The notes under the pieces: generated by a model
What the model was told of the DNA's origin: nothing
Databases searched by the model: none
Seen by the model: the letters and a program-made list of their open reading frames with translations, nothing else
Origin: Microbacteriaceae bacterium VKM Ac-2854
GTDB taxonomy: Bacteria; Actinomycetota; Actinomycetes; Actinomycetales; Microbacteriaceae
Length of the DNA: 64,000 nucleotides
Assembly (NCBI GenBank): GCA_013205085.1
Contig: JABMLH010000002.1
Location: 189,425 to 253,424, forward strand
Reading direction: 5' to 3'
In this document: positions 1-64,000 of the stretch, one piece after another
Layout: the number at the start of each line of letters is the position of its first letter
How positions within the stretch are numbered: position 1 is the stretch's first letter
Made by a program: the position numbers and the translations under genes

Positions 1-1
1 C

Positions 2-445
2 GGCATCGCCGGCACCGTCGACTTCGCGCTGTTCTACGCCAGCGGCCAGATCATGGACCGCTTCGGCAGGGGCTGGAGCGCGATCCCGTGCATGATCGGC
101 CTGGGCGCCGGGCACCTCATCCTTGCCTTCACGCACGATCTCGCGAATGCCGCGACCTGGCTCGTCATCGTCGCGCTGATCCTCGCGGTGGCGAACGGCA
201 TCGGCTCGGGCATCCTGATGACCCTCGGCGCCGACCTGGCTCCCCCGGCCGATCCGGCGCCGTTCCTCGGCGCGTTCCGCTTCACCGGCGATGTGGGCAA
301 CGCGGCCGCTCCCCTGGCCGTGGCCGGGATCACCGCGGTCGCGTCGATCTCGTTCGCGGCGGCGACGATGGGGGTGCTCGGGCTGCTGGGAGCCGGATTG
401 CTGCTGCGCTGGCTGCCGCGGTACTCGCCGCGCCCGGCGCGCTGA
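2..445 (+). CDS. MFS transporter, C-terminal part (5' end outside window)
   Basis: The frame is open from base 2 with no start inside the window, so only the last ~147 residues are present. They form hydrophobic helices separated by short basic loops, including a segment reading GQIMDRFGRGW that resembles the MFS loop motif (G-x-x-x-D-R-x-G-R) between two helices. The protein ends in a short basic tail (RPAR). This fits the C-terminal half of a major facilitator superfamily permease in the membrane. The substrate cannot be inferred. It runs towards the minus-strand Tad operon, so the two units converge with a gap of about 50 bp. Confidence 0.7.
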   Translation, partial: GIAGTVDFALFYASGQIMDRFGRGWSAIPCMIGLGAGHLILAFTHDLANAATWLVIVALILAVANGIGSGILMTLGADLAPPADPAPFLGAFRFTGDVGNAAAPLAVAGITAVASISFAAATMGVLGLLGAGLLLRWLPRYSPRPAR

Positions 446-496
446 GACTCCTGCGCCGGAGCGGACGTCCGCGAGCAGCGCCGGAGCTGCGCAGGA

Positions 497-907
497 TCAG
501 CGCACCACCGCGCGAGAATCGACCGTGACCGAGATCGGCGCCCGCAGCGGCAGGCCGAAGACCTCGATCCCGGTGTCGTAGAACGTCGTCGCGGTGAGGG
601 TGACGGTGCCGCCGTCGTCGACGGCGATCGCGTCGATGACGACCGGATCCGTCGTCGGTATCCGAGCGAGCACGGCCTCTGCTGCGACCCGGGCTCGTGC
701 CGCGTCGAGCGCCTCCCCCGGCGCCGTCGCCTCGAGGTCGAGCGCGAAGGACTGCGCCGCGGCGAGCGCCGACGCATCCGCCACCGCGTAGAGGCTCTTC
801 CGGGTCGTGCCGATTCCCGTCGCCGCCGCACAGATCAGCGTCAGCGACGCCGCGACGGCGACCACTCCGAGCAGCAGCGGCAGCACGGAGCCGCGTTCCG
901 CGTTCAT
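497..907 (-). CDS. TadG/Rv3654c-like pilus assembly protein
   Basis: A 136-aa protein with one N-terminal membrane segment (residues ~8-30) preceded by the short leader MNAERGSVL. The rest is an extracytoplasmic domain with an alanine-rich stretch typical of TadE/TadG-like proteins of actinobacterial 'helicase/secretion neighbourhood' loci. It is the last gene of the minus-strand Tad operon, and its start overlaps the stop of the upstream TadE-like gene by 4 nt (ATGA), so translation is probably coupled. The family is assigned from topology and context. A precise role in pilus assembly is inferred. Confidence 0.65.
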   Translation of the reverse strand: MNAERGSVLPLLLGVVAVAASLTLICAAATGIGTTRKSLYAVADASALAAAQSFALDLEATAPGEALDAARARVAAEAVLARIPTTDPVVIDAIAVDDGGTVTLTATTFYDTGIEVFGLPLRAPISVTVDSRAVVR

Positions 908-1332
908 CCGGAGCCGCCGAATCGGTCGATCCGCTGCGCCGCTTCACTCTCGACCGGGACGACGAGGGCGCGGTCGAGACCGAACACGGCGGGGACGAAC
1001 GGGAGCGAGACCTCGGTGCGGACGGCGGCGACGACGATCGTGTCGCGGCGCGCGCAGGATGCGTCGTCGCAGTCGACCCGGGTCCGCACGCGATCCGGTT
1101 CGATGCCGAAGTCGCGCACGGCCACCGCGACCGCATCGGCGACGCGATCGCGATCGCCGTCGGCGGCGACGACGCGCACGGCCTCGCGCGCCGCACTCGT
1201 CGTGGCCATCACCGCGCTCTGCACGCTGCCCAGAGCGAGCACCAGGTAGAGCAGCGGAACGAGGAGGATGACGCCGACCCCCAGGAATTCGAGTGCCGCC
1301 GAGCCCTGCTCCGCATGCAGCCCGGCTCTCAT
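904..1332 (-). CDS. TadE-like minor pilin / pilus assembly protein
   Basis: A 142-aa protein starting MRAGLHAEQGSAALEF, the TadE signature: a short charged leader, then G-S-A-A-x-E-F at the head of a single hydrophobic helix (residues ~10-35). TadE-family proteins are processed like type IV pilins and help assemble Flp pili or related secretion systems at the membrane. The start overlaps the stop of the preceding TadE-like gene by 4 nt, and the stop overlaps the next start, giving a tight operon. It is probably poorly functional now, because the operon's ATPase gene is split upstream. Confidence 0.75.
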   Translation of the reverse strand: MRAGLHAEQGSAALEFLGVGVILLVPLLYLVLALGSVQSAVMATTSAAREAVRVVAADGDRDRVADAVAVAVRDFGIEPDRVRTRVDCDDASCARRDTIVVAAVRTEVSLPFVPAVFGLDRALVVPVESEAAQRIDRFGGSG

Positions 1333-1718
1333 CGCAGCCGCTCGATCAACGCGTGGCCCGAGACGTCGAGCGCCGCCGCCGGGCCCAGGAAACCGATGAT
1401 CGGCAGGTCGGCGCGCACGGTCACCGCGAGCGCGGGCCGGCCGTCGAGTTGCACGCTGCGCGCGCTGATCTCGGGGCGAAAGCCGCTGCCGAGTTGCGCG
1501 CGCAGGACCTCCTCGGTGCGCCGCCGCGCGTCGGCCGCCGAGTTGCCGACCAGCCCGCCGTACCGCGCCCCGGTACCGGCTGCATCGATCGCGGTGTTGC
1601 GGACGTACACCGCGAGTGCGAACTGCAGCACGCCCAACACCAGCACCCCGATCAGCGCGCCGACCAGTAGAGCCTCGGCCGGTGCGCTGCCGCGGTCCGC
1701 GAGCACGCCGGCGCGCAT
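1329..1718 (-). CDS. TadE family protein
   Basis: A 129-aa protein. I chose the ATG at 1718 (MRAGVLADRG...) because it overlaps the TGA of the upstream small gene and gives the expected short leader before the TadE-like helix (S-A-P-A-E-A-L-L-V-G, residues ~10-32). The longer frame upstream is antisense or out-of-frame noise. The periplasmic-like domain after the helix has the usual R-Y-G-G/A-x-x-G layout. Its role is a minor pilin or assembly factor of the Tad/Flp system. It is translationally coupled on both sides. Confidence 0.75.
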   Translation of the reverse strand: MRAGVLADRGSAPAEALLVGALIGVLVLGVLQFALAVYVRNTAIDAAGTGARYGGLVGNSAADARRRTEEVLRAQLGSGFRPEISARSVQLDGRPALAVTVRADLPIIGFLGPAAALDVSGHALIERLR

Positions 1719-1927
1719 CAGTTCCCGATTCCGCCGACCATGCCCATCGCCCGCTGCCAGAGATCGTTGAAGGAGTTGCTCGCGAGACCCCAGAGGACGA
1801 GGACGAGCGCCGCGGTCATCAGCGTGATCAAGACCCAACCGGGCACGTCGCCGCGTTCGGATCGCAGGCGACGCGACGCCACGAAGCTCTGCAGGTGGAC
1901 GAAGAGGGGGAGGAGCGAGATGCGCAT
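1718..1927 (-). CDS. Small single-span Flp-pilin-like protein
   Basis: A 69-aa protein starting MRISLLPLFV, with a basic stretch, then R-G-D-V-P-G-W-V followed by one hydrophobic helix (residues ~36-58) and a short soluble tail ending GGIGN. The size, single helix and position between tadC and tadE match the small pilin-like ORF of actinobacterial Tad loci. It lacks the canonical G/x-E-Y pilin cleavage motif, so calling it a pilin rests on context. The start ATG at 1927 is preferred over an upstream in-frame ATG that would add a low-complexity basic leader. Confidence 0.6.
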   Translation of the reverse strand: MRISLLPLFVHLQSFVASRRLRSERGDVPGWVLITLMTAALVLVLWGLASNSFNDLWQRAMGMVGGIGN

Positions 1928-2006
1928 GATGTTCCGTTTCTGTTGTCGATGGTGAAGGTTCTTCGGCGGTGGATGGGCGGCGGATGGGCGGCGGACGCCG
2001 GCGGCG

Positions 2007-2945
2007 TCAGAATCCATCGCGGAAGACGACGAAGCCGGGAAAGACGGCGAAGAGGATGGTCGTGGGCAGAATCAGGAAGACGAGGGGCACCATCATGGCG
2101 ACCTCCTTCTTGCCGGCCGCATCGAGCAGGCGGCGCCGCGCAAGGGTCCTGGCGTCATCGGCCTGGGCCCGCAACACCTCCGCCAGCGGCGCGCCGCGAT
2201 CCAGCGCGCTGGTGGTCTGGTCCACGAACCGGGAGACGGCGGTGCTGCCGAGGCGCTCGTCCATCCGCACCAGCGCTCCCGCCAGGCTGGAGCCGATCCC
2301 AACGTCCGCGAGCACGAGGGCGAACTCGCGCCCCAGTTCGCCGCCGCCGGTGCGCGACACCCGGCGCAGCGCGTCGTGGATGCCCTCGCCGGCGGAGAGG
2401 CTGAGCGTCAGGAACTCCAGAACCGTGGGCAACTCGCCCTCCAGGCGCCCGAGGCGCCGAGCCGCCCGGGCCGCCAACGCACGGTCGCGCAGGGCGACGC
2501 CCAGCATCGCACCGAGGATCGGCAGCGCGATCGTGGCCGCGGTCGGCATCGAGGCGAAGGCGGGCACCAGCACCGTCAGCAGCACTCCGGCGGTGGCGCC
2601 GGCGACCGCGGAGACGAGTTGTTCCAGCCGGACGCGCTCGACGGTGCTGCGCGCATCCGCCTGGGCGAGCCGGCGCTCGATCACCTCGCGCCGTCCGAGA
2701 ACCTGGTCGAGAAGCGCCCGGCCCTGTCGCAGCGCCGGGGCGAGCAGAGTGCCGACGATCGGCAGTGGATCCACGGCGCGCTTCGCGACCAGGTCGCGCG
2801 CCGCTATCGAGATGTCGAGCAGGTACGGGGCGATCCGTTCGGCGAGCTGCGGGCGACGCAGCGGCGGCAGCAGGCCGGCGAGCGCCCACAGCCCGAGGCC
2901 CAGCACCGCACCACTGACCGCGGCCCAGCCGACGTTCGGCGTCAT
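2007..2945 (-). CDS. tadC: TadC-like type II secretion system F family protein
   Basis: A 312-aa inner-membrane protein: an N-terminal helix pair (MTPNVGWAAVSGAVLG...), a cytoplasmic GspF domain in the middle containing L-S-A-G-E-G-I-H-D-A-L, and C-terminal helices ending V-V-F-R-D-G-F. TadC pairs with TadB to form the membrane platform for the Tad ATPase. The ATG at 2945 overlaps the tadB stop by 4 nt. A longer frame extending to 3821 crosses tadB out of frame and is spurious. Confidence 0.8.
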   Translation of the reverse strand: MTPNVGWAAVSGAVLGLGLWALAGLLPPLRRPQLAERIAPYLLDISIAARDLVAKRAVDPLPIVGTLLAPALRQGRALLDQVLGRREVIERRLAQADARSTVERVRLEQLVSAVAGATAGVLLTVLVPAFASMPTAATIALPILGAMLGVALRDRALAARAARRLGRLEGELPTVLEFLTLSLSAGEGIHDALRRVSRTGGGELGREFALVLADVGIGSSLAGALVRMDERLGSTAVSRFVDQTTSALDRGAPLAEVLRAQADDARTLARRRLLDAAGKKEVAMMVPLVFLILPTTILFAVFPGFVVFRDGF

Positions 2946-3814
2946 CCGACCCACCGCCGCTCCTCCGGGAGCCGGGCGATCGCCCGCATGATCCGATACG
3001 CGACGACGGTGAGCACGGCGCCCGAGGCCAGGATCCCGATGCCGAGCGCACTGTTGTACGCATCGACGGCCTCGGGCCGCGTCGCGAGCAGCGCGAGCAC
3101 GATCCACGGCGCCACCGCGCCGAGCCGGGCGGCGTTCATCACCCAGCCCTGGCGCGCTTCGAGCTCGGCGCGGACAGCGGCCTCCGAGCGGAGGTAGCGA
3201 CCGAGGCCGACGAGCACCGCGGCCAGTTCGCTGCCGCCCACCTCGCGCGCCATCCGCAACGTCTCGAGCAAGCGATCCGCGGTGGCGTCGCCGAGCCGGA
3301 ACTTCAGGCGCTCGATGCCGTGCGAGAAGTTGCCGGTCGCCCGGTACTCCCGGCCGAAGTCGGCGAACTCCGCCCGCGTCGCCGGCGGGCCCGCTGTCGC
3401 GAGCGACGCCAGGGCGTCCGGCAGCGACAGTCCGGAGCGCACGGCGGCGACGAGGTGGTCGACGATGTCCGGCCAGACGGCTCGGGTGCGGCGGCGGCGC
3501 AGATCGGCGCGCCAGATCACCACGAGGGTCGGCCCGCACAGACCCAGCAGCCCGGCGCCGGCGCTCACCGCGATCAGGCCGGTGAACGCGATGGTCAATC
3601 CGAGCGCCGCCACTGCGCAGACGAACGAGAGCCCGACGAAGACAGGAAGCGGCGCATCCGGCAGGCCCGCGAGCACGAGCCGTGCGCGCAACGCCGCCGC
3701 GGGGCGGGACATCGAGCGGGAGCGGGCGGTCGGATCCGTCGTCCGCGGCCAGAGCAGCGGTGCGGAGATGAGCACAAGACCGACCCCGAGCAGCAGGCCG
3801 AGTGCGACGCTCAC
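2942..3814 (-). CDS. tadB: TadB-like type II secretion system F family protein
   Basis: A 290-aa membrane protein with two N-terminal helices (residues ~1-20 and ~60-100), a GspF-type cytoplasmic domain (around V-R-S-G-L-S-L-P-D-A-L-A) and C-terminal helices. It is the usual partner of TadC in Flp/Tad pilus assembly. Its ATG overlaps the stop of the tadA 3' fragment by 4 nt (3811-3814). The tadA disruption upstream probably reduces or abolishes its expression and function, unless a promoter inside the inserted element reads through. Confidence 0.8.
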   Translation of the reverse strand: MSVALGLLLGVGLVLISAPLLWPRTTDPTARSRSMSRPAAALRARLVLAGLPDAPLPVFVGLSFVCAVAALGLTIAFTGLIAVSAGAGLLGLCGPTLVVIWRADLRRRRTRAVWPDIVDHLVAAVRSGLSLPDALASLATAGPPATRAEFADFGREYRATGNFSHGIERLKFRLGDATADRLLETLRMAREVGGSELAAVLVGLGRYLRSEAAVRAELEARQGWVMNAARLGAVAPWIVLALLATRPEAVDAYNSALGIGILASGAVLTVVAYRIMRAIARLPEERRWVG

Positions 3815-4587
3815 GCGGCACCCCGCAGGATGCTGACGGGGTCGATCCCGGCGGCCTCGTACTTGCCCAGGCGCGCCGGGTGGCTACCGGAGGGGCGCAG
3901 TTCGCCGCCGCTGATCGCGAAGATCGGGCTCGCTTCGATGACCGAACCGGTCACGGACCCGGTCACGGCGAGGATCTCGGCGACCCGGCGCCGACCGTGC
4001 CGGTCCCGTTCGCAGTGCACCACCAGGTCGACGCAGTTCGCGACGGTCGGCACCACGAACGCGGCGTCGATGTTGCGGCCGGCCAGCAGCGGCAGCGTGG
4101 ACAGCTTGACCAGTGCATCGCGCGCGCTGTTCGCGTGGATGCTGCACATCCCCGGGACGCCGCTGTTCAGGGCGATCAACAGGTCCAGACTCTCGGCCTC
4201 GCGCACCTCGCCGACGACCAACCGATCGGGTCGCATCCGCAGCGCTTCCTTGACCAGGCGACGCAGGGTGATCTCGCCGTTGCCCTCCAGGCTAGGCTGT
4301 CGGCACTGCAGCGCGACCACGTCGCGGGCCGAGAGGTCGAGTTCGAAGGTCTCCTCGACCGTGACGATGCGCTCGTCGGCCCGCGCAGAACCGAGCAGCG
4401 CCCCGAGCATCGTGGTCTTGCCGGTGTGGGTCGCGCCGCTGACGAGGATGTTCGCCCCGGCCAGAACCGACGCGCGCAGGAACGCCGCGGCCGGCTGCGG
4501 CATCGAGCCGGCGGCGACGAGGTGACCCAGCTCGCGCATCCGCCGCGAGAACTTGCGGATGTTGACCGAGACGTACCGGCGCGTGAT
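3811..4587 (-). pseudogene. tadA: tadA, 3' fragment (C-terminal ATPase domain) cut off by an insertion
   Basis: This stretch encodes the last 258 residues of a TadA/CpaF secretion ATPase: Walker A G-A-T-H-T-G-K-T, an acidic VEETFEL box, Walker B-like R-L-V-V-G-E-V-R-E-A-E, and the His box C-S-I-H-A-N-S. Family homology begins at the isoleucine codon at 4585-4587 (ITRRYVSVNIRKF). Upstream of that the frame runs into unrelated sequence, giving a chance ATG at 4623 (MDSCIHCNWRGF). The missing N-terminal half lies at 11987-12439. Joining the two gives an intact 409-aa protein in frame. Confidence 0.85.
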
Positions 4588-4599
4588 GAACCCTCGCCA

Positions 4600-4640
4600 G
4601 TTGCAGTGAATGCAACTGTCCACGCTTGCAATCGATGCCT
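4600..4640. repeat. TTGCA-N5-TGCAA inverted repeats at the left end of the element
   Basis: Arms gttgca (4600-4605) and tgcaac (4611-4616) flank a 5-nt spacer. A degenerate second copy, ttgca/tgcct with a 5-nt spacer, lies at 4626-4640. The same arrangement recurs at 4740-4754 over the recombinase start. Repeated spacing and arm sequence suggest protein-binding sites, either recombinase arm sites or operators for the small HTH protein encoded downstream. Confidence 0.55.
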
Positions 4641-4708
4641 ATTCGGCTACTACGGTGCCGAAGTGTTCCGACCATAACAGCGTGATCTCGCGGATGCGGA
4701 GATCTGGG

Positions 4709-4736
4709 TTGACACGGTGATGCATCGTCCCATACT
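4709..4736 (+). promoter_or_regulatory. Promoter of the recombination module
   Basis: A perfect -35 box TTGACA (4709-4714), a 16-nt spacer and a CATACT -10 box (4731-4736, 4 of 6 consensus bases). The expected transcription start falls around 4742-4744, only about 5-7 nt before the ATG at 4749, so the mRNA would be leaderless or nearly so. No Shine-Dalgarno sequence precedes that ATG, which agrees. Confidence 0.6.
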
Positions 4737-4739
4737 TTG

Positions 4740-4754
4740 TTGCATCTAATGCAA
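4740..4754. promoter_or_regulatory. Palindrome overlapping recombinase transcription and translation start
   Basis: TTGCA (4740-4744), a 5-nt spacer and TGCAA (4750-4754) form a perfect palindrome spanning the predicted transcription start and the ATG at 4749. A repressor bound here would block initiation. The HTH protein encoded by the second gene of the module is the obvious candidate, by inference only. Confidence 0.5.
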
Positions 4755-5867
4755 GATTTTGGGGCCTCTCCAGCGGCGCTTCGGCTGATCACGTCAGCAT
4801 CGAACGTCGCACTGGCGAACCCGGAAGCGCAGGTTTTCAGCGCGATGATCGATGGTTGGCGGAACCAGCAGCTGTCGCGCGGGCTCCGTGAGCAGACGAT
4901 CCGGAACCGGACAGCGACGGTGACGCGGTTCCGTGATTTCGTGGACAAACCGCCTTGGAAGTGGACTGTCGCGGATGTGGATGAGTTCACTGCGGAGTCT
5001 GGTGGTCGCACCCGGACGCTGTCGACGATGCGCGCCAACCATGGGTCTATCCGTGGTTTCTGTGACTACCTTACGAACCCGTTGTACGACTGGATGGATA
5101 TCTGCGATCACGAGTTTGGGGAGGTTCCGTCACAGGTGTGCCTGCCGTGGAACACGGTGGCGCACCGGTTCGAGTTCGAAGGCGATGGGAAGCGTCGCCC
5201 CTTCACGTACGACGAGATCGAGCGCCTGTTCGATACGGCCGACGCCCGCGTCGAGCTGCTCGTGAACTCTGGGCGAAAGGGTGCGCTCGGCGCGTTGCGG
5301 GATGCCCAGTTGCTGAAGACGGTCTACGCGTTCGGTCTGCGCCGCACCGAGGCGGTGATGCTCGATGCCGTCGACTTGCACCACAACGCGAAGATGCGCC
5401 AGTGGGGGCGCTACGGCTCGGTCCACGTGCGATGGGCGAAAGCTGCGGGCGGTGGCGCGCCACGACGTCGCACGGTGCTGCTGGTGCCGGAGTTCGACTG
5501 GTGGGTCCCCGGCATGCAGCAATGGCTCGAGCAGGCTCGGGCGCGCTTCGCGCCCGGAGACGACCTCGACGCGCTCTGGGTGACTGAGCGCCGTACGCGT
5601 CTGTCTGCCGGGTATCTTGACCGGAGGTTCGCGGAGCTGCGTGACGAAGCCGGCCTGTCGAAGGATCTGACGCTGCACAGCCTCCGGCATTCCTATGTCA
5701 CGCACCTGCTGGAGTTCGGGTACGCCGATCGATTCGTCCAGGAACAAGTCGGACACATGCATGCCTCGACGACCTCGATCTACGCCTCCGTCAGCTCGGA
5801 CTACAAGAACCGGGTGCTCGCGGAAGCGCTGAAGGCCCTCATCGAAGGAGAAGCTGATGACTGTTGA
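4749..5867 (+). CDS. Site-specific tyrosine recombinase
   Basis: A 372-aa protein with a core-binding N-terminal domain (residues ~15-110) and a catalytic domain. The full tyrosine-recombinase set is visible: R198 in A-F-G-L-R-R-T-E, H310-S-L-R313, H336 in V-G-H-M-H-A-S-T-T, and nucleophile Y345 (S-I-Y). It should cut and rejoin DNA to move the element. The ATG at 4749 is used because a promoter lies just upstream; TTG at 4737 is an alternative within the promoter. Its last codons overlap the next gene by 11 nt, so the module is one operon. Closest family by eye is XerC/D-like integrases. It is not closely similar to serine recombinases. Confidence 0.88.
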   Translation: MQDFGASPAALRLITSASNVALANPEAQVFSAMIDGWRNQQLSRGLREQTIRNRTATVTRFRDFVDKPPWKWTVADVDEFTAESGGRTRTLSTMRANHGSIRGFCDYLTNPLYDWMDICDHEFGEVPSQVCLPWNTVAHRFEFEGDGKRRPFTYDEIERLFDTADARVELLVNSGRKGALGALRDAQLLKTVYAFGLRRTEAVMLDAVDLHHNAKMRQWGRYGSVHVRWAKAAGGGAPRRRTVLLVPEFDWWVPGMQQWLEQARARFAPGDDLDALWVTERRTRLSAGYLDRRFAELRDEAGLSKDLTLHSLRHSYVTHLLEFGYADRFVQEQVGHMHASTTSIYASVSSDYKNRVLAEALKALIEGEADDC

Positions 5868-6192
5868 GCTCGACACCGGCTGGAATCTGCGCAGCGTGAT
5901 GGCGTCGCGCGGGATCTTCCAGACCTCCAAGCTGAAGCCCCTGCTCGAGGAGCGCGGCATCGACCTGTCCCGGGAGCAGGTGTATCGGCTGGTGACTCAG
6001 CCGCCACGGCGCGTGCGTCTCGACGTGTTGGCGGCGTTGTGCGATGCGCTGGAGTGCTCGCTCGACGATCTCGTGACGATCACTCGCCGGCAGGCCTCGA
6101 CCCCGGTGGCGGTGGGCGAGGAGGCGACGCGCGGGTCGATCGGTGATCTTCGTCCTGTCCGCGCGACGATCCGTCGGCCGCTTACGAAGTAG
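5857..6192 (+). CDS. Small XRE-type helix-turn-helix protein of the recombination module
   Basis: A 111-aa protein. Residues ~12-72 form a Cro/C1-like helix-turn-helix (L-L-E-E-R-G-I-D-L-S-R-E-Q-V-Y-R-L-V, then R-L-D-V-L-A-A-L-C-D-A-L-E-C-S-L-D-D-L-V). The tail is basic and probably unstructured. It overlaps the recombinase gene by 11 nt and is followed 5 nt later by the zinc-ribbon gene. Likely roles are repressor of the module promoter (see the palindromes at 4600-4754) or a recombination directionality factor; the sequence does not decide between them. Confidence 0.75.
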   Translation: MTVELDTGWNLRSVMASRGIFQTSKLKPLLEERGIDLSREQVYRLVTQPPRRVRLDVLAALCDALECSLDDLVTITRRQASTPVAVGEEATRGSIGDLRPVRATIRRPLTK

Positions 6193-6197
6193 GCGCG

Positions 6198-8147
6198 GTG
6201 GCCAAGCCTCCGCAGTTGCCGCGAGTCGCTGAAGTCGTCGCTCTCGTCCGCCCTCTCGTTCCCGAGATCTCTCCCGAGCGACTCGCTGAGATCGTGCATT
6301 CGGTCGCGCCGGTGCCCCTCACGCAGCGGCTTCTTGAGCTCGCGCTGATCAAGCAGCCCGGAGTCCTGGAGGGGCAGCATGCGAACGTGCCAGCGACCGT
6401 TCAGGATCTGGCCCATGCGCTGGTCGAAGAAGGGGCGAGCCGGGTGGTGCTGCCGACGTGTGAGTCCTGCGGACGCGCGGTGAGAATGCCCCACAAGACG
6501 CCGGGCGGTGGTCGGCACTGCTCCCGATGCGAGCGGAACGCCCGGTCCGTCTCCTGCGCGTCCTGTGGCCGGGTCCGACCCGTGCAGCGCACAATCGACG
6601 GACAGCGCTTCTGCCGTGACTGTTGGCGAGCCGACCCTCGATCGTTCGGCGACTGCTCCCGGTGCGGTCAGCATGCGACCATCATCGTCCGTCGCCCGGA
6701 ACTCGTCTGTCTGGCCTGCTACACCGCACCGCTCAAGACCTGTGGTCTCTGCGGAGAACCTGGCCGGGTCGCCTCCCACCTCGACGGACGACGAGTATGC
6801 GCGCGCTGCTACTACGCGATGCGCAGACCACAACCTTGTCCCGAGTGCGCGCGCAGGGTGTTCCTGACTGGCTTCATGAACGGCCAGAAGGTCTGCGCCG
6901 ACTGCGCGGGCACTCCGATCACGATGGCCTGCCCCGGATGCGGCTCGATCGAGGAGATCCGCAAACATCAGCTTTGCGTCGAGTGCCGCCGGCCCGTCGC
7001 GATCCAGCAGCTGCTCGCCGACGATGCGGGAGAGATCCGCGAGGACCTCCACCCCCTTGCTGACTATCTGCTCACGCACCATGGCAAAGCGGCGTCGCTC
7101 GAACGCTGGCTGCACAAGAGCAAGTGCGCGATGGTGCTCCGCGAGCTCGCTGACGGGACCCTACCGCTCACCGCCGAGGCGATCATCACCCGAGCCCGGT
7201 CGGGACAGTCGGTCGCGTTCCTCCTCTCACTGCTGGTGCGTTCCGGCGTGCTGCCGGAGCTCGACGTCGAGGGCACGCGCTTCGACCACTGGCTCAACGA
7301 CTGGCTCGATGGCATCAAACATCCCGAGGACCGGCTGATCCTGCGCCGCTACTGCACCTGGGAGCTCCTCCGTTCCGCTCGGACACCGCGTAGCGCGTCC
7401 AGCCCGACTTCCGGCTTCCAGAGGCAACGGGCTGCACTGAAGTACTGCGCCGCGTTCCTTCGAGAGATCCGGTCGCACCAGGAGACGTTGGCGACGTTCC
7501 CGCAGCGCCGGCTTGACGCGTATCTGACCGATTCGCCCAGCCAACGCGACGCGCTAGCACCGTTCACTCGCTGGCTGCGAAAGCACCGACTGAGCACCCT
7601 TCGGGTCCAGTTTCGAGCCCATCGCCTCGAAGGGCGAGACTACGCCTCCGACCACCGATGGCAGATGGCCCGCAAGTTCCTATCCGATGCCGACATGGAC
7701 CCGAAGACGCGGGCGGCGGGTCTCCTCGTGCTGCTCTACGGCATCCAGCTGACCCGCATCGTCACGATCACCCGGGCACAGGTCGATACGAGCTCGCGGC
7801 CCGTGACACTCACCGTCGGGGCCGAGCCGATCGAACTCCCCGAGATCCTCGGCGACGCCATCGTCGAGCTCGTCAATGCCGCAAAGCGCCATCCTGAAGG
7901 GTGGTTGTTCCCCGGCAGGAACCCGGGCCGTCACCTCACCCCGGGGCCGCTCAGCCGTCGCCTTCGCACCGAAGGCCTGCTTGCTGGGAGCGCCCGCACG
8001 ACAGCGCTCATCGAGCTCACCCGGCAACTGCATCCCCGGATCGTCTCGGATCTCCTTGGCATCACAACGGCGTCCGCCGCTTCATGGTCGCGTCTCGCCG
8101 GCGGCGAATGGTCCGATTACCCGACGCTCCGCTCCACCCACGCCTGA
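6198..8147 (+). CDS. Multi-zinc-ribbon protein with degenerate integrase-like C-terminus
   Basis: A 649-aa protein with a GTG start at 6198, 5 nt after the HTH stop. Residues 88-263 hold twelve CxxC pairs (C88/91, 108/111, 120/123, 139/142, 153/156, 171/174, 182/185, 201/204, 214/217, 233/236, 245/248, 260/263), enough for six zinc ribbons. The C-terminus (~480-649) has the layout of a tyrosine-recombinase catalytic domain (L-L-Y-G-I-Q-L-T-R-I-V-T-I-T-R, then L-L-G-I-T-T-A-S-A-A-S-W near the end). The H-x-x-R box and a convincing nucleophile tyrosine are absent. It probably binds DNA and partners the active recombinase. Similar large XerD-annotated proteins occur in actinobacteria; I know of no defined function. 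Confidence 0.75.
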   Translation: MAKPPQLPRVAEVVALVRPLVPEISPERLAEIVHSVAPVPLTQRLLELALIKQPGVLEGQHANVPATVQDLAHALVEEGASRVVLPTCESCGRAVRMPHKTPGGGRHCSRCERNARSVSCASCGRVRPVQRTIDGQRFCRDCWRADPRSFGDCSRCGQHATIIVRRPELVCLACYTAPLKTCGLCGEPGRVASHLDGRRVCARCYYAMRRPQPCPECARRVFLTGFMNGQKVCADCAGTPITMACPGCGSIEEIRKHQLCVECRRPVAIQQLLADDAGEIREDLHPLADYLLTHHGKAASLERWLHKSKCAMVLRELADGTLPLTAEAIITRARSGQSVAFLLSLLVRSGVLPELDVEGTRFDHWLNDWLDGIKHPEDRLILRRYCTWELLRSARTPRSASSPTSGFQRQRAALKYCAAFLREIRSHQETLATFPQRRLDAYLTDSPSQRDALAPFTRWLRKHRLSTLRVQFRAHRLEGRDYASDHRWQMARKFLSDADMDPKTRAAGLLVLLYGIQLTRIVTITRAQVDTSSRPVTLTVGAEPIELPEILGDAIVELVNAAKRHPEGWLFPGRNPGRHLTPGPLSRRLRTEGLLAGSARTTALIELTRQLHPRIVSDLLGITTASAASWSRLAGGEWSDYPTLRSTHA

Positions 8148-8154
8148 TCGAGCA

Positions 8155-8466
8155 TCAGCCGTCCGAGCCCGGGCCGGAAATCGCTTCGCGCAGCTGCTCG
8201 ACAGTCGGAGACCCCGCCAGCCCGGCAGGGGTACGGAACACCCGGCAGGCGAGCCCGACGGGGGCGTGCTCGTCGGCGAAGGGATCGACGCCGTCGACGA
8301 GGACAGTCGGCGACCCGTGGAACCCGAGGTGCTCGGCGTCCTCGGCGGTCTCGACCAACTGCCGCGTGACGCGGATGTCTGATCGGCCATCGAGCAGCTC
8401 AGCAAGCCTGCCGTCGAGTATCTCCCAATTCGGGCAGCCGTCGAAGTACTGCAGGGTGATCTCCAT
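8155..8466 (-). CDS. Thioredoxin-like small protein of metal-resistance operons
   Basis: A 103-aa protein with a thioredoxin-fold layout: M-E-I-T-L-Q-Y-F-D-G-C-P-N-W at the N-terminus, then G-S-P-T-V-L-V-D-G-V-D-P-F (cis-Pro region). The usual CxxC is reduced to C11-P-N-W, with another Cys near residue 73. Relatives are often labelled thioredoxin family or alkylmercury-lyase-like and sit in actinobacterial mercury or metal operons. No other mer gene is present here, so mercury specificity is not supported. It is the last gene of the minus-strand cargo operon and converges on the zinc-ribbon gene with only 7 nt between the stops. Confidence 0.6.
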   Translation of the reverse strand: MEITLQYFDGCPNWEILDGRLAELLDGRSDIRVTRQLVETAEDAEHLGFHGSPTVLVDGVDPFADEHAPVGLACRVFRTPAGLAGSPTVEQLREAISGPGSDG

Positions 8467-8477
8467 AGTTGGTCCTC

Positions 8478-9002
8478 TCAGTTCTCGGTGCCGCGGATCA
8501 TCAGAAGCGCTCCGGCGATCGCCCCGGTGACGATCACGATGTCGGCGACGTTCCCGATGAACCAGTTGCCGTAAGCGAGGAAGTCAACGACGTGCCCGTG
8601 GGCGAACCCCGGTTGGCGGAAGAGCCGGTCACCGGTGTGGGAAGCCGCAGCCCCGCCGAGCGCACCGATCACGATCGCCCACCCAGGGCGTCGGACCCGG
8701 AACGCAAACACGATCGCGGTGACCGTTGTGGCGACGGCGATGAGAGCGAAAATCCAGGTGGAGTCCTCACCGAAGGAGAACGCCGCTCCGGGGTTATACG
8801 CGAGCTGCAGGCCCAGCAGGTCGCCGATCAGCGGGATGCGCTCGTGCTCCGACAGGGTGGCCTCGGCCCATGCCTTCGTCCCCTGATCGATCAGGACGAC
8901 GACCACGGCGATCAGGAGCGCCCAGGCAGTGAGCCGCCAGCGGCCCCCCTGCGGCTGCGCTCCCGACGTCGGCTCGACGTCGATGTTCGCGTCCGGGGTC
9001 AT
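8478..9002 (-). CDS. lspA: Signal peptidase II paralogue linked to metal resistance
   Basis: A 174-aa four-helix membrane protein. LspA boxes are visible: D39-Q-G-T-K, N70-P-G-A-A-F, G-D125-R-L-F and N-V-A-D154-I. D125 and D154 match the catalytic aspartates that cleave lipoprotein signal peptides. The usual G-N-x-x-D-R-L is S-H-T-G-D-R-L here, a mild departure. The ATG at 9002 overlaps the cadD stop by 4 nt. Accessory lspA copies in lead/cadmium operons (the pbrB/pbrC situation in Cupriavidus) are known; this one is probably such a copy rather than the housekeeping gene. Confidence 0.82.
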   Translation of the reverse strand: MTPDANIDVEPTSGAQPQGGRWRLTAWALLIAVVVVLIDQGTKAWAEATLSEHERIPLIGDLLGLQLAYNPGAAFSFGEDSTWIFALIAVATTVTAIVFAFRVRRPGWAIVIGALGGAAASHTGDRLFRQPGFAHGHVVDFLAYGNWFIGNVADIVIVTGAIAGALLMIRGTEN

Positions 9003-9607
9003 GCGAGGACCTCGAAGAGGCGGACGATGACGCCGGACTCGAACAGGATGAACAGGCCCAGACCGATGAACACGACCGGGACGAGCCAGTGCTCCACGCG
9101 CTCGAGGGTCTCGGTAACGGCCTTGTGAGTTCCGATCAGCCGACCGGCCGCGCACCAGACCGCGACGAGGATGAGGAACACGACGATCATGATCGCGACG
9201 TCGCTGGGGGCGCTCGTGCGGAAGATTGGCGTGTACAGGGAGATGTTGTCCGCCCCGTTGGCGATCGTGATACCCGCGACGCCCCACAGTCCGACCGCGG
9301 TGATCTTGGAGTCGTCGTCATCGTCATCGCCGTTGCGGCGCAGCCCGCGAAGGAGCGTCCAGATGCCGATGCCGAGCGGGATCAGACCCAGGAATCCGAC
9401 CCATTCGTCCGGGACGATGGTGAGGCCGAGGGCGGCGATCACGCTGATGACGACGAGGGTGATGAACCCGAGGTACTGGCCTGCGACGATCTGCCACGGC
9501 CGGGGTTTTCCTCGACTGGATGCGAGGAACAGCACGGTGAGCACGACGATGTCGTCGATGTTCGTTGCCGCGAACAGGCCGATCGCTGAACCGATGGTGG
9601 CGAGCAT
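8999..9607 (-). CDS. cadD: CadD-family cadmium resistance transporter
   Basis: A 202-aa membrane protein of about six helices, beginning L-F-A-A-T-N-I-D-D-I-V-V-L, the CadD hallmark near the N-terminus. The internal repeat I-T-I-A-N-G-A-D-N-I-S-L-Y is also typical. A run of six acidic residues with basic flanks (around residue 92-98) lies in a cytoplasmic loop. CadD proteins confer modest cadmium resistance by efflux. It is translationally coupled to lspA (4-nt overlap) and abuts the ATPase stop at 9607, consistent with a single operon controlled by the CmtR-type repressor. Confidence 0.82.
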   Translation of the reverse strand: MLATIGSAIGLFAATNIDDIVVLTVLFLASSRGKPRPWQIVAGQYLGFITLVVISVIAALGLTIVPDEWVGFLGLIPLGIGIWTLLRGLRRNGDDDDDDSKITAVGLWGVAGITIANGADNISLYTPIFRTSAPSDVAIMIVVFLILVAVWCAAGRLIGTHKAVTETLERVEHWLVPVVFIGLGLFILFESGVIVRLFEVLA

Positions 9608-11523
9608 CAGTTTTCCAGTTGTGGTGTGCGGGTGCGGGCGGCGCGCAGGCCGTTGAGGATCACGATGACCTCCGCGACCTCGTGGACCAGGACGACGGCC
9701 GCGAGTCCCAGGACGCCGAAGAGCGCGAGCGGGAGCAGCGCGGTGATGATCAGCAGCGACAGGATGATGTTCTGGTTGATGATCCGTCGACCGCGACGTG
9801 CGTGGTCGAACGCCCGCGGGATGAGGCGCAGATCATGGCCTGTGAAGGCCACGTCGGCGGATTCGATCGCTGCGTCGGAGCCGGTCGCGCCCATCGCGAT
9901 ACCGATGTCTGCGCCAGCGAGGGCCGGGGCATCGTTGATGCCGTCGCCGATCATCGCGACCGGTCCCGCCTTCGACAGTTCCGCGATCGCGGTCGCCTTG
10001 TCCTCCGGGCGCAGCTCCGCGCGTACGTCGCTGATCCCGGCCTGCGTGGCCAGTGCACGAGCGGTCCGGGCGTTGTCGCCGGTGAGCATCGTCACCCCGA
10101 CGCCCTGGCCGGTGAGTGTCCGCACAACGTCGGGTACTTCCGGGCGCAGTTCGTCGCGGACGCCGATCGCTGCGACCGGTGACCCGTCGCGGTGCACGAT
10201 GACGACGGTCATGCCCTGTTCTTCCAGCGCTGCGACCCGGTCCGCGAGGTCGCCGGCGTCCAGCCAGCGGGGGCTGCCGACGGTGATTGTCGATCCGTCG
10301 ACGGTGCCGTCGATGCCGTGCCCGGCCTGCTCGGTCACATCCGCAGCCGCCGGAGTCCCCGGCGCCGCGGCAGTGATCGCTGAGGCAAGAGGATGTGTGC
10401 TGTGCTGCTCCAACGCGGCCGCCCAGGCCAGAGCCTGAGCCTCGGTCACGCCGTTCGCAGTGAGCACGGCGGTGACCGCAGGTTCGTTGCGGGTGAGGGT
10501 GCCGGTCTTGTCGACGGCAACGTGGCGGACCGTGCCGAAGCGCTCGAAGACGGCACCGGACTTGATGATCACGCCGAACTTGCTCGCCGCACCGATCGCC
10601 GCGACGACAGTCAGCGGCACCGAGATAGCCAGCGCACACGGAGAAGCGGCGACCAGCACGACGAGCGCGCGGGTGATCCACACCTCCGGGTCGCCCAGCA
10701 GCGACCCGACGATCGCGACGAGCGCAGCGAGGATCAGCACGCCGGGCACGAGCGGGCGGGCGATCCTGTCCGCCAGACGAGCCCGCTCGCCCTTCTCCGT
10801 CTGCGCTTTCTCAACCAGCTCCACGATCGTCGTGAGCGAGTTGTCGGTGCCCGCAGCGGTCGCCTCGACCTCCAGGACACCGGCGTTGTTGATCGCACCG
10901 GCCGACACCGCATCGCCAGGCTCAACCTCGACCGGGATTGACTCCCCGGTGATCGCCGAGGTATCCAGGCTGGAGCGACCAGAACGCACGACCCCATCAG
11001 TTGCGATCCGCTCACCCGGGCGGACCACCATGACCTGACCGACCGTCAGCTCTCTCGCCGGCACCTGCGCGGAGACGCCACTCTGCAGCACGGTCGCTGT
11101 CTCCGGCACGAGCTTCAGCAGTGCCCGCAGCCCGCCGCGGGCGCGGTCCATCGCCTTGTCCTCAAGCGCCTCAGCGATCGAGTACAAGAACGCCAGAGCT
11201 GCAGCCTCCTCCACGTAGCCGAGGATGACTGCACCGATCGCGCTGATCGTCATCAGCAGCCCGATGCCGAGCTTGCCCTTGAACAGCTTCCGTATCGCGC
11301 CCGGCGTGAACGTCGACGCACCCAGCAACAGGCCGGCCCAGAACAGCACCAGCGCCGGGATCTCGAGGCCGGACCATTCGAGGATCAGACCGGCGAGGAA
11401 CGCAACGCCGGAGAAGACCGGCACCATGATCCCGCGGTCCCTCCACCAGGGCCGCTCCGCCTCTTCATGTTCTTCGCCCGACGTGGTTTCAGGCTCGTGC
11501 TCGCAGCCGCACGCCGCGCTCAC
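9607..11523 (-). CDS. cadA: P1B-type heavy-metal translocating ATPase with SPC motif
   Basis: A 638-aa pump. Phosphorylation site D338-K-T-G-T, T-G-E-S and G-D-G-I-N-D-A-P are all present. The intramembrane motif is S294-P-C instead of C-P-C, and the last helix reads H-E-V-A-E-V-I-V-I-L-N. This resembles the P1B-4 class (CoaT/CtpD) rather than classical CadA. There is no N-terminal HMA domain, only a short Cys/His/Glu-rich head (C-G-C-E-H-E). I chose GTG 11523 because it overlaps the cmtR stop (GTGA); a longer frame to 11577 runs into cmtR. Substrate by context is Cd/Pb/Zn; the SPC motif also allows Co or Fe. Confidence 0.85.
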   Translation of the reverse strand: MSAACGCEHEPETTSGEEHEEAERPWWRDRGIMVPVFSGVAFLAGLILEWSGLEIPALVLFWAGLLLGASTFTPGAIRKLFKGKLGIGLLMTISAIGAVILGYVEEAAALAFLYSIAEALEDKAMDRARGGLRALLKLVPETATVLQSGVSAQVPARELTVGQVMVVRPGERIATDGVVRSGRSSLDTSAITGESIPVEVEPGDAVSAGAINNAGVLEVEATAAGTDNSLTTIVELVEKAQTEKGERARLADRIARPLVPGVLILAALVAIVGSLLGDPEVWITRALVVLVAASPCALAISVPLTVVAAIGAASKFGVIIKSGAVFERFGTVRHVAVDKTGTLTRNEPAVTAVLTANGVTEAQALAWAAALEQHSTHPLASAITAAAPGTPAAADVTEQAGHGIDGTVDGSTITVGSPRWLDAGDLADRVAALEEQGMTVVIVHRDGSPVAAIGVRDELRPEVPDVVRTLTGQGVGVTMLTGDNARTARALATQAGISDVRAELRPEDKATAIAELSKAGPVAMIGDGINDAPALAGADIGIAMGATGSDAAIESADVAFTGHDLRLIPRAFDHARRGRRIINQNIILSLLIITALLPLALFGVLGLAAVVLVHEVAEVIVILNGLRAARTRTPQLEN

Positions 11524-11879
11524 GCGTCCGCCCCTGTACCGCAGCAGCCCGCCACCGTGCACGACGAGTCCACGCACGGCGCGTGCTCGTCGACAGCCAA
11601 CGTCACATCCACCAGCGCGACGAGCGCCGCCGCGAGGTGCGGGTCAGCGATCTCGTAACGCGTCTGCCGGCCCTCAGGCTCGGCGACCACGATCCCGCAG
11701 TCCCGCAGGCAGGTCAGGTGGTTCGACACGTTCGAGCGCGTCAGCTCGAGCTCACGGGAGAGCACGGCCGGGTAGCTCGGGCCGCTGAGGAGCGTCATCA
11801 GGATGCGGGAGCGCGTCGGGTCCGCCATCGCCCGGCCGAGCCGGTTCATGACGTCGAGACGAGAAGCAATAGTCAGCAT
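11520..11879 (-). CDS. cmtR: CmtR-type ArsR/SmtB metal-sensing repressor
   Basis: A 119-aa winged-helix repressor. It lines up almost residue for residue with Mycobacterium tuberculosis CmtR as I recall it (L-T-R-S-N-V-S-N-H-L recognition helix). The Cd/Pb ligands fall at the same numbers: C57, C61 (L-T-C-L-R-D-C-G) and C102 (H-A-P-C-V). Additional C-terminal cysteines (C107, C112, C113) are extra. It should repress its own operon (cmtR-cadA-cadD-lspA-trx) until Cd(II) or Pb(II) binds. The stop overlaps the ATPase GTG by 4 nt. Confidence 0.88.
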   Translation of the reverse strand: MLTIASRLDVMNRLGRAMADPTRSRILMTLLSGPSYPAVLSRELELTRSNVSNHLTCLRDCGIVVAEPEGRQTRYEIADPHLAAALVALVDVTLAVDEHAPCVDSSCTVAGCCGTGADA

Positions 11880-11880
11880 G

Positions 11881-11917
11881 TGCTGAACTATACAGCACTG
11901 GCTGACCTATCAGTGCT
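11881..11917 (-). promoter_or_regulatory. cmtR promoter and operator
   Basis: On the minus strand TATAGT (11887-11892) sits 7 nt before the ATG at 11879, the spacing of a leaderless actinobacterial promoter. A perfect 7-bp inverted repeat, agcactg (11894-11900) / cagtgct (11911-11917) with a 10-nt spacer, covers the region just upstream of the -10 box. An overlapping pair, tgctg (11881-11885) / cagca (11893-11897), straddles the -10 box. This is a plausible operator for the encoded repressor. Confidence 0.55.
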
Positions 11918-11986
11918 CCACCGCCAAGCGACGCAGGTACCGATTTCTCGTGAATACGCGACTCAGCAACAATCGGAGCTACCAGT

Positions 11987-12439
11987 ATCGGGCAGCACCA
12001 CGTGCAGCCGCGACTGATCCGGCAGCGAGGCGTCGACGAACGGGCTCGAGATGTCGATCCGGCGACCGGTCGAGACCAGCATGCGTTCGACGAGGTCGCG
12101 GATCTCGACCTCGCTGAGTCGCAGCGCCGTGTGCTCGGAGACTCCTGAGCGCGCCACGAAGATGCGGTCGGGCGCGTTGATCCAGATCTCCTCGATCTCG
12201 GGATCGTCCAGGAAGGGCTGCAACGGACCGAAGCCGGTGAGTGAGGCGACCACGTCGCGCACCGCCACCGCCTCATCGCGCAGAACCGGCAGCACTCCGC
12301 CCATCGCGCGCTCGCTGTAGCGGCGCACCTCTTCGCGGGCGTAGCGCTCCGCGAGCTCGGATTCGCTGTTCAGGTCGACCCCGTCGCGGCGGACGCGCTC
12401 GCGGACGTGGTCGGTGATCATTCGGACTGCCTCGTGCAT
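11987..12439 (-). pseudogene. tadA: tadA, 5' fragment (N-terminal domain)
   Basis: This encodes the first 151 residues of the TadA/CpaF ATPase: V-A-S-L-T-G-F-G-P-L-Q-P-F-L-D-D-P-E-I-E, E-I-W-I-N-A-P-D-R-I-F-V and D-A-S-L-P-D-Q-S-R-L-H-V-V-L-P-D. After the last aspartate the frame enters the inserted element and stops after seven foreign residues (stop at 11963). No Walker motifs are left, so the fragment cannot work alone. It was the first gene of the Tad operon. A 125-bp gap separates it from the HNH gene upstream, and the operon's promoter should lie there. Confidence 0.85.
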
Positions 12440-12564
12440 GCGGACACCATGACACGAATCGAGGATCGCTCGCAGAAGTTATCCACAGGGTGGATTTCGC
12501 GGCCTCGTCGCAGGCGAGGTGCGGGCTCATCGGTCGGGCTCTGAACCGCTGCGGTGCCAGAGGC

Positions 12565-13905
12565 TCAGAACGGTGTCGGTCCGGGGAGGGGCGGCGGTTC
12601 CTCCGGGAACACTTCCTCTCGGAATCGCGGTCCGGTCGTCGCTCCGGGGACTTCGGGTGGTCGCGTCGTGACCTGCCTGCCGGTGGGGCTGGTCCACTCG
12701 GCGGTGCCGTCCCCGTGCATCCGATACGTCCACTGCTCGCCGTGGCGGACGTGGTGGTGTCCGACGCAGAGCGCGAGGAGGTTGTCGATGCTTGTGTGAC
12801 CGCCCTTGGCCCACTCGCGCGCGTGATCCAGGTCGGCACGGCTGGCAGGGCGGATGCAGCCCGGGAACCGGCACGTCAGGTCGCGGACCTCGATGTAGAC
12901 GCGCATCCCGTCGGGCGCGAAGCGGTGCAGCCGCTCGACCGAGATCAGCTGGCAGTTGACCGGATCGGTCAGCACGCGGTAGAAGGCGGAGCCGGTGCCG
13001 ACGAGTTCGCGGGCAATGTCGGCCGGGATCGGGCCGTAGCCGTCCAGCTCCGCGGGCTGCTCACCGTGACCGGTGGCAGTGAGGACGGGGACGGTGATGC
13101 GCACGTTCGCGCGCACGCCGGGCAGGAACGTGCGGACGCGCTCGCCACCGTCGGGGGTGGTGCCGGTGATGTCGCCGTCGGTGAGGATGTCCGCGCACGC
13201 GTCCGCGCGCAGTTGCGCGAGGGTGCGGGTCTCGGCTTCGTCGCTGCGCAAGGACCGCGCGATGCGGTCCATCCGGTTGTAGGCGCCCATCGCGAGGTGG
13301 GCGGGCAGCAGAGCGGACAGCACCGCCATCCCATTGCAGTCCGGGGTGACCCAGACCGCGCGGCGCTCGCGAGCCGCCTCGTGCCGAACAGTCAGCGATT
13401 CGATCTGCAACTCCTCCCGCAGCCGGGCGAGGGGCTTGCGCAGCTGGGTCGGGGTCAGCTCGCGCGCCAGATCCGCCGCGCGCCAGTCGTACTCGCCGCG
13501 CCGCTGCCGGGGCACGTCGCCGCCGACGTCGCAGATCAGCGCCCCCGCCTCCCACAGAATCCCGCCCACGAGCAGCAACTCCTTCGTCACGGGCAGGCCT
13601 TCCTCCAGCAGGATCGCCCGGTCGATCTCCCGCGACGCGACCCGCTCCGACACCCCCAGCGCGAGCGCGAGTTCCGCGCGGATCGACCGCTCGGCCAGGT
13701 CGGACACGTCTCCGAATGCTCGGGAGCGTGCGGACGCGAACACGTCCGGTCGGGCGAGCGCTGCGCGGTACGCGGCGTAGAGCTTGCCGGCGCTGTGCAC
13801 TTTCAGTGGCGCGCATTCCCGGGCGAGTGCTGCGGCCTCATCGCCGAGCTGGTGCACCGTGTGGCGCACCTGCTCCGCGGGTGGTGGTTCCTTCGCCTGA
13901 TCCAT
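12565..13905 (-). CDS. DUF222 / HNH endonuclease family protein, copy 1
   Basis: A 446-aa protein: a helical DUF222 domain (residues ~10-330; D-L-A-E-R-S-I-R-A-E-L-A-L-A-L-G-V-S) and a C-terminal HNH nuclease domain (F-P-G-C ... D-L-D-H-A-R-E-W ... N-L-L-A-L-C-V-G-H-H-H). The family corresponds to the mycobacterial 13E12 repeat proteins, which are multicopy and of unknown function. The ATG at 13905 (MDQAKE...) is chosen because the paralogue at 28466 begins with the same MDQ and shares the sequence just upstream; the longer frame would translate that conserved non-coding block. Confidence 0.85.
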   Translation of the reverse strand: MDQAKEPPPAEQVRHTVHQLGDEAAALARECAPLKVHSAGKLYAAYRAALARPDVFASARSRAFGDVSDLAERSIRAELALALGVSERVASREIDRAILLEEGLPVTKELLLVGGILWEAGALICDVGGDVPRQRRGEYDWRAADLARELTPTQLRKPLARLREELQIESLTVRHEAARERRAVWVTPDCNGMAVLSALLPAHLAMGAYNRMDRIARSLRSDEAETRTLAQLRADACADILTDGDITGTTPDGGERVRTFLPGVRANVRITVPVLTATGHGEQPAELDGYGPIPADIARELVGTGSAFYRVLTDPVNCQLISVERLHRFAPDGMRVYIEVRDLTCRFPGCIRPASRADLDHAREWAKGGHTSIDNLLALCVGHHHVRHGEQWTYRMHGDGTAEWTSPTGRQVTTRPPEVPGATTGPRFREEVFPEEPPPLPGPTPF

Positions 13906-13991
13906 ACGAGTATTCCAGCACGGACCACCGACACCGAACGCGCGCATCGGATGCATCCTCGAAAACTCGCCCCGAACCCCACCCTGTGGAG
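13899..13991 (-). promoter_or_regulatory. Conserved block upstream of HNH copy 1
   Basis: Read on the minus strand, the ~92 bp from tccacagggtgg (13990 downwards) through aatactcgtatggatca (the ATG) match the block before the second paralogue (28382-28474), with about ten substitutions and one single-base gap by eye. This is higher conservation than in the N-terminal codons that follow. It probably contains the promoter and perhaps a binding or cutting site. Confidence 0.6.
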
Positions 13992-14177
13992 GAACCGACG
14001 AGCCGCCGACGGCCGATCTCGTTCCATCGTCGCGCACTGCTTCCGCACCGAGGTGGGCAGAGCCCCGGCACGGAAACAGCAGGCCCGCTCAGCGTTTCAC
14101 CCCCGCTGCTGCACCTCGAGCCGGAGTCTCCCCGTCTCGGCGGCGCCGGTCTCGGCTCGGGATCGCGTCCACGATAT

Positions 14178-14738
14178 TCATACGATCCGACGCCACCCGT
14201 GTCGGGCGCTCCACGTAGTGGGATCGAACTCGAACCAGCTGCCCTGACCCGGCTGGTCGAAGCGTCGGCTAATCGGCTGACCGCTGAGATCGCAATAGAG
14301 AAGCGTACCCACACCGCCGTGAGCGATGATCGCCGTGTGGCGCAGCGGATCGGTTGTCAGCGTTCTCACGGCGGTAACGATCCGGCGTTGCGCAGCTCGA
14401 GCCGATTCCCAGCCGCGCACCCTTCGGTCCGGCTCCGCGAAGAACTCGTCGGCGACCATCTCGAACTCGTCCGACGGCAGGAACCCGGTGGCCGATCGGT
14501 CGTTCTCACCCAACTCGGCTACCCGAATGAAGGGCATGCCCACAGCACCAGCGACAGTTCGAGCCGTCTGTACAGCCTTCGTTTCGGTGCTCGATGCGAT
14601 CTGCACGACCTTGTCGTTCCAGCACGTCGAGGCGATCAATCCTGCACGTAGCACGCCGGACTGCGAGAGGCGCCACGTCTCGATCGGTCGCGATGGATCG
14701 ATGACGACCTCGGGATGCGAAATGAAGTAGGACGCCAT
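14178..14738 (-). CDS. Histidine phosphatase superfamily protein with altered RHG motif
   Basis: A 186-aa protein resembling phosphoglycerate-mutase-like phosphatases: an N-terminal strand with the catalytic His, S-T-E-T-K-A-V-Q-T-A after the first helix, an acidic L-G-E-N-D, and a second His in I-I-A-H-G-G-V-G-T-L-L. The RHG motif is replaced by I-S-H-P-E, so the arginine that binds phosphate is missing while the histidine stays. It may be a divergent phosphatase or a non-enzymatic relative. The ATG at 14738 gives a start directly before the first strand. It is transcribed away from the adjacent tRNA-Leu. Confidence 0.7.
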   Translation of the reverse strand: MASYFISHPEVVIDPSRPIETWRLSQSGVLRAGLIASTCWNDKVVQIASSTETKAVQTARTVAGAVGMPFIRVAELGENDRSATGFLPSDEFEMVADEFFAEPDRRVRGWESARAAQRRIVTAVRTLTTDPLRHTAIIAHGGVGTLLYCDLSGQPISRRFDQPGQGSWFEFDPTTWSARHGWRRIV

Positions 14739-14852
14739 GAATCGAACGTAGCCGGACCGGCACCACGTGGGCGAGAGGAAGCGCTCGCAGGACTCGTCGA
14801 CCTGGCGGAATCGGAAGGTCGCCGTCGCGCCCGTAAACTGACCAGGGCACTC

Positions 14853-14936
14853 GCGGGAGTGGTGAAATGGTAGACACGCAGGATTTAGGTTCCTGTGCAG
14901 CGATGCGTGTGGGTTCGAGTCCCACCTTCCGCACCA
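14853..14936 (+). tRNA. tRNA-Leu (anticodon UAG)
   Basis: The acceptor arms gcgggag (14853-14859) and cttccgc (14926-14932) pair over 7 bp, with discriminator A and an encoded CCA at 14934-14936. The anticodon loop is tttaggt with anticodon TAG at 14886-14888. The long variable arm expected of tRNA-Leu is present, and the T-arm reads ggttcgagtcc. It reads CUA codons, rare in this genome. Confidence 0.95.
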
Positions 14937-14969
14937 GCAAGGCCCTGTTCCGTTCAGGAGGGAAGGCCG

Positions 14970-15200
14970 ATGGACGACGACCCGATGCTCGAGCCGTTCG
15001 TCAAGCTGCACAAGGACGGCTCGATCTGGGCGACCGGCCACAACCTCGGCGGCGAGATGCACGGCTACTGGGAATGGTTCCGACTCGACGGCACCATCAT
15101 GCGCTCCGGCAGTTTCGACCGCGGGCGACAGATCGGCGAGTGGATCACCTACGACGCGCTGGGGCGCCCGCACAAACGCACCCTGATGCGCCGCGAGTGA
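14970..15200 (+). CDS. Small MORN-repeat (YwqK-like) protein
   Basis: A 76-aa protein with a strong ribosome-binding site (aggagggaa) 5-13 nt upstream. It contains two MORN_2-like repeats: K-D-G-S-I-W-A-T-G-H-N-x-G-G-E-M-H-G-Y-W and L-D-G-T-I-M-R-S-G-S-F-D-R-G-R-Q-I-G-E-W. Such repeats form small beta-hairpin modules seen in YwqK-family antitoxin-like proteins. Here there is no toxin gene beside it, so I infer no toxin-antitoxin function. It starts 33 bp after tRNA-Leu and may be co-transcribed with it. Confidence 0.7.
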   Translation: MDDDPMLEPFVKLHKDGSIWATGHNLGGEMHGYWEWFRLDGTIMRSGSFDRGRQIGEWITYDALGRPHKRTLMRRE

Positions 15201-15336
15201 ACTCGGGGGTTTCCCACCGAAGAGGGCACTCGTGCTCATGTTCTCCGCCGAGCGTGCACGGTACGCTGACGGTACCGCCGCAACCCCTTGCCCGCCGCCG
15301 CTTGGCCGCACCGGCCACGCCGACGACTGGAGATCC

Positions 15337-16071
15337 GTGAATCACGCCGCCCTCATCCCCTGGCTCGATCCTGAGACGTTGCTCGCCGGCTTCGGCCCGT
15401 GGGCCCTTCTCGGAGTCTGTGCGATCATCTTCGCCGAGACCGGCCTGCTGATCGGCTTCCTGTTCCCGGGCGACACCCTGCTGCTGATCACCGGTCTGCT
15501 GGCGTTCAGCCCCGGCATCGGCGTCGACATCTGGTGGGTCTGCCTCGCCATCGGTGTGGCGGCGTTCGTCGGAGGCGAGGTCGGCTACTTCATCGGCCAC
15601 AAGGTCGGCCCGCGCATCTTCGAGCGCAAGGAATCCGGCATCTTCAGCGTCGAGAACGTCAAACGCACCAACGCGTTCTTCGAGCGGTACGGTGCCGCGG
15701 CCGTCATCCTCGCCCGTTTCGTGCCGATCGTGCGCACCTTCGCGCCGATCGCCGCCGGCGTGAGTCACATGAACTACAAGAAGTACAGCCTCTACAACCT
15801 GCTCGGGGCGCTGATCTGGGGAGCCGGCATCACCCTCGTCGGCTACTTCCTCGGCTACATCCCGCCGGTCGCCGACTTCGTCTCGCACTACATCGACGTG
15901 ATCCTGGTCGGTGCGGTGCTGCTCACCCTCATCCCGACGCTATTCCACCTCTGGCAGCAGAGCCGCAAGGCGAAGAAGGCGAACGCGGCCGGCGCGGGTG
16001 TTCCGAGTGACGCGGATGTCGCCCTCGATCCGAGCGTGGTGAACGAGACCCGCCGTAACCGTCGGCACTAG
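15337..16071 (+). CDS. DedA family membrane protein
   Basis: A 244-aa protein with re-entrant and transmembrane segments typical of DedA/VTT proteins: F-A-E-T-G-L-L-I-G-F-L-F-P-G-D-T near the N-terminus, G-Y-F-I-G-H-K-V-G-P-R, and the diagnostic arginine motif A-R-F-V-P-I-V-R-T-F-A-P-I-A-A-G. The family moves lipid carriers or phospholipids across the membrane. The GTG at 15337 follows GGAGA and begins directly at the first hydrophobic segment; an upstream in-frame ATG at 15232 would add a proline-rich leader with no homology. Confidence 0.85.
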   Translation: MNHAALIPWLDPETLLAGFGPWALLGVCAIIFAETGLLIGFLFPGDTLLLITGLLAFSPGIGVDIWWVCLAIGVAAFVGGEVGYFIGHKVGPRIFERKESGIFSVENVKRTNAFFERYGAAAVILARFVPIVRTFAPIAAGVSHMNYKKYSLYNLLGALIWGAGITLVGYFLGYIPPVADFVSHYIDVILVGAVLLTLIPTLFHLWQQSRKAKKANAAGAGVPSDADVALDPSVVNETRRNRRH

Positions 16072-16082
16072 AGCACGACGGA

Positions 16083-16121
16083 GAAGAAGAGACGTACCGC
16101 CTAGCGGTGCGTCTCTTCTTC
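16083..16121. terminator. Bidirectional hairpin between dedA and the CDF transporter
   Basis: gaagaagagacgtaccg (16083-16099) pairs with cggtgcgtctcttcttc (16105-16121) over 17 positions with one mismatch, around a ~5-nt loop. It lies between two convergent genes and contains the last codons and stop of the minus-strand gene. A T-rich side on both strands suits an intrinsic bidirectional terminator. Confidence 0.7.
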
Positions 16122-17030
16122 GTGGTCCGCGTGCTCGGCGATCTCCAGCTGGAACGTGGAGTGCTCGACGTCGAAATGGCTGGTGAGGCAGCCGCCGAGG
16201 CTGTCCAGCAACGCATCCGCCCGCCCCTCGGTGAAGACCTCGGGCTCGACGACCACGTGCGCGGTGAAGACCGGAGCGCCGGAGGTGATCGCCCAGACGT
16301 GAACGTCGTGCACGGCCACCACACCCGGCTTGGCGAGGATGTGGTCGCGGATGAGGGCCACATCGGTGTCTTTCGGGGCGGATTCGCTGAGCACGTGCGC
16401 GACCTCGCGCAGCAGCGAGAGCGCACGCGGCACGATCAGGAAGGCGATGGCCAGCGAGGCGAACGCGTCGGCCTGCGCGAATCCGGTGGCCATGATCACC
16501 ACCGCCGCGACGATGACGGCGACGGATCCGAACAGGTCGCCGAGCACCTCGAGGTAGGCGCCGCGCAGGTTGATCGACTGCTTCGCTCCCCCGCGCAGCA
16601 CCAGGAGGGCGACGAGGTTGGCGACGACGCCGATGATCGCGACGATCAGCATCGGCGTGCTCTGCACCTCCGCCTCACTCCAGGTGATCAGGCGGCTCAC
16701 CGCCTCGATGAAGACCGAGACCGCCACGACGCAGAGGATGATGCCGTTGATCAAGGCGCCGAACACCTCGGCGCGACGGAATCCGAAGGTCTGGCGGTCG
16801 GTCGCGGGGCGCGCGGCGACGATCGTGGCGACCAGGGCGACCACCAGCCCGGTCAGGTCGGAGAGCATGTGCCCGGCATCCGCCAGCAGGGCGAGCGAGC
16901 CCGAGATCACGGCGCCGACCACCTCGACGACCAGCACGACGCCGATGATCGCCATCGCGATCAGGAGTTGGCGACGTCCGGCGCCGCGCGCGTGGTCGTG
17001 GCCGGCCCCGTGGTCGTGATCGTGCGTCAT
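16101..17030 (-). CDS. czcD: CDF-family zinc/cobalt/cadmium exporter
   Basis: A 309-aa protein with a His-rich head (H-D-H-D-H-G-A-G-H-D-H), six helices and the metal site A-D-A-G-H-M-L-S-D in helix 2, matching the HxxxD site of cation diffusion facilitators, with the partner site in helix 5. The cytoplasmic C-terminal domain (V-A-V-H-D-V-H-V-W) binds metal and dimerises. It exports Zn(II) and related ions in exchange for protons. It lies outside the mobile element, so it is probably a core homeostasis gene. A 10-bp palindrome precedes the start. Confidence 0.88.
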   Translation of the reverse strand: MTHDHDHGAGHDHARGAGRRQLLIAMAIIGVVLVVEVVGAVISGSLALLADAGHMLSDLTGLVVALVATIVAARPATDRQTFGFRRAEVFGALINGIILCVVAVSVFIEAVSRLITWSEAEVQSTPMLIVAIIGVVANLVALLVLRGGAKQSINLRGAYLEVLGDLFGSVAVIVAAVVIMATGFAQADAFASLAIAFLIVPRALSLLREVAHVLSESAPKDTDVALIRDHILAKPGVVAVHDVHVWAITSGAPVFTAHVVVEPEVFTEGRADALLDSLGGCLTSHFDVEHSTFQLEIAEHADHEEETHR

Positions 17031-17039
17031 CCCACCAGG

Positions 17040-17078
17040 CTAGGCGGATGCACGGCACGATGGCGCGGATCCGCCTAG
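17040..17078. promoter_or_regulatory. Inverted repeat upstream of the CDF exporter
   Basis: ctaggcggat (17040-17049) and atccgcctag (17069-17078) are perfect 10-bp inverted arms, 19 nt apart, ending 10 nt before the czcD ATG. Position and symmetry fit an operator, perhaps metal-responsive. A hairpin in the leader is the alternative. Confidence 0.45.
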
Positions 17079-17137
17079 TCGGTAATGAGCCGCGTTTTCA
17101 GCAAGCCCGGCGTCGATCGCGCGCGGGTCGCACCTGA

Positions 17138-17188
17138 TTGAGCCTGCCGAGATCACAGCTCCGAAGGCGATGGTTTCGGCAGGCTCAA
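17138..17188. repeat. REP-like inverted repeat TTGAGCCTGCCGA
   Basis: ttgagcctgccga (17138-17150) is perfectly complementary to tcggcaggctcaa (17176-17188). The element sits between czcD and rdgB. The same core (cggcaggctcgacc or its complement) recurs at 39985-40029 and 43066-43082, so this is a dispersed intergenic repeat, common in Microbacterium-like genomes, and may act as a terminator here. Confidence 0.65.
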
Positions 17189-17200
17189 CCAGCGGACGCT

Positions 17201-17818
17201 TCAGGCCAGGCGGCCGAGCACCGCGACGAGTTCGTCGCGCAGCGCGGCGAAGGCGCGGGCGCGGTGGCTGACGCGGTTCTTCTCCGCGGCGTCCAACTCC
17301 GCCGTGGTGCCGTCGTAGCCGTCGGGGGCGAAGATCGGGTCGTAGCCGTGGCCGTTCGTTCCCGAGGCGGCCAGGGCGATCCGGCCCGGCCAGTTGCCTT
17401 CGACCACGGTCTCGTAGCCACCCGGGATCAGCGTCTCGGGCACGACCAGCGCGATGTGGCAGGTGAAATGCGCTGCCCGGTTCGGGTCGCGCATGTCCGC
17501 CAGCTGGGCGAGCAGCAGCTCGAGGTTCGCCTGCGCATCGTGCCCGGGGCCGGCCCAGCGCGCCGAGAAGATGCCGGGGGCACCACCCATCACGTCGACG
17601 CAGATGCCGGAGTCGTCGGCGAGCGCCACGAGTCCGGTGTGCGCTGCCGCCGCCCGGGCCTTGATCAACGCGTTCGCGGCGAAGGTCGCGCCGTCCTCCA
17701 CCGGCTCCGGGCCGTCGTAGGCCTGCACGAGCACGCCGGGCACGGCCTCGTCGAGGATGCTGCGGAACTCCTCGACCTTGCCCTGGTTGTGGGTGGCGAG
17801 AACGAGCTGCACGCTCAC
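17201..17818 (-). CDS. rdgB: XTP/dITP diphosphatase (HAM1/RdgB)
   Basis: A 205-aa enzyme that hydrolyses non-canonical purine triphosphates (XTP, dITP, ITP) to keep them out of nucleic acids. Signature motifs: [12 protein letters not shown] at the start, [10 protein letters not shown] in the middle, and G-Y-D-P-I-F-A-P plus K-N-R-V-S-H-R-A near the end. The GTG at 17818 overlaps the rph stop by 4 nt. It is the last gene of the murI-rph-rdgB operon, an arrangement widespread in actinobacteria. Confidence 0.93.
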
Positions 17819-18570
17819 GCCTCGGTCGCGAGCGACGCGGTCTGCACCAGGGCGAGCTCCTCCGCGCCGGCCAGCGCGAGGTCGAGCAGCTCGTTGAGCT
17901 CGCGGCGGTCGAACGGCGCGCCCTCTGCGGTGCCCTGCACCTCGACGAAGAGTCCGCGCCCGGTGACGACGACGTTCATGTCGGTCTCGGCCCGGACGTC
18001 CTCGGTGTAGGCGAGGTCGAGCATCGGCACGCCGTCGATGATGCCGACCGAGACGGCCGAGACGCTGTCGATCAGCGGCTTCGCCTTCTGTCCGACGAAC
18101 TTCTTGCCGCGCGCCCACTCGATCGCATCGACCAGAGCCACGTAGGCGCCGGTGATCGCGGCGGTGCGGGTGCCGCCGTCGGCCTGCAGCACGTCGCAGT
18201 CGATCACGATGGTGTTCTCGCCCAGCGCCTTGGTGTCCACGATCGCGCGGAGGCTGCGCCCGATCAGGCGCGAGATCTCGTGGGTGCGCCCGCCGATCTT
18301 GCCCTTGACCGACTCGCGGTCCATCCGCGAGTTCGTCGAGCGCGGCAGCATCGAGTACTCGGCGGTGACCCAGCCCTTGCCCTTGCCCTGCAGCCAGCGC
18401 GGCACACCGTTCGTGAACGAGGCGGTGCAGAGCACCTTGGTGTTACCGAAGGAGACGAGGGCCGATCCTTCGGCCTGGGTGCTCCAGCCGCGCTCGATGG
18501 TCACGGTGCGCAGCTGGTCGGCGGTGCGGCCGTCCTTGCGCAGGGCGGCGGATGCGGTGGTGTCGGTCAC
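17815..18570 (-). CDS. rph: Ribonuclease PH
   Basis: A 251-aa phosphorolytic 3'-5' exoribonuclease that trims tRNA 3' ends. Conserved blocks: [11 protein letters not shown] near the N-terminus, [23 protein letters not shown], the R-x-I-G-R-S-L-R-A helix, and [14 protein letters not shown] with the catalytic region. The GTG at 18570 overlaps the murI stop by 4 nt. A much longer minus-strand frame extending to 20691 crosses murI and pncB out of frame and is not real. Confidence 0.95.
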
Positions 18571-19427
18571 GATGTCTCCGGTCGTTTCGGCGAGCCGAGG
18601 TCCAGCCCGCGCAGATTGATGGTGCCCGTCTCGACGAGGTTCACGGTGGAGACCTCGGGGCCGAGGAAGCGCCGGGCCAGGCGCACGAAGTCGCTCGATC
18701 CGGTCTCCTCCCAGGCGTAGCGGGGCGGTTCGGCGGCGGTGCGCTGCATGCCGTGCGCGACGAGCATCCGGTACACGTCCAGCGCCGTCTCCTCCGCGCT
18801 GGAGACGAGGCGGACATCCGGGCCCATCACGTACGAGATGGCGCCGCGCAGCAGCGGGTAGTGGGTGCAGCCGAGCACGAGGGTGTCGATCCGCGCCTCC
18901 TTGAGCGGCGCGAGGTACTCCTCCGCGACGGCGAGCAGCTCGTCGCTCCAGGTGATGCCGGCCTCGACGAACTCGACGAAACGGGGGCAGGCGACGGTGA
19001 ACAGGGCGAGGTCGGGTGCGGCGACGAAGGCGTCGTCGTAGGCGCGCGAGCGGATGGTGCCCTCGGTACCGATCACGCCGACGCGGCGATTGCGGGTGTC
19101 GCGTACCGCACTGCGCACGGCGGGCTGGATCACCTCGACGACGGGGATGCCCATGCCGATCGTGTAGCGCTCGCGGGCGTCGCGCATCATCGCGGCGGAG
19201 GCCGTATTGCAGGCGATCACGAGCAGCTTCGCGCCTTGGTCGACGAGGGAGTCGAGCACGTCGAGCGAGTACGCCCGCACGTCGGCGAGCGGCTTGGGAC
19301 CGTACGGGGAGTGGACCGTGTCGCCGAGGTAGACGATCGACTCGTTCTGCAGCAGATCGATCACCGAACGGGCGACGGTCAGGCCGCCGACCCCGGAGTC
19401 GAAGATGCCAATAGGAGCGTCGGTCAC
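18567..19427 (-). CDS. murI: Glutamate racemase
   Basis: A 286-aa enzyme making D-glutamate for peptidoglycan. It has [14 protein letters not shown] at the N-terminus, and the two catalytic cysteines C73 (I-A-C-N-T-A-S-A) and C187 (L-G-C-T-H-Y-P-L-L). The GTG at 19427 is chosen because it begins at the family's usual N-terminus; the upstream extension would run into the divergent pncB promoter. It is the first gene of the murI-rph-rdgB operon and divergent from pncB, with 43 bp between the starts. Confidence 0.94.
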
Positions 19428-19470
19428 GATCCAACAGCCTACCCGCGCGCTCGGGTGGCACACTGGCACG

Positions 19471-20775
19471 GTGACTTCGACCGCATTCCTGACCGACCGG
19501 TATGAGCTGACGATGGTCGAGGGGGCGCTGCTCAGCGGCACCGCCGACCGACGCTGCATGTTCGAGGTGTTCGCGCGCAGCCTGCCCAGCGGTCGCCGCT
19601 ACGGCGTCGTGGCCGGCACCGGGCGGCTGCTCGAGCTGATCGCCGACTTCCGCTTCACGGAGGCCGAGCTGGACTGGCTGCGCATGGAGAACGTGGTGAA
19701 CACGGCCACGCTCGACTGGCTCGCCGACTACCGGTTCCGCGGCGACGTCTGGGGCTACCGCGAGGGCGAGGTGTACCTGCCGGGCTCCCCCATCCTGATC
19801 GTCGAGGGCGGATTCGCCGAAGCGGTGCTGCTGGAGACGCTGGCCCTGAGCGTGCTGAACTACGACTCCGCTGTGGCCGGAGCCGCGGCGCGGATGGTGT
19901 CGGTCGCCGGCGGACGGCCGCTGGCCGAGATGGGCTCGCGGCGCGCCAGCGAACGCAGCGCCGTCGCCGCCGCACGTTCGGCCTACATCGCCGGATTCGG
20001 TGCCACCTCGAACCTCGAGGCCGGCCGCAGCTGGGGCATCCCGACGATGGGCACCTCGGCGCACGCGTTCACCCTGCTGCACGACTCGGAGGAGGCGGCG
20101 TTCCGCGCGCAGGTCGCCGCACTCGGCGCGGGTACGACCCTCCTCGTCGACACCTACGACGTGCCGACGGCCGTCGAGCTCGCGGTCGCCGTCGCCGGCA
20201 CCGGGCTCGGCGCGGTGCGGATCGACTCCGGCGACCTGCCGGTCCAAGTCGCGGCCGTGCGCCGGCAGCTGGATTCGCTCGGAGCCGTGCACACGAAGAT
20301 CACGGTGACGAACGACCTCGACGAGTACGGCATCGCCGCCCTGGCCGGCTCCCCGGTCGACTCCTACGGCGTGGGCACCTCGGTGGCCACCGGCTCGGGC
20401 AGTCCGACCGCCGGCATGGTCTACAAGCTCGTCGCGCACCTCGACGACACGGGCGAGTGGGTGGCCGTCGCGAAGAAGTCGGCGGCGAAGGCGTCGGTGG
20501 GTGGCCGCAAGTCGGCGGGCCGCCGACTCACCGACCTCGGCGTCGCGACCACCGAGGTGATCCACATCGGGGCCGGGCCGGAGGGCGCCGCGGCGCCGGA
20601 CGAACGCAACCTGATCGTGCCGCTGATCGTCGACGGAGTGGCGGTCGCCGGCTTCACCGGACCGGACGGGGTCGCCGCGGCCCGCGAGCACCGCGCGGCG
20701 GCGGTGGCGGAGCTGCCGATCGAGGCGCTACGGCTCGGCCGCGGCGAGCCGGTCATCCCGACGGTGTACGCCTGA
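19471..20775 (+). CDS. pncB: Nicotinate phosphoribosyltransferase
   Basis: A 434-aa enzyme of the Preiss-Handler NAD salvage route (nicotinate + PRPP to nicotinate mononucleotide). Typical blocks: [10 protein letters not shown] at the start, [20 protein letters not shown] with the likely phospho-His region, and V-R-I-D-S-G-D-L, followed by D-E-Y-G-I-A-A-L. The GTG at 19471 is preferred; the ORF's earlier ATG lies inside the murI coding strand. No clear Shine-Dalgarno is visible, so a leaderless transcript is possible. Confidence 0.92.
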
Positions 20776-20836
20776 GCCGTGCCGCCGCGACGGGCGAACC
20801 CGCCGGACGGATCCGCGGGCTCGACCGACGCGGCGC

Positions 20837-21118
20837 CTACTTCATCCGCTCGTAGACCTCTTTGCACGTCGGGCAGACCGGGAACTTCTCCGGGTCGCGG
20901 CCCGGCAGCCACTTCTTACCGCAGAGCGCCTTGACGGGCTTGCCGGTGAGAGCGGACTCGAGGATCTTCTCCTTCTTCACGTAGTGCGAGAAGCGTTCGT
21001 GATCACCGGGCTCGATGGTCTCCTGATTGAGGAGTTCCTCGAGTTCGCGGTCGAGGACGGAGGTTCCTCCGCCGGTCTCGTGGGGGTCGATGGTGCTGTT
21101 ATCGGCAGCCGAATTCAT
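20837..21118 (-). CDS. DUF3039 family protein
   Basis: A 93-aa soluble protein with an acidic N-terminus, L-D-R-E-L-E-E-L-L-N-Q-E, H-Y-V-K-K-E-K-I, and a metal-binding-looking C-terminal part: A-L-C-G-K-K-W-x-P-G-R-D-P-x-K-F-P-V-C-P-T-C-K-E. The three cysteines plus a nearby histidine could hold zinc. This family is restricted to actinobacteria and has no assigned function. It converges on pncB, with about 60 bp between the stops. Confidence 0.85.
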   Translation of the reverse strand: MNSAADNSTIDPHETGGGTSVLDRELEELLNQETIEPGDHERFSHYVKKEKILESALTGKPVKALCGKKWLPGRDPEKFPVCPTCKEVYERMK

Positions 21119-21153
21119 GCGGACGATCCTACGCTCTCACTCAGGTGGGCGGA

Positions 21154-22716
21154 TCAGTAACGGCTCGTGAACGCGACGAGCTCCGGGCCGCGCCGGTCGA
21201 ACTCGCGCCCGCCCAGCACAACGCCGAGCGCGAAGACGAGCGCGCCGCCGAAGAAGCCGACGGCCAGCGCCGCCCCGCCGAGCGAGCCGTCCTCGAAGAG
21301 CGCACGGACCGCCAAGGCGACCGCGGGTGCCGCGAGCACCAGTCCCCCGACGAAGGTCAGCGTCTGCGCTCCCGCTCCGCTGGAACCGGGGGCCTGCGGC
21401 TGCACGAACGGGCTGTCGCCGGGGCGGGACGCCGGATACGGGAACCGCGCGGAGGCGAAGCTCGAGACGCCCGCCAGCGTGAGCAGGATGCCGAGGTTCG
21501 CCCCCAGGATCGCGGCGTAGGCGCCGAGGTCGCCGTGGGCGAAGGCTGTCCCCCACGAGCCGAGCAGCACGACCGGAAGGCCGATCGCCAGCGTCGGGAA
21601 GGTGCGTCCGAGACGATCGGCGACGCCGGGAACGCCCGAGGCGACGTGCAACCAGACGGCGGATCCGTCGTATGCGAGGTCGTTGTGCAACGCCCAGCCG
21701 AGGAAGAACACGATGATCGGCAGCGGAACCAGCGCGAGCAGGCTCCACGGCACACCGACCGCGCCCAGCAGCGCGATGATCACCAGCGGCAGCAACGGGA
21801 TCGCCGCGAGCGAGAAGTGGTAGCGCGGGTCGCGGCCCCAATAGGTGATGCTGCGCGCGGCGATCACGCCCGAGGGCGACGCGCGAACGGCATCGAACCA
21901 GCCGAGCCGGATGCCGCGGTCGTGGCGCGAACGCTCGGGCGCCGCGAGCATCAACCGCACCACGACGTACCACGCCCCGAGGGCGACGACCAGAGTGAGC
22001 AGCCCGAGCACCAGCGCTCCGGCGGCAGCGCCGGCGTCGCCCGCTTCTGCGGCGCCGGGGGCCGCCCAGACGGCGCCGAACGGCGTCCAGCGCACGGACT
22101 CCGCGAAGGAGGCGAGGGCGTCGCGGCCCTGCGCGCCCCAGTCGATGTTGGTGGCGACGACGACGGCCGGCACCACGGCGATGACCAGGACGACGCCGAT
22201 GATGCCGAGGGCCTCGCGCGCACCGCGAGCGGAGAAGAAGAACGTCGACAGCGTGGTCGCGAGGCGGGCCAGCACCCCCGCGGTCACGACGCCGATCACG
22301 ATCGACGCGAAGCCGACCACTCCGGCCGAATCCCAGAGCCCGAGGCTCGCGAAGCCGACGACCGCCAGCGCGAGCAGCGGTACCGAGATCAGGCTCGCGA
22401 GCGCAAGACCTCCTGCCAGAGTGGGAATCGGGATGCCGTACGGCGCGAAGCCCCGGGGATCCAACGGGTCGTCGCCGCCGAAGAACAGCGGGAGCAGCAG
22501 GAAGCCGAGCAGGGCGACCGCGCCGCCCGCCGTCACGACGTCGGCCGCGAGGCGCTCGTCCGCCGACCCGGCCACCGCCCGCAGGAGGGCGATCAGGGCG
22601 ATCGTCACGACCACGAGGTAGACGGCGGCGAGGATGAGTCCGAGCCCGTGCTTGGCGCCCTTGCGGAAGACGCTGCTGAGGACCGCGAGCCTCAGTCCGA
22701 GAAGTCGTGCAACCAC
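21154..22716 (-). CDS. ABC exporter, large membrane subunit
   Basis: A 520-aa protein with roughly 12 hydrophobic segments spread over the full length and short charged loops, an ABC-2-like permease of the type found in actinobacteria beside a single ATPase gene. It overlaps the ATPase gene by 25 nt and follows it in the same direction, so the two probably form one transporter. The ATG at 22716 (MVARLLGLRLAVLSS) gives the first helix shortly after the start. No substrate can be inferred; context gives neither a receptor nor a regulator. Confidence 0.7.
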   Translation of the reverse strand: MVARLLGLRLAVLSSVFRKGAKHGLGLILAAVYLVVVTIALIALLRAVAGSADERLAADVVTAGGAVALLGFLLLPLFFGGDDPLDPRGFAPYGIPIPTLAGGLALASLISVPLLALAVVGFASLGLWDSAGVVGFASIVIGVVTAGVLARLATTLSTFFFSARGAREALGIIGVVLVIAVVPAVVVATNIDWGAQGRDALASFAESVRWTPFGAVWAAPGAAEAGDAGAAAGALVLGLLTLVVALGAWYVVVRLMLAAPERSRHDRGIRLGWFDAVRASPSGVIAARSITYWGRDPRYHFSLAAIPLLPLVIIALLGAVGVPWSLLALVPLPIIVFFLGWALHNDLAYDGSAVWLHVASGVPGVADRLGRTFPTLAIGLPVVLLGSWGTAFAHGDLGAYAAILGANLGILLTLAGVSSFASARFPYPASRPGDSPFVQPQAPGSSGAGAQTLTFVGGLVLAAPAVALAVRALFEDGSLGGAALAVGFFGGALVFALGVVLGGREFDRRGPELVAFTSRY

Positions 22717-23882
22717 TCCAGGCCCTCGTTCGTCGTTCCGCTTCCGGCCAGCTCCCGGAATCGCTCCTCGAGCGTCGCCGCTCCGGAGACCTCCGCCACG
22801 GTACCGGCGGCGAGTACGTCGCCGCCGACGATGATCGCAACGCTGTCGCAGACCCGCTCGATGAAGTCCATGCCGTGGCTGGAGAGCACCACGGTGCCGC
22901 CGCTGGCGACGTAGCGCTTGAGCACCTCGATCACGTTCGACGCCGACACCGGGTCGACGGATTCGAACGGTTCGTCCAGCACCAGGATGCGGGGCGCATG
23001 GATCATGCCCGCCGCCAGAGCCACCTTCTTCGCCATGCCGGCGGAGTAGTCGGATACGAGTCGGCCCAGCGCGTCCTCCAGGCCGAGCGCCTGAGCCAGC
23101 TCCGTCGTGCGCTTTCGCGCCGTGACGCGATCCATGCCGCGCAGGGTGGCCGCGTAGTAGAGCAGCTGGGCGCCCGTGAGCCGGTCGAACAGCCGCAGTC
23201 GATCCGGCAGCACCCCGATCAGCTTCTTCGCGGCGTTCGGATCGGCCCAGACGTCGACGCCGTGCACCGTCACGGTGCCGGAGTCGGGGCGCAGCAGGCC
23301 CGTCATCATCGAGAGCGTTGTGGTCTTGCCGGCACCGTTCGGTCCGATGATCCCGTAGAAGGACCCCTCGCGCACCTGCAAGGCGATCCGGTTCACCGCG
23401 ACCGTCGAGCCGAAGTGCTTCGTCAGGTCCGTGAGTTCGAGCACCACGGGCGCCTGCTCGAAGGTGGGCTCGGCCTCGACGGGCTCGCTCGGCGCGGTGC
23501 CGGCGCGCGGGGCACGCTTGCCACCCTTGCGGACGGCGACCGTTCGCTGCGCCCGCGGCGAAGGCACGTCGCGGGTCTCGGTCGCGGTCTCGGCGCCATC
23601 GATCGCGCCGGTCTCGAGCGCGACACTCTCGGGCGCCGCGCGCTCCGGCGCCGCAGTCTCGAGCGCTGCGGTTTCGGGCGCCGCGCCCTCTCGCGCCGCC
23701 TCCTCCTGCGTCTCCGGCTCGGCCACGTCTGTCCCCCCTGGGCGTGCCATCGATTCCGTCACTGCGTCGATCCCCCCATCGTCACCGAGCTCGTCGGCCG
23801 TACCCGTCCGTGCGCCTTCAGCACCCTCGACGAGGCGCGGATCGACTCCGCCGTCGTCCGGAGCAAGAGGCACGGAACTCAT
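22692..23882 (-). CDS. ABC transporter ATP-binding protein with long acidic N-terminal extension
   Basis: A 396-aa protein. The ATPase domain occupies residues ~145-380: Walker A G-P-N-G-A-G-K-T-T, the signature helix region Y-S-A-G-M-A-K-K (not L-S-G-G-Q), Walker B I-L-V-L-D-E-P-F and H-loop S-S-H-G. Before it lies a ~130-residue low-complexity, Ala/Glu-rich head with repeats of the type E-T-A-A-P-E, followed by a basic patch (R-K-G-G-K-R-A-P-R). The head is probably disordered. A shorter start near the domain is possible, but no good internal start with a ribosome site stands out. Confidence 0.8.
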   Translation of the reverse strand: MSSVPLAPDDGGVDPRLVEGAEGARTGTADELGDDGGIDAVTESMARPGGTDVAEPETQEEAAREGAAPETAALETAAPERAAPESVALETGAIDGAETATETRDVPSPRAQRTVAVRKGGKRAPRAGTAPSEPVEAEPTFEQAPVVLELTDLTKHFGSTVAVNRIALQVREGSFYGIIGPNGAGKTTTLSMMTGLLRPDSGTVTVHGVDVWADPNAAKKLIGVLPDRLRLFDRLTGAQLLYYAATLRGMDRVTARKRTTELAQALGLEDALGRLVSDYSAGMAKKVALAAGMIHAPRILVLDEPFESVDPVSASNVIEVLKRYVASGGTVVLSSHGMDFIERVCDSVAIIVGGDVLAAGTVAEVSGAATLEERFRELAGSGTTNEGLEWLHDFSD

Positions 23883-24064
23883 CCGGCAACGCTATCAACT
23901 GCCGGAGCAGCGAGGGTCCGACGGACGGCGGATTGACACGGGAACGGCGGCCGAGATCGACACCCCTAGGGGGTACTGTCGAGGGAAGCTCCGCAGCGTA
24001 CACTATTGCGGAACTACGCAACGCAACTGGTCGATACGCACTGGTGAACACGAGGAGAAGAACT

Positions 24065-24757
24065 ATGCCCACGAACGTCGTCATTCTTGCGGCCGGCATG
24101 GGCAGCCGTCTCGGTCGTTCCCTTCCGAAGCCGCTGACCCCGTTGAGCGACGGCCGTTCGATCATGCAGCAGCAGTTCGACAACATCCACCACGCTTTCG
24201 GCGCGAACGCTCAGGTCACCATCGTCGTCGGCTACAAGCTCGAGCACATCATCGAGGCGTTCCCGCACGCCACGTTCGTGTACAACGAGCAGTACGACCA
24301 GACGAACACCTCGAAGAGCCTCCTGCGCGCGCTGCAGGCCTCCGGTCAGGGCGGCGTGCTCTGGATGAACGGCGACGTCGTCTTCGACCCGCGCATCCTC
24401 GACCGGGCGGCGGCGCTGATCGCGAAGGACCAGTCGTTCGTCACCGTCAACACCGCCAAGGTGTCGGACGAAGAGGTCAAGTACACGACCAGCCGCGAGG
24501 GCTACATCGACCTGCTGTCGAAGACCGTGAAGAACGGGCTCGGCGAGGCCGTCGGCATCAACTACATCTCCGCCGCCGACAAGGCCGCGCTGATCCGCCA
24601 GCTCGCCCGAGTCGAGGACCAGGACTACTTCGAGCGTGGCATAGAGTTGGCGATCGAGCAGGACTCCCTGCTCATCGAGCCGATGGACATCTCCGACCTC
24701 TACGCCGTCGAGATCGACTTCGCCGAGGACCTCGAGCGGGCGAACCTGTTCGTCTGA
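24065..24757 (+). CDS. Sugar/alcohol-phosphate nucleotidyltransferase (LicC-like)
   Basis: A 230-aa enzyme with the nucleotidyltransferase signature L-A-A-G-M-G-S-R-L-G and the lysine of L-P-K-P-L-T-P-L. It also has W-M-N-G-D-V-V-F-D (metal-binding Asp) and E-I-D-F-A-E-D-L near the end. It looks like LicC/phosphocholine cytidylyltransferase-type enzymes that make CDP- or dTDP-activated head groups. The ATG at 24065 follows GGAGAAG. It is directly upstream of an ABC-2 polysaccharide exporter pair, so it probably activates a precursor for an envelope polymer. The substrate is unknown. Confidence 0.78.
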   Translation: MPTNVVILAAGMGSRLGRSLPKPLTPLSDGRSIMQQQFDNIHHAFGANAQVTIVVGYKLEHIIEAFPHATFVYNEQYDQTNTSKSLLRALQASGQGGVLWMNGDVVFDPRILDRAAALIAKDQSFVTVNTAKVSDEEVKYTTSREGYIDLLSKTVKNGLGEAVGINYISAADKAALIRQLARVEDQDYFERGIELAIEQDSLLIEPMDISDLYAVEIDFAEDLERANLFV

Positions 24758-24807
24758 GCCGCCCCTCGACGCCGTCCGCGTCGGCTCCCGAACGAAGGGG
24801 CCGCGCA

Positions 24808-25608
24808 GTGACGACGGAGGCAACGGCCGAGCGGCATCGACGCTCGGCCGGCTGGCGCTACCGCCACTCGCTCTGGCTGCTCACCAAGCGCGACCTCAAG
24901 GTCCGTTACGCGACCAGTGCGCTCGGCTACTTCTGGTCGATCCTCGACCCCTTGGTGATGTCGGGCATCTACTACTTCGTCTTCACCGTCGTCTTCGACC
25001 GCAGCGTCGGCGAGGATCCGTACATCGTGTTCCTGCTGGCCGGTCTGTTGCCGTGGATGTGGTTCAACCAGGCGGTGTCCGACGCGACCCGCGCGTTCCT
25101 GCGCGAGGTCAAACTGGTGCGCTCCACCTCCATCCCCCGCACGATCTGGGTGGCACGGATCGTGCTGTCCAAGGGGATCGAGTTCGTCGCGAGCATCCCC
25201 GTGCTGATCCTCTTCGCAATCGTGGCGGGAGCGCACGTGACGCCGGCCGTGCTGCTGTTCCCGGTGGCGATCGTGCTGCAGGCGGCGCTGATCCTCGGCG
25301 TGGGTCTGATCGTCGCTCCGCTGGTCGTGTTCTTCCGCGACCTGGAGCGGGCCGCGAAGCTCGTGCTCCGGTTCCTCTTCTACGCCTCCCCCATCATCTA
25401 TTCGACGGACAACCTGCCGGAGGCGCTGCAGCCGTGGGCCGCCCTGAACCCGCTCAGCGGCATCTTCGCGCTGTACCGTTCGACGTTCTTCGCGGAGGAG
25501 CTCGACCTCTCCCTGATCGGTGTCTCGGCCCTGATCTCGGCCGTGATCCTCGCGATCGGCATCGTCGTCTTCCAGCGTTCCGAGCGCGCCGTGCTGAAGG
25601 AGATCTGA
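24808..25608 (+). CDS. ABC-2 polysaccharide/teichoic acid export permease
   Basis: A 266-aa membrane protein of the TagG/Wzm type: a cytoplasmic N-terminus, T-K-R-D-L-K-V-R-Y before the first helix (a family hallmark), W-S-I-L-D-P-L at the first span, about six helices, and N-P-L-S-G-I-F-A-L-Y-R before the last. It pairs with the ATPase encoded immediately downstream (stop and start overlap by 1 nt). Start: GTG at 24808, 51 nt after the nucleotidyltransferase stop. Confidence 0.85.
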   Translation: MTTEATAERHRRSAGWRYRHSLWLLTKRDLKVRYATSALGYFWSILDPLVMSGIYYFVFTVVFDRSVGEDPYIVFLLAGLLPWMWFNQAVSDATRAFLREVKLVRSTSIPRTIWVARIVLSKGIEFVASIPVLILFAIVAGAHVTPAVLLFPVAIVLQAALILGVGLIVAPLVVFFRDLERAAKLVLRFLFYASPIIYSTDNLPEALQPWAALNPLSGIFALYRSTFFAEELDLSLIGVSALISAVILAIGIVVFQRSERAVLKEI

Positions 25609-26366
25609 TGTCGGACATCGTGATCCGTGCGAGCGGAGTCGGCATCCGGTTCCGGCGCAACCGTCGCGGCCGACGCAGCTTCAAGGATCTCTTCGCCGGC
25701 TCCGCCCGACGCAATCGGCCGAACGAGTTCTGGGCCCTGCGCGACGTCGATTTCGAGGTGCACGCCGGCGAGGCCATCGGTGTCGTCGGCCGCAACGGCC
25801 AGGGCAAGTCGACCCTGCTCAAGCTCGTCGCCGGCGTCGTCATCGCGGACGAGGGCACGGTCGCCGTGCACACGGGCGTCGCACCGCTGATCGAGATCAC
25901 GGGCGGTTTCGTCGACGACCTCAGCGTGCGCGAGAACGTCTACCTCACGGCGGGCCTGCACGGCATGTCCAAGCGCGAGGTCGACGCGGTCTTCGACGAG
26001 ATCATCGACTTCGCCGAGATCGGCGACTTCCTGGACACGCCGTACAAGCACCTCTCCAGCGGGATGAAGGTGAGAATCGCGTTCTCGGTGGTCTCGCGGC
26101 TGGAGGAGCCGATCATCCTGGTCGACGAGGTGCTGGCCGTCGGCGACAAGGGATTCCGCGAGAAGTGCTACAGCCGGATCGAGGAACTGCTGGCCTCCGG
26201 CCGCACCCTCTTCTTCGTCTCGCACAACGAGCGCGACCTGCGCCGTTTCTGCACGCGGGGCCTCTACCTGAACAAAGGCCGACTCGTGCTCGACGGACCG
26301 ATCGACGCCGTGCTCGCGCGTTACGCTGAGGACCACGCGCCGAAGCCGCCGACGCCGTCCGCCTGA
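25608..26366 (+). CDS. ABC-2 polysaccharide/teichoic acid export ATPase
   Basis: A 252-aa ATPase of the TagH/Wzt class. Walker A is G-R-N-G-Q-G-K-S-T, the signature L-S-S-G-M-K-V-R, Walker B I-I-L-V-D-E-V-L-A-V-G-D and the switch His F-V-S-H-N. The G-D-K-G-F-R-E-K-C motif after Walker B is typical of polysaccharide exporters. It lacks the C-terminal carbohydrate-binding extension of some Wzt proteins, so export is probably not coupled to chain-end recognition. It forms a transporter with the preceding permease. Confidence 0.87.
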   Translation: MSDIVIRASGVGIRFRRNRRGRRSFKDLFAGSARRNRPNEFWALRDVDFEVHAGEAIGVVGRNGQGKSTLLKLVAGVVIADEGTVAVHTGVAPLIEITGGFVDDLSVRENVYLTAGLHGMSKREVDAVFDEIIDFAEIGDFLDTPYKHLSSGMKVRIAFSVVSRLEEPIILVDEVLAVGDKGFREKCYSRIEELLASGRTLFFVSHNERDLRRFCTRGLYLNKGRLVLDGPIDAVLARYAEDHAPKPPTPSA

Positions 26367-26412
26367 GGCGGCGCACGGGCCTCGCGGCGCGATCGGCGGG
26401 AGCGAGCACGGC

Positions 26413-27900
26413 ATGGCGAAGAAGAACGAGGTAGTCGTACCCGACACGGAGCGCGCCGTTCCGGTCGAGAACGCCCAGCTGGCACGCATCCTGGACCGAC
26501 TCCTCGCCGTGCAGCGACCGGCGGTTCTGGCGAACATCCGGATGCTGCGCAAGCGTCGACCGGATGCGACGCCCGAACAGATCATCACCAGCCTCGAGCG
26601 GCAGTACCTCGCCAGCGTGACCACCGGTGGCGCCGCGATCGGCGCGACCGCCGTCATCCCCGGCGTCGGCACGGGGGCATCCATCGCCCTCTCCGGTGCG
26701 GGAGCCGCCGGGTTCCTGGAGGCGAGCGCCCTGTTCGCGCAATCGGTGACCGAGGTGCACGGCATCCGGCTCGACGATCCGGAGCGGGCGCGCGCGCTCG
26801 TGCTGACCATGATGCTCGGCAGCGGCGGCAGCGATCTGGTTCGCCAGGTCGCGTCGCAGGCGACGGGCGGCGGCGCCGGGCTGACGCAGTACTGGGGCTC
26901 GGTCGTCACGAAGGGAATGCCGTCGTTCCTGGTCGGCGAGCTGAGCGATCGGGCGAAATCCATGTTCGCGCGGCACTTCATCGCCCAGCAGGGCGCCGGC
27001 ATCGTCGGGCGCGCGATGCCGTTCGGCATCGGCGCGGCCATCGGCGGCGTGGGCAACGCGATGCTGGGACGCCGCGTGATCTCCAGCTCGCGCGAGGCGT
27101 TCGGCCCGGCGCCGACCGCGTTCACCAGCCATCTCGTCATCGCGCCGACGCGGTCGGAGCGGAAGAAGGCGATCACCGCGAGCGCCGCGTACGAGCCGCT
27201 GAACCTCTTCGTGCGCGACTACGGCGGAACGGGCGAGAAGGTTGCGCTGCTGATCCACGGCATCATGGCCGACTCGCGGATCTGGTACGAACTCGTGCCC
27301 TCCTTGATCGAGCGCGGTTACCGCGTGATCGCGCCCGACCTGGCCGGTCACGGCGGCTCACCACGGTCGCGGATCTACTCCCCCGAACGATGGGCGGCGG
27401 ATATCCGTGCTTCCGTGCTGCAGACGCCCGACCTGATCATCGGGCATTCGCTGGGCGGTCTCATCGCCAGTCACTTGGTCGACGAGTACCTGCCGGAGCG
27501 GGTGATCTACGTCGACCCGGCGTTCGGCGAGCCAGGGGGCATCAAGGGGATCATCGGGCGCGAGCGGTTCCAGAAGCTGACGGTGGCCACCCGTGAGCAG
27601 CTGATCAAGCAGCATCCCCGGTGGAGCATCGAGCAGATCGACCTCGACCTGGCGAACCTGGAACGCTGGGACCCGGAGACCGTGCACGGAGTGCGCGACC
27701 GCGCCGTGGTGCACGCGCCCGAGGTGCCGCTGGTGCCCTCGTTGGTGGTGCTCGCCGACAAGAGCCAGCTCGTGAGCACGTCGCTGGCCGCGAAGCTGGC
27801 GGAGGCGGGCTTCCAGGTGCGGGTCGTGCCCGGTGGCGGGCACACGGTGTTCCGCGACGACCTCGCCGCGTTCGTGTCGTCGATCCGGGACTGGCTCTGA
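26413..27900 (+). CDS. Two-domain protein: glycine-rich helical domain fused to alpha/beta hydrolase
   Basis: A 495-aa protein. Residues ~15-250 form a helical, Gly/Ala-rich domain (L-R-K-R-R-P-D-A-T-P-E-Q-I, then A-V-I-P-G-V-G-T-G-A-S-I) found as a stand-alone protein in other actinobacteria as far as I recall. Residues ~260-495 are an alpha/beta hydrolase: oxyanion region L-I-H-G-I-M, nucleophile S346 in G-H-S-L-G-G, acid D449 and H477 (G-G-G-H-T). No internal stop or obvious frameshift separates the halves. Enzyme substrate unknown. The stop overlaps the start of the next gene by 1 nt. Confidence 0.75.
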   Translation: MAKKNEVVVPDTERAVPVENAQLARILDRLLAVQRPAVLANIRMLRKRRPDATPEQIITSLERQYLASVTTGGAAIGATAVIPGVGTGASIALSGAGAAGFLEASALFAQSVTEVHGIRLDDPERARALVLTMMLGSGGSDLVRQVASQATGGGAGLTQYWGSVVTKGMPSFLVGELSDRAKSMFARHFIAQQGAGIVGRAMPFGIGAAIGGVGNAMLGRRVISSSREAFGPAPTAFTSHLVIAPTRSERKKAITASAAYEPLNLFVRDYGGTGEKVALLIHGIMADSRIWYELVPSLIERGYRVIAPDLAGHGGSPRSRIYSPERWAADIRASVLQTPDLIIGHSLGGLIASHLVDEYLPERVIYVDPAFGEPGGIKGIIGRERFQKLTVATREQLIKQHPRWSIEQIDLDLANLERWDPETVHGVRDRAVVHAPEVPLVPSLVVLADKSQLVSTSLAAKLAEAGFQVRVVPGGGHTVFRDDLAAFVSSIRDWL

Positions 27901-28286
27901 TGACGGCGGTCGAGGAGTACCTCGGGTCGCTGGAGCACGCACGCTTCGATGAGGTCCTGACCCTGCGCGCGGCTGTACTCGCCTCCGCCGATGGCCTGAT
28001 CGAGAGCGTGAAGTGGAACGCGCCGAGCTACGCGCTGGCGAGCAGCTCGCACGAGGCGACGTTCCGGCTGAAGCCGAACGATGCGCTGCAGCTGATCCTG
28101 CACCGCGGCGCCGCGGTGCGGTCGGACGCGCTCGACGCGGTCCTCCCGGACCCGCTCGGTCTCGTGCAGTGGGCGACGCCGGATCGCGGGGTCGTGACGT
28201 TCACCGACCGCGTGGACCCGGCGATGGCGGATGCGGTGACCGCGCTGGTCGGCGCGTGGCTGCGGCTGGACGGGGAGACGGGCTGA
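27900..28286 (+). CDS. DUF1801 (YdhG-like) domain protein
   Basis: A 128-aa soluble protein: V-E-E-Y-L-G-S-L-E-H at the N-terminus, L-I-E-S-V-K-W-N-A-P-S-Y in the first half, then F-R-L-K-P-N-D-A-L-Q-L-I-L-H, matching DUF1801 (YdhG/YjbR-fold) proteins. The W-N-A-P-S-Y motif is the family's most conserved site. The function is unknown; relatives resemble iron-binding frataxin-fold proteins. It is translationally coupled to the hydrolase fusion gene upstream (stop/start overlap). Confidence 0.78.
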   Translation: MTAVEEYLGSLEHARFDEVLTLRAAVLASADGLIESVKWNAPSYALASSSHEATFRLKPNDALQLILHRGAAVRSDALDAVLPDPLGLVQWATPDRGVVTFTDRVDPAMADAVTALVGAWLRLDGETG

Positions 28287-28344
28287 CCACTTGTGAGAAG
28301 TAGCGCTTCCGGTTGATCGGTAGCGACCACTTGTGAGAAGTGGT
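28285..28344. repeat. Two copies of GACCACTTGTGAGAAGT, the second palindromic
   Basis: gaccacttgtgagaagt occurs at 28285-28301 and again at 28325-28341, 40 bp apart. The second copy extends to a perfect palindrome, accactt-gtgag-aagtggt (28326-28344). It lies just after the DUF1801 stop and before the HNH copy 2 upstream block. It may be an intrinsic terminator-like hairpin or a pair of binding sites. Confidence 0.5.
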
Positions 28345-28381
28345 CGGACCCGGTCTTGGTTGGTAGCGCGGCGTCCCCTCC

Positions 28382-28474
28382 TCCACAGGGTGGGTTTCGG
28401 GCCGAGTTTTCCAGGATCGCCTCCGCGGCGCGTTCAGTGTCAGTAGTACGTACTGCAATACTCGTATGGATCAG
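28382..28474 (+). promoter_or_regulatory. Conserved block upstream of HNH copy 2
   Basis: From tccacagggtgg to aatactcgtatggatca this block is nearly the same as the one before the first DUF222-HNH gene (13899-13991), including the first bases of the coding sequence. It probably holds the promoter of the HNH gene. Confidence 0.6.
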
Positions 28475-29815
28475 AACAGGCGACAGCAAGCACCGCACGC
28501 GGTGCGCGAGACGGTACGGGAGTACGGCGACGAAGCCGCATTCCTGGGCCGCTCGATGTCGCCGATCGCGCTGCAGCGGGCGCAGGCGCTGTACGCGGGG
28601 TATCGGGCGGGGATCGCTCGGCCGGAGCTGTTCGCGGTGGGCCGTTCGGTGCACGCGGAGCAGATCAACGATCTCGCGGAACGCTCCATCCGAGCCGAGT
28701 TCGCGTTGGTGATGGGCGTGTCGGAGAACGCCGCCGCCCGGGAGCTGGATTACGCGCAGCTGCTGGTCGAGGAGTTGCCGCAGACGCGGGCGCTGCTCGC
28801 GAACGCGGCGATTCTGTGGGAGTGCGGGCAGTTGATCTGCGCCGCTGCCCGCCGGGTCCCGCTGGCGGCGCGGGATGTGTACGACTGGCGGGCCGCGCAG
28901 CTGGCGCCGGGGCTGCGCCCGCATCAGTTGAAGAAGGCTCCCGCGCGTCTGGTGGAGGAGTTGCAGGATCAGCCGCTCGCCGAACGGCACGAACTGGCCA
29001 AGGAGCGCCGCACCGTGTGGCTCACCCCGGAAGAGGACGGGATGTGCGTCATCTCCGCTCTGCTGCCCGCCCCGGTCGCGTTGGGCGCGTACGACCGGTT
29101 GGACAGCATCGCGAAGATCATCCGCAAGGAAGACGAAGACGGCACCGAGACCCGCTCGCTCGCGCAGTTGCGCGCGGATGCGTTCGGGGACATCCTCCTC
29201 GACGGCGACGTCGCCGGCACCATCCCCGACTCCGACGACCGGGCCCGCACCTTCCTGCCCGGCGTCCGCGCACGAGTGCGCATCATGGTCCCGGTGCTCA
29301 CGGCGGCGGGTGACGATGAGGAGAACGCGGAACTCGACGGCTACGGCCCCATCCCCGCCGACATGGCGCGAGAGCTCGTGGGCACGGGCTCGGACTTCTA
29401 TCGGGTTCTCACCGACCCGACGACCTGCGCGCCGATCTCGGTGGAGCGGCTGAAGCGGTTCCCGCCGGCGGAGATGCGCGTGTTCGTGCAGCTGCGCGAC
29501 CTCACCTGCCGCTTCCCCGGCTGCACCCGCCCCGCCGCGAAAGCGGAGATCGACCACGCCACCGAATGGGCCAACGGCGGCCACACCGCCATCAGGAACC
29601 TTTTGACCTTATGCACCAGCCACCACCACGTCAGGCACGGGGAGCAGTGGAGCTACCGCCTCCACCCCGACGGGACCGCAGACTGGACCAGCCCCACCGG
29701 GAGACGGGTGACCACCCATCCCCCCGACGTCCCGGGCGCGACACCGGGGCCGAGATTCCGGGACAAGCTCTTCAGCGAAGACCCACCCCCGACCGCCGAA
29801 CAAGCCGGATTCTGA
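28466..29815 (+). CDS. DUF222 / HNH endonuclease family protein, copy 2
   Basis: A 449-aa paralogue of the protein at 12565-13905, roughly half identical by eye. DUF222 part: D-L-A-E-R-S-I-R-A-E-F-A-L-V-M-G-V-S. HNH part: C-R-F-P-G-C-T-R-P, E-I-D-H-A-T-E-W, N-L-L-T-L-C-T-S-H-H-H. All nuclease residues seem kept in both copies, so both may be active. Family members are multicopy in actinobacteria (mycobacterial 13E12 repeats), and their biological role is undefined. The start is fixed by the shared MDQ N-terminus. Confidence 0.85.
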   Translation: MDQNRRQQAPHAVRETVREYGDEAAFLGRSMSPIALQRAQALYAGYRAGIARPELFAVGRSVHAEQINDLAERSIRAEFALVMGVSENAAARELDYAQLLVEELPQTRALLANAAILWECGQLICAAARRVPLAARDVYDWRAAQLAPGLRPHQLKKAPARLVEELQDQPLAERHELAKERRTVWLTPEEDGMCVISALLPAPVALGAYDRLDSIAKIIRKEDEDGTETRSLAQLRADAFGDILLDGDVAGTIPDSDDRARTFLPGVRARVRIMVPVLTAAGDDEENAELDGYGPIPADMARELVGTGSDFYRVLTDPTTCAPISVERLKRFPPAEMRVFVQLRDLTCRFPGCTRPAAKAEIDHATEWANGGHTAIRNLLTLCTSHHHVRHGEQWSYRLHPDGTADWTSPTGRRVTTHPPDVPGATPGPRFRDKLFSEDPPPTAEQAGF

Positions 29816-29861
29816 ACCTCACTGCCGCTGACGACCCGCCCGCTGATCGAGCCGGCCGAGA

Positions 29862-30440
29862 TCAGGCACTCGCCTTCGCGGCAGCCTTCGCGGCCTGCTT
29901 GGTCGCGCGCACCTTGGCCAGCGACTCGGGCGAGACGATGTCGGCGACGGAGCGGAAGCTGCCCTCCTCGCCGTAGGCCCCGGCCGCATCCCGCCAACCC
30001 GCGCCCGTGAAGCCGTACTGCTTGCCCAGCAGGGCGAGGAAGATCTTGGCCTTCTGCTCCCCGAAGCCCGGCAGGGCCTTGAGCCGCTTCAGCACGGTCG
30101 GGCCGTCGGGATCGTCGCGCGTCCACAGCTGCGACGCGTCGCCGTCCCAGTCCTCGACCAGCGTGCGGCACAGCGTCTGGATCCGCCCGGCCATGCTGCC
30201 CGGGTACCGGTGAACCGCGGGCGGGGTGCGGCAGAGTTCGACGAACGCGTCGTCGCCTTCCGCGGCGATCGCGGCGGCGGAGAAGGAGCCCAGCCGGTCG
30301 CGGATCTTCGCGGGGCCGATGAACGCCGTCTCCATCGCGACCTGCTGGTCCAGCAGCATACCGACGAGCAGCGCGAGCGGATCGGCGGACAGCAGCTCGT
30401 CGGCGGCCGAATCGTCGGTGATGTGCAGTTCAGGAGGCAT
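29862..30440 (-). CDS. HhH-GPD family base-excision repair protein
   Basis: A 192-aa protein with a helix-hairpin-helix: L-K-A-L-P-G-F-G-E-Q-K-A-K-I-F-L-A. It is shorter than typical EndoIII/AlkA glycosylases and lacks an Fe-S cluster. The N-terminal helices (L-L-V-G-M-L-L-D-Q-Q-V-A-M) match the small HhH-GPD family common in actinobacteria. It presumably acts on damaged bases; activity and lesion are not known. The tail is rich in Ala/Lys. The ATG at 30440 follows an aggag-like site on the minus strand and overlaps the MocR gene's 3' end by 11 nt. Confidence 0.78.
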   Translation of the reverse strand: MPPELHITDDSAADELLSADPLALLVGMLLDQQVAMETAFIGPAKIRDRLGSFSAAAIAAEGDDAFVELCRTPPAVHRYPGSMAGRIQTLCRTLVEDWDGDASQLWTRDDPDGPTVLKRLKALPGFGEQKAKIFLALLGKQYGFTGAGWRDAAGAYGEEGSFRSVADIVSPESLAKVRATKQAAKAAAKASA

Positions 30441-31869
30441 ACCCCTGGATACCACGATCGCCATGCGCGCGCACCACCGCATCCACCTCTTCCAGCGCGC
30501 GAACAACAGCGAGGTCGCCGGGTCCGCCGTAGCTGAGCACGAGTCCCGGATGAGGAGAGCGGCCGTTCGCGTAGTAGTCGTCCAGTGACGCGACGAGCAC
30601 GCCGCGGACGGCCAACTCCGCAACGACGTCACCAGCGGAGACACCCGCCGGCAACGACACGACCGCGTGCAACCCGCCGTCCAGCCCGCTGACACTCCCC
30701 CATTCGACGTCGGCGAAGAAGTCGAGCAACAGCCGCCGCCGATGCGCATAGGCACGGCGCGCCCGGGCGAGGTGACGGCGCAGCGCCCCCGAGGCGAGGT
30801 AGGACGACAGCGCGAGCTGAACCATGCCGGACACCGGCGAGGGGTCCTCGCCGCGCTCGGCCTCGATCCGCCCGCGCAACGGCGACGTCTCGCGCACCAC
30901 CACGAAGGCCATCCGCAGCCACGGCGAGATCGTTTTGGAGAAGGAGCCCACGTGCACCACCGCTCCGGACGAATCGAGCGCTGCGAGAGCGGGCAGCGGC
31001 GCTCCGACGTGACGGAACTCGCTGTCGTAGTCGTCCTCGACCAGCAGCACACCGTGAGCGACGGCCCAGTCCGTGAGCGTAAGGCGGGCATCCGCGGCGA
31101 GACGCCCGCCGGTCGGGTACTGGTGCGACGGCGTCAGCACCACAACATCGGGCACGGGATCGAGGGCGAGCAGCAGGGCCACATCGATACCGTCACCCGC
31201 GACCGGAACCGGAATCACCACGGCGCCCATCCGCGTCAGCCGACGGCGCACGGCCGGATACCCCGGATCCTCGACGACGACGCGCGCCGGCCGATCGAGA
31301 GGGTCGGCCACCGCCCGCACCACGATCTCGATCGCATCCGCCGTGCCGGACGTGACGATCACGTCGTCCGCGTGCGCGAGCACACCGCGGCTGCGGTGCA
31401 GCTGATCGGCGATCTGTGCGCGCAGAGCGGCCGATCCGCGCGGATCGGCGGCGTCCTCCGGCGGATCGACGGCGGCCGCCGCGCGCCAGGCCGAGCGCCA
31501 TTCCGCGCCGGCGACCCCGCGGGTCGAGGGGATCCCCGGTCGTAGGTCGAGAACCGGCACCGTGGATGCCGCGTTCGCCGGTACGGCGCGATGCTCGAGC
31601 CGCAGCGGATGGCTGGTCACCGACGGCGCGACGACGGTTCCGGAACGAGCTCGTGCCACGAGGTAGCCCTCGCCGACCAGCTGGTCGATCCCGGCCACCA
31701 CGGAACCGCGGGACACCCCGAGGGCCGCCGCGAGGGATCGCGACGACGGCACCCGCTGGTCGGCACGCAACCGGCCGTCGAGCACGGCCTGGCGCACCGC
31801 GTCGGCGACGGCCGCGCGGAGGCCGCCGGGGTGGCGCGCATCGAGGTGCAGGATCAGATCGGTTTCCAC
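30430..31869 (-). CDS. MocR/PdxR-type regulator (GntR HTH + aminotransferase fold)
   Basis: A 479-aa protein: a GntR winged helix (residues ~5-75; L-R-A-D-Q-R-V-P-S-S-R-S-L-A-A-A-L-G-V-S-R) joined to a fold-type I aminotransferase domain. PLP-binding K312 lies in S-F-S-K-T-I-S-P-W, and D-D-Y-D-S-E-F is the usual motif before it. MocR proteins use PLP as a sensor and control nearby vitamin B6 or amino-acid genes. It is divergent from a PNPOx-fold gene, as expected for a PdxR-like regulator. The GTG at 31869 begins at the HTH; the longer frame overlaps the divergent gene. Confidence 0.85.
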   Translation of the reverse strand: METDLILHLDARHPGGLRAAVADAVRQAVLDGRLRADQRVPSSRSLAAALGVSRGSVVAGIDQLVGEGYLVARARSGTVVAPSVTSHPLRLEHRAVPANAASTVPVLDLRPGIPSTRGVAGAEWRSAWRAAAAVDPPEDAADPRGSAALRAQIADQLHRSRGVLAHADDVIVTSGTADAIEIVVRAVADPLDRPARVVVEDPGYPAVRRRLTRMGAVVIPVPVAGDGIDVALLLALDPVPDVVVLTPSHQYPTGGRLAADARLTLTDWAVAHGVLLVEDDYDSEFRHVGAPLPALAALDSSGAVVHVGSFSKTISPWLRMAFVVVRETSPLRGRIEAERGEDPSPVSGMVQLALSSYLASGALRRHLARARRAYAHRRRLLLDFFADVEWGSVSGLDGGLHAVVSLPAGVSAGDVVAELAVRGVLVASLDDYYANGRSPHPGLVLSYGGPGDLAVVRALEEVDAVVRAHGDRGIQGYAS

Positions 31870-31883
31870 GCGAGCAACCACCT

Positions 31884-31935
31884 CCAGCAACTGGACCAGG
31901 ACGAACAACGAATTCTGGCATTGTCGCAGGTCCAG
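31884..31935. promoter_or_regulatory. Operator candidate between MocR gene and PNPOx-like gene
   Basis: The divergent intergenic region holds ctggacc (31891-31897) and ggtccag (31929-31935), perfect 7-bp inverted arms 31 bp apart, plus the nested ccag-caa-ctgg at 31884-31894. Widely spaced repeats are typical for MocR dimers bridging a promoter. Confidence 0.5.
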
Positions 31936-31956
31936 ATCGGCGGGCACACTCGTGCC

Positions 31957-32625
31957 ATGACGCTTCTCGACACCGACGCCACTCGACTCACCCGGATGCG
32001 CGAACGCCAGGTCTTCGACCGCGCCGCGCTGGACGAGATCCTCGACGAGGCGCTGATCGCGCACGTCGGCCTCACTCGCGAGCACGGTCCGGTGCTGCTG
32101 CCCATGCTCTTCGCTCGCGACGGCGGCGCCGTGCTGATCCACGGCTCCACAGGCGGCGGCCTGTTCCGCGAGGCCGCAGCCGGAACACCCGTCGCCTTCG
32201 CCGTGACTCTCGTCGACGGCCTGGTCTTCGCCCGGTCGACCTTTGACAGCTCGATGAACTACCGCAGCGCGATGCTGATCGGCGTGGCCGAGCCGGTGCT
32301 CGATCCGACCGAGAAGGCACGAGCCCTGGAGGTGCTCAGCGAACGGATCATGCCCGGTCGACCGGCCGAGTTGCGCGCGACCACCCCGAAGGAGCGCGCC
32401 GCGACCCTGGTGCTGCGCCTGCCGATCGAGCAGGCGAGCGTGAAGATCCGCTCGGCCGGTCCGAGCGACGACGACGGCGCGGATCCGCGGCTGTGGGCCG
32501 GGGTGGTGCCGCTGGTGACTCGCACCCTCGAGCCGGTCACGGCGCCCGGCGTCGAGGCGGCGCCATCGGCGGCTGCGAACGGCTTCCGCGCGCTCACCGA
32601 CCAGCGCCGACCCCGCTACTCCTGA
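31957..32625 (+). CDS. Pyridoxamine 5'-phosphate oxidase family protein
   Basis: A 222-aa protein of the split-barrel FMN-binding fold: R-Q-V-F-D-R-A-A-L-D-E-I-L, A-H-V-G-L-T-R-E-H-G-P-V-L-L-P-M-L-F, I-H-G-S-T-G-G-G-L, S-M-N-Y-R-S-A-M-L-I-G. This is the subfamily often next to MocR regulators. Whether it oxidises pyridoxamine phosphate or does another flavin reaction is not visible. Transcribed divergently from the MocR gene with 87 bp between starts, it is probably that regulator's target. Confidence 0.8.
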   Translation: MTLLDTDATRLTRMRERQVFDRAALDEILDEALIAHVGLTREHGPVLLPMLFARDGGAVLIHGSTGGGLFREAAAGTPVAFAVTLVDGLVFARSTFDSSMNYRSAMLIGVAEPVLDPTEKARALEVLSERIMPGRPAELRATTPKERAATLVLRLPIEQASVKIRSAGPSDDDGADPRLWAGVVPLVTRTLEPVTAPGVEAAPSAAANGFRALTDQRRPRYS

Positions 32626-32628
32626 GCG

Positions 32629-33792
32629 CTACTTGGCGTCCTGTTGCGGGAAGATCACCTTCTGGATCACGATGATCGCGGAGGCGGCCACCGGGATCGC
32701 GACGAGGGCACCGAGGATGCCGGCCAGCGTGCCACCCGCGACGGCGGCGATGACCACAACGGCACCCGGAACGGCGACCGCACGGTTCATGATTCGCGGG
32801 CTGAGCAGGTACGCCTCCACCTGCATGTAGAACAGGTACCAGATCGCCGCGACGAGAGCGGTGAGCGGCGAGGCGATCAGACACGTCAGGGCGATGATCA
32901 CCGAGCCGGTGATCGTGCCGACCAGCGGGATCAGCGAGCACAGGAACGCGATGAAGGCCAGCAGGGCGGGCAACGGCGCGCCGATGATGAGCAGCAGGAT
33001 CAGGCTGAGCACACCGTTCACGGCGGCCAGGGTGACCTGGCCGACGACGTAGCGCCCGACGGCGCCGGTGATCTCCTCGCCGACCTCCCGCACATCGGTG
33101 CGGCGCGAGCGGGGCGCGAAGTGGTACGCGACGCGCTTCATCGAGCGCATCGAGGCGAGGAAGTAGAGGGTGAGGATCAGCACGATGATCGCGCCGGTGA
33201 CCCCGCTGGCGATTCCGGTGCCGACGGCGAGCAGGCCGCCGCCGATGTTCAGCAGGTTGTTCGGATCGCGGATGAAGTCCGTGGCGCCCGAGATCAGCGC
33301 GTCGATGTCGACGACGCCCTGGAGCTGCTGCTCCAGATCGAGCACCCACTGTTGGGCGCCGATGTCGGCGATGATCGAGGGCGCGTTGGTGATGAATTCG
33401 GAGCCCTGCTTGACCAGGATCGGGATCAGGTAGATCAGCAATCCGGCGAAGACGCCGAGCACCCCGAGGAAGACGATCGCGATCGCGAGGGCGCGCGGCA
33501 GCTTGCGTTTCTCCAGCCAGGACACCAGCGGATCGAGCCCGAGCGCGACGAACAGGGCCAGGAAGACGTAGGTCAGGACGGTGCCGAGTTCGGCGACGAT
33601 GCCGCCGACGACGAGCGCGAGCAGCACACCGAGGGCGCCGAGGAAGCCGATGCGGAACGCGCGAATCTGGAAGCCGCCGTTGCCGCCGTTTGCGGCCGTC
33701 GCCTCCGCGTGCATCACCACGTCGGGGGTCGGCGTGGGCGCGGCCGGGGCTTCGGGTCGACGACGGCGAAGCCGACTGCGCATTGTGCTCAT
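32629..33792 (-). CDS. AI-2E family (PerM/TqsA) membrane transporter
   Basis: A 387-aa protein with about eight helices. A cytoplasmic leader of ~45 residues is rich in Arg, Pro and Ala. Hydrophobic helix pairs follow, and the family motif is present as F-L-C-S-L-I-P-L-V-G-T-I-T-G-S, with a long soluble loop between helices 3 and 4. Members export autoinducer-like molecules or act as Na+/H+ antiporters; the role here is open. The ATG at 33792 is chosen over an ATG at 33831 since it starts at MSTMRSRLRRRR. It converges on the PNPOx-like gene with 3 nt between stops. Confidence 0.83.
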   Translation of the reverse strand: MSTMRSRLRRRRPEAPAAPTPTPDVVMHAEATAANGGNGGFQIRAFRIGFLGALGVLLALVVGGIVAELGTVLTYVFLALFVALGLDPLVSWLEKRKLPRALAIAIVFLGVLGVFAGLLIYLIPILVKQGSEFITNAPSIIADIGAQQWVLDLEQQLQGVVDIDALISGATDFIRDPNNLLNIGGGLLAVGTGIASGVTGAIIVLILTLYFLASMRSMKRVAYHFAPRSRRTDVREVGEEITGAVGRYVVGQVTLAAVNGVLSLILLLIIGAPLPALLAFIAFLCSLIPLVGTITGSVIIALTCLIASPLTALVAAIWYLFYMQVEAYLLSPRIMNRAVAVPGAVVVIAAVAGGTLAGILGALVAIPVAASAIIVIQKVIFPQQDAK

Positions 33793-33906
33793 GCCTCGAC
33801 TGTAGTGGCGCGCCTCGGTCTCCCCGGGCACGCGCGGCCCGCTTGACCGCGAGGCGACGGTGCGGCTAGTGCTCCCACCCGGCCCCGTCGGGAGGCCCGA
33901 TCGGGC

Positions 33907-35169
33907 TCAGCCTGCGCCGGGATCGTGCTCGTCGACGACCGGGTCCGCGGCGTGCAGCTCGGCGTTGCGCTGCCACGTCGCCATCAGCTGCTCGATCGCG
34001 GCGTGGAATCGCGCCGTCGCCGCGCCAGGAGTGGTGTCACCGAAGTAGTGGTGCACCCACCGCTGCAACCGGCCCGCAGCCTCGTCATCGTGCTCGACGG
34101 CCTCGATCCGCGCGATGACGGCGCCGGCGTCGGCGGCAGTCAACCACTCCGCGTCACCGAGATAGCCCGAGGTGTCGACGTCGGCCTGCGCGTTCGCCGG
34201 GCGGGTGACCAGGAGCGGTCGCCCGACGGCGAGGCGGTCGTAGACCATCGCCGAGACGTCGACGATGGCGACGTCGGCCGCCGCCAGCTGCCAGCCGAGC
34301 TCCGCCCCGGTGTCGTGAACGTGCTGGGCGCGCGCATCCGCGGCGTTGGCGGCGCGGATCATCCGCGCGATCTCGGCGTTCGCCGCTCCGTACGCCGGAT
34401 CAACGGCCCCGCTGCGCGGGTGCGGACGGTAGACCAGCCGGAACCGGTCGTCCGCGAGCAGCGCGCGTGCCAGCGCGACGCCGTGACTCGCGACGGAACC
34501 GTACGCCGCCGCCGCGCGGTCGCCTTCCCACGTCGGGGCGTAGAGCACGACCTGGCGACCATCGGGCTCGAACGGCGTCAGTCCGGAGTAGTGGTCGGCC
34601 TGCGGCCGGCCGATCGGGATCGCGCGCTTGTCGAAATCGAAGTCCCAGAGCACACGCTGCAACCGGTAGAGAGCGGCGTCGCCGGCGATCAGGCTGTAGT
34701 CGTACGCCTTGAACTGGTTCGTCGTCATGTACATCTTGTCGCTCTCGCCATGATTGACGAAGACGTGCCAGCGACGCCCGTACCGCATCATCTGGAAGTT
34801 GCGAGCGTTCTGGTTGACGTACAGCACGATCCGCAGCGGCTGCTCGTCGAGCGCCTGCTCCAGGTCGACGACCGAGCGCACGTAGGCGACCGGCACCGGG
34901 CTCTCGCGCAGCAGCGCGTCGGCCGCGCCGGCGTTGCGGGACAGGATGACGACGGGCCACCGCGCGCTCAGCTCGGCCAGCGGGGCGTACCACTGTCGCA
35001 GCTGGTAGAGGTTCACGGCGCCGTCGGCGAAGTAGACGCCGATCTCGAAGCGCCCGGTGGGCAGAGTCCCTCGTTTCGCGAGAGCGCGCGCCACGGCGGA
35101 GCGATCGCGGCGGGCGGTCAGCAGGTCACCGACGACCTTCAGAGCCAGTCGGACATCGTTCGCACGCAT
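33907..35169 (-). CDS. CDP-glycerol glycerophosphotransferase family protein
   Basis: A 420-aa cytoplasmic, membrane-associated enzyme of the TagF/TagB type. Recognisable blocks: W-H-V-F-V-N-H-G-E-S-D-K, L-Y-A-P-T-W-E-G-D, L-V-Y-R-P-H-P-R-S-G, and D-V-A-I-V-D-V-S-A-M-V-Y-D. These enzymes add glycerol-phosphate or similar units from CDP-activated donors to wall polymers. Together with the nucleotidyltransferase/exporter block (24-26 kb) and the CDP-alcohol transferase and GT2 genes (37-40 kb), it points to a phosphodiester-linked envelope glycopolymer. Confidence 0.85.
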   Translation of the reverse strand: MRANDVRLALKVVGDLLTARRDRSAVARALAKRGTLPTGRFEIGVYFADGAVNLYQLRQWYAPLAELSARWPVVILSRNAGAADALLRESPVPVAYVRSVVDLEQALDEQPLRIVLYVNQNARNFQMMRYGRRWHVFVNHGESDKMYMTTNQFKAYDYSLIAGDAALYRLQRVLWDFDFDKRAIPIGRPQADHYSGLTPFEPDGRQVVLYAPTWEGDRAAAAYGSVASHGVALARALLADDRFRLVYRPHPRSGAVDPAYGAANAEIARMIRAANAADARAQHVHDTGAELGWQLAAADVAIVDVSAMVYDRLAVGRPLLVTRPANAQADVDTSGYLGDAEWLTAADAGAVIARIEAVEHDDEAAGRLQRWVHHYFGDTTPGAATARFHAAIEQLMATWQRNAELHAADPVVDEHDPGAG

Positions 35170-35225
35170 CCGTCGATGCTACGGGCTCCGCCCGTCACGT
35201 CGGCTCGACGGTCACATCCTGCCGA

Positions 35226-37154
35226 TCACGATTCGAGATCGGTTGCCGCCGAGCCGTGCTCGCGCACGTGCAACCAGACGAACTGCAGCGGCGCCAGCAC
35301 GAAGCCGTCACGCAGATCGACGTCGACCTCGGTGACCAGGTCGCGCGCCGTCGGCTGGAACGCTCCGAATCGCTCGGCCGCGACCTCCTGCGGCTGCTCG
35401 GCGAAGTTCGCCAGCACCAGCACTGCTTCGCCGTGCCCCGGTCGCTGATAGCCGAGCACGTGCGGGTTGTGCGTGCCGAAGGCGTGCAACGCCCCACCGC
35501 CGAGGAGTTCGGTCGACTTGCGGATCGCGATCAGGTGCAGCAGGCCACCGAAGATCTCGCCGGCATCGCTGCCCGGCACCAGCCGCTCCGCGTAACGCTC
35601 CGCGGGATAGTGCGGCCGGTTCACCCACCGCGAATCGCCGGCCGTGGCCACGTCCTCGACGTAGCTGTAGTCGTTGAGCTGGCCCACCTCATCGCCGAGG
35701 AAGAGCAGTGGCACGCCACCCGTGCTCAGCGCGACCGAGTGCGCGAGCAGGATGCGCTCGGCGGCGAGCGGATCGCCGGCCTCGAGCCCGGCGAGGGAGG
35801 CGGTGGTACCGGAGATGCGGCAGTCGCCCGTGCGCGGGTTGTCCTGGAACGGCACACCGCGGGCGAAGCTGCCCTCGAAGCGGTTCACGTAGAAGTCGTT
35901 CAGGAACCGGCGGTGTAGGTAGCCGTCGATGCCGAACTCCGCGGCGTCCTCATCCGCGAACGTCCAGCCGATGTCGTCGTGGCTGCGCACGTAGTTCACC
36001 CACGCCGTTCCCGGCGCGATCGTGTGCCGGCGCTCCAGCGCCTGCTGCAGCAGGGCCACCTCGCGCGTCGCGAGCGCCTCCCAGGTCAGCGCCATCTGCA
36101 GCGGGTTGTAGCTCAGCTGGCACTCCGCGGGGTCGATGTACTCGACCACCTCGTCCGGGTGCACGATGGCCTCCGACTTGAACAGCAGCGACGGCGCGGC
36201 GAGCCGGCAGACCGCGTTGAACGCGCGGATCAGCGTGTGCGCCTGCGGCAGCGACTCGCACGCCGTGCCGAGCTGCTTCCAGATGAACGCGACGGCATCC
36301 ATCCGCAGGATGTCGACGCCCTGGTTCGCCAGGAACAGCATCTCCCCCGCCATCGCGCGGAACACCGCCGGATTGGCGTAGTTGAGGTCCCACTGGAAGT
36401 GGTAGAACGTGGCCCAGATCCAGCGGCCGTCCTCCAACTGCACGAAGGAGCCGGGGCGATCATCGGGGAAGATCTCGCGGGTGGTGCGCTCGTAGGCATC
36501 CGGCATCTCGCGATCCGGGAACACCCAGTAGTAGTCCTCGAACTCGGGGTCGCCGGCGGCGGCCTGGACCGCCCACTCGTGCTCGTTCGAGGTGTGATTG
36601 AAGATGAAGTCGACCACGAGCGAGATGCCGTTCTCGCGCAGTTGTGTCGCGAGCTCCCGCAGCTGTTCCATCGTGCCCAGTGCCGGGTTCACCCGCCGGT
36701 AGCTCGAGACGGCGTAGCCGCCGTCGGAGTTCTCCTCCGGCGCCTCGAACAGCGGCATCAGGTGCAGGTAGCTCAGGCCGATCTCACGGAAGTACGGGAT
36801 CTTCGCCCTGACCCCTTCGAGGTCTCCCGCGTAGCGGTCCACGTAGCAGACGCCGCCCAGCATCTTGTTGGAGCGGAACCAGCCGGGGTGCGCCTCCCGG
36901 GCACGATCGACGCTCTTGAGCGACTCGTCGCGCTCCGCCCAGCTGCGCGCCGCGAGCTGCACCAGCTCGACCAGCTGGTCCTCGACGTCGCCGCGTTCGC
37001 CGTACACCGCGGTGAACAGCTCGAAGAGGGTCGGCAGGTGCTCATCCAGCCGCGCGGCGAACTCCGCGTCGGGAGGAAGCACCGCGTCCAGCCGTGCACG
37101 CACGGCGACCGCCCCTTCGGCAGGCTCGATCAACACTGGCCCCGATTCGAACAC
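35226..37154 (-). CDS. GH13 amylosucrase-like glucosidase/transglucosidase
   Basis: A 642-aa enzyme. Length and the helical N-terminal domain (residues 1-~100) match amylosucrases rather than simple amylases. GH13 catalytic residues are visible: nucleophile D286 (I-L-R-M-D-A-V-A-F), acid/base E328 (F-K-S-E-A-I-V) and D393 (S-H-D-D-I-G-W). The conserved V-D-F-I-F-N-H-T-S is region I. It would cleave sucrose and transfer glucose to a glucan, or hydrolyse an alpha-glucoside; substrate is inferred. It ends about 57 nt upstream of the TagF-like gene in the same direction. Confidence 0.8.
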
Positions 37155-37214
37155 CGTCGTCCCCTTCGCGAAGAGCCGCTCGCCGCCGAACGGGCGGTGA
37201 ACTCTCTCGCGATG

Positions 37215-38093
37215 CTAGACGATCGGCGCTCGCCCGGCGAACGCCATGCGCAGCACGGTCCGCCATGCTATGGGTCGACGCTCGCCCGGATCCGTGCGCC
37301 ATCCTTCGCGCCAGCCGACGAACCAGGCCGCGAGCGCCGGCCGGTTCCGGGCCCAGCGCAGGCACTGGATCGCGGTCCAGGAACCGACGTAGAGCGGGAT
37401 CAGCGGGGCCGGCAGGTTGCGCCGCGCGAGCCAGACCCGATTGCGCGCGTTCAGCCGGTAGTACTGGCTGTGCCGCGTCGGCTCGATGACCGGGTGCTGC
37501 GCGACGAGATCGCCCGCGTACCAGGTGGTCAGCCCCTGATCCCAGACCCGCCAGGCGAGTTCGATGCCCTCGTGCGCGTAGAAGAACGGATCCGCCCAGC
37601 CGCCGATCGCCTCGAACGTCGATCTGCGCAGCACGACGGCGCCCTCCCAGACCGAGAACACCACGCCGCTCGCGCGCGGGTCGCCCTTGCGGATCCGCGG
37701 GATCCAGCGGCGCGGCGTCTCGCCACCGGCGACGTCGTCGACCCGTGGCTGCACCAGCCCGATCCGGCGAGCGGAGTCGAGCAGGGCGATCGCCGAGGTC
37801 AAGAAGTCCGGTGACGGCACGCTCGCGTCGTCGTCGAGGAAGAACAGGTAGTCGCCGCGGACGGCCGGGACGCCGGCGTTGCGGCCGGCCGGGATGCCCA
37901 GGTTCTGCGCCAGGGCGAGCGCCCGCACACCCTCCGGCAGCTGATCGGGTCGCCAGCCGTTGCCGACGCAGACGACGTCGAGCTCGACACCGCGCTGGGC
38001 CAGCACGCTGTTCAGGGCCCGGCGGAGATCCTCCGGGCGCCGGCCCTGAGTGAGCACAACGACCCCGACGCGGGGCGGCTCAGCTGCGGACAC
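37215..38093 (-). CDS. Glycosyltransferase family 2
   Basis: A 292-aa GT-A fold enzyme: V-G-V-V-V-L-T-Q-G-R-R-P at the N-terminus, the nucleotide-sugar/metal motif D87-D-D (Y-L-F-F-L-D-D-D-A-S), W-E-G-A-V-V-L-R-R-S, and F-F-Y-A-H-E-G-I-E-L. It adds a sugar, probably during envelope polymer synthesis. It overlaps the upstream CDP-alcohol transferase gene by 14 nt, forming a three-gene operon with the second GT2 gene. No C-terminal membrane span is evident. Confidence 0.85.
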   Translation of the reverse strand: MSAAEPPRVGVVVLTQGRRPEDLRRALNSVLAQRGVELDVVCVGNGWRPDQLPEGVRALALAQNLGIPAGRNAGVPAVRGDYLFFLDDDASVPSPDFLTSAIALLDSARRIGLVQPRVDDVAGGETPRRWIPRIRKGDPRASGVVFSVWEGAVVLRRSTFEAIGGWADPFFYAHEGIELAWRVWDQGLTTWYAGDLVAQHPVIEPTRHSQYYRLNARNRVWLARRNLPAPLIPLYVGSWTAIQCLRWARNRPALAAWFVGWREGWRTDPGERRPIAWRTVLRMAFAGRAPIV

Positions 38094-38880
38094 GCTTGCT
38101 GGCCATGATCGCGACGAAGTGGCCGATCACCGCGAGGATCGACAGCGGCAGCAGGAGTCCGACCAACCAGCGATCGGCCACGTCAGCGCCGACGAACAGG
38201 CCGACGATCGCCGTGGCGAAAGCGAGCATCGTCAGCTCGACCGAGTGGTACAGACGGTGGAACGGCAGGAATCGCGCGGCGCGGCGCAGGCTCGCCAGCA
38301 GCGAGGAGGACGGGTCGGCCTCGCCCTTCTTGTCGGCGAGCTTGGCCAGCCCCGCGTTCGCGCGGGCGACGTGCACCATGTCGTTCAGCGCCTTGTTCAG
38401 CACGATCACCAGGGCGAGCAGAGCGCCGATCGTGGTCCACAGGTAGTCCTCCGGGGCGTCGAACGGCCAGCCCGCGGCGCGCAGGCCGAGGGCGAGCGGA
38501 ATCAGCGACTCCGTCGTGTAGTGGCCGACCTTGTCCAGGAAGACGCCCGCCGGCGAGGACGTGCGACGCCAGCGCGCGACTTCGCCGTCGCAGCAGTCCA
38601 CCAGCATCTGCAGCTGACCGAGCAGCAACGCGAGCGCGGCTCCGGCGATGCCCGGGATCAGCAGAGCGGCCGCCGTGGACCAGCCGACCAGGATCATGAT
38701 CCCGGTGACACCGTTGGCCGAGATGGAGGTACGCAGCAGCAGCCAGGTCACGTACGGCGAGAGGTTGCGCAGGTACAGCGAGGCGGTCCAGTGCTCGGCG
38801 TTGCGGCGACCGCGCACCTCCGGCGGCTGCGCGACGGCGCGCAACTCGGCGATGGAGCCGGGCCTGCTGTAGTTCGTCAT
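38080..38880 (-). CDS. CDP-alcohol phosphatidyltransferase family protein
   Basis: A 266-aa membrane enzyme with the CDP-alcohol motif D95-x-x-D98-G99-x-x-A102-R103-x8-G112-x3-D116-x3-H120. The final aspartate of the canonical motif is a histidine here (D-K-V-G-H). This may be a subfamily feature or a real loss of a metal ligand. The enzyme transfers a phospho-alcohol from a CDP-linked donor to an acceptor, such as a lipid or sugar. The surrounding GT2 and TagF-like genes suggest a polymer-linkage role. The start overlaps the GT2 stop by 4 nt. Confidence 0.82.
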   Translation of the reverse strand: MTNYSRPGSIAELRAVAQPPEVRGRRNAEHWTASLYLRNLSPYVTWLLLRTSISANGVTGIMILVGWSTAAALLIPGIAGAALALLLGQLQMLVDCCDGEVARWRRTSSPAGVFLDKVGHYTTESLIPLALGLRAAGWPFDAPEDYLWTTIGALLALVIVLNKALNDMVHVARANAGLAKLADKKGEADPSSSLLASLRRAARFLPFHRLYHSVELTMLAFATAIVGLFVGADVADRWLVGLLLPLSILAVIGHFVAIMASKRVRS

Positions 38881-39962
38881 GTGCTCTTTCCGTGCGGCCC
38901 CTGGTGGTGCGCCGCGATGTTGTTCGTGAAACCGAGGTAGCCCAGCACGAAGCCGCTCCCCCACGCCACGTGGATGCACGGGATGACCACCACGAACCAG
39001 AGCATGGCACGAACGCCGTCGGGTCGGGCGACGAGCGCACTCGCCACCAGCACCAGCAGCAGGTAGGCGAGCGGGACGGCGAAGCCGAGCAGCAGCCACG
39101 GCGCGACGCCGACCACGGCTTGCACGATACCGGCCAGCCCGATCAGCACCCCCAGCGCGAGGCCGAGCACGAAGACCGGGGGCGCGAAGTAGCGCAACGA
39201 CCGCGACACCGGGAACAGCCGCGCCAACTCGCCGCGCCACATCCCGGTGGAGAGGAACTGACGGACCAGCTTCGCCAACGACGGACGCGGCCGGTACGTC
39301 ACCGTGAGTCGCGGGGTGAACCAGACGACGCCGCCGTTCTCGCGCAGTCGGCGGTTCAGCTCCCAGTCCTGACCGCGCTTGAAGCGCTCGTCGAACAGGC
39401 CGACCGCCTCGAGGGCGCGGCGGCGGAAGACGCCGAGGTATACCGTCTCGGCCGGTCCCTCCGCGCCGCCGACGTGGTGCGGGGTGCCGCCGAGGCCGAT
39501 CCGCGAGCCGTACGCCCGCGCGACCGCGCGCTGGAATGGGGTGAGCCCCTCCGCCGCCATCACCCCGCCGACGTTGTCGGCACCGCTGGCGAGGATCGTC
39601 TCGACCGCGATCCTGGCGTACTCCGGCGGCAGCACCGAGTGCGCATCCACCCGGACGACGATGGGCTGGGTGGAGGCGCGGATCGCGGCGTTCAGACCCG
39701 CAGGAGTTGAGCCGACCGGATTCGCGACGACGCGGATCCGCGGGTCGGCGGCACTCAGCTCGGCCACCAGGGCTTCGGTGCCGTCGATGCTCGGGGCGAG
39801 CGCGAGCACGATGTCGAACGGGCCGCTGTAGTCCTGGGCGAGCAGGCTGTCGACCGCTGCACGCACGTGCGCGACCTCGTTCAGGACCGGCATGACGTAG
39901 GAGACACCGGGAAGCGCGGTGGGGTCGTCCGTCGCGGGCTCGGTGTGCATCCGCACGAGCAT
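38877..39962 (-). CDS. Membrane-anchored glycosyltransferase family 2
   Basis: A 361-aa protein. The N-terminal GT2 domain (residues ~18-260) has S-Y-V-M-P-V-L-N-E, R-V-D-A-H-S (the D-x-H/D-x-D metal motif position), F-K-R-G-Q-D-W-E-L-N and L-V-R-Q-F-L-S-T-G. Three to four C-terminal membrane helices follow. It resembles bacterial polymer-building or polyprenyl-phosphate-linked GT2 enzymes. It is the first gene of the operon with the CDP-alcohol transferase and second GT2. An internal ATG at 39950 (MHTEPA) is an equally reasonable start. Confidence 0.83.
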   Translation of the reverse strand: MLVRMHTEPATDDPTALPGVSYVMPVLNEVAHVRAAVDSLLAQDYSGPFDIVLALAPSIDGTEALVAELSAADPRIRVVANPVGSTPAGLNAAIRASTQPIVVRVDAHSVLPPEYARIAVETILASGADNVGGVMAAEGLTPFQRAVARAYGSRIGLGGTPHHVGGAEGPAETVYLGVFRRRALEAVGLFDERFKRGQDWELNRRLRENGGVVWFTPRLTVTYRPRPSLAKLVRQFLSTGMWRGELARLFPVSRSLRYFAPPVFVLGLALGVLIGLAGIVQAVVGVAPWLLLGFAVPLAYLLLVLVASALVARPDGVRAMLWFVVVIPCIHVAWGSGFVLGYLGFTNNIAAHHQGPHGKST

Positions 39963-39984
39963 AACAGCCCCGTCATGCAGGAGA

Positions 39985-40029
39985 AGCCTGCCGAATCCGC
40001 CCTTCGAAGAAGGGCGGTTCCGGCAGGCT
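39985..40029. repeat. REP-like hairpin between GT2 and HtrA genes
   Basis: agcctgcc (39985-39992) and ggcaggct (40022-40029) form the outer stem; ccgcccttc / gaagggcgg form a 9-bp inner stem with two mismatched positions between. It shares its outer core with the elements at 17138 and 43066. Lying just after the htrA stop on the minus strand, it may also end that transcript. Confidence 0.6.
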
Positions 40030-40059
40030 CGACCAGCGTCCTGGTGGGACGTGAGCGCG

Positions 40060-41676
<1,617 letters not shown>

Positions 41677-41799
41677 GGGTGCTGCTCCTTCCAAGCGAGG
41701 ACAGCTTGACGAGCGAAGCTGGGCGTTTCTTATGACGGGGCTGCAAGCGCCGCACGAAAGCGCACTGCGGGGCGCGGATGACGGTGGCAGGATGAACGC

Positions 41800-42996
41800 G
41801 TGACTGTGACCGGCCCCTGGAACCGAGCAGCCGGCGGCGCCGGACTCCTCTCCCCCGACGGCCGAGTTGCCGGCACGATCTTCAGTGAGATGAGCGCGCT
41901 CGCCGCGCGCACGGGGGCGATCAACCTCGGTCAGGGCTTCCCGGACGAGGACGGCCCGGCCGTGGTGCTGGAGGCGGCGCGCGCGGCGATCGCGGCCGGC
42001 GCGAATCAGTATCCGCCCGGCCTCGGCATCCTGCCACTTCGTCAGGCGATCGCCGAGCATCAGCGCCGTTTCTACGGCTGGAGCGTCGACCCCGACACCG
42101 AAGTCCTGGTGACCACGGGCGCGACCGAGGCGCTGGCCGCCACGCTGCTCGGACTGGTCGAGCCCGGTGACGAGGTGGTCAGCTTCACGCCGCACTACGA
42201 CGCGTACGGCGCCCTGATCGCCCTCGCCGGCGCGCGGCACGTCACCGTGCGACTGCACCGACCCGACTTCACCGTCGATCACAACGAGCTGCGCGCCGCC
42301 GTCACCGACCGCACCCGGGTCATCCTGGTGAACGATCCGCACAATCCGACCGGTGCCGTTCTGCCGGCCGAGACGCGGGCGCTGATCGTCGAGCTGGCCG
42401 AACGCCACGATGCCCTGATCGTGACCGACGAGGTGTACGAGCACCTGCGTTTCGATTCGCCGCACGTGCCGCTGGCGACCCTTCCCGGCGCCGCGGATCG
42501 AACGGTGACCATCTCCTCCGCCGGCAAGACCTTCAGCACCACGGGCTGGAAGATCGGCTGGCTGATCGCCCGGCCGGAGCTGGTGACGGCGATCCTCGCG
42601 GTCAAGCAGTACCTCACCTACGTCAGCGGCTCACCGTTCCAGGGCGCGGTCGCACAGGGGCTCGCGCTCGAGGACGGGTTCTACGCGGCGATCGCGGACA
42701 CGCTGCGCCGCAAGCGCGACCTGCTGTCGGCCGGGCTGACCGCCGCCGGTTTCGAGGTCGCGCCCTCGTCCGGCAGCTACTTCGTGGTGGCGGATGCCGC
42801 CCCGCTGGGCTACGCCGACGGCGCGGAACTGTGTCGGGCGCTGCCCGGGCTGGCCGGGGTCGTCGCCGTGCCGGTGTCGGCGTTCTGCGCTCCGGCGGAT
42901 CGTGAGCCGTACCGTTCGCTCGTGCGGTTCGCGTTCTGCAAGCGCTTCGAGGTGCTCGAGCGGGCGGCCGAGCAGCTGGCGCGGATCGGGCGCTGA
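41800..42996 (+). CDS. Class I/II aminotransferase (DapC/kynurenine-aminotransferase-like)
   Basis: A 398-aa PLP enzyme: I-N-L-G-Q-G-F-P-D near the N-terminus (typical of kynurenine/methionine aminotransferases and actinobacterial DapC), V-N-D-P-H-N-P-T-G, D-E-V-Y-E-H-L, and PLP lysine K243 in S-S-A-G-K-T-F-S-T-T-G-W-K. It transfers amino groups to 2-oxo acids. In actinobacteria this subfamily includes N-succinyl-diaminopimelate aminotransferase for lysine/peptidoglycan synthesis; which substrate applies here is not decided. Start: GTG at 41800. Its stop lies in a 17-bp tandem repeat. Confidence 0.85.
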   Translation: MTVTGPWNRAAGGAGLLSPDGRVAGTIFSEMSALAARTGAINLGQGFPDEDGPAVVLEAARAAIAAGANQYPPGLGILPLRQAIAEHQRRFYGWSVDPDTEVLVTTGATEALAATLLGLVEPGDEVVSFTPHYDAYGALIALAGARHVTVRLHRPDFTVDHNELRAAVTDRTRVILVNDPHNPTGAVLPAETRALIVELAERHDALIVTDEVYEHLRFDSPHVPLATLPGAADRTVTISSAGKTFSTTGWKIGWLIARPELVTAILAVKQYLTYVSGSPFQGAVAQGLALEDGFYAAIADTLRRKRDLLSAGLTAAGFEVAPSSGSYFVVADAAPLGYADGAELCRALPGLAGVVAVPVSAFCAPADREPYRSLVRFAFCKRFEVLERAAEQLARIGR

Positions 42997-43031
42997 CGCG
43001 GATCGGGCGCTGAGGCGGATCGGGCGCTGAC
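42981..43031. repeat. Three tandem 17-bp copies at the end of the aminotransferase gene
   Basis: gcggatcgggcgctgac repeats exactly end to end at 42981-42997, 42998-43014 (last base g) and 43015-43031. The first copy contains the last codons and the TGA of the aminotransferase, and the others are non-coding. Because 17 is not a multiple of three, a copy-number change would not alter the protein. Confidence 0.8.
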
Positions 43032-43065
43032 CAGTCGGTGGGTCCGCGCGAACAGGGTCCGGTTG

Positions 43066-43082
43066 CGGCAGGCTCGACCAGC
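43066..43082. repeat. REP-like single arm GCGGCAGGCTCGACCAG
   Basis: A lone arm of the dispersed repeat also found at 17176-17188 and 40022-40035. It lies between two convergent genes (aminotransferase and CHAP protein). No complementary partner arm is close by. Confidence 0.55.
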
Positions 43083-43092
43083 AGGACGATGG

Positions 43093-44124
43093 CTAGCTCG
43101 GCGGGTACAGGAACAACGGGACCTCGGAGGCCGAGATCGTCCGCGTGTGGTACTCGTGGTCGTTGCCCCAGTTGTACTCTTCCAGCGCCACGGAGCCATC
43201 GGCGTTGACCGCCTGCACGTAGGCGACGTGGTTGCCGTTGAACCACGCGACGCTGCCGGCGATGGGGGTGTTGCTGGTCACCCAGCCGTGCGAGGCCCAT
43301 TGGCCGGCCCACGCGTACGCGGAGCCGCCGCCCGGGGTGAGATTGCCCCACGTCCACTTGAACGGAGCGCTGGTGGAACCGGCGTCGCGGTTCAGGCGCC
43401 AGGCGACGAAGTCGACGCACTCGCGGTAGTAGTAGCGCAGCGGGGAGAGTCCGCCGCCTTGATCGTCCGTGAGCTCGGTGCGCCACGGATAGTCGTCACC
43501 CGGCTGGCGCGGGCTGACCGACGCGTAGCTGCCCGTGCCCGACGCGGTGGCGGCGGGGCTGCTCGCCGCCTCTGCGGCGGCGGCCTCCGCGGCGGCGGCG
43601 GCCGCGGCCGCCGCTGCGAGAGCGGCGGCCTGCGCGGCCGCCGCGTCGAGCTCCGCCTGCGTCGGCGCGCTGAAGGAGTCGCGGATCGCGGCGTCGATGG
43701 CCGCCGTCGACGCGACCGTCAAGTCTTGGGCCCCGACGGAGCGCAAGGCGGAGGCGGCGTCCGCCGCGGCCTGGGAATCGGCTTCCGGATTGAACGAGTA
43801 GGCGGGCAACGAGGCGACGGCGACCAGCCCGGCCACAACGCTGACCGCGGCGGCACTGACGATCGAGCGCAGCACGCGGGGGCGCCGCCGGACGGCCGAT
43901 GCCGCGGGCTTCGGCGCGGCGGTAGCCGAAGCGACGGGCGACGGAGGAACGGGCGCCGAAGCGGCTCTCGGCGCGGTCTGTGCGGCGACGACCGGCGTCG
44001 CGGCGGTGCGGGAGGCGAGGGTGATCTCGGCCTCGCGGCGAGAACGGCGACTGTCGAAGACGACGACCTCTCGGTCCTGTTCGTCCGACCCGTTCACATC
44101 CGCCACCGCATCCACCTTCTGCAT
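43093..44124 (-). CDS. Membrane-anchored or secreted CHAP-domain protein
   Basis: A 343-aa protein. Residues 1-90 are cytoplasmic and basic, followed by a membrane helix (~88-108) and a poly-alanine-rich linker (~160-190). A C-terminal CHAP amidase/endopeptidase domain carries C236 (R-E-C-V-D-F-V-A-W) and H299 (N-H-V-A-Y-V). CHAP enzymes cut peptidoglycan cross-links or amide bonds, so a cell-wall remodelling role is likely. The ATG at 44124 (MQKVDAVADV) is preferred; the frame extending to 44772 overlaps the neighbouring MFS gene. Confidence 0.82.
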   Translation of the reverse strand: MQKVDAVADVNGSDEQDREVVVFDSRRSRREAEITLASRTAATPVVAAQTAPRAASAPVPPSPVASATAAPKPAASAVRRRPRVLRSIVSAAAVSVVAGLVAVASLPAYSFNPEADSQAAADAASALRSVGAQDLTVASTAAIDAAIRDSFSAPTQAELDAAAAQAAALAAAAAAAAAAEAAAAEAASSPAATASGTGSYASVSPRQPGDDYPWRTELTDDQGGGLSPLRYYYRECVDFVAWRLNRDAGSTSAPFKWTWGNLTPGGGSAYAWAGQWASHGWVTSNTPIAGSVAWFNGNHVAYVQAVNADGSVALEEYNWGNDHEYHTRTISASEVPLFLYPPS

Positions 44125-44180
44125 CCCCGGTCGAGGATAGCGCACCGGTGCCCCGGAGCCGAGGCGCCGGCGATCATCCG

Positions 44181-45461
44181 TTACGTCAGGTCGACGTCGT
44201 GGCGAGTGAGGGGGTGCGCGATCTCGTCCGGACCCAGTCGCGCCACCAGCAGGGTGAGCACGGAGGCGGCGCCCGCCAGTACCCCGGCGACGACGAAGGT
44301 CGGCGCGATGCCGATGCCCTCGCCGACCGGCCCGGCGACGGCCATCGAGATCGGCATCAGCGCGAGCGAGACGAAGAAGTCGAGACTCGACACCCGCCCC
44401 AGCAGCTCGGGCGGCACACGCTGCTGCAGCAGCGTGCCCCACAGCACCTGCGCGATGCCGCCCGTGCAGCCCACCACGAACACCACCGCGGCGAGCAGCC
44501 AGAGTTCGGAGATCAGCCCGACAGCGGCGAGCGGAACGGAGCCGAGACCCCAGAGCAGGATCATCACTGTGAGGTAGCGCCGCGGCATCCGCAGCGAGGA
44601 GATCGCGATCGAGCCGGCCGCTCCCCCGACGCCGTACGCCGCGAGCACGATCGCGTAGCCGCCGGCGTCGAAGCCGGTCTGCTCGCGGACGGCGAACGGC
44701 AGCAGCACCTCGATCGGACCGATCACCAGGAAGACCAGCACGATCGCGAAGAGCAGCGTCGCCAACAGCCACCGCGTGCGCACCATGTAGCGGAAGCCCT
44801 CGATCAGTTCGGCGAACATCGAGCGGAGCGGGTGTCCCTGCGCATCCGCGACCCGATCGATCGGAACGGTGCGCATCACCAGGAGCGCCACGAGTGCGAC
44901 GGCGTAGCCGGCGGCGGCCACCGCGAAGGCGACCGCCGGAACGGCCGCGGCGATCACCGCCCCCGCGATCGCCGGGCCCGCCGCGTTGTAGGCGAGCGGG
45001 CGCAGCGTCCCCTCAACGCCGTTCGCGGCGAGCAATTGCTCGGCGGGCAGGATCCGCGGCAGCAGCGCGGAGTAGGCCGGGAAGAAGAAGCCCTCGTTCG
45101 CGCCCAGCACGAATGCGAGCAGCACGAGGTGCCAGATCTGCAGGACGCCGGCGACGTACAGCGCGGCGGCCGTAGCAGCGCCGAGCACGCGGACGGATTC
45201 GACCACAACGAGGATCCGCCGCTGCGGCACCCGATCCGCGACCACCCCGCCGAACAGCACCGCCAGCACCAGACCGACACTCGACCCGGTCGCGACCAGC
45301 GACACCTCGCTCGGCCCTCCGCCCAGGGCGATGATCTGCCAGACCACCGCGACGATCCAGACACCGCTCGCGAGCAGGGAGAACGCCAACGACGTCACGA
45401 GAAGCCGGTAGATCGGATCGACGAACGGGCGCAGCGCGCGAGGCAGAGAAGTCGTGGTCAT
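44181..45461 (-). CDS. MFS transporter (multidrug-efflux-like)
   Basis: A 426-aa permease with twelve predicted helices. F-G-G-V-V-A-D-R-V-P-Q-R-R matches the MFS loop 2-3 motif (G-x-x-x-D-R-x-x-x-R), and a second half-repeat begins near residue 220 (R-T-R-W-L-L-A-T-L-L). It resembles DHA3-type enterobactin/macrolide exporters. The substrate is not identifiable. The ATG at 45461 is divergent from the VOC gene, 28 bp apart. Confidence 0.85.
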   Translation of the reverse strand: MTTTSLPRALRPFVDPIYRLLVTSLAFSLLASGVWIVAVVWQIIALGGGPSEVSLVATGSSVGLVLAVLFGGVVADRVPQRRILVVVESVRVLGAATAAALYVAGVLQIWHLVLLAFVLGANEGFFFPAYSALLPRILPAEQLLAANGVEGTLRPLAYNAAGPAIAGAVIAAAVPAVAFAVAAAGYAVALVALLVMRTVPIDRVADAQGHPLRSMFAELIEGFRYMVRTRWLLATLLFAIVLVFLVIGPIEVLLPFAVREQTGFDAGGYAIVLAAYGVGGAAGSIAISSLRMPRRYLTVMILLWGLGSVPLAAVGLISELWLLAAVVFVVGCTGGIAQVLWGTLLQQRVPPELLGRVSSLDFFVSLALMPISMAVAGPVGEGIGIAPTFVVAGVLAGAASVLTLLVARLGPDEIAHPLTRHDVDLT

Positions 45462-45489
45462 CAGTGGGTTCCGAGAGTAGCGTGATGGC

Positions 45490-45879
45490 ATGTTCTCCCC
45501 CAGAGATGCCTTCAGTGGATTCAGCGTCGACGACACCGGAAGAGCCAAGTCGTTCTACGAGACGACGCTCGGCCTGCAGGTCGACGGAGAGGGCGGCGGC
45601 ATCCTGTCGATCTCCCTCCCCGGCGGTGGCACGGTGATCGCCTACCCGAAGGAGAACCACACGCCGGCGACGTTCACGATCCTGAACTTCGAGGTCGAGG
45701 ACATCGACGCCGCCGTGGCCGAGCTGAACCGACGCGGAGTCGTCACCAAGATCTACGCCGACGACGAGTTCCCGACCGACGCCACGGGCGTGATGCGGGG
45801 CAAGTCGCGGAACATGGGCCCGGACATCGCCTGGTTCACGGACCCGGCCGGTAACGTCCTCGCCGTGCTCGAGCCGTAG
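45490..45879 (+). CDS. VOC (glyoxalase/bleomycin resistance) family protein
   Basis: A 129-aa protein with two beta-alpha-beta-beta-beta modules: F-S-V-D-D-T-G-R-A-K-S-F-Y-E-T-T-L-G-L at the N-terminus and F-E-V-E-D-I-D-A-A-V-A-E-L followed by F-T-D-P-A-G-N-V-L-A-V-L-E at the end. The final glutamate fits a metal ligand of the family; the matching N-terminal His is not present. The enzyme class cannot be named. It starts 28 bp from the divergent MFS gene, so both may share one promoter region. Confidence 0.82.
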   Translation: MFSPRDAFSGFSVDDTGRAKSFYETTLGLQVDGEGGGILSISLPGGGTVIAYPKENHTPATFTILNFEVEDIDAAVAELNRRGVVTKIYADDEFPTDATGVMRGKSRNMGPDIAWFTDPAGNVLAVLEP

Positions 45880-45888
45880 TCGGAGGCG

Positions 45889-46215
45889 TCAGGCCGATGC
45901 CTTGGGCGTCGGCCTGCGGAAGAACCAGACCGAGCGCTTGGGGCGACGAGAGACGCGCGGAGCCACGGGCCGCAGCGCCCGATCCCGGATGCTGCGGAGG
46001 TTCAACGAACCGGAGCGACCGGCGGGAACCTCGTAGAGTTCGCCCGTGACGTGATGCACCAGGAAGGCGACGCCACCCTCGACCCCGCGGTACGAGACGC
46101 GCTCGATCTCCGAGCTCTCGTCGAGGTGCACGCTCTGCAGCGCGTCGCGTCGGATGTTCGGATGTGCCGCCCGAAGGATCCGCAGTGCTCGACGGGAGGG
46201 TAGTGCGCGGGACAT
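45889..46215 (-). CDS. Hypothetical small basic protein
   Basis: A 108-aa protein that I do not recognise. It begins with a basic helix (R-A-L-P-S-R-R-A-L-R-I-L-R-A-A-H), has a central strand-rich part (V-S-Y-R-G-V-E-G-G-V-A-F-L-V-H-H-V-T-G-E-L-Y-E-V-P), and ends in a strongly basic tail (R-R-P-K-R-S-V-W-F-F-R-R-P-T-P-K). The ATG at 46215 is the most natural start; longer forms extend upstream. It converges on the VOC gene with 9 nt between stops. The basic ends suggest nucleic acid or membrane binding, which is only a guess. Confidence 0.5.
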   Translation of the reverse strand: MSRALPSRRALRILRAAHPNIRRDALQSVHLDESSEIERVSYRGVEGGVAFLVHHVTGELYEVPAGRSGSLNLRSIRDRALRPVAPRVSRRPKRSVWFFRRPTPKASA

Positions 46216-46320
46216 GACGTGCTTTCTGGTGCGGAGCCGGGTACAACGAGGTCGAGACGCCGTCGACCCGCGGCGGCGGGCGGGCGCGGCGGCGGGCTGG
46301 GCGTTTCTGTGCGGGAACGG

Positions 46321-46355
46321 CGAGAGTCCCGGCCTCCAGGAGGCCGGGACTCTCG
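46321..46355. terminator. Perfect 17-bp hairpin after the first tRNA-fMet
   Basis: cgagagtcccggcctcc (46321-46337) and ggaggccgggactctcg (46339-46355) are perfectly complementary around one base. On the minus strand it follows the tRNA-fMet by about 60 nt and is upstream of the small basic gene, so it probably terminates the tRNA transcript. It lacks a T tract. Confidence 0.6.
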
Positions 46356-46414
46356 TGAGTTCCGGTGTCCGCGCCATCATGCGGTGATCGTTCACCAGTG
46401 ATGGGGACACGGCG

Positions 46415-46488
46415 TTGCGGGGACAGGATTTGAACCTGCGACCTCTGGGTTATGAGCCCAGCGAGCTACCGAACTGCTCCACCCCGCG
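46415..46488 (-). tRNA. Initiator tRNA-fMet (CAU), copy 1
   Basis: The minus strand reads CGCGGGGTGGAGC... with anticodon CAT in the loop of GGGCTCATAACCC. The unpaired C1-A72 end and the three G-C pairs next to the anticodon loop identify an initiator tRNA. The CCA end is not encoded. It is identical to the copy at 49233-49306. Confidence 0.93.
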
Positions 46489-46690
46489 GCACGTCGTCTA
46501 GCTTACACGAAAGTTACGGCCCGATTTCGCGGCGGTTACACGCATCCGTAACGCGGCGCCAGAGTGCGCGTTTCGTTGACATCGTGTCTCAAGATTTCTC
46601 AACCCGATAACACCTCGGCTATGGTCACCCTGCCGGGGGCATGGCCGTGTTCTCCGCCGCATCGCCGACCGAACCCTGGAGAACACCGCC

Positions 46691-48931
46691 GTGGCCAGAC
46701 GATCCGCCGCCCGACGACGCTCGAGTTCAACATCGACTCGAATCGCCCGCTCCAAGAACTCGAAGATCCGGCTCGATATCCAGGGGCTGCGCGCCCTCGC
46801 CGTGACCGCGGTGGTGTTCGACCACCTGTTGCACTGGCCCCGCGGCGGTTTCGTCGGCGTCGACGTGTTCTTCGTCGTCAGCGGCTTCCTCATCTCCGGC
46901 CTGCTGCTGCGGGAGTACGAGCGCCGCGGCACCATCTCGTTCGTCGAGTTCTACCGCCGACGCGTCCGTCGCATCGTGCCCGCCGCCACCGTGGTGCTGG
47001 CCGTGACCGTGGCGGCCGGGTACGCCCTCTTCCTGGCCGGACGGGCCGCGAGTGTCGCCACCGACGCCGTCTGGGGCTTCCTCTTCGCCGCGAACTGGCG
47101 TTTCGCGATCTCGGGCACGGATTACTTCGCCGGCACCGGTGCCACGTCGCCGCTGCAGCACTTCTGGTCGCTCTCGGTCGAGGAGCAGTTCTACTTCGTC
47201 TGGCCCTGGCTGCTGCTGGCGATCCTCTGGGTCTACGCGAGCATCCGCAAATCGAAGGAGCACGGACACGCGAACCGGATCGCCGGCATCGTGATCGGCG
47301 TGATCACCGTCGCGTCGTTCGCCTGGGCGCTGAACGAGAGCGTCAACAACCCGACCGTCGCGTACTTCTCGACCTTCTCCCGAACGTGGGAGCTCGGGAT
47401 CGGTGCGATCCTCGCGGCCTCGGTCCCGCTGCTCGCGAAGATCCCCTCCGCGCTGCGTCCTGTGCTGGCGTACCTCGGCCTCGCGGGCATCATCGGCTCG
47501 ATGTTCCTGATCAGCACCGACTCCACGTTCCCCGCCCCCTGGGCGGCTCTGCCGGTGCTCTCCACGGCGCTGGTGATCAGCGCCGGCACGGGAGCCCCCG
47601 CCCGATTCCTCTGGCCGCTGACGAACCCGGTCAGCCGCTACATCGGCGACATCTCGTATTCGATCTACCTGTGGCACTTCCCGATCGTGATCTTCGCCGC
47701 GGCGCTGATCCCGGAACAGACACCGCTGGTCGTCATCGGCCTCCTCGCCGCGATCGCCGCGGTCTCGGTCGCGTCGTACCACCTCATCGAGAAGCCGATC
47801 AACACCTCGCCGCTGCTGAATCGGTACCCGTCGAGTCAGCTCTCCCGAGAGGCCTGGCAGGGCTGGCGCAAGGCGAACCGCGCGCTCTACACCTACGGCG
47901 GAACCGGCGTGGCCGCCGTGCTCTGCTTGGCGATCGTCATCCCCGCGTTCGCTCCGCGCAGCACCCCCGACTACATCGCCGCCCCGGTCGCGGCGGCCAC
48001 ACCCGCGGTGGTGGTCGAGGGTGCGGGGCCCGTCGCCGCGACTCCCGCGGTCGACTCGATCCAGGCTTCGCTCACGGCGGCCCTCGCGGCCACGAGCTGG
48101 CCCGAGCTCACCCCGACACTGGACGAACTGGGGCCGACGGCCAAGGTGCCCGAATGGGTCCAGGACGGCTGCCTCGGCAGCGAGTGGAAGTCGCAGGGCA
48201 CGCCGGAGGAGAACGCGCAGCGCTGTGTCTACGGCAACCCGGATGGGACGAAGACGGCCATCCTCGTGGGCGACTCGGTGGGCATCAGCTGGTTGCCGGC
48301 GATCCGCTCGGCGCTCGGTGACAGCGAGTGGAAGATCCTCGTCTACACGCTGCAGCAGTGCCCGGCGACCCCGGTCACGGTGATCAAGGGCGACAAGAGC
48401 GCGCATCCGCAGTGCGACGACTTCCACGCCTGGACGGCCGCCCGGATCGCCGAGATCAAGCCGGATCTGGTCATCGCCGGCGAGGCCGCCGGAACCGTGC
48501 GACGGCTTGCGTCGGGAGCGGAGGGAACGGCGTCCCGGAACGAGATGGCGGCCGGGTACGGCCAGCTGATCGCCTCGGTCTCCCCGAACGCCGGCCAGCT
48601 CCTGGTGCTCGGACCGCCGGTCGAAGGCATCCAGTTGACGGACTGCGCGACCGCGATCAACGGTCCTGGCGACTGCGTCAGCCCGATCAAGGGCGTGCAC
48701 GCCGACGTCCGCCAGGCGTGGGACAACATGATCCGCGAGTCGGGCGCGACCAACGTCCGCTTCGTCGACACCCTCCCGCTGCTCTGCGTCACCGGCCAGG
48801 GCTGCCCGGCCTTCGCCGACGGCATCGTGGAGTTCGCCGACGGTCTGCACCTCACCGGCACCTACTCGAGCCACCTCGGCCCGGCGCTGAACGAGCTGCT
48901 CTTCCCGCCGTCCGCCGCCGCCGCAGGCTGA
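46691..48931 (+). CDS. OatA-like acyltransferase (acyltransferase 3 + SGNH)
   Basis: A 746-aa protein. A basic N-terminal tail is followed by ten or so membrane helices of an acyltransferase-3 domain (I-Q-G-L-R-A-L-A-V, V-F-D-H with the catalytic His, G-V-D-V-F-F-V-V-S-G-F-L-I, and W-S-L-S-V-E-E-Q-F-Y). A linker and an extracytoplasmic SGNH esterase-like domain come next, with S529 (G-D-S-V-G), D717 and H720 (D-G-L-H). It probably O-acetylates a cell-wall polymer or exopolysaccharide. Start: GTG at 46691. It lies between two identical tRNA-fMet genes. Confidence 0.87.
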   Translation: MARRSAARRRSSSTSTRIARSKNSKIRLDIQGLRALAVTAVVFDHLLHWPRGGFVGVDVFFVVSGFLISGLLLREYERRGTISFVEFYRRRVRRIVPAATVVLAVTVAAGYALFLAGRAASVATDAVWGFLFAANWRFAISGTDYFAGTGATSPLQHFWSLSVEEQFYFVWPWLLLAILWVYASIRKSKEHGHANRIAGIVIGVITVASFAWALNESVNNPTVAYFSTFSRTWELGIGAILAASVPLLAKIPSALRPVLAYLGLAGIIGSMFLISTDSTFPAPWAALPVLSTALVISAGTGAPARFLWPLTNPVSRYIGDISYSIYLWHFPIVIFAAALIPEQTPLVVIGLLAAIAAVSVASYHLIEKPINTSPLLNRYPSSQLSREAWQGWRKANRALYTYGGTGVAAVLCLAIVIPAFAPRSTPDYIAAPVAAATPAVVVEGAGPVAATPAVDSIQASLTAALAATSWPELTPTLDELGPTAKVPEWVQDGCLGSEWKSQGTPEENAQRCVYGNPDGTKTAILVGDSVGISWLPAIRSALGDSEWKILVYTLQQCPATPVTVIKGDKSAHPQCDDFHAWTAARIAEIKPDLVIAGEAAGTVRRLASGAEGTASRNEMAAGYGQLIASVSPNAGQLLVLGPPVEGIQLTDCATAINGPGDCVSPIKGVHADVRQAWDNMIRESGATNVRFVDTLPLLCVTGQGCPAFADGIVEFADGLHLTGTYSSHLGPALNELLFPPSAAAAG

Positions 48932-48955
48932 CGCGGCGCCCGCCTGCTCGGGCCG

Positions 48956-49017
48956 AACTTCGGCTGAGAGTGCTCGTCAGCGCCGATCAGCGCTGAGGGC
49001 CACTCTCAGCCGAGGTT
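48956..49017. terminator. Long hairpin after the acyltransferase gene
   Basis: The region 48956-48972 pairs with 49001-49017 over 17 positions, with one G-T pair. The 28-nt loop contains a smaller stem (cagcgc 48978-48983 / gcgctg 48990-48995). It is 24 bp after the acyltransferase stop and probably ends that transcript. Confidence 0.6.
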
Positions 49018-49041
49018 GGGTACGCCCCTGGCCCCGGGCAA

Positions 49042-49225
49042 CACGGAATCCCGATCGCGAAGCGGCCGGGACTCTTCCCTGTTCCGGAAACACGGAATCC
49101 CGATCGCGAAGAGAGCGGGATTCGTCCCTGCTCCGGAAAACACGGAATGCCGACCGCGAAGCGACCGGGATTCTTCCTGCTGCGCGAAACAAAAAATCCC
49201 GGCCGCCGAAGCGACCGGGATTCTT
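49042..49225 (-). terminator. Tandem array of four terminator-like hairpins after tRNA-fMet copy 2
   Basis: Four units with a period of 49-50 bp start at about 49042, 49091, 49141 and 49190 on the plus strand. Each has a stem of the form ggaatcccg...gaag...cgggattc. Read on the minus strand, the unit next to the tRNA ends in a run of six T, an intrinsic terminator. The other three are degenerate copies without the T run. The stop-loop sequence is TTCG. Confidence 0.72.
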
Positions 49226-49232
49226 ATTTCTG

Positions 49233-49306
49233 TTGCGGGGACAGGATTTGAACCTGCGACCTCTGGGTTATGAGCCCAGCGAGCTACCGAACTGCTCCAC
49301 CCCGCG
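49233..49306 (-). tRNA. Initiator tRNA-fMet (CAU), copy 2
   Basis: Identical over its 74 nt, and for a few bases on either side, to the copy at 46415-46488: same C1-A72 mismatch, same CAT anticodon, no encoded CCA. The flanks beyond that differ, so it is a separate locus. Confidence 0.93.
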
Positions 49307-49356
49307 GCACAAGAGATAACACTACACACGGATGGCGGCGGGCGCAAATCGACCGA

Positions 49357-49935
49357 TCAGCCGGCGGGCTTGGTCGCCGTGATCGGGCCGGACACCGGCT
49401 CACCATCGACCCGGAGGCCGGTCGCACGGAGCGCTGCGACGAGTTCGGCGAACGGTCTCGGCCACCGGAAGGTGCCGCCGGCGACCGGCTCGGAAACGGG
49501 ATCGGTGACGACCGCGGCTCCGCCCGGAGCGACGAACCACTCGACGATCCGCGCCCACTCCGCGACGTCCGGCAACCACGAGACTCCGGAGCTGCTGGAG
49601 AGGACGACGTCGAAGGAGTCGGGCTCCGGCAGCATGTGCCGCGCGTCGTAGAGGTTCGCGCAGACGAATCGCGCGTCCAGGCCCGCTGCCGCCGCTCGCG
49701 CTCGACGGACGGCCGGCATCGCGAAGTCGAGACCGACGACACGCGCTCCGTGGCGAGCCAGCGTCACAGCATCGGCACCATCACCGCTCTGCAGGATCAG
49801 AACGCGCGGTTCGCCCTCGATCGCAGGCGGATCGGCCGAGGTCCGGTCGACCACGGCACGCTCCTCCCAGTACGCCCGATTGCTCTCGAGCCAATCACCG
49901 GAGGTGAGGTGCGCGCCGCGGTCGACCTGGACCAT
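49357..49935 (-). CDS. Class I SAM-dependent methyltransferase
   Basis: A 192-aa protein with a Rossmann-like methyltransferase layout: R-V-L-I-L-Q-S-G-D-G-A-D-A-V-T-L-A as motif I (the usual D/E-x-G-x-G-x-G is relaxed here), G-L-D-F-A-M-P-A-V after strand 2, F-D-V-V-L-S-S-S-S-G-V as motif IV and a C-terminal strand pair. Weak conservation of motif I makes the SAM-binding capacity less certain. It is 7 nt downstream of the UPF0182 gene in the same direction. Confidence 0.7.
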   Translation of the reverse strand: MVQVDRGAHLTSGDWLESNRAYWEERAVVDRTSADPPAIEGEPRVLILQSGDGADAVTLARHGARVVGLDFAMPAVRRARAAAAGLDARFVCANLYDARHMLPEPDSFDVVLSSSSGVSWLPDVAEWARIVEWFVAPGGAAVVTDPVSEPVAGGTFRWPRPFAELVAALRATGLRVDGEPVSGPITATKPAG

Positions 49936-49942
49936 CGCGCCG

Positions 49943-52882
49943 TTACTGCCCGTCGGCTGCCAGGGCGCGCTCCAGCGCCTCGGTCAGCTTCGCATCCGCC
50001 GCGGCGAACGCCGTGAGGTCGCCGGAGGTGAGCGCCGTCTGACGCTCCGTCAGCGCGGTGCGCACGTCGGCGAGGGCCGCCTGCAGCGCCGCCGGATCCG
50101 CCGCTCCGGTGTCGGTTCCCGTCCCGGTACCGGTGTCGGTACCGGGATCCGTTGTGCCGGTGTCGGTGCCGGGCGTGACCGGAACCCCGGTGTCACCAGC
50201 GCTGGCGCCCGAGTCGCCGCCGAAGAGGCTGTCCAGAGCCGCGTCGAGGGTGTCCTCGAACGCGATCTTGTCGCCGAACGCGACGAGCACCTTCTGCAGC
50301 AGGGGGTAGGCCGAGCTGCCGGTCGACTGCACGTAGATCGGCTGCACGTAGAGCAGACCGCCGCCCACCGGCAGGGTGAGCAGGTTTCCACGGATCACGC
50401 TGGAGTCACCGCGACCGAGGATGTTCAGCTCATTCGCGACGGTCGGGTCGGAGTTGAAGGTGTTCTGCACCTGCGCGGGGGCCGGCACCGTGTCGTCCTT
50501 CGGCAGTTCCAAGAGCCGCAGCTTGCCGTAGCCGTCGGCGACCGTGCCGTCCGTCGAACCCGCATCCGAATCGGCGACGAGGTATCCGGTGAGCACGTTG
50601 CGCGCCGTACCGCCCGCGGTTGTGCTCGGGATGTAGGTCGAATAGAGCGAGTAGGCCGGAACATCCTGACCCGGCGCCTGCAGCGTCAGGTAGTACGGCG
50701 GCTGCAACCGGTCGTTGCTGGCGGTGCCGGCGGCCGCGGTGGTCGAGGTGGGGTCGTTCGGAGTCGACCATGCGTCGTCGCCGGAGTAGAACGAGCCGGC
50801 GTCGGTGACGTGGTAGCTGCCCAGGATGGAGCGCTGGACCTTGAAGAGGTCCTCCGGGTAGCGCACGTGACTGAGCAACTCGGCCGACATCTCGCTGATC
50901 GGCTTGACCGTGGTGGGGAAGATCTTCTGCCAGGTCTGCAGCACCGGGTCCTCGGTGTCCCAGGCGTAGAGGTCGACCGAGCCGTCGTACGCGTCGACGG
51001 TCGCCTTGACCGAGTTGCGGATGTAGTTGACGTTGTCCGCCGCGTACTGCTGCGTGGTGTTGGTATCCGAGATCTGCTGCGAGAGGCTGCTCATCTTGGA
51101 GTACGGGTAGTTCGCCGACGTGGTGTAGCCGTCGACGACCCACTTGACCCGACCGTCCACGATGGTCGGGTACGAGTCGGAGTCGATCGTGAGATAGGGA
51201 GCGACCTTCTTGACGCGCTCGACCGGGTCGCGCTCGTACAAGATCTGCGACTGGTCGTTCACGGCGTCCGAGAGGAAGACCTGCTCCGACTGGAACTTGA
51301 TCGCGTACACCAGCTTCTTGAACACGTTGTCGAGCTTGGGCCCGCCGTCGCCGTCGAAGGTCGTGTACGTCTGCTCCTGACCGTCCGTGCCGGAGGGGTA
51401 GTCCAGCTCGATGTTGTTCGAGCCGTCACCGCCGACGATCGAGTACTCCGGCGAGTTCTCGCCGAAGTAGATCCGCGGCTCGTAGTCGCCCAGATCGCCG
51501 GTCGTCGGTACACCGGACTCGATGAAGACCGGCTCGCCGCTGGCCGCGCGCTGGTTGCCGTAGGCGGCGACCAGGCCGTAGCCGTGCGTGTAGACGAGGG
51601 TGGAGTTGTACCAGCTCGGCGTGGAGCCGAGGCCGGCGAGGTCGAGTTCGCGCACACCGACGACGGCGTCCTGCGTGGTGCCTTCCAGGTTGTAGCGGTC
51701 GACGTCGAGGCTGCCGTCGGTGTCGCCGAACTGGTAGTACTGGCGGAACTGCTGCAGCTGCGAGAACGCATCCGTGATCTTCGCCGGGTCCATGATCCGG
51801 ATGTTCGCGGTCGTCGTGGCGTCGGAGCGCAGCGCACCCTGAGTCGCATCCGTCGTGGCGTCGTACGCGATGGTCTCGACGTCGTCGACGCCGTAGGCGG
51901 CGCGGGTCATGTCGATGTTGCGCTGGATGTAGGGCGCCTCCAGCGTCCGCTCGCTCGGCACCACCTGGAAGCGCTGCACGACCCACGGGTACAGCGAGCC
52001 GATCAGCAGGCTGCTCACGATCAGCAGCGCGGTGCCGATGACGGGAAGTCGCCAGCGTCCGATGAACGCGGTGACGATGAAGAGCACGGCCACCAGCGCG
52101 GCGACGCCGGCGAGGATCTGCAGGCCGGGAATCGTCGCGTTGACGGTCGAATAGGTGGCGCCGGTGATGCGGGTGCCGACGGCGGTGAGCGTGTCGTACT
52201 GGTTCAGCCAGACGCTGACGGCCTGCAGAGCGAGATAGATCGCCGCGATGATCGCGATCTGGATGCGCGAGGACTTCGAGACCCGAACCTCACGCCCGTT
52301 CACGCGGATCGCTCCGTAGAGGTAGCTCGTCGCGAGAGTGGCGAACGCGCAGATGATCACGACCGCCGAGGCGAAGCCGACCAGGCCCTGGTAGAAGGGC
52401 AGCTCGAAGAGGTAGAAGGAGGTGTCGAGACCGAACTGCGGGTCGGTCGTGCCCGACGGCGTGCGGTTCAGGAACATCAGGCTGGTCTGCCAGCGCGTCG
52501 CGGCGGAGACGCCGGCGAAGAGGCCGAGGACGATCGGGATGCCGATGGTCGCCAGGCGACGCAACGGCTCGATCACCTGCTGGTAACGGTCCAGCTGCGA
52601 GTTGAGCTTCGCGTAGACGGGGCGCAACCGGTACGCCAACGTGATCGCGACGAACACCGGAACCGCCATGCCGACGAATCCGATCGCGAACAAGGCGCCG
52701 GCCGCCCACCACTGCGTCGTGAGGACGGACAGGAAGCCCAGCTGGTCGTACCAGAGGACGTCGGCGTACAGGCCGGCGAAGATGAAGAAAGCGATGACGA
52801 GCACGGCGACGATCACGACCGTGATGGCGAACACGCTCCGTCGCTTACGCTGCGGGGTCTCGGATGCTGCGGGGGAACTCAA
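49943..52882 (-). CDS. UPF0182 family large membrane protein
   Basis: A 979-aa protein with seven membrane helices in the first ~310 residues (F-I-F-A-G-L-Y-A-D-V-L-W-Y-D-Q-L-G and more), followed by a large extracytoplasmic region. A long Thr/Gly/Asp-rich low-complexity run sits before the short C-terminal helix. The family (Rv3193c-like) is a hallmark of actinobacterial genomes and has no settled biochemical role. It lies in the conserved UPF0182 / PDZ-protease / DUF2342 / uvrD2 block. Confidence 0.87.
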   Translation of the reverse strand: MSSPAASETPQRKRRSVFAITVVIVAVLVIAFFIFAGLYADVLWYDQLGFLSVLTTQWWAAGALFAIGFVGMAVPVFVAITLAYRLRPVYAKLNSQLDRYQQVIEPLRRLATIGIPIVLGLFAGVSAATRWQTSLMFLNRTPSGTTDPQFGLDTSFYLFELPFYQGLVGFASAVVIICAFATLATSYLYGAIRVNGREVRVSKSSRIQIAIIAAIYLALQAVSVWLNQYDTLTAVGTRITGATYSTVNATIPGLQILAGVAALVAVLFIVTAFIGRWRLPVIGTALLIVSSLLIGSLYPWVVQRFQVVPSERTLEAPYIQRNIDMTRAAYGVDDVETIAYDATTDATQGALRSDATTTANIRIMDPAKITDAFSQLQQFRQYYQFGDTDGSLDVDRYNLEGTTQDAVVGVRELDLAGLGSTPSWYNSTLVYTHGYGLVAAYGNQRAASGEPVFIESGVPTTGDLGDYEPRIYFGENSPEYSIVGGDGSNNIELDYPSGTDGQEQTYTTFDGDGGPKLDNVFKKLVYAIKFQSEQVFLSDAVNDQSQILYERDPVERVKKVAPYLTIDSDSYPTIVDGRVKWVVDGYTTSANYPYSKMSSLSQQISDTNTTQQYAADNVNYIRNSVKATVDAYDGSVDLYAWDTEDPVLQTWQKIFPTTVKPISEMSAELLSHVRYPEDLFKVQRSILGSYHVTDAGSFYSGDDAWSTPNDPTSTTAAAGTASNDRLQPPYYLTLQAPGQDVPAYSLYSTYIPSTTAGGTARNVLTGYLVADSDAGSTDGTVADGYGKLRLLELPKDDTVPAPAQVQNTFNSDPTVANELNILGRGDSSVIRGNLLTLPVGGGLLYVQPIYVQSTGSSAYPLLQKVLVAFGDKIAFEDTLDAALDSLFGGDSGASAGDTGVPVTPGTDTGTTDPGTDTGTGTGTDTGAADPAALQAALADVRTALTERQTALTSGDLTAFAAADAKLTEALERALAADGQ

Positions 52883-52998
52883 CGTAGGGGCCTCGTGCTC
52901 CAGTAAGTAAGGGTCGGCTCCTCATCGTACGGGAGGGCCATATGAGTTCCCGCTGAGTAAGCCCCTGGCGAAATGCTCGGCGCTTGTGTCGTCTCTCA

Positions 52999-53066
52999 TC
53001 CCGCGAGATGCCTCTTCTGTACGCGACACGCCGGGCAGAGGCGTACGAAAGAGGCATCTCGCGGGA
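52999..53066. repeat. Long hairpin, copy A of a covarying intergenic family
   Basis: tcccgcgagatgcctctt (52999-53016) and aagaggcatctcgcggga (53049-53066) are perfect 18-bp arms. The 32-nt loop contains gtacgc / gcgtac (53019-53024, 53041-53046). A related element with different stem bases but conserved loop sequence lies at 55739-55787. Positioned between the PDZ-protease and UPF0182 genes on the minus strand, it may act as attenuator or structured RNA. Confidence 0.6.
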
Positions 53067-53074
53067 GGGAGGGG

Positions 53075-54184
53075 TCAGTCGATCGGGGTCGCGCCGTCGC
53101 AGGTGGGCAGGCTCGAGGTGTCGCCGGCGCTGATCGCCTTCAGAGCGGTGAGCGAGTCGTCGAGGGTCTTCACACTGAAGACCTGGATGCCGTCCGGCAC
53201 GTGGCCGACGACCTCGTTGCAGTTGCTGTCGGGCGCGAGGAAGTACGTCGCGCCCGCATCCTTCGCCCCGAACAGCTTCTGCCGGATGCCGCCGATCGCG
53301 CCGACCTCGCCGGCGGCGTCGATGGTGCCCGTGCCCGCCACGTTCTCGCCTCCGTTGAGCTCGCCGTCGGTGAGCTTGTCGATGATGCCGAGCGCGAACA
53401 TCATGCCGGCGCTGGGCCCGCCGACGTCGTCGAGCTGGATGTCGACGGTGAAGGGGAAGTCGAAGGTGACGCCGGCGCCGATGCCGATCACCACGGAGCC
53501 GTCGCTGGTGGTCGGTGTGACCTCGACGGTCTGCTCCGCGCCGTCGCGGGTGATCGTGAGGCTGACCGGGGCCTCCGTGCCGTTGGCGGCGAGCGCGGCA
53601 CGCAGCGCGTCCACGTCCGCGACCGCCGCACCGTTCACCGCGATGATCTCGTCACCGGTCTGCAGGATGCCGGTCGCCGGCGAGCCGTCGAGAACCTGGG
53701 CGACGGTGACGGTGTTGCCGATCGGATAGCCCAACTCGGTGAGGGCGGCGGCGATCGCCTCCTGCTGCGAGTCGACCATCTCGGCCTGATTGGCCTGGTC
53801 CCGCTCCTCGGTCGTCGTCGACGCCGGGAAGATCGTCTCGACCGGCACCACCGCCTTGCTGCGGTCGAACCAGGCCTGGGCGATCTCGACCCAGCTGGGC
53901 AGGTTCTCGGGATTGCCGACGACCGAGACGGTGAGCATGTCGAGCGTGCCCGCCGTGGGATACGTGGTCTCGTCCGGGATCGAGATCAGTTCGCGGTCGG
54001 TGCCGTCGTGCTCGCTGGTGCCGAGGGTGTCGTAGACCGGGCCCGGCTGCTCGATCACGTACGGCGCCGGCGTGAAGCCGAGCACAACGACCAGAGCGAC
54101 CCCGACGAACAGGATCAGGGGGCCGAGGATGCGGCGTCGCGGCGGGCGAGTGGGCTGGGCGGCGTCGTCGCGGAACAGCGTCAC
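53075..54184 (-). CDS. PDZ / Lon-like serine protease (YlbL family)
   Basis: A 369-aa protein: an N-terminal helix (residues ~20-42) anchoring it to the membrane, a PDZ domain (~160-240; T-G-D-E-I-I-A-V-N-G), and a C-terminal Lon-type domain with catalytic Ser in G-G-P-S-A-G-M-M and Lys in F-G-A-K-D-A-G. The S/K dyad suggests an ATP-independent extracytoplasmic protease. Orthologues are Rv3194c-like. The GTG at 54184 is chosen over a longer ORF. It is just upstream of UPF0182 in the same direction. Confidence 0.87.
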   Translation of the reverse strand: MTLFRDDAAQPTRPPRRRILGPLILFVGVALVVVLGFTPAPYVIEQPGPVYDTLGTSEHDGTDRELISIPDETTYPTAGTLDMLTVSVVGNPENLPSWVEIAQAWFDRSKAVVPVETIFPASTTTEERDQANQAEMVDSQQEAIAAALTELGYPIGNTVTVAQVLDGSPATGILQTGDEIIAVNGAAVADVDALRAALAANGTEAPVSLTITRDGAEQTVEVTPTTSDGSVVIGIGAGVTFDFPFTVDIQLDDVGGPSAGMMFALGIIDKLTDGELNGGENVAGTGTIDAAGEVGAIGGIRQKLFGAKDAGATYFLAPDSNCNEVVGHVPDGIQVFSVKTLDDSLTALKAISAGDTSSLPTCDGATPID

Positions 54185-54342
54185 GCGGGTCCTTTCTCGA
54201 CGGGTGTCGCCCTGATCCGGGGCGGAAGCGGGGGTGTTCGCGACGGGCGGACAGCGCACGCGGTGGGGCGGGCTGTTTCACACCTTCGGGCACGAACTCT
54301 CGGGCTAACGTAGCTGACACCAACCTGGAAGGGGCTGATCCC

Positions 54343-55728
54343 ATGGCCGACGATCCCGCCCATAACGATCCGACACCGGACGGACAGGGCAACGGTCCGG
54401 AGGACGAGTTCCGCGACATGCTCCGCGAATTCCTCTCGGGCAACGGCCCGGTGGACCCCGCCCAGCTCGCCAAGGCGGCCGGGCTGCCCAATGATCCGGT
54501 CGCCCTGCAGAATCTGTTCGCTCAGCTGCAGAGCGCCATGCAGTCCGGCGGAGAGGGCGGCATCAACTGGACCCTCGCGACCGAGCAGGCTAAGCAGCTC
54601 GCCCGTGCCGCCTCCGAATCCGTCACCGACGCGCAGCGCGCCGAGTACGACGGCGCCTTCAGCGTCGCGGCGCTCTGGCTCGACGAGGCCGCGTTCGTCT
54701 CGGAGCTCAGCCGCACCCCCCGCACGCTGAGCCGGCTGGAGTGGATCTCGCTGACGATGCCGGTGTGGACGCAGCTCGCGGAGCCCGTCGCGACGTCGAT
54801 CTCGAATGCTCTCACGGGCGTCCTGCGCGATCAGGCCCCCGAAGAGTTCCAGGGCATGATCGCGGGCGCCGAGGGCATGATGCGCGGCATCGGCGGCACC
54901 CTCTTCGCGTTGCAACTGGGCCAGGTCGTCGGTCAGCTGGCCGCCGAGGTGGTCTCGGGCGGCGACATCGGCATCCCGCTGCTGGAGGAGAACGACGCGG
55001 CGATCCTGCCGCAGAACGTCGCCGCGTTCGGCGAGGGCCTCGACATCCCGCGCGACCAGGTGCAGATCTACCTCGCAGTGCGCGAGCTGGCGCACGCGCG
55101 GCTGTTCCGGCACGGCAAGTGGCTGCGCCTGGCCCTGATCTCGCAGATCACCGACTTCGCCCGCGGCATCCGGATCGACACCACGCGTTTGGAGGAGCTG
55201 GCCGAGAACTTCGACCCGCAGAACCCCGAGGAACTGCGCGAGGCGATGACGTCCGGTGCCCTGATCCCGCCGAAGACCGAGGAGCAGCTCGCGGCGCACG
55301 CCAGGCTCGAGACGATGCTCGCGCTGATCGAGGGCTGGGTCGACGTGGTCACCGCGGCGGCGACGGCACGACTGCCGAAGGCGGTCGCCATCGCCGAGAC
55401 CGTGCGCCGACGCCGCGCGTCCGGCGGGCCGGCGGAGTCCGCCTTCGCGACCCTGGTCGGCCTGGAGCTGCGGCCGCGTCGCCTGCGCGAATCCGCCGCG
55501 ATGTGGCAGGCGCTGACGGATGCGGTGGGCCCGGAGGTGCGCGACAGCCTGTGGTCGCACCCCGACCTGATCCCCTCGGCGGAGGACCTCGACGACCCGG
55601 CGGCGCTGATCAAGCGGCTCACCTCGGAGGCGGCGGGCGAGGAGCCGGAGCAGGACGAGATGGACCTCGCCCTGGAGCAGCTGCTGAACGACAGCAAGCC
55701 GGAGGACGAGGGGCCCAAACCCGTCTGA
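54343..55728 (+). CDS. DUF2342 (zincin-like) protein
   Basis: A 461-aa protein with an acidic N-terminus, a helical body and R247-E-L-A-H251 at the position where zincins have H-E-x-x-H; the first His is Arg here, so metal binding may be weakened. A final acidic tail ends in K-P-V. A Shine-Dalgarno (ggaagggg) precedes the ATG at 54343. It is divergent from the PDZ protease gene, as in other actinobacteria (Rv3195 neighbourhood). A metalloprotease role is suggested only by distant family annotation. Confidence 0.82.
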   Translation: MADDPAHNDPTPDGQGNGPEDEFRDMLREFLSGNGPVDPAQLAKAAGLPNDPVALQNLFAQLQSAMQSGGEGGINWTLATEQAKQLARAASESVTDAQRAEYDGAFSVAALWLDEAAFVSELSRTPRTLSRLEWISLTMPVWTQLAEPVATSISNALTGVLRDQAPEEFQGMIAGAEGMMRGIGGTLFALQLGQVVGQLAAEVVSGGDIGIPLLEENDAAILPQNVAAFGEGLDIPRDQVQIYLAVRELAHARLFRHGKWLRLALISQITDFARGIRIDTTRLEELAENFDPQNPEELREAMTSGALIPPKTEEQLAAHARLETMLALIEGWVDVVTAAATARLPKAVAIAETVRRRRASGGPAESAFATLVGLELRPRRLRESAAMWQALTDAVGPEVRDSLWSHPDLIPSAEDLDDPAALIKRLTSEAAGEEPEQDEMDLALEQLLNDSKPEDEGPKPV

Positions 55729-55738
55729 TCCCTGTGGC

Positions 55739-55787
55739 ATGCCACTTGTGTACGCGACACGCCGTGAACGGCGCGCACAAGTGGCAT
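55739..55787. repeat. Hairpin, copy B of the covarying intergenic family
   Basis: atgccacttgtg (55739-55750) pairs perfectly with cacaagtggcat (55776-55787). The loop begins tacgcgacacgccg as in copy A (53020-53033). Relative to copy A, the stem pairs differ on both sides while complementarity is kept. It lies 10 nt after the DUF2342 stop. Confidence 0.6.
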
Positions 55788-55857
55788 CTCGCGGGGATGT
55801 GCTCGGGGTTGTGGATAACTTCCGACGCGTGGCGGCCGATCGGCGCATGATCGAGGC

Positions 55858-56724
55858 ATGGTCCTCGAGCTCGATCCCCGGTTCCCCGTTCTCTGGCGCT
55901 CGGCTCGCGCGGTGCAGTTCGGGGTCGACGATCCGCGCGTCTTCCTGCACGACGTCGGCTTCGCCGAGGAGCTGATGATCGACGCCCTGCGGATCGGCAC
56001 CTCCGGCGGCACCGTCCGCACGATCGGCAGCCGTGCCGGGGCCTCCGCCGAGCGGGTCGAGGAGGTGCTGGCGATCCTCCGCCCGGTGTTGCGACGCCGC
56101 TCCCGGGCGGCGCCCGCACGCCCGGTCGTGCTCGTGGACGGCGGCGGGCCGACCGCCTCCGCGGTGCGAGCGCTGCTCCAGGCCGAGGGGTGCGCCCTGA
56201 CCGACGGCGACGACGACGCCGTTCGCCCCCAGCTCGTGGTGCTGATCGCCGCCTTCGCGATCGCGCCGGCGCGCTCCGCGCGCTGGCTCACGGCGGACGT
56301 GCCGCACCTCGCCGTGGTCTTCGGCGACGAGGCGGTGCGCGTCGGCCCCCTCGTCGAACCCGGCGCAGGCCCGTGTCTGCACTGCCTGGATCGGCGGCGG
56401 ATCGACGCGGATCCCGCCTGGCCGCGATTGGTCGTGCAACTGCTGGGCCGAACCGCCCCGACGGAGACCGCGCTGGCCTCCGGCTTCATCGCCGCCGCCG
56501 TCGCCGATCTGGTGCTGCGCCGACTGCACGGCGGCGCGCGGACGCTCCGGGCCACCGCGCGGCTGCACCGCGACGCGTCCGGCGCGTTCAGCGAGTTCGA
56601 GGTGCTGCCGCACCCGGAGTGCGGCTGCCGATCTCTTGCAGAAAGCGCGACGGCTGGCGCTGGGCCGAGCGGCCGACCGCCTGGCGCGACCACGACAGGC
56701 GCAAGCGCCGCCGTGCCCGCGTGA
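55858..56724 (+). CDS. Cyclodehydratase-like (TOMM leader-binding/ThiF-related) protein
   Basis: A 288-aa protein. The middle has a Rossmann-like strand R-P-V-V-L-V-D-G-G-G-P-T and V-V-L-I-A-A-F-A-I, then G-P-C-L-H-C-L-D-R-R-R-I-D-A-D-P-A-W and E-C-G-C near the end. These are hallmarks of the YcaO-partner or leader-peptide-binding proteins annotated 'TOMM precursor leader peptide-binding protein'. No YcaO gene or precursor peptide is nearby, so its role in the housekeeping block is open. Its last ~137 nt overlap the 3' end of uvrD2 on the other strand. Confidence 0.72.
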   Translation: MVLELDPRFPVLWRSARAVQFGVDDPRVFLHDVGFAEELMIDALRIGTSGGTVRTIGSRAGASAERVEEVLAILRPVLRRRSRAAPARPVVLVDGGGPTASAVRALLQAEGCALTDGDDDAVRPQLVVLIAAFAIAPARSARWLTADVPHLAVVFGDEAVRVGPLVEPGAGPCLHCLDRRRIDADPAWPRLVVQLLGRTAPTETALASGFIAAAVADLVLRRLHGGARTLRATARLHRDASGAFSEFEVLPHPECGCRSLAESATAGAGPSGRPPGATTTGASAAVPA

Positions 56725-58306
56725 TGCCGACGTAGAGGAGGCGACGTTCCTCGTCGATGCCCGCGAGGCCGGCCGCGTAGGAGATCGGCAGCAGCCCCTC
56801 GCTCACGCCGAGCAGGTGCACCGACTCCCACTCCAGGCCCTTCGCGGAGTGCAGCGTCGCCAGGGTGATCGCCGCGCGAGCGGGTTCGTTCTGGGTCTGC
56901 TGCCGCGCCAGCAGATCATCCGTGAACTGCTTGAACGTGGCTCCTCTCGGCGCCTCGTCCACCAGCCGCATCAGGGTATCGAGCGAGTCCCACCGTTCGC
57001 GCACGGCTCCCCCGGCGGTCGGCGGTTCGGCGCTCCACCCCAGACCGCGCAGCACATCGCTGACGGATTTGAACAACGGCTCCCCCGAGATCGAGACGGA
57101 GGCGGCGCGCAGCTGCATCACCGCCTGCTTCACCTCCGGCAGGTCGAAGAACCGGCGCGCCCCCCGCACGTGCGCGCTGATACCGCGCTCATGCAGCGCG
57201 TGCTCCAGTACCGCGGACTGCGAATTGGTGCGGTACAGGATCGCGATCTGCTCCGCCTTGATCCCGCTCGCGAGGTCGGCCAGCACCCGCTCCGCCACGC
57301 CCCGCGCCTCCGCGACGTCGTCGGCGTACGCGTCGATCGCGGGCTCGGGGGCCGGTTGGTCGCCACGCCGCTCGGCGTGCAGGGTCAGGGCGCCCGGCCG
57401 GCCGCGCATCAGCCGGTTCGCCGTCGCCACGATCTCGGGCGTGGAGCGGTAGTTCTCCTCCAGACGCACCACGCTCGCGTCCGCCCAGCGGCTCGGGAAG
57501 TCGAGCAGGTAGTCGGCGCGGGCGCCCGCGAAGGAGTAGATGGTCTGGCTGGCGTCGCCCACGACGCAGAGGTCGCTGCGATCGCCGAGCCAGAGCTCGA
57601 GCAGGCGCTGCTGCAGCGGGTTGACGTCCTGATACTCGTCCACCACGAAGAAGCGGTACTGCTCACGCACCTGCATCGACATCGCCGGCTCGGCCTCGAG
57701 CATCCCCGCCGTGACCAGCAGCACGTCCTCGAAGTCGATCTGGCGGCGCTCATCCTTCAGCTCCTCGTACGCGCGCAGCATGGCGACTGTCTGCTCGACC
57801 GACAGCGTGCCGGGCATCGCGCGCCCGTGGGCGCGAGCGGCGTACTGCTCGATCGACAGGGCCGAGACCTTGCGCCACTCGATCTCGGCGGCGAGGTCTC
57901 GCAGCGTCGCGGTGTCCAGCTTCAGGTGCACCCGCTCGGCGGCGTGACCGAGCAGGCGCGCCTTGCCGTCCAGCAGTTGCGGCGTGGTTCCGCCCACGAG
58001 TTGCGGCCAGAAGAAGCTCAGCTGCGACAGGGCGGCGGAGTGGAAGGTGCGGGCCTGCACCCCGCCGGCTCCGAGCACCCGCAGCCGATTGCGCAACTCC
58101 CCCGCCGAACGAGCGGTGAACGTCAGCGCCATCACGCGATTCGGGGTGTACACCCCCGAGGCGACGCCGTGCGCGATCCGGTGGGTGATGGTGCGGGTCT
58201 TGCCGGTGCCCGCGCCGGCGAGGATGCAGACGGGCCCCAGCAGAGCCTCCGCCGCCTCGCGTTGGCCGGCGTCGAGTCCGTCCAGCACGCTCTTCGGCGG
58301 GCTCAC
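56588..58306 (-). CDS. uvrD2: ATP-dependent DNA helicase UvrD2 (short form)
   Basis: A 572-aa SF1 helicase. Motif I A-G-A-G-T-G-K-T, motif Ia T-F-T-A-R-S-A-G-E-L, motif II V-D-E-Y-Q-D-V, motif III G-D-A-S-Q-T-I-Y, motif IV Y-R-S-T, motif V H-S-A-K-G-L-E-W and motif VI V-G-I-T-R-A-R-R. It lacks the C-terminal HRDC domain of the mycobacterial UvrD2 as I recall it, ending soon after motif VI. GTG at 58306 overlaps the nudC stop by 4 nt. Its 3' end overlaps the convergent cyclodehydratase-like gene. Confidence 0.9.
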   Translation of the reverse strand: MSPPKSVLDGLDAGQREAAEALLGPVCILAGAGTGKTRTITHRIAHGVASGVYTPNRVMALTFTARSAGELRNRLRVLGAGGVQARTFHSAALSQLSFFWPQLVGGTTPQLLDGKARLLGHAAERVHLKLDTATLRDLAAEIEWRKVSALSIEQYAARAHGRAMPGTLSVEQTVAMLRAYEELKDERRQIDFEDVLLVTAGMLEAEPAMSMQVREQYRFFVVDEYQDVNPLQQRLLELWLGDRSDLCVVGDASQTIYSFAGARADYLLDFPSRWADASVVRLEENYRSTPEIVATANRLMRGRPGALTLHAERRGDQPAPEPAIDAYADDVAEARGVAERVLADLASGIKAEQIAILYRTNSQSAVLEHALHERGISAHVRGARRFFDLPEVKQAVMQLRAASVSISGEPLFKSVSDVLRGLGWSAEPPTAGGAVRERWDSLDTLMRLVDEAPRGATFKQFTDDLLARQQTQNEPARAAITLATLHSAKGLEWESVHLLGVSEGLLPISYAAGLAGIDEERRLLYVGITRARRRLRLSWSRQAVGRSAQRQPSRFLQEIGSRTPGAAAPRTR

Positions 58307-59265
58307 TGCGCGGCGGGCCTTCCCGTCGCCGCGTCCGTGCCGAGCTCGCCGCCGTACCAGTCCTCGATCATCGCGCGCGCGATGGAGGATCGGCCGGGCA
58401 GCAACACGGTGTTCGCCGCGTCGCGCAGCTGCTCGCGCGTGAACCAGCGCAATTCGACGATCTCGGCACCGTCGGGCCGCAGCGCCGCCGGCTCCTGGTC
58501 GGGCGCGAGTCGAGCCCGGAAGCCGACCATCAGTGAGGCCGGGAAGGGCCACGGCTGGGAGCCGAGGTACTCGGGATCGACGACGCGCATCCCGGATTCT
58601 TCGAAGATCTCGCGGATCACGGCCGCCTCCAGCGACTCCCCCGGCTCGACGAAGCCCGCCAGCAGCGAGAACCGCCCCGTGCCCCACATCGCGTTCGAGC
58701 CGAGCAGCAGGCGGTCCTGATCGTCGATGACGCAGACGATGATCGCGGCGTCGGTGCGCGGGAAGACCTGGCTGTCGTCGGCGAAGGAGCGCCGCACCCA
58801 GCCGGCCTCCTCGACCACGGTCGGCTCGCCGTTGCGCGGGGAGAAGCCGTGCGACTCGTGCCAGTTCGCGATCGCGAGCGCCTCGGTGAACAGGCCGGTG
58901 TCGCGTTCGGACATGTGCTCGGCGAGGCTGCGCAGGTTGCCCCAGCTCTCCTCCTCCGGCGCCAGCTCGCCCGCCGCCGCATCCGTCAGCACCACGGCGA
59001 TCACGGGGGTGCCGATCGGCTCGCCCTCCGCCTCGGCGGTGGTGCGGCCGAGGTAGACGCGCACGGTGGCCGAGGTGACCTCCTCCGCACGAAGCAGCCG
59101 CAGTGCGTGGCCGGCGACGAGCGCCTTGCCCTTCCACAGCGGCAGGATGCGCGTGGCCGGGTCGGCCAGCAGCTCGTCGTACAGCGCGGGGCGCGAGCGG
59201 GACAGGTAGTCGCGATCAACGGCTTGGCGGGCGAGCGGGAGCCGGTTCACGAACGACTGCGACAT
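58303..59265 (-). CDS. nudC: NAD(+)/NADH diphosphatase NudC lacking its zinc cysteines
   Basis: A 320-aa Nudix hydrolase. Nudix box at ~204-226 (G-F-V-E-P-G-E-S-L-E, then R-E-I-F-E-E-S-G-M) and the NADH-type S-Q-P-W-P-F-P motif at 236-242. Between the two halves, where the zinc ribbon should be (~134-169), none of the four expected cysteines is present (W-H-E-S-H-G-F-S-P-R-N-G-E-P-T, F-A-D-D-S-Q-V-F-P-R-T-D). The domain fold seems kept. It hydrolyses NAD(H), and in some bacteria removes NAD caps from RNA. Start: ATG 59265. Confidence 0.88.
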   Translation of the reverse strand: MSQSFVNRLPLARQAVDRDYLSRSRPALYDELLADPATRILPLWKGKALVAGHALRLLRAEEVTSATVRVYLGRTTAEAEGEPIGTPVIAVVLTDAAAGELAPEEESWGNLRSLAEHMSERDTGLFTEALAIANWHESHGFSPRNGEPTVVEEAGWVRRSFADDSQVFPRTDAAIIVCVIDDQDRLLLGSNAMWGTGRFSLLAGFVEPGESLEAAVIREIFEESGMRVVDPEYLGSQPWPFPASLMVGFRARLAPDQEPAALRPDGAEIVELRWFTREQLRDAANTVLLPGRSSIARAMIEDWYGGELGTDAATGRPAAQ

Positions 59266-59371
59266 GGACGCCTTTCGAAAGAGGATGACGGGAGCAGATG
59301 GCTCCGGGGATCCGCCTCGCCGCGCGTGGCGCGCAGGCCTCTCGGGCACCGATCGACCTAACCTAGAACCC

Positions 59372-60439
59372 ATGGCCAGATCCCACCTCACTCTAGCCGC
59401 GTTGGCGACCTCGGCCGTCCCCGGACTCGACGTCTCGGCGACCCAGCCGTTCACCAATTCGTCGCACGGCGACTTCGACTCCGCGTACCTCACGGACCGC
59501 GACGGACGCCACCTGATCATCCGCGTACCGACCTCCGCTCTGGCGGAGCAGGAGCAGCTCGGCGACCTGATCGCGCTGCGGGCGTTGACCGCCGGAATCC
59601 GCAGCCGACTGCCGTTCGACGTGCAGAACTACCTGGGTCAGGCCCGCTTCGACGGCACCCGGGCGATGGTCTACGACTACCTCGAGGGTGATGTCGTCGC
59701 GATCGAACAGGTCGCGGCGGGCACGGGCCTGGCGGACTCGATCGGCCGGGCCATCGGAGCGGTGCACGGCCTGCCGGCATCGTTCATCGGTGACGCGGGG
59801 CTGCCGATGCTGTCGGCGCGTGAGTGCCTGAACGAGGCGGTCGCTGTGATCGAACGGGCAGCGGACACCGGGCACGTTCCGGCCGCTCTCGTGGCGCGCT
59901 GGGAGGAGGCCTCCTCGGACGAGGAGCTGTGGCAGTTCGACCCGACGGTCGTGCACGGATCGATGACCGTCGACTCGTTCCTGCGCAGCGGCGACACCGT
60001 CTCCGGCGTGCTCGGCTGGGCGGCGCTGCGGGTCGGCGACCCGGCGCGCGACCTGCACTGGCTGCTCGGCGCGGCCGGCGCCGGCACCGCGCTCGCGGCC
60101 TACGGGCGGATGCGCGCCGGAGCCGTCGACCGGCTGATCCGGCAGCGCGCCCAGCTCTACGCCGAACTCGAGCTGGCCCGCTGGCTGCTGCACGGCACCG
60201 AGGTGGGCGATGACGCGATCGTCGCGGACGCCGTCGGCATGCTGGACACGCTGGTGGACAGTGTGCTCGCCGACCTGTCGGCCCCGCTGTCGACCGAGAC
60301 CGGCCCCATCCTGGCGGTCTCCGAAGTGGAGGAGCTGCTGGCGAACACGCCGGGCGCCCGCAGCGGCTCCTCGCTTCACGGCCGCGGGCTGGAACCCGTC
60401 ACCGAGGAGAGCGACTCCGACAACTCCCGTTCGGAGTAG
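59372..60439 (+). CDS. Phosphotransferase (APH-like), degenerate catalytic motif
   Basis: A 355-aa protein with an aminoglycoside-phosphotransferase-like fold: L-I-I-R-V-P (lysine replaced by Arg), M-V-Y-D-Y-L-E-G as hinge, A-I-G-A-V-H-G-L-P and V-V-H-G-S-M-T-V-D-S-F-L where H-G-D-x-x-x-x-N would be. The catalytic Asp is missing (G-S-M), though W-A-A-L-R-V-G-D-P-A-R-D-L resembles the D-x-D region. Kinase activity is doubtful. ATG at 59372 with TAACCT seven bases upstream suggests a leaderless transcript. The gene overlaps the adnB 3' end by 64 nt. Confidence 0.72.
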   Translation: MARSHLTLAALATSAVPGLDVSATQPFTNSSHGDFDSAYLTDRDGRHLIIRVPTSALAEQEQLGDLIALRALTAGIRSRLPFDVQNYLGQARFDGTRAMVYDYLEGDVVAIEQVAAGTGLADSIGRAIGAVHGLPASFIGDAGLPMLSARECLNEAVAVIERAADTGHVPAALVARWEEASSDEELWQFDPTVVHGSMTVDSFLRSGDTVSGVLGWAALRVGDPARDLHWLLGAAGAGTALAAYGRMRAGAVDRLIRQRAQLYAELELARWLLHGTEVGDDAIVADAVGMLDTLVDSVLADLSAPLSTETGPILAVSEVEELLANTPGARSGSSLHGRGLEPVTEESDSDNSRSE

Positions 60440-63400
60440 AACCGCTCGGGCCGCACCACGAGGTCGTCGGCGACGAAGTAGAACACGGCGTCGATCGACT
60501 CCACCGGGATGCCGCGCCAGCGCGCGAAGGCGAGCCGGTACAGCGCGAGCTGGAACTGCTTGAGTTCCAGGTCGCGTGCGTCCTTCGGCGCCCGCCCGGT
60601 CTTCCAGTCCACGATCTGGAAGCCCTCGGCCGTCTCGTAGACCGCGTCGAGCTTGCAGACCACGACGTGACCGGCGAGTTCGAGGTGGATCTCGATCTCG
60701 ACAGCGCTGGGCCGGCGATCCGCCCACTCCGAGCGTTCGAAGGTGTCCATCAGCGGCCGCAGACCCTCGGCGTCGAGAGCGGTCTCGTCGAAGCCGTCGA
60801 CCTCGTCCGGGAACACGTCGACGGCCTCGGCCGCGCCGCGGATGCCGTAGCGGTTCTCGACCCAGGAGTGGAACATCGTGCCCAGCCGGGTCTGCCGGTA
60901 CGGGCGCTCGGGCATCGGCCGGCGCAGCTGGGCGGCGACGGCGACGGGCTCACTGACGATGTCCTTGAACCGCGAGGCGGGTACGCGGGTGGGCAGCACC
61001 ACGTACTCGGCGGCGCGCAGGCGGGCCTCGCGCTCGGCCAGCAGCAGCTGCAGTTCCTCGCCGAACGGGCCGTCGAGCGAGGGCGGCGCGGTGCGGACGA
61101 GCTCGGCCGCTCGGCGCACGCGCGGCCCCCGCTCCCCCAGCGGATCGTGCGGCCAGCGGAAAGTGCGGGCGTCGTCCTGCAGCGGATTCTCCTCGCTCGC
61201 CGGTTCGAGCGGCAGGGTCCCCACCACACCCGCGCTCTCCAGGTCGCGCAGGAACAGACCCGGCCCACGCGGCTTGGTCTGGCCGGCCCACCAGGATCCG
61301 CTGAGTAGCAGGTGGTGCCGGGCGCGCGTGACGGCGACGTAGGCGAGCCGGCGTTCCTCCGCGACGTGGCGCACGAGCAGATCGGCGGCGAAGCGCTCCT
61401 TCTCGTCCACGAAGTCCTTCTGGGTGTCGAGGGTGCGCCAGCGCAGGTCCGGCACCTCGGCCGCGTCGCCGCGGAAGGCGTACGGCATGCCGCCGAAGCG
61501 GAGCCAGCCGTTCGAGCCCTCCTTGGGGCGGCTCGGCGACTCCCCCTCGACCAGGCGCGGCACGGCGACGAGATCCCATTCGAGACCCTTCGAGCCGTGG
61601 ATGGTGAGCAGCTGCACCGTGCCGGGTTGCGGATCCTCGGGGCGCGGCGAGAGGCCGTCGCGCTTGTCGGCGAGCACCAGCCAGCGCAGGAAACCGCGGA
61701 GGGAGGAGCCACCGCCCGCGCCGCGGTCGTCGGCCTGCAGGTAGTCGGCCGCCGCGCCGAGGAAGGCCTCGAGGTTGGCGCGGCCGTCGCTGCGGGACTC
61801 GTTGGCGGCGACCTCGACATCGAGGTCGAGCTCCTGCTCGACGAGCGTGACGAAGTCGAGCAGGTCGAGCCCGGAGCGGGCGCGCAGGCGGGCGAAGAGC
61901 TCACCGGCGCCGCGCATCCGCGTGAGACCCTCCCGCGTGAAGTCCGCGAAGGCCGAGTGGTCGTCGTCGCGCCGGCTCGCGATGAAGTCGAGCGCCTCGA
62001 CGATCGAACCGCCCTCGCCCTCGGTCACGGACGCGCGCATCTTCTCGCGCACCTCGGGGGCGAGCAGGCGGTGCGCGTGGTCGCGCGCGGCGAGCCAGGA
62101 CGCCAGGTCGCGCAACGCCCGCAGGTCGCGCACGCCGATGCGCCAGCGCGAGCCGGCCAGCAGCCGCAGCAGTTCGCTCCCCGCCGCCGGATCGTCGACG
62201 ACCGTGAGCGCGCAGACCAGGTCGACGATCTCGGGCTGGCGCAGCAGGCCGCCGATGCCGAGGATGTGGAACGGGATGCCGCGGCGGCCGAGCGCGCCGG
62301 CGAACCGCTCCATGTGCGCGCGGACCCGGAACAGCAGCGCGGCCGACGGCGGCTGCTCGGCCTCGCCCAGCCGCTGCTGGAACCAGTCGGCGACCGTCTC
62401 CGCCTCGTCGTCGATCGTCTCGGGGAAGACGAGGTCGATCGGGCGATGGCTCGCGATCGGCCCGGCGACGAGCGACTCGACCCGTACCGGGCTCGCGGCC
62501 GAGAGCGGCGCGACGATGGTGTTCGCCGCGTCCAGGATCGCGTGGCCGTTGCGCCAGCTCGTGCGCAGCGTGTAACTCGCGCCCGCGGCGGCCCGGAAGT
62601 CGACCGCGAAGCGCCCGAGGTTCGCCGCACTGGCGCCGCGCCAGCCGTAGATGGACTGGTGCGGGTCGCCCACCGCCATCACGCCGTGCCCCCGGAACAG
62701 CTGAGAGAGCAGCCGGGTCTGCATCACGCTGGTGTCCTGGTACTCATCCAGCAGCACCACCCGATACTGCTGCCGCAGCTCGCGGGAGACGCGGGGCACC
62801 CGGCCGACGATGTCGAGCGCGAGGGCGACCTGATCGGCGAACTCGACGAAGCCGCGCTCGGCCTTGGCCTCCTGGAAGCGGGTCGCGAGCCGGGTCAGCA
62901 CGGGCAGTGCGCCGACGGCGGTGACGGCATCCTCGACCGCCTTGTAGCTGCCGGAGCCGCGCCCGCCGCGGGGCAGCTGCTCGATCCGGACGAACTCCGC
63001 CGCGAAGCGGGCCACCGCCTCCGGATCGGCGAGGTTGTCGCTGAGGTCGTGCGCGAGGGCGATCACCACGTCGGTGAGCTGGTCGACGCCCTTGTCGAGG
63101 CCACCGATCTGGTCATCGTCGCTGTCGATCACGAGCCCACGGGCGAGGTGCCACGCGGATGCCTCCGAGAGCACGGTGGCGTCGCCCTCGCGCCCGATCA
63201 GCACGGCGTTGTCGCGGAAGATCGTGTTCGCGAAGGCGTTGTAGGTGGAGACGGTGGGCGCCTCGAACGGATCGGGTTCCTCGCCGGGGTCGGTCGGCAG
63301 CAAGCCGGCGCGTCCGAGCTGGCCGATACGCTCGGTGATCCGCTCCCCCAGCTCGCCCGCCGCCTTGCGGGTGAAGGTGAGGCCGAGCACCTCGGAGGGG

Positions 63401-63630
63401 CGGACCCTGCCGTTCGCGAGCAGCCAGAGCACACGGTTCGCCATGGTCTCGGTCTTGCCGGAACCGGCGCCCGCGACGACGAGGGCCGGCTCCAGCGGCG
63501 ACTCGATCACGGCCTGCTGCTCCAGCGTGGGGCGGGGCTTGCCGAGCGCATCCGCGATCTCGGCCGCTCCGACGGTGCGCGGTTGCAGCGCTTCGAGTTC
63601 GTCGAAGTCGAAGAGGGTGGTGTCGCTCAT
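60376..63630 (-). CDS. adnB: AdnB-like helicase-nuclease
   Basis: A 1084-aa protein. An N-terminal SF1 helicase domain has Walker A A-G-A-G-S-G-K-T (~residues 53-60), T-F-T-R-K-A-A-G, motif II L-L-D-E-Y-Q-D-T and G-D-P-H-Q-S-I-Y-G-W. A C-terminal RecB-type nuclease has K-L-D-A-V-Y-E and D1008-W-K1010-T-G. The family acts in double-strand break end resection with AdnA, whose C-terminus is encoded immediately upstream. The start overlaps the adnA stop by 4 nt. The order adnA-adnB and the neighbouring nudC and uvrD2 match the mycobacterial arrangement. Confidence 0.87.
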   Translation of the reverse strand: MSDTTLFDFDELEALQPRTVGAAEIADALGKPRPTLEQQAVIESPLEPALVVAGAGSGKTETMANRVLWLLANGRVRPSEVLGLTFTRKAAGELGERITERIGQLGRAGLLPTDPGEEPDPFEAPTVSTYNAFANTIFRDNAVLIGREGDATVLSEASAWHLARGLVIDSDDDQIGGLDKGVDQLTDVVIALAHDLSDNLADPEAVARFAAEFVRIEQLPRGGRGSGSYKAVEDAVTAVGALPVLTRLATRFQEAKAERGFVEFADQVALALDIVGRVPRVSRELRQQYRVVLLDEYQDTSVMQTRLLSQLFRGHGVMAVGDPHQSIYGWRGASAANLGRFAVDFRAAAGASYTLRTSWRNGHAILDAANTIVAPLSAASPVRVESLVAGPIASHRPIDLVFPETIDDEAETVADWFQQRLGEAEQPPSAALLFRVRAHMERFAGALGRRGIPFHILGIGGLLRQPEIVDLVCALTVVDDPAAGSELLRLLAGSRWRIGVRDLRALRDLASWLAARDHAHRLLAPEVREKMRASVTEGEGGSIVEALDFIASRRDDDHSAFADFTREGLTRMRGAGELFARLRARSGLDLLDFVTLVEQELDLDVEVAANESRSDGRANLEAFLGAAADYLQADDRGAGGGSSLRGFLRWLVLADKRDGLSPRPEDPQPGTVQLLTIHGSKGLEWDLVAVPRLVEGESPSRPKEGSNGWLRFGGMPYAFRGDAAEVPDLRWRTLDTQKDFVDEKERFAADLLVRHVAEERRLAYVAVTRARHHLLLSGSWWAGQTKPRGPGLFLRDLESAGVVGTLPLEPASEENPLQDDARTFRWPHDPLGERGPRVRRAAELVRTAPPSLDGPFGEELQLLLAEREARLRAAEYVVLPTRVPASRFKDIVSEPVAVAAQLRRPMPERPYRQTRLGTMFHSWVENRYGIRGAAEAVDVFPDEVDGFDETALDAEGLRPLMDTFERSEWADRRPSAVEIEIHLELAGHVVVCKLDAVYETAEGFQIVDWKTGRAPKDARDLELKQFQLALYRLAFARWRGIPVESIDAVFYFVADDLVVRPERFYSERELSESLSSVTGSSPRP

Positions 63631-64000
63631 GCGGTCGGCTCCTCCATGGTGCGGGAGCCCGAGACCTCGGGCACGGTGTGGATGCTGTAGCGCAGGGCGT
63701 CGCCGGGGGTGAACGGCGTCGCGTCGAGCAGGCCGAGGAAGTCGGCTGCCGCCATACCGATCGCCGCGCGGCGGATCCGTTCGCGCAGCCGCTCCAGTTC
63801 CTCCTCGCCGTACTGATCCTGCACGACCTCGCGGTAGCTCTTGCCGCGCACGCCCTTCGCGACGTAGAGCAGCTTCGCCCCGCCGGATGCTGACTCCCCC
63901 GCGGCCTCGATCGCGCCCTGCGCGATGGCGAGCTGATAGCTGCCCAGCTGCGCGTGATCGGCGACGGCCGCGGCGGCGGGCGGCGTCTTGCCGGTCTTCA
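63627..64000 (-). CDS. adnA: AdnA-like helicase-nuclease, C-terminal part (5' end outside window)
   Basis: The frame is open to the window end; the visible last ~124 residues begin K-T-G-K-T-P-P, the D-x-K-T-G-K nuclease motif, followed by H-A-Q-L-G-S-Y-Q-L-A (Q/Y motif) and a helical tail. This is the C-terminal PD-(D/E)xK nuclease of an AddAB/AdnAB-type enzyme. Its stop overlaps the AdnB start by 4 nt (ATGA). Together they would form the heterodimeric end-resection machine. The helicase part lies beyond base 64000. Confidence 0.8.
   Translation of the reverse strand, partial: KTGKTPPAAAAVADHAQLGSYQLAIAQGAIEAAGESASGGAKLLYVAKGVRGKSYREVVQDQYGEEELERLRERIRRAAIGMAAADFLGLLDATPFTPGDALRYSIHTVPEVSGSRTMEEPTA

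Follow-up and report, generated by a model that had tools for sequence, protein, structure and literature searches.

We conclude, with a probability of about 80%, that the 7,399-bp insert interrupting tadA in Microbacteriaceae bacterium VKM Ac-2854 is a Tsy-like tyrosine-recombinase transposon, in which OrfA would carry out the chemistry and OrfC would select the target via a DNA motif, giving flush insertion. The insert lies in a stretch of 64,000 nucleotides (the window). By profile comparison, its genes OrfA, OrfB and OrfC all match the YRec-HTH-TnsF module of Tsy transposons, and its cargo consists of Cd/Pb-efflux genes (Table 1). The lspA match is limited to residues 126-263, which places the true start of that gene inside its open reading frame.

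Table 1. Features of the element, its cargo and its target site, in positions of the window.
Feature	Position	Strand	Basis
Whole element, 7,399 bp (AACC...CCAGTA)	4589..11987	.	Boundaries common to insertions elsewhere; empty site in relative L069
tadA, N-terminal part	11988..12439	-	TIGR03819 profile 12-135
tadA, C-terminal part with P-loop	3811..4588	-	TIGR03819 profile 141-338, Pfam T2SSE
Candidate target motif AACTTGCGGATGT, at -39 to -27 relative to the insertion point	4550..4562	+	Equal spacing in tadA and umuC; cross-prediction ranks
Left core GTGATG, 6 bp belonging to the target	4583..4588	+	Identical to empty tadA of L069
Left recombination arm	4589..4608	+	Inverted match to right arm, offset 6 bp
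Palindrome TTGCAGTGAATGCAA in left end; putative operator or accessory site	4601..4615	.	Palindrome search
Palindrome TTGCATCTAATGCAA across orfA start	4740..4754	.	Palindrome search
OrfA, tyrosine recombinase, 376 aa, R202 K235 H314 R317 H340 Y349	4737..5867	+	Pfam Phage_integrase
OrfB, small Cro/C1-type HTH protein, 111 aa	5857..6192	+	Pfam HTH_26; match to Variovorax HTH
OrfC, TnsF-like: zinc ribbons and tyrosine-recombinase fold without catalytic Tyr	6198..8147	+	Profile, fold and alignment comparisons
Cargo: DF-family protein	8155..8466	-	NCBIfam NF049942, 62.6 bits, under the cut-off of 70
Cargo: signal peptidase II (lspA)	8478..9287	-	Pfam Peptidase_A8, residues 126-263 of ORF
Cargo: CadD-type cadmium transporter	8999..9607	-	Pfam Cad
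Cargo: Cd-family heavy-metal P-type ATPase	9607..11577	-	TIGR01512, above cut-off
Cargo: CmtR Cd/Pb-sensing repressor	11520..11879	-	NCBIfam NF047906, above cut-off
Right recombination arm	11962..11981	-	Inverted match to left arm, offset 6 bp
Right core CCAGTA, almost invariant across the family	11982..11987	+	Right-end comparison

An earlier note on this DNA had read the minus-strand segments 11987-12439 and 3811-4587 as the N- and C-terminal parts of one TadA, and the NCBIfam model TIGR03819 agrees, matching them at successive profile positions. The same note had placed the element at 4588..11986. We reject these ends, which are off by one base, in view of the shared ends, the arms and the junction of L069, the nearest relative (~90% amino acid identity), whose tadA is uninterrupted. 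The true ends lie one base to the right because AACC at the left end is common to insertions with unrelated flanks, the preceding base being variable; because CAGT is followed by A at every accepted right end; and because the corrected join, GAC ATC, reproduces L069, whereas the earlier one gives GAT. L069 matches the flanks of the window in the bases adjoining the junction (...GTGATG, then the junction, then TCGGGCAGCACCACGTGCAG), and computed removal of 4589..11987 yields its empty site with no base gained or lost. In-frame removal, as the note had proposed, fits the relatives' empty sites once the ends are shifted by one base. Its suggested comparison with the tadA genes of element-free relatives bears this out, since the halves are directly joined (0 nt apart) in 29/29 of the relatives' tadA loci examined, and the absence of a target duplication is also borne out.

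The ends were said to carry no terminal inverted repeat; they form imperfect inverted arms offset by 6 bp, although that offset is not the best in 2 of 11 end pairs (L055 and L056), which weighs against arms bordering a 6-bp core. Left cores vary by site (GTGATG, GTCATG, ATCTCC and others). Of the 17 listed right ends, 16 have the core CCAGTA and one, L040, has CAAGTA, a constancy that stems in part from selection, as most right ends were found with a pattern itself containing CTACC and CAGT. Where the right end could be checked via the other half of the target gene, the core was CCAGTA in 6/6 (the window, L037, L041, L042, L055 and L056; L047 gave the query for this check and is not counted). 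Right-end pattern matches on the opposite strand or off the end were treated as chance (L025, L026, L060 and the minus-strand rows of L040, L047 and L049), the excluded L025 match having two substitutions and no A after CAGT. No right end was entered for L025, L038, L043, L051-L054, L057-L059, L106 and L113.

Across the family we identified 26 distinct left junctions, of which 7 lie in tadA, 8 at one umuC-type site and 11 elsewhere; sites inside the tadA group share descent, as do those inside the umuC group, and do not count as independent. These junctions are left-end pattern matches without substitution; matches with one or two substitutions, mostly unrelated, were dropped. Two of the dropped matches, L107 and L126, may be real junctions. 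Scanning 398 genomes of the family and 396 of the order with the patterns gave mainly weak matches, with L106 and L113 new among the 26. The tadA-inserted members carry recombinases 67-100% identical to OrfA of the window, and their insertion at the same position upholds the idea of a mobile element at a conserved tadA motif. The further idea of tadA as a dedicated attachment site does not survive: tadA is one of several targets, since umuC-type and other sites are also used and near-identical elements occupy different sites, tadA included, in other hosts. On the recombinase tree, tadA and umuC targets are interspersed: the target changes 5 times, and shuffled labels give 4.8 changes on average. 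Among the 26 junctions comM was not recognised as a target, L059 alone of the 11 other sites being assigned a gene; its flank corresponds to a different stretch of an umuC-type gene, read in the opposite sense.

The tadA and umuC insertions have in common a DNA motif 39 bp upstream, though the genes are unrelated and the strands opposite. Its consensus is about AA[CT]TnCGnnnTGT at positions -39 to -27, and it falls in the NIRKF codons of tadA (antisense) and the SNYELYG codons of umuC (sense). Apparently, then, the element recognises a short DNA motif that is present by chance in both genes. Against this reading, the best placement is not at -39 in 8 of the 11 other sites; at 2 of these 8, the right end of another element stands directly before or within ~30 bp.

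The catalytic residues of OrfA, which has a profile match to a Variovorax YRec, are kept in 18/18 aligned sequences, window included. OrfB matches the HTH protein of a Variovorax Tsy-like locus (E 9e-13, profile comparison). OrfC, which like the TnsF-like proteins of Tsy has N-terminal zinc fingers and a tyrosine-recombinase fold, is homologous, again by profile comparison, to TnsF of Tn6022, and its matches to PDB sequences are weak, chiefly to zinc-binding and other small Cys-rich proteins. Judged by sequence only, OrfC appears catalytically incomplete: the nucleophile position holds Tyr in 0/16 aligned sequences (W in 11, H in 5), and the HxxR place (597-600) holds His in none of the 16, with an HxxR elsewhere in the C-terminal part in 5. 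Compared as profiles, OrfA and OrfC give no significant match (2.3%), so their residues were equated through the fold model and the Variovorax alignment.

In the pathway that we infer, OrfA would cut and rejoin DNA at the element ends, OrfB would probably serve in regulation or assistance, and OrfC would act as the target selector, reading the AA[CT]TnCGnnnTGT-type motif at -39 to -27. A circular form would hold the core CCAGTA between the two inverted arms, with a predicted joint ...CTACCAGTA/AACCC.... On insertion, the presumed order of strand exchange would leave 6 bp of the target in place on the left and put the element's CCAGTA on the right, which makes the insertion flush, and precise excision would restore the gene; the rejoined tadA is predicted to read ...GTGATGTCGGG....

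Other explanations account for parts of these data. A tadA-specific integrative island, for which tadA would be the attachment site via a common core as in phage integration, agrees with 7/26 junctions at one tadA position and with the exact fit of the relatives' empty tadA. This explanation is largely refuted, and we hold it to be very improbable, given 8/26 junctions at one umuC-type site and 11/26 elsewhere, near-identical elements both in tadA and in other sites, and no flanking direct repeat of the kind expected from a shared phage core; the target counts and the scatter of labels on the recombinase tree reject tadA as the sole site. The imperfect inverted arms, 6-bp core and few selected targets are features common to strand-biased circularizing elements (SEs; PMC10214605), and would suit an element of the SE/Tn554 type, which takes along the 6 bp to the left of its donor site and leaves them as a footprint at the right of the new site. 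The near-constant right core leads us to reject this footprint rule, CCAGTA being present in 16/17 right ends, and in 6/6 of those verified through the target gene, although left cores differ by site; the gene content differs too, with three genes, one of them with intact catalytic residues, and an element of this type is improbable. That the insert is a decayed remnant or an assembly artefact without mobility seems hardly credible: a recombinase search of this genome found a single close copy, as would suit such an origin, but all three reading frames are open, other hosts carry near-identical elements at different sites, and the contig is 804,899 bp long.

The catalytic state of OrfC bears on the Tsy-like account itself. 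Catalytic activity of TnsF is described as essential in ZooTsy (Faure et al. 2023, PMC10293859), which weighs against a selector lacking the nucleophile Tyr in 16/16 sequences and would favour an OrfC active via a displaced tyrosine, Y641, in an otherwise ordinary Tsy with new targets. Y641 and R505 are indeed present in 16/16 aligned sequences and R600 in 14/16. However, the spacing from a conserved G to W630 is 9, the same as to the Tyr of the Variovorax homologue, and Y641 lies 11 residues further; together with the missing His at the HxxR place, this makes an active OrfC unlikely in our view, if still worth considering. The lack of a recognised comM target also counts against the Tsy-like account.

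If the Tsy-like reading is correct, a bolder possibility, which we put forward tentatively, is that the division of labour is complete in a large actinobacterial Tsy-like branch, with one active recombinase and a dead recombinase-zinc-ribbon fusion that serves as a DNA reader only. As the target's 6-bp core always stays on the left, excision would be scarless and the element could be a reversible off-switch for Tad pili (tadA) or SOS mutagenesis (umuC), with metal resistance aboard. The mechanistic question is then whether a tyrosine-recombinase transposon can work with a dead selector. Tsy transposons have been characterised on a single target, comM, and the family described here offers a natural target-switch series (tadA, umuC and others) by one module. 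Since the junctions are exact and the candidate motif is equally spaced in tadA and umuC, simple binding and swap experiments on this series could test how a TnsF-like selector picks its DNA. The family also suggests a route for Cd/Pb resistance among Microbacteriaceae and their neighbours, at the cost of pilus or SOS-polymerase function.

TnsB belongs to the DDE transposases. Tn6022, which is Tn7-like, is described with TnsA/B/C, target-site duplications and a comM target (PMC10293859), in contrast to the tyrosine recombinase OrfA and the absence of a duplication here. Its TnsF resembles OrfC in that the tyrosine-recombinase part is inactivated in both, in OrfC judging by sequence, and is linked to target choice in that account, as OrfC presumably is. 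SE, Tn554 and GInt share tyrosine recombinases and selected targets with the present element (PMC10214605; for GInt, PMC5385486), and imperfect inverted ends together with 6-bp cores are found in SE and Tn554 too (PMC10214605). As described, they are set apart by their gene sets, intA-tfp-intB-srap, tnpABC and ginABCD, against three genes here, one with intact catalytic residues; the constant right core, moreover, means that there is no donor footprint of the SE/Tn554 kind. Two plasmids with Tn554-like elements listed in PMC3414803 Table 2, pBD2 and pREL1, gave no OrfC match in a search run without a positive control, and only remote OrfA matches; as far as these two show, we reject membership of the actinobacterial Tn554-like group of Van Houdt et al. 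2012 (PMC3414803).

From Tsy transposons as described in PMC10293859, where comM is the known target, the element differs in its targets (tadA, umuC and others), in its actinobacterial hosts, in an OrfC without the catalytic Tyr where ZooTsy needs TnsF catalysis, and in recognisable inverted arms with a 6-bp core, none being detected according to that account. No report of a tadA- or umuC-targeted Tsy member was found in the literature searched, supplements excepted, and the 1,099 TnsF homologues of PMC10293859 may include actinobacterial ones. Like ZooTsy, the element has a YRec, a small HTH gene and a zinc-finger TnsF-like gene in identical order (PMC10293859), and it too is inserted within a conserved gene. 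No nuclease gene was found among the element genes scanned, and relatives free of the GIY-YIG nuclease are reported in PMC10293859. The target information of Tsy lies within 40 bp upstream of the insertion, where the candidate motif here would occupy -39 to -27, and the ZooTsy circle junction, CCAGTC/AAG, resembles the CCAGTA/AAC predicted here.

The minus-strand tadA gene, which lies within an 804,899-bp contig of a 4.75-Mb genome, is interrupted by 7.4 kb of inserted DNA, whose genes and ends are listed in the table below. The left end was placed where likeness to insertions in unrelated flanks sets in. The earlier note held that removal of the insert would restore tadA with no base gained or lost, and this agrees with the empty sites of relatives, with 0 nt between the two halves at 29 of 29 loci examined (the 30 returned from 60 genomes, minus the window's own). 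At L069, the locus of the nearest relative, the bases beside the tadA junction are the same as in the window. Intact umuC loci (L138-L140) likewise have 0 nt between the halves (3/3). The comparison set comprises one genome per species, and the empty sites come from relatives' loci.

Features of the inserted element, its surroundings and related elements (plain coordinates refer to the window)
Feature	Position	Strand	Description
Left end	4589		begins AACC
Palindrome TTGCAN5TGCAA	4601-4615		within left recombination end
Palindrome TTGCAN5TGCAA	4740-4754		across orfA start
OrfA	first (leftmost) gene of insert	+	tyrosine recombinase
OrfB	second gene of insert	+	HTH
OrfC	third gene of insert	+	649 aa
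Cd/Pb-resistance set	after OrfC	-	left to right: DF-family protein, LspA, CadD-type transporter, P-type ATPase, CmtR
Right end	11987		finishes CCAGTA
490-aa ORF	12565-14037		adjoins tadA; Pfam DUF222 match
L059 element	L059:9134-9854		in umuC-type gene; other place and opposite sense relative to main umuC site
L048 junction	L048:9837-9900		right end (CCAGTA) of one element, then at once left end of another
L046 elements	L046:3025-9853		element in tadA, then second element ~30 bp on
L024 cargo			two P-type ATPases, DUF305 protein
L047 cargo			P-type ATPase
L055 cargo			MFS transporter
L056 cargo			epimerase-like protein, HTH protein

Scanning the genome collection with OrfA gave 32 loci, and further loci came from 99 relatives and two pattern scans. 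An exact match to the end pattern defines 26 distinct left junctions, the boundaries between flank and AACC: seven in tadA, eight at one site in umuC-type polymerase genes and 11 elsewhere, the L059 element being among the last. Assignment to tadA follows flank similarity to the window (for L041, both halves). The umuC identity comes from Pfam IMS/IMS_C matches in L047, L037 and L055 (right-hand halves) and in the intact L139, with the remaining umuC sites among the eight assigned through flank likeness; the umuC copy at L024 is itself decayed. Elements 99.7-99.8% identical over 7.2-7.4 kb occupy tadA (L038, truncated where its contig stops) as well as two further locations (L036, L040); of two 9.1-kb elements at 99.6% identity one is in umuC (L047) and the other directly behind another element's right end (L048). 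That near-identical elements occur at different sites marks the family as a mobile element with preferred targets. On a quick OrfA tree with 14 labelled rows of 23, and with L113 outside it, the tadA/umuC label changes five times, no fewer than shuffled labels do (mean 4.8).

The tadA and umuC flanks have in common AA[CT]T...TGT, at -39 to -27 counted from the insertion point, with exceptions inside umuC such as TCT or TAT in place of TGT. A matrix built from the seven tadA sites ranks position -39 at 1, 7, 7, 1, 4, 4, 6 and 2 of 388 in the eight umuC flanks; conversely, with a matrix derived from umuC, this position comes first in six of seven tadA flanks and takes second place in the one left. 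After training on both, -39 was the best placement in three of 11 other sites (L040, L054, L106) and not in the other eight. When a longer stretch was scored and each flank was compared with its own shuffled versions, a good score was also obtained for L057 (p 0.0005) and a weak one for L039 and L051 (0.03), while the last five of the other sites gave no good score. In tadA the motif is antisense to the codons for NIRKF, and in umuC it runs in the sense direction, through those for SNYELYG; it is therefore a motif of the DNA and not of the protein. As regards the adjacent elements of L048 and L046, reading of the target from its left side alone would bring new copies in to the left of old ones.

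When the right end was reverse-complemented and compared with the left end in 11 pairs, which are related and so not independent tests, there were 119/220 matches at offset 6, against an average of 51 for the 24 other offsets. Offset 6 was best in nine pairs, and offset 13 was slightly higher in L055 and L056. Such an arrangement is that of a tyrosine-recombinase site whose core is 6 bp long. Of 17 right ends listed, 16 have CCAGTA as the right core, the last 6 bp of the element, and one (L040) has CAAGTA; CCAGTA also stands in all six ends checkable, independently of the search pattern, via the target gene's other half, L047 being omitted as the source of the query. The left core belongs to the target. 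From these end points, and since the right core is constant, we infer that the circle would always take the right core with it, and that the target would be restored unchanged. The two palindromes in the left part of the element have comparable counterparts upstream of orfA in several homologues, and are possibly a candidate OrfB operator, coupling expression to recombination.

Cargo differs between elements, as judged from 10 predicted proteins of four elements scanned for families, three of the proteins having no family. In five genomes (L061, L062, L063, L064, L065) the orfA of one copy is cut at residue 274 with the same join to foreign sequence, and right ends are seen in L061-L063, which suggests that this disabled copy was inherited or spread. 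At L044, L045, L049 and L050, OrfA is shortened by 19 to 27 residues at its N terminus, and other sequence takes the place of the left end, the replacement being the same within each pair of genomes (L044/L045, L049/L050).

Plasmid relatives of OrfC were found in 289 of 72,556 records, chiefly Streptomyces and Rhodococcus, and no match reached 60% identity; those of OrfA were found in 636 records, one at 60-80%. Four Acinetobacter rows among the OrfC matches listed cover the zinc-ribbon part only, and at two Acinetobacter loci looked at this match adjoins tniQ. The L042 element, with 88% identity to that of the window, is in a contig binned as Verrucomicrobia, a placement that is perhaps a binning error rather than cross-phylum transfer. 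Two genomes (G004:C1 and G023:C1) carry several remote OrfA homologues: in G004 two, ~150 kb apart, share the same upstream sequence, and in G023 two are near opposite contig ends.

Among known tyrosine-recombinase elements, SEs and Tn554 place donor-derived bases at the right (PMC10214605), whereas the right core of the window family is constant. Tsy transposons, as described by Faure et al. 2023 (PMC10293859), comprise YRec, HTH and TnsF-like genes, with or without a GIY-YIG nuclease; they insert in comM with the target at most 40 bp upstream, their circle junction is AATCCCAGTC/AAGTTCTGAT, and both catalytic activities are essential. The window element shares this module and the target geometry, and its junction is similar, yet it differs in two tested features: its target is another one, and its OrfC lacks the catalytic tyrosine. 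We thus file it as a variant of Tsy, one that probably works in a like manner.
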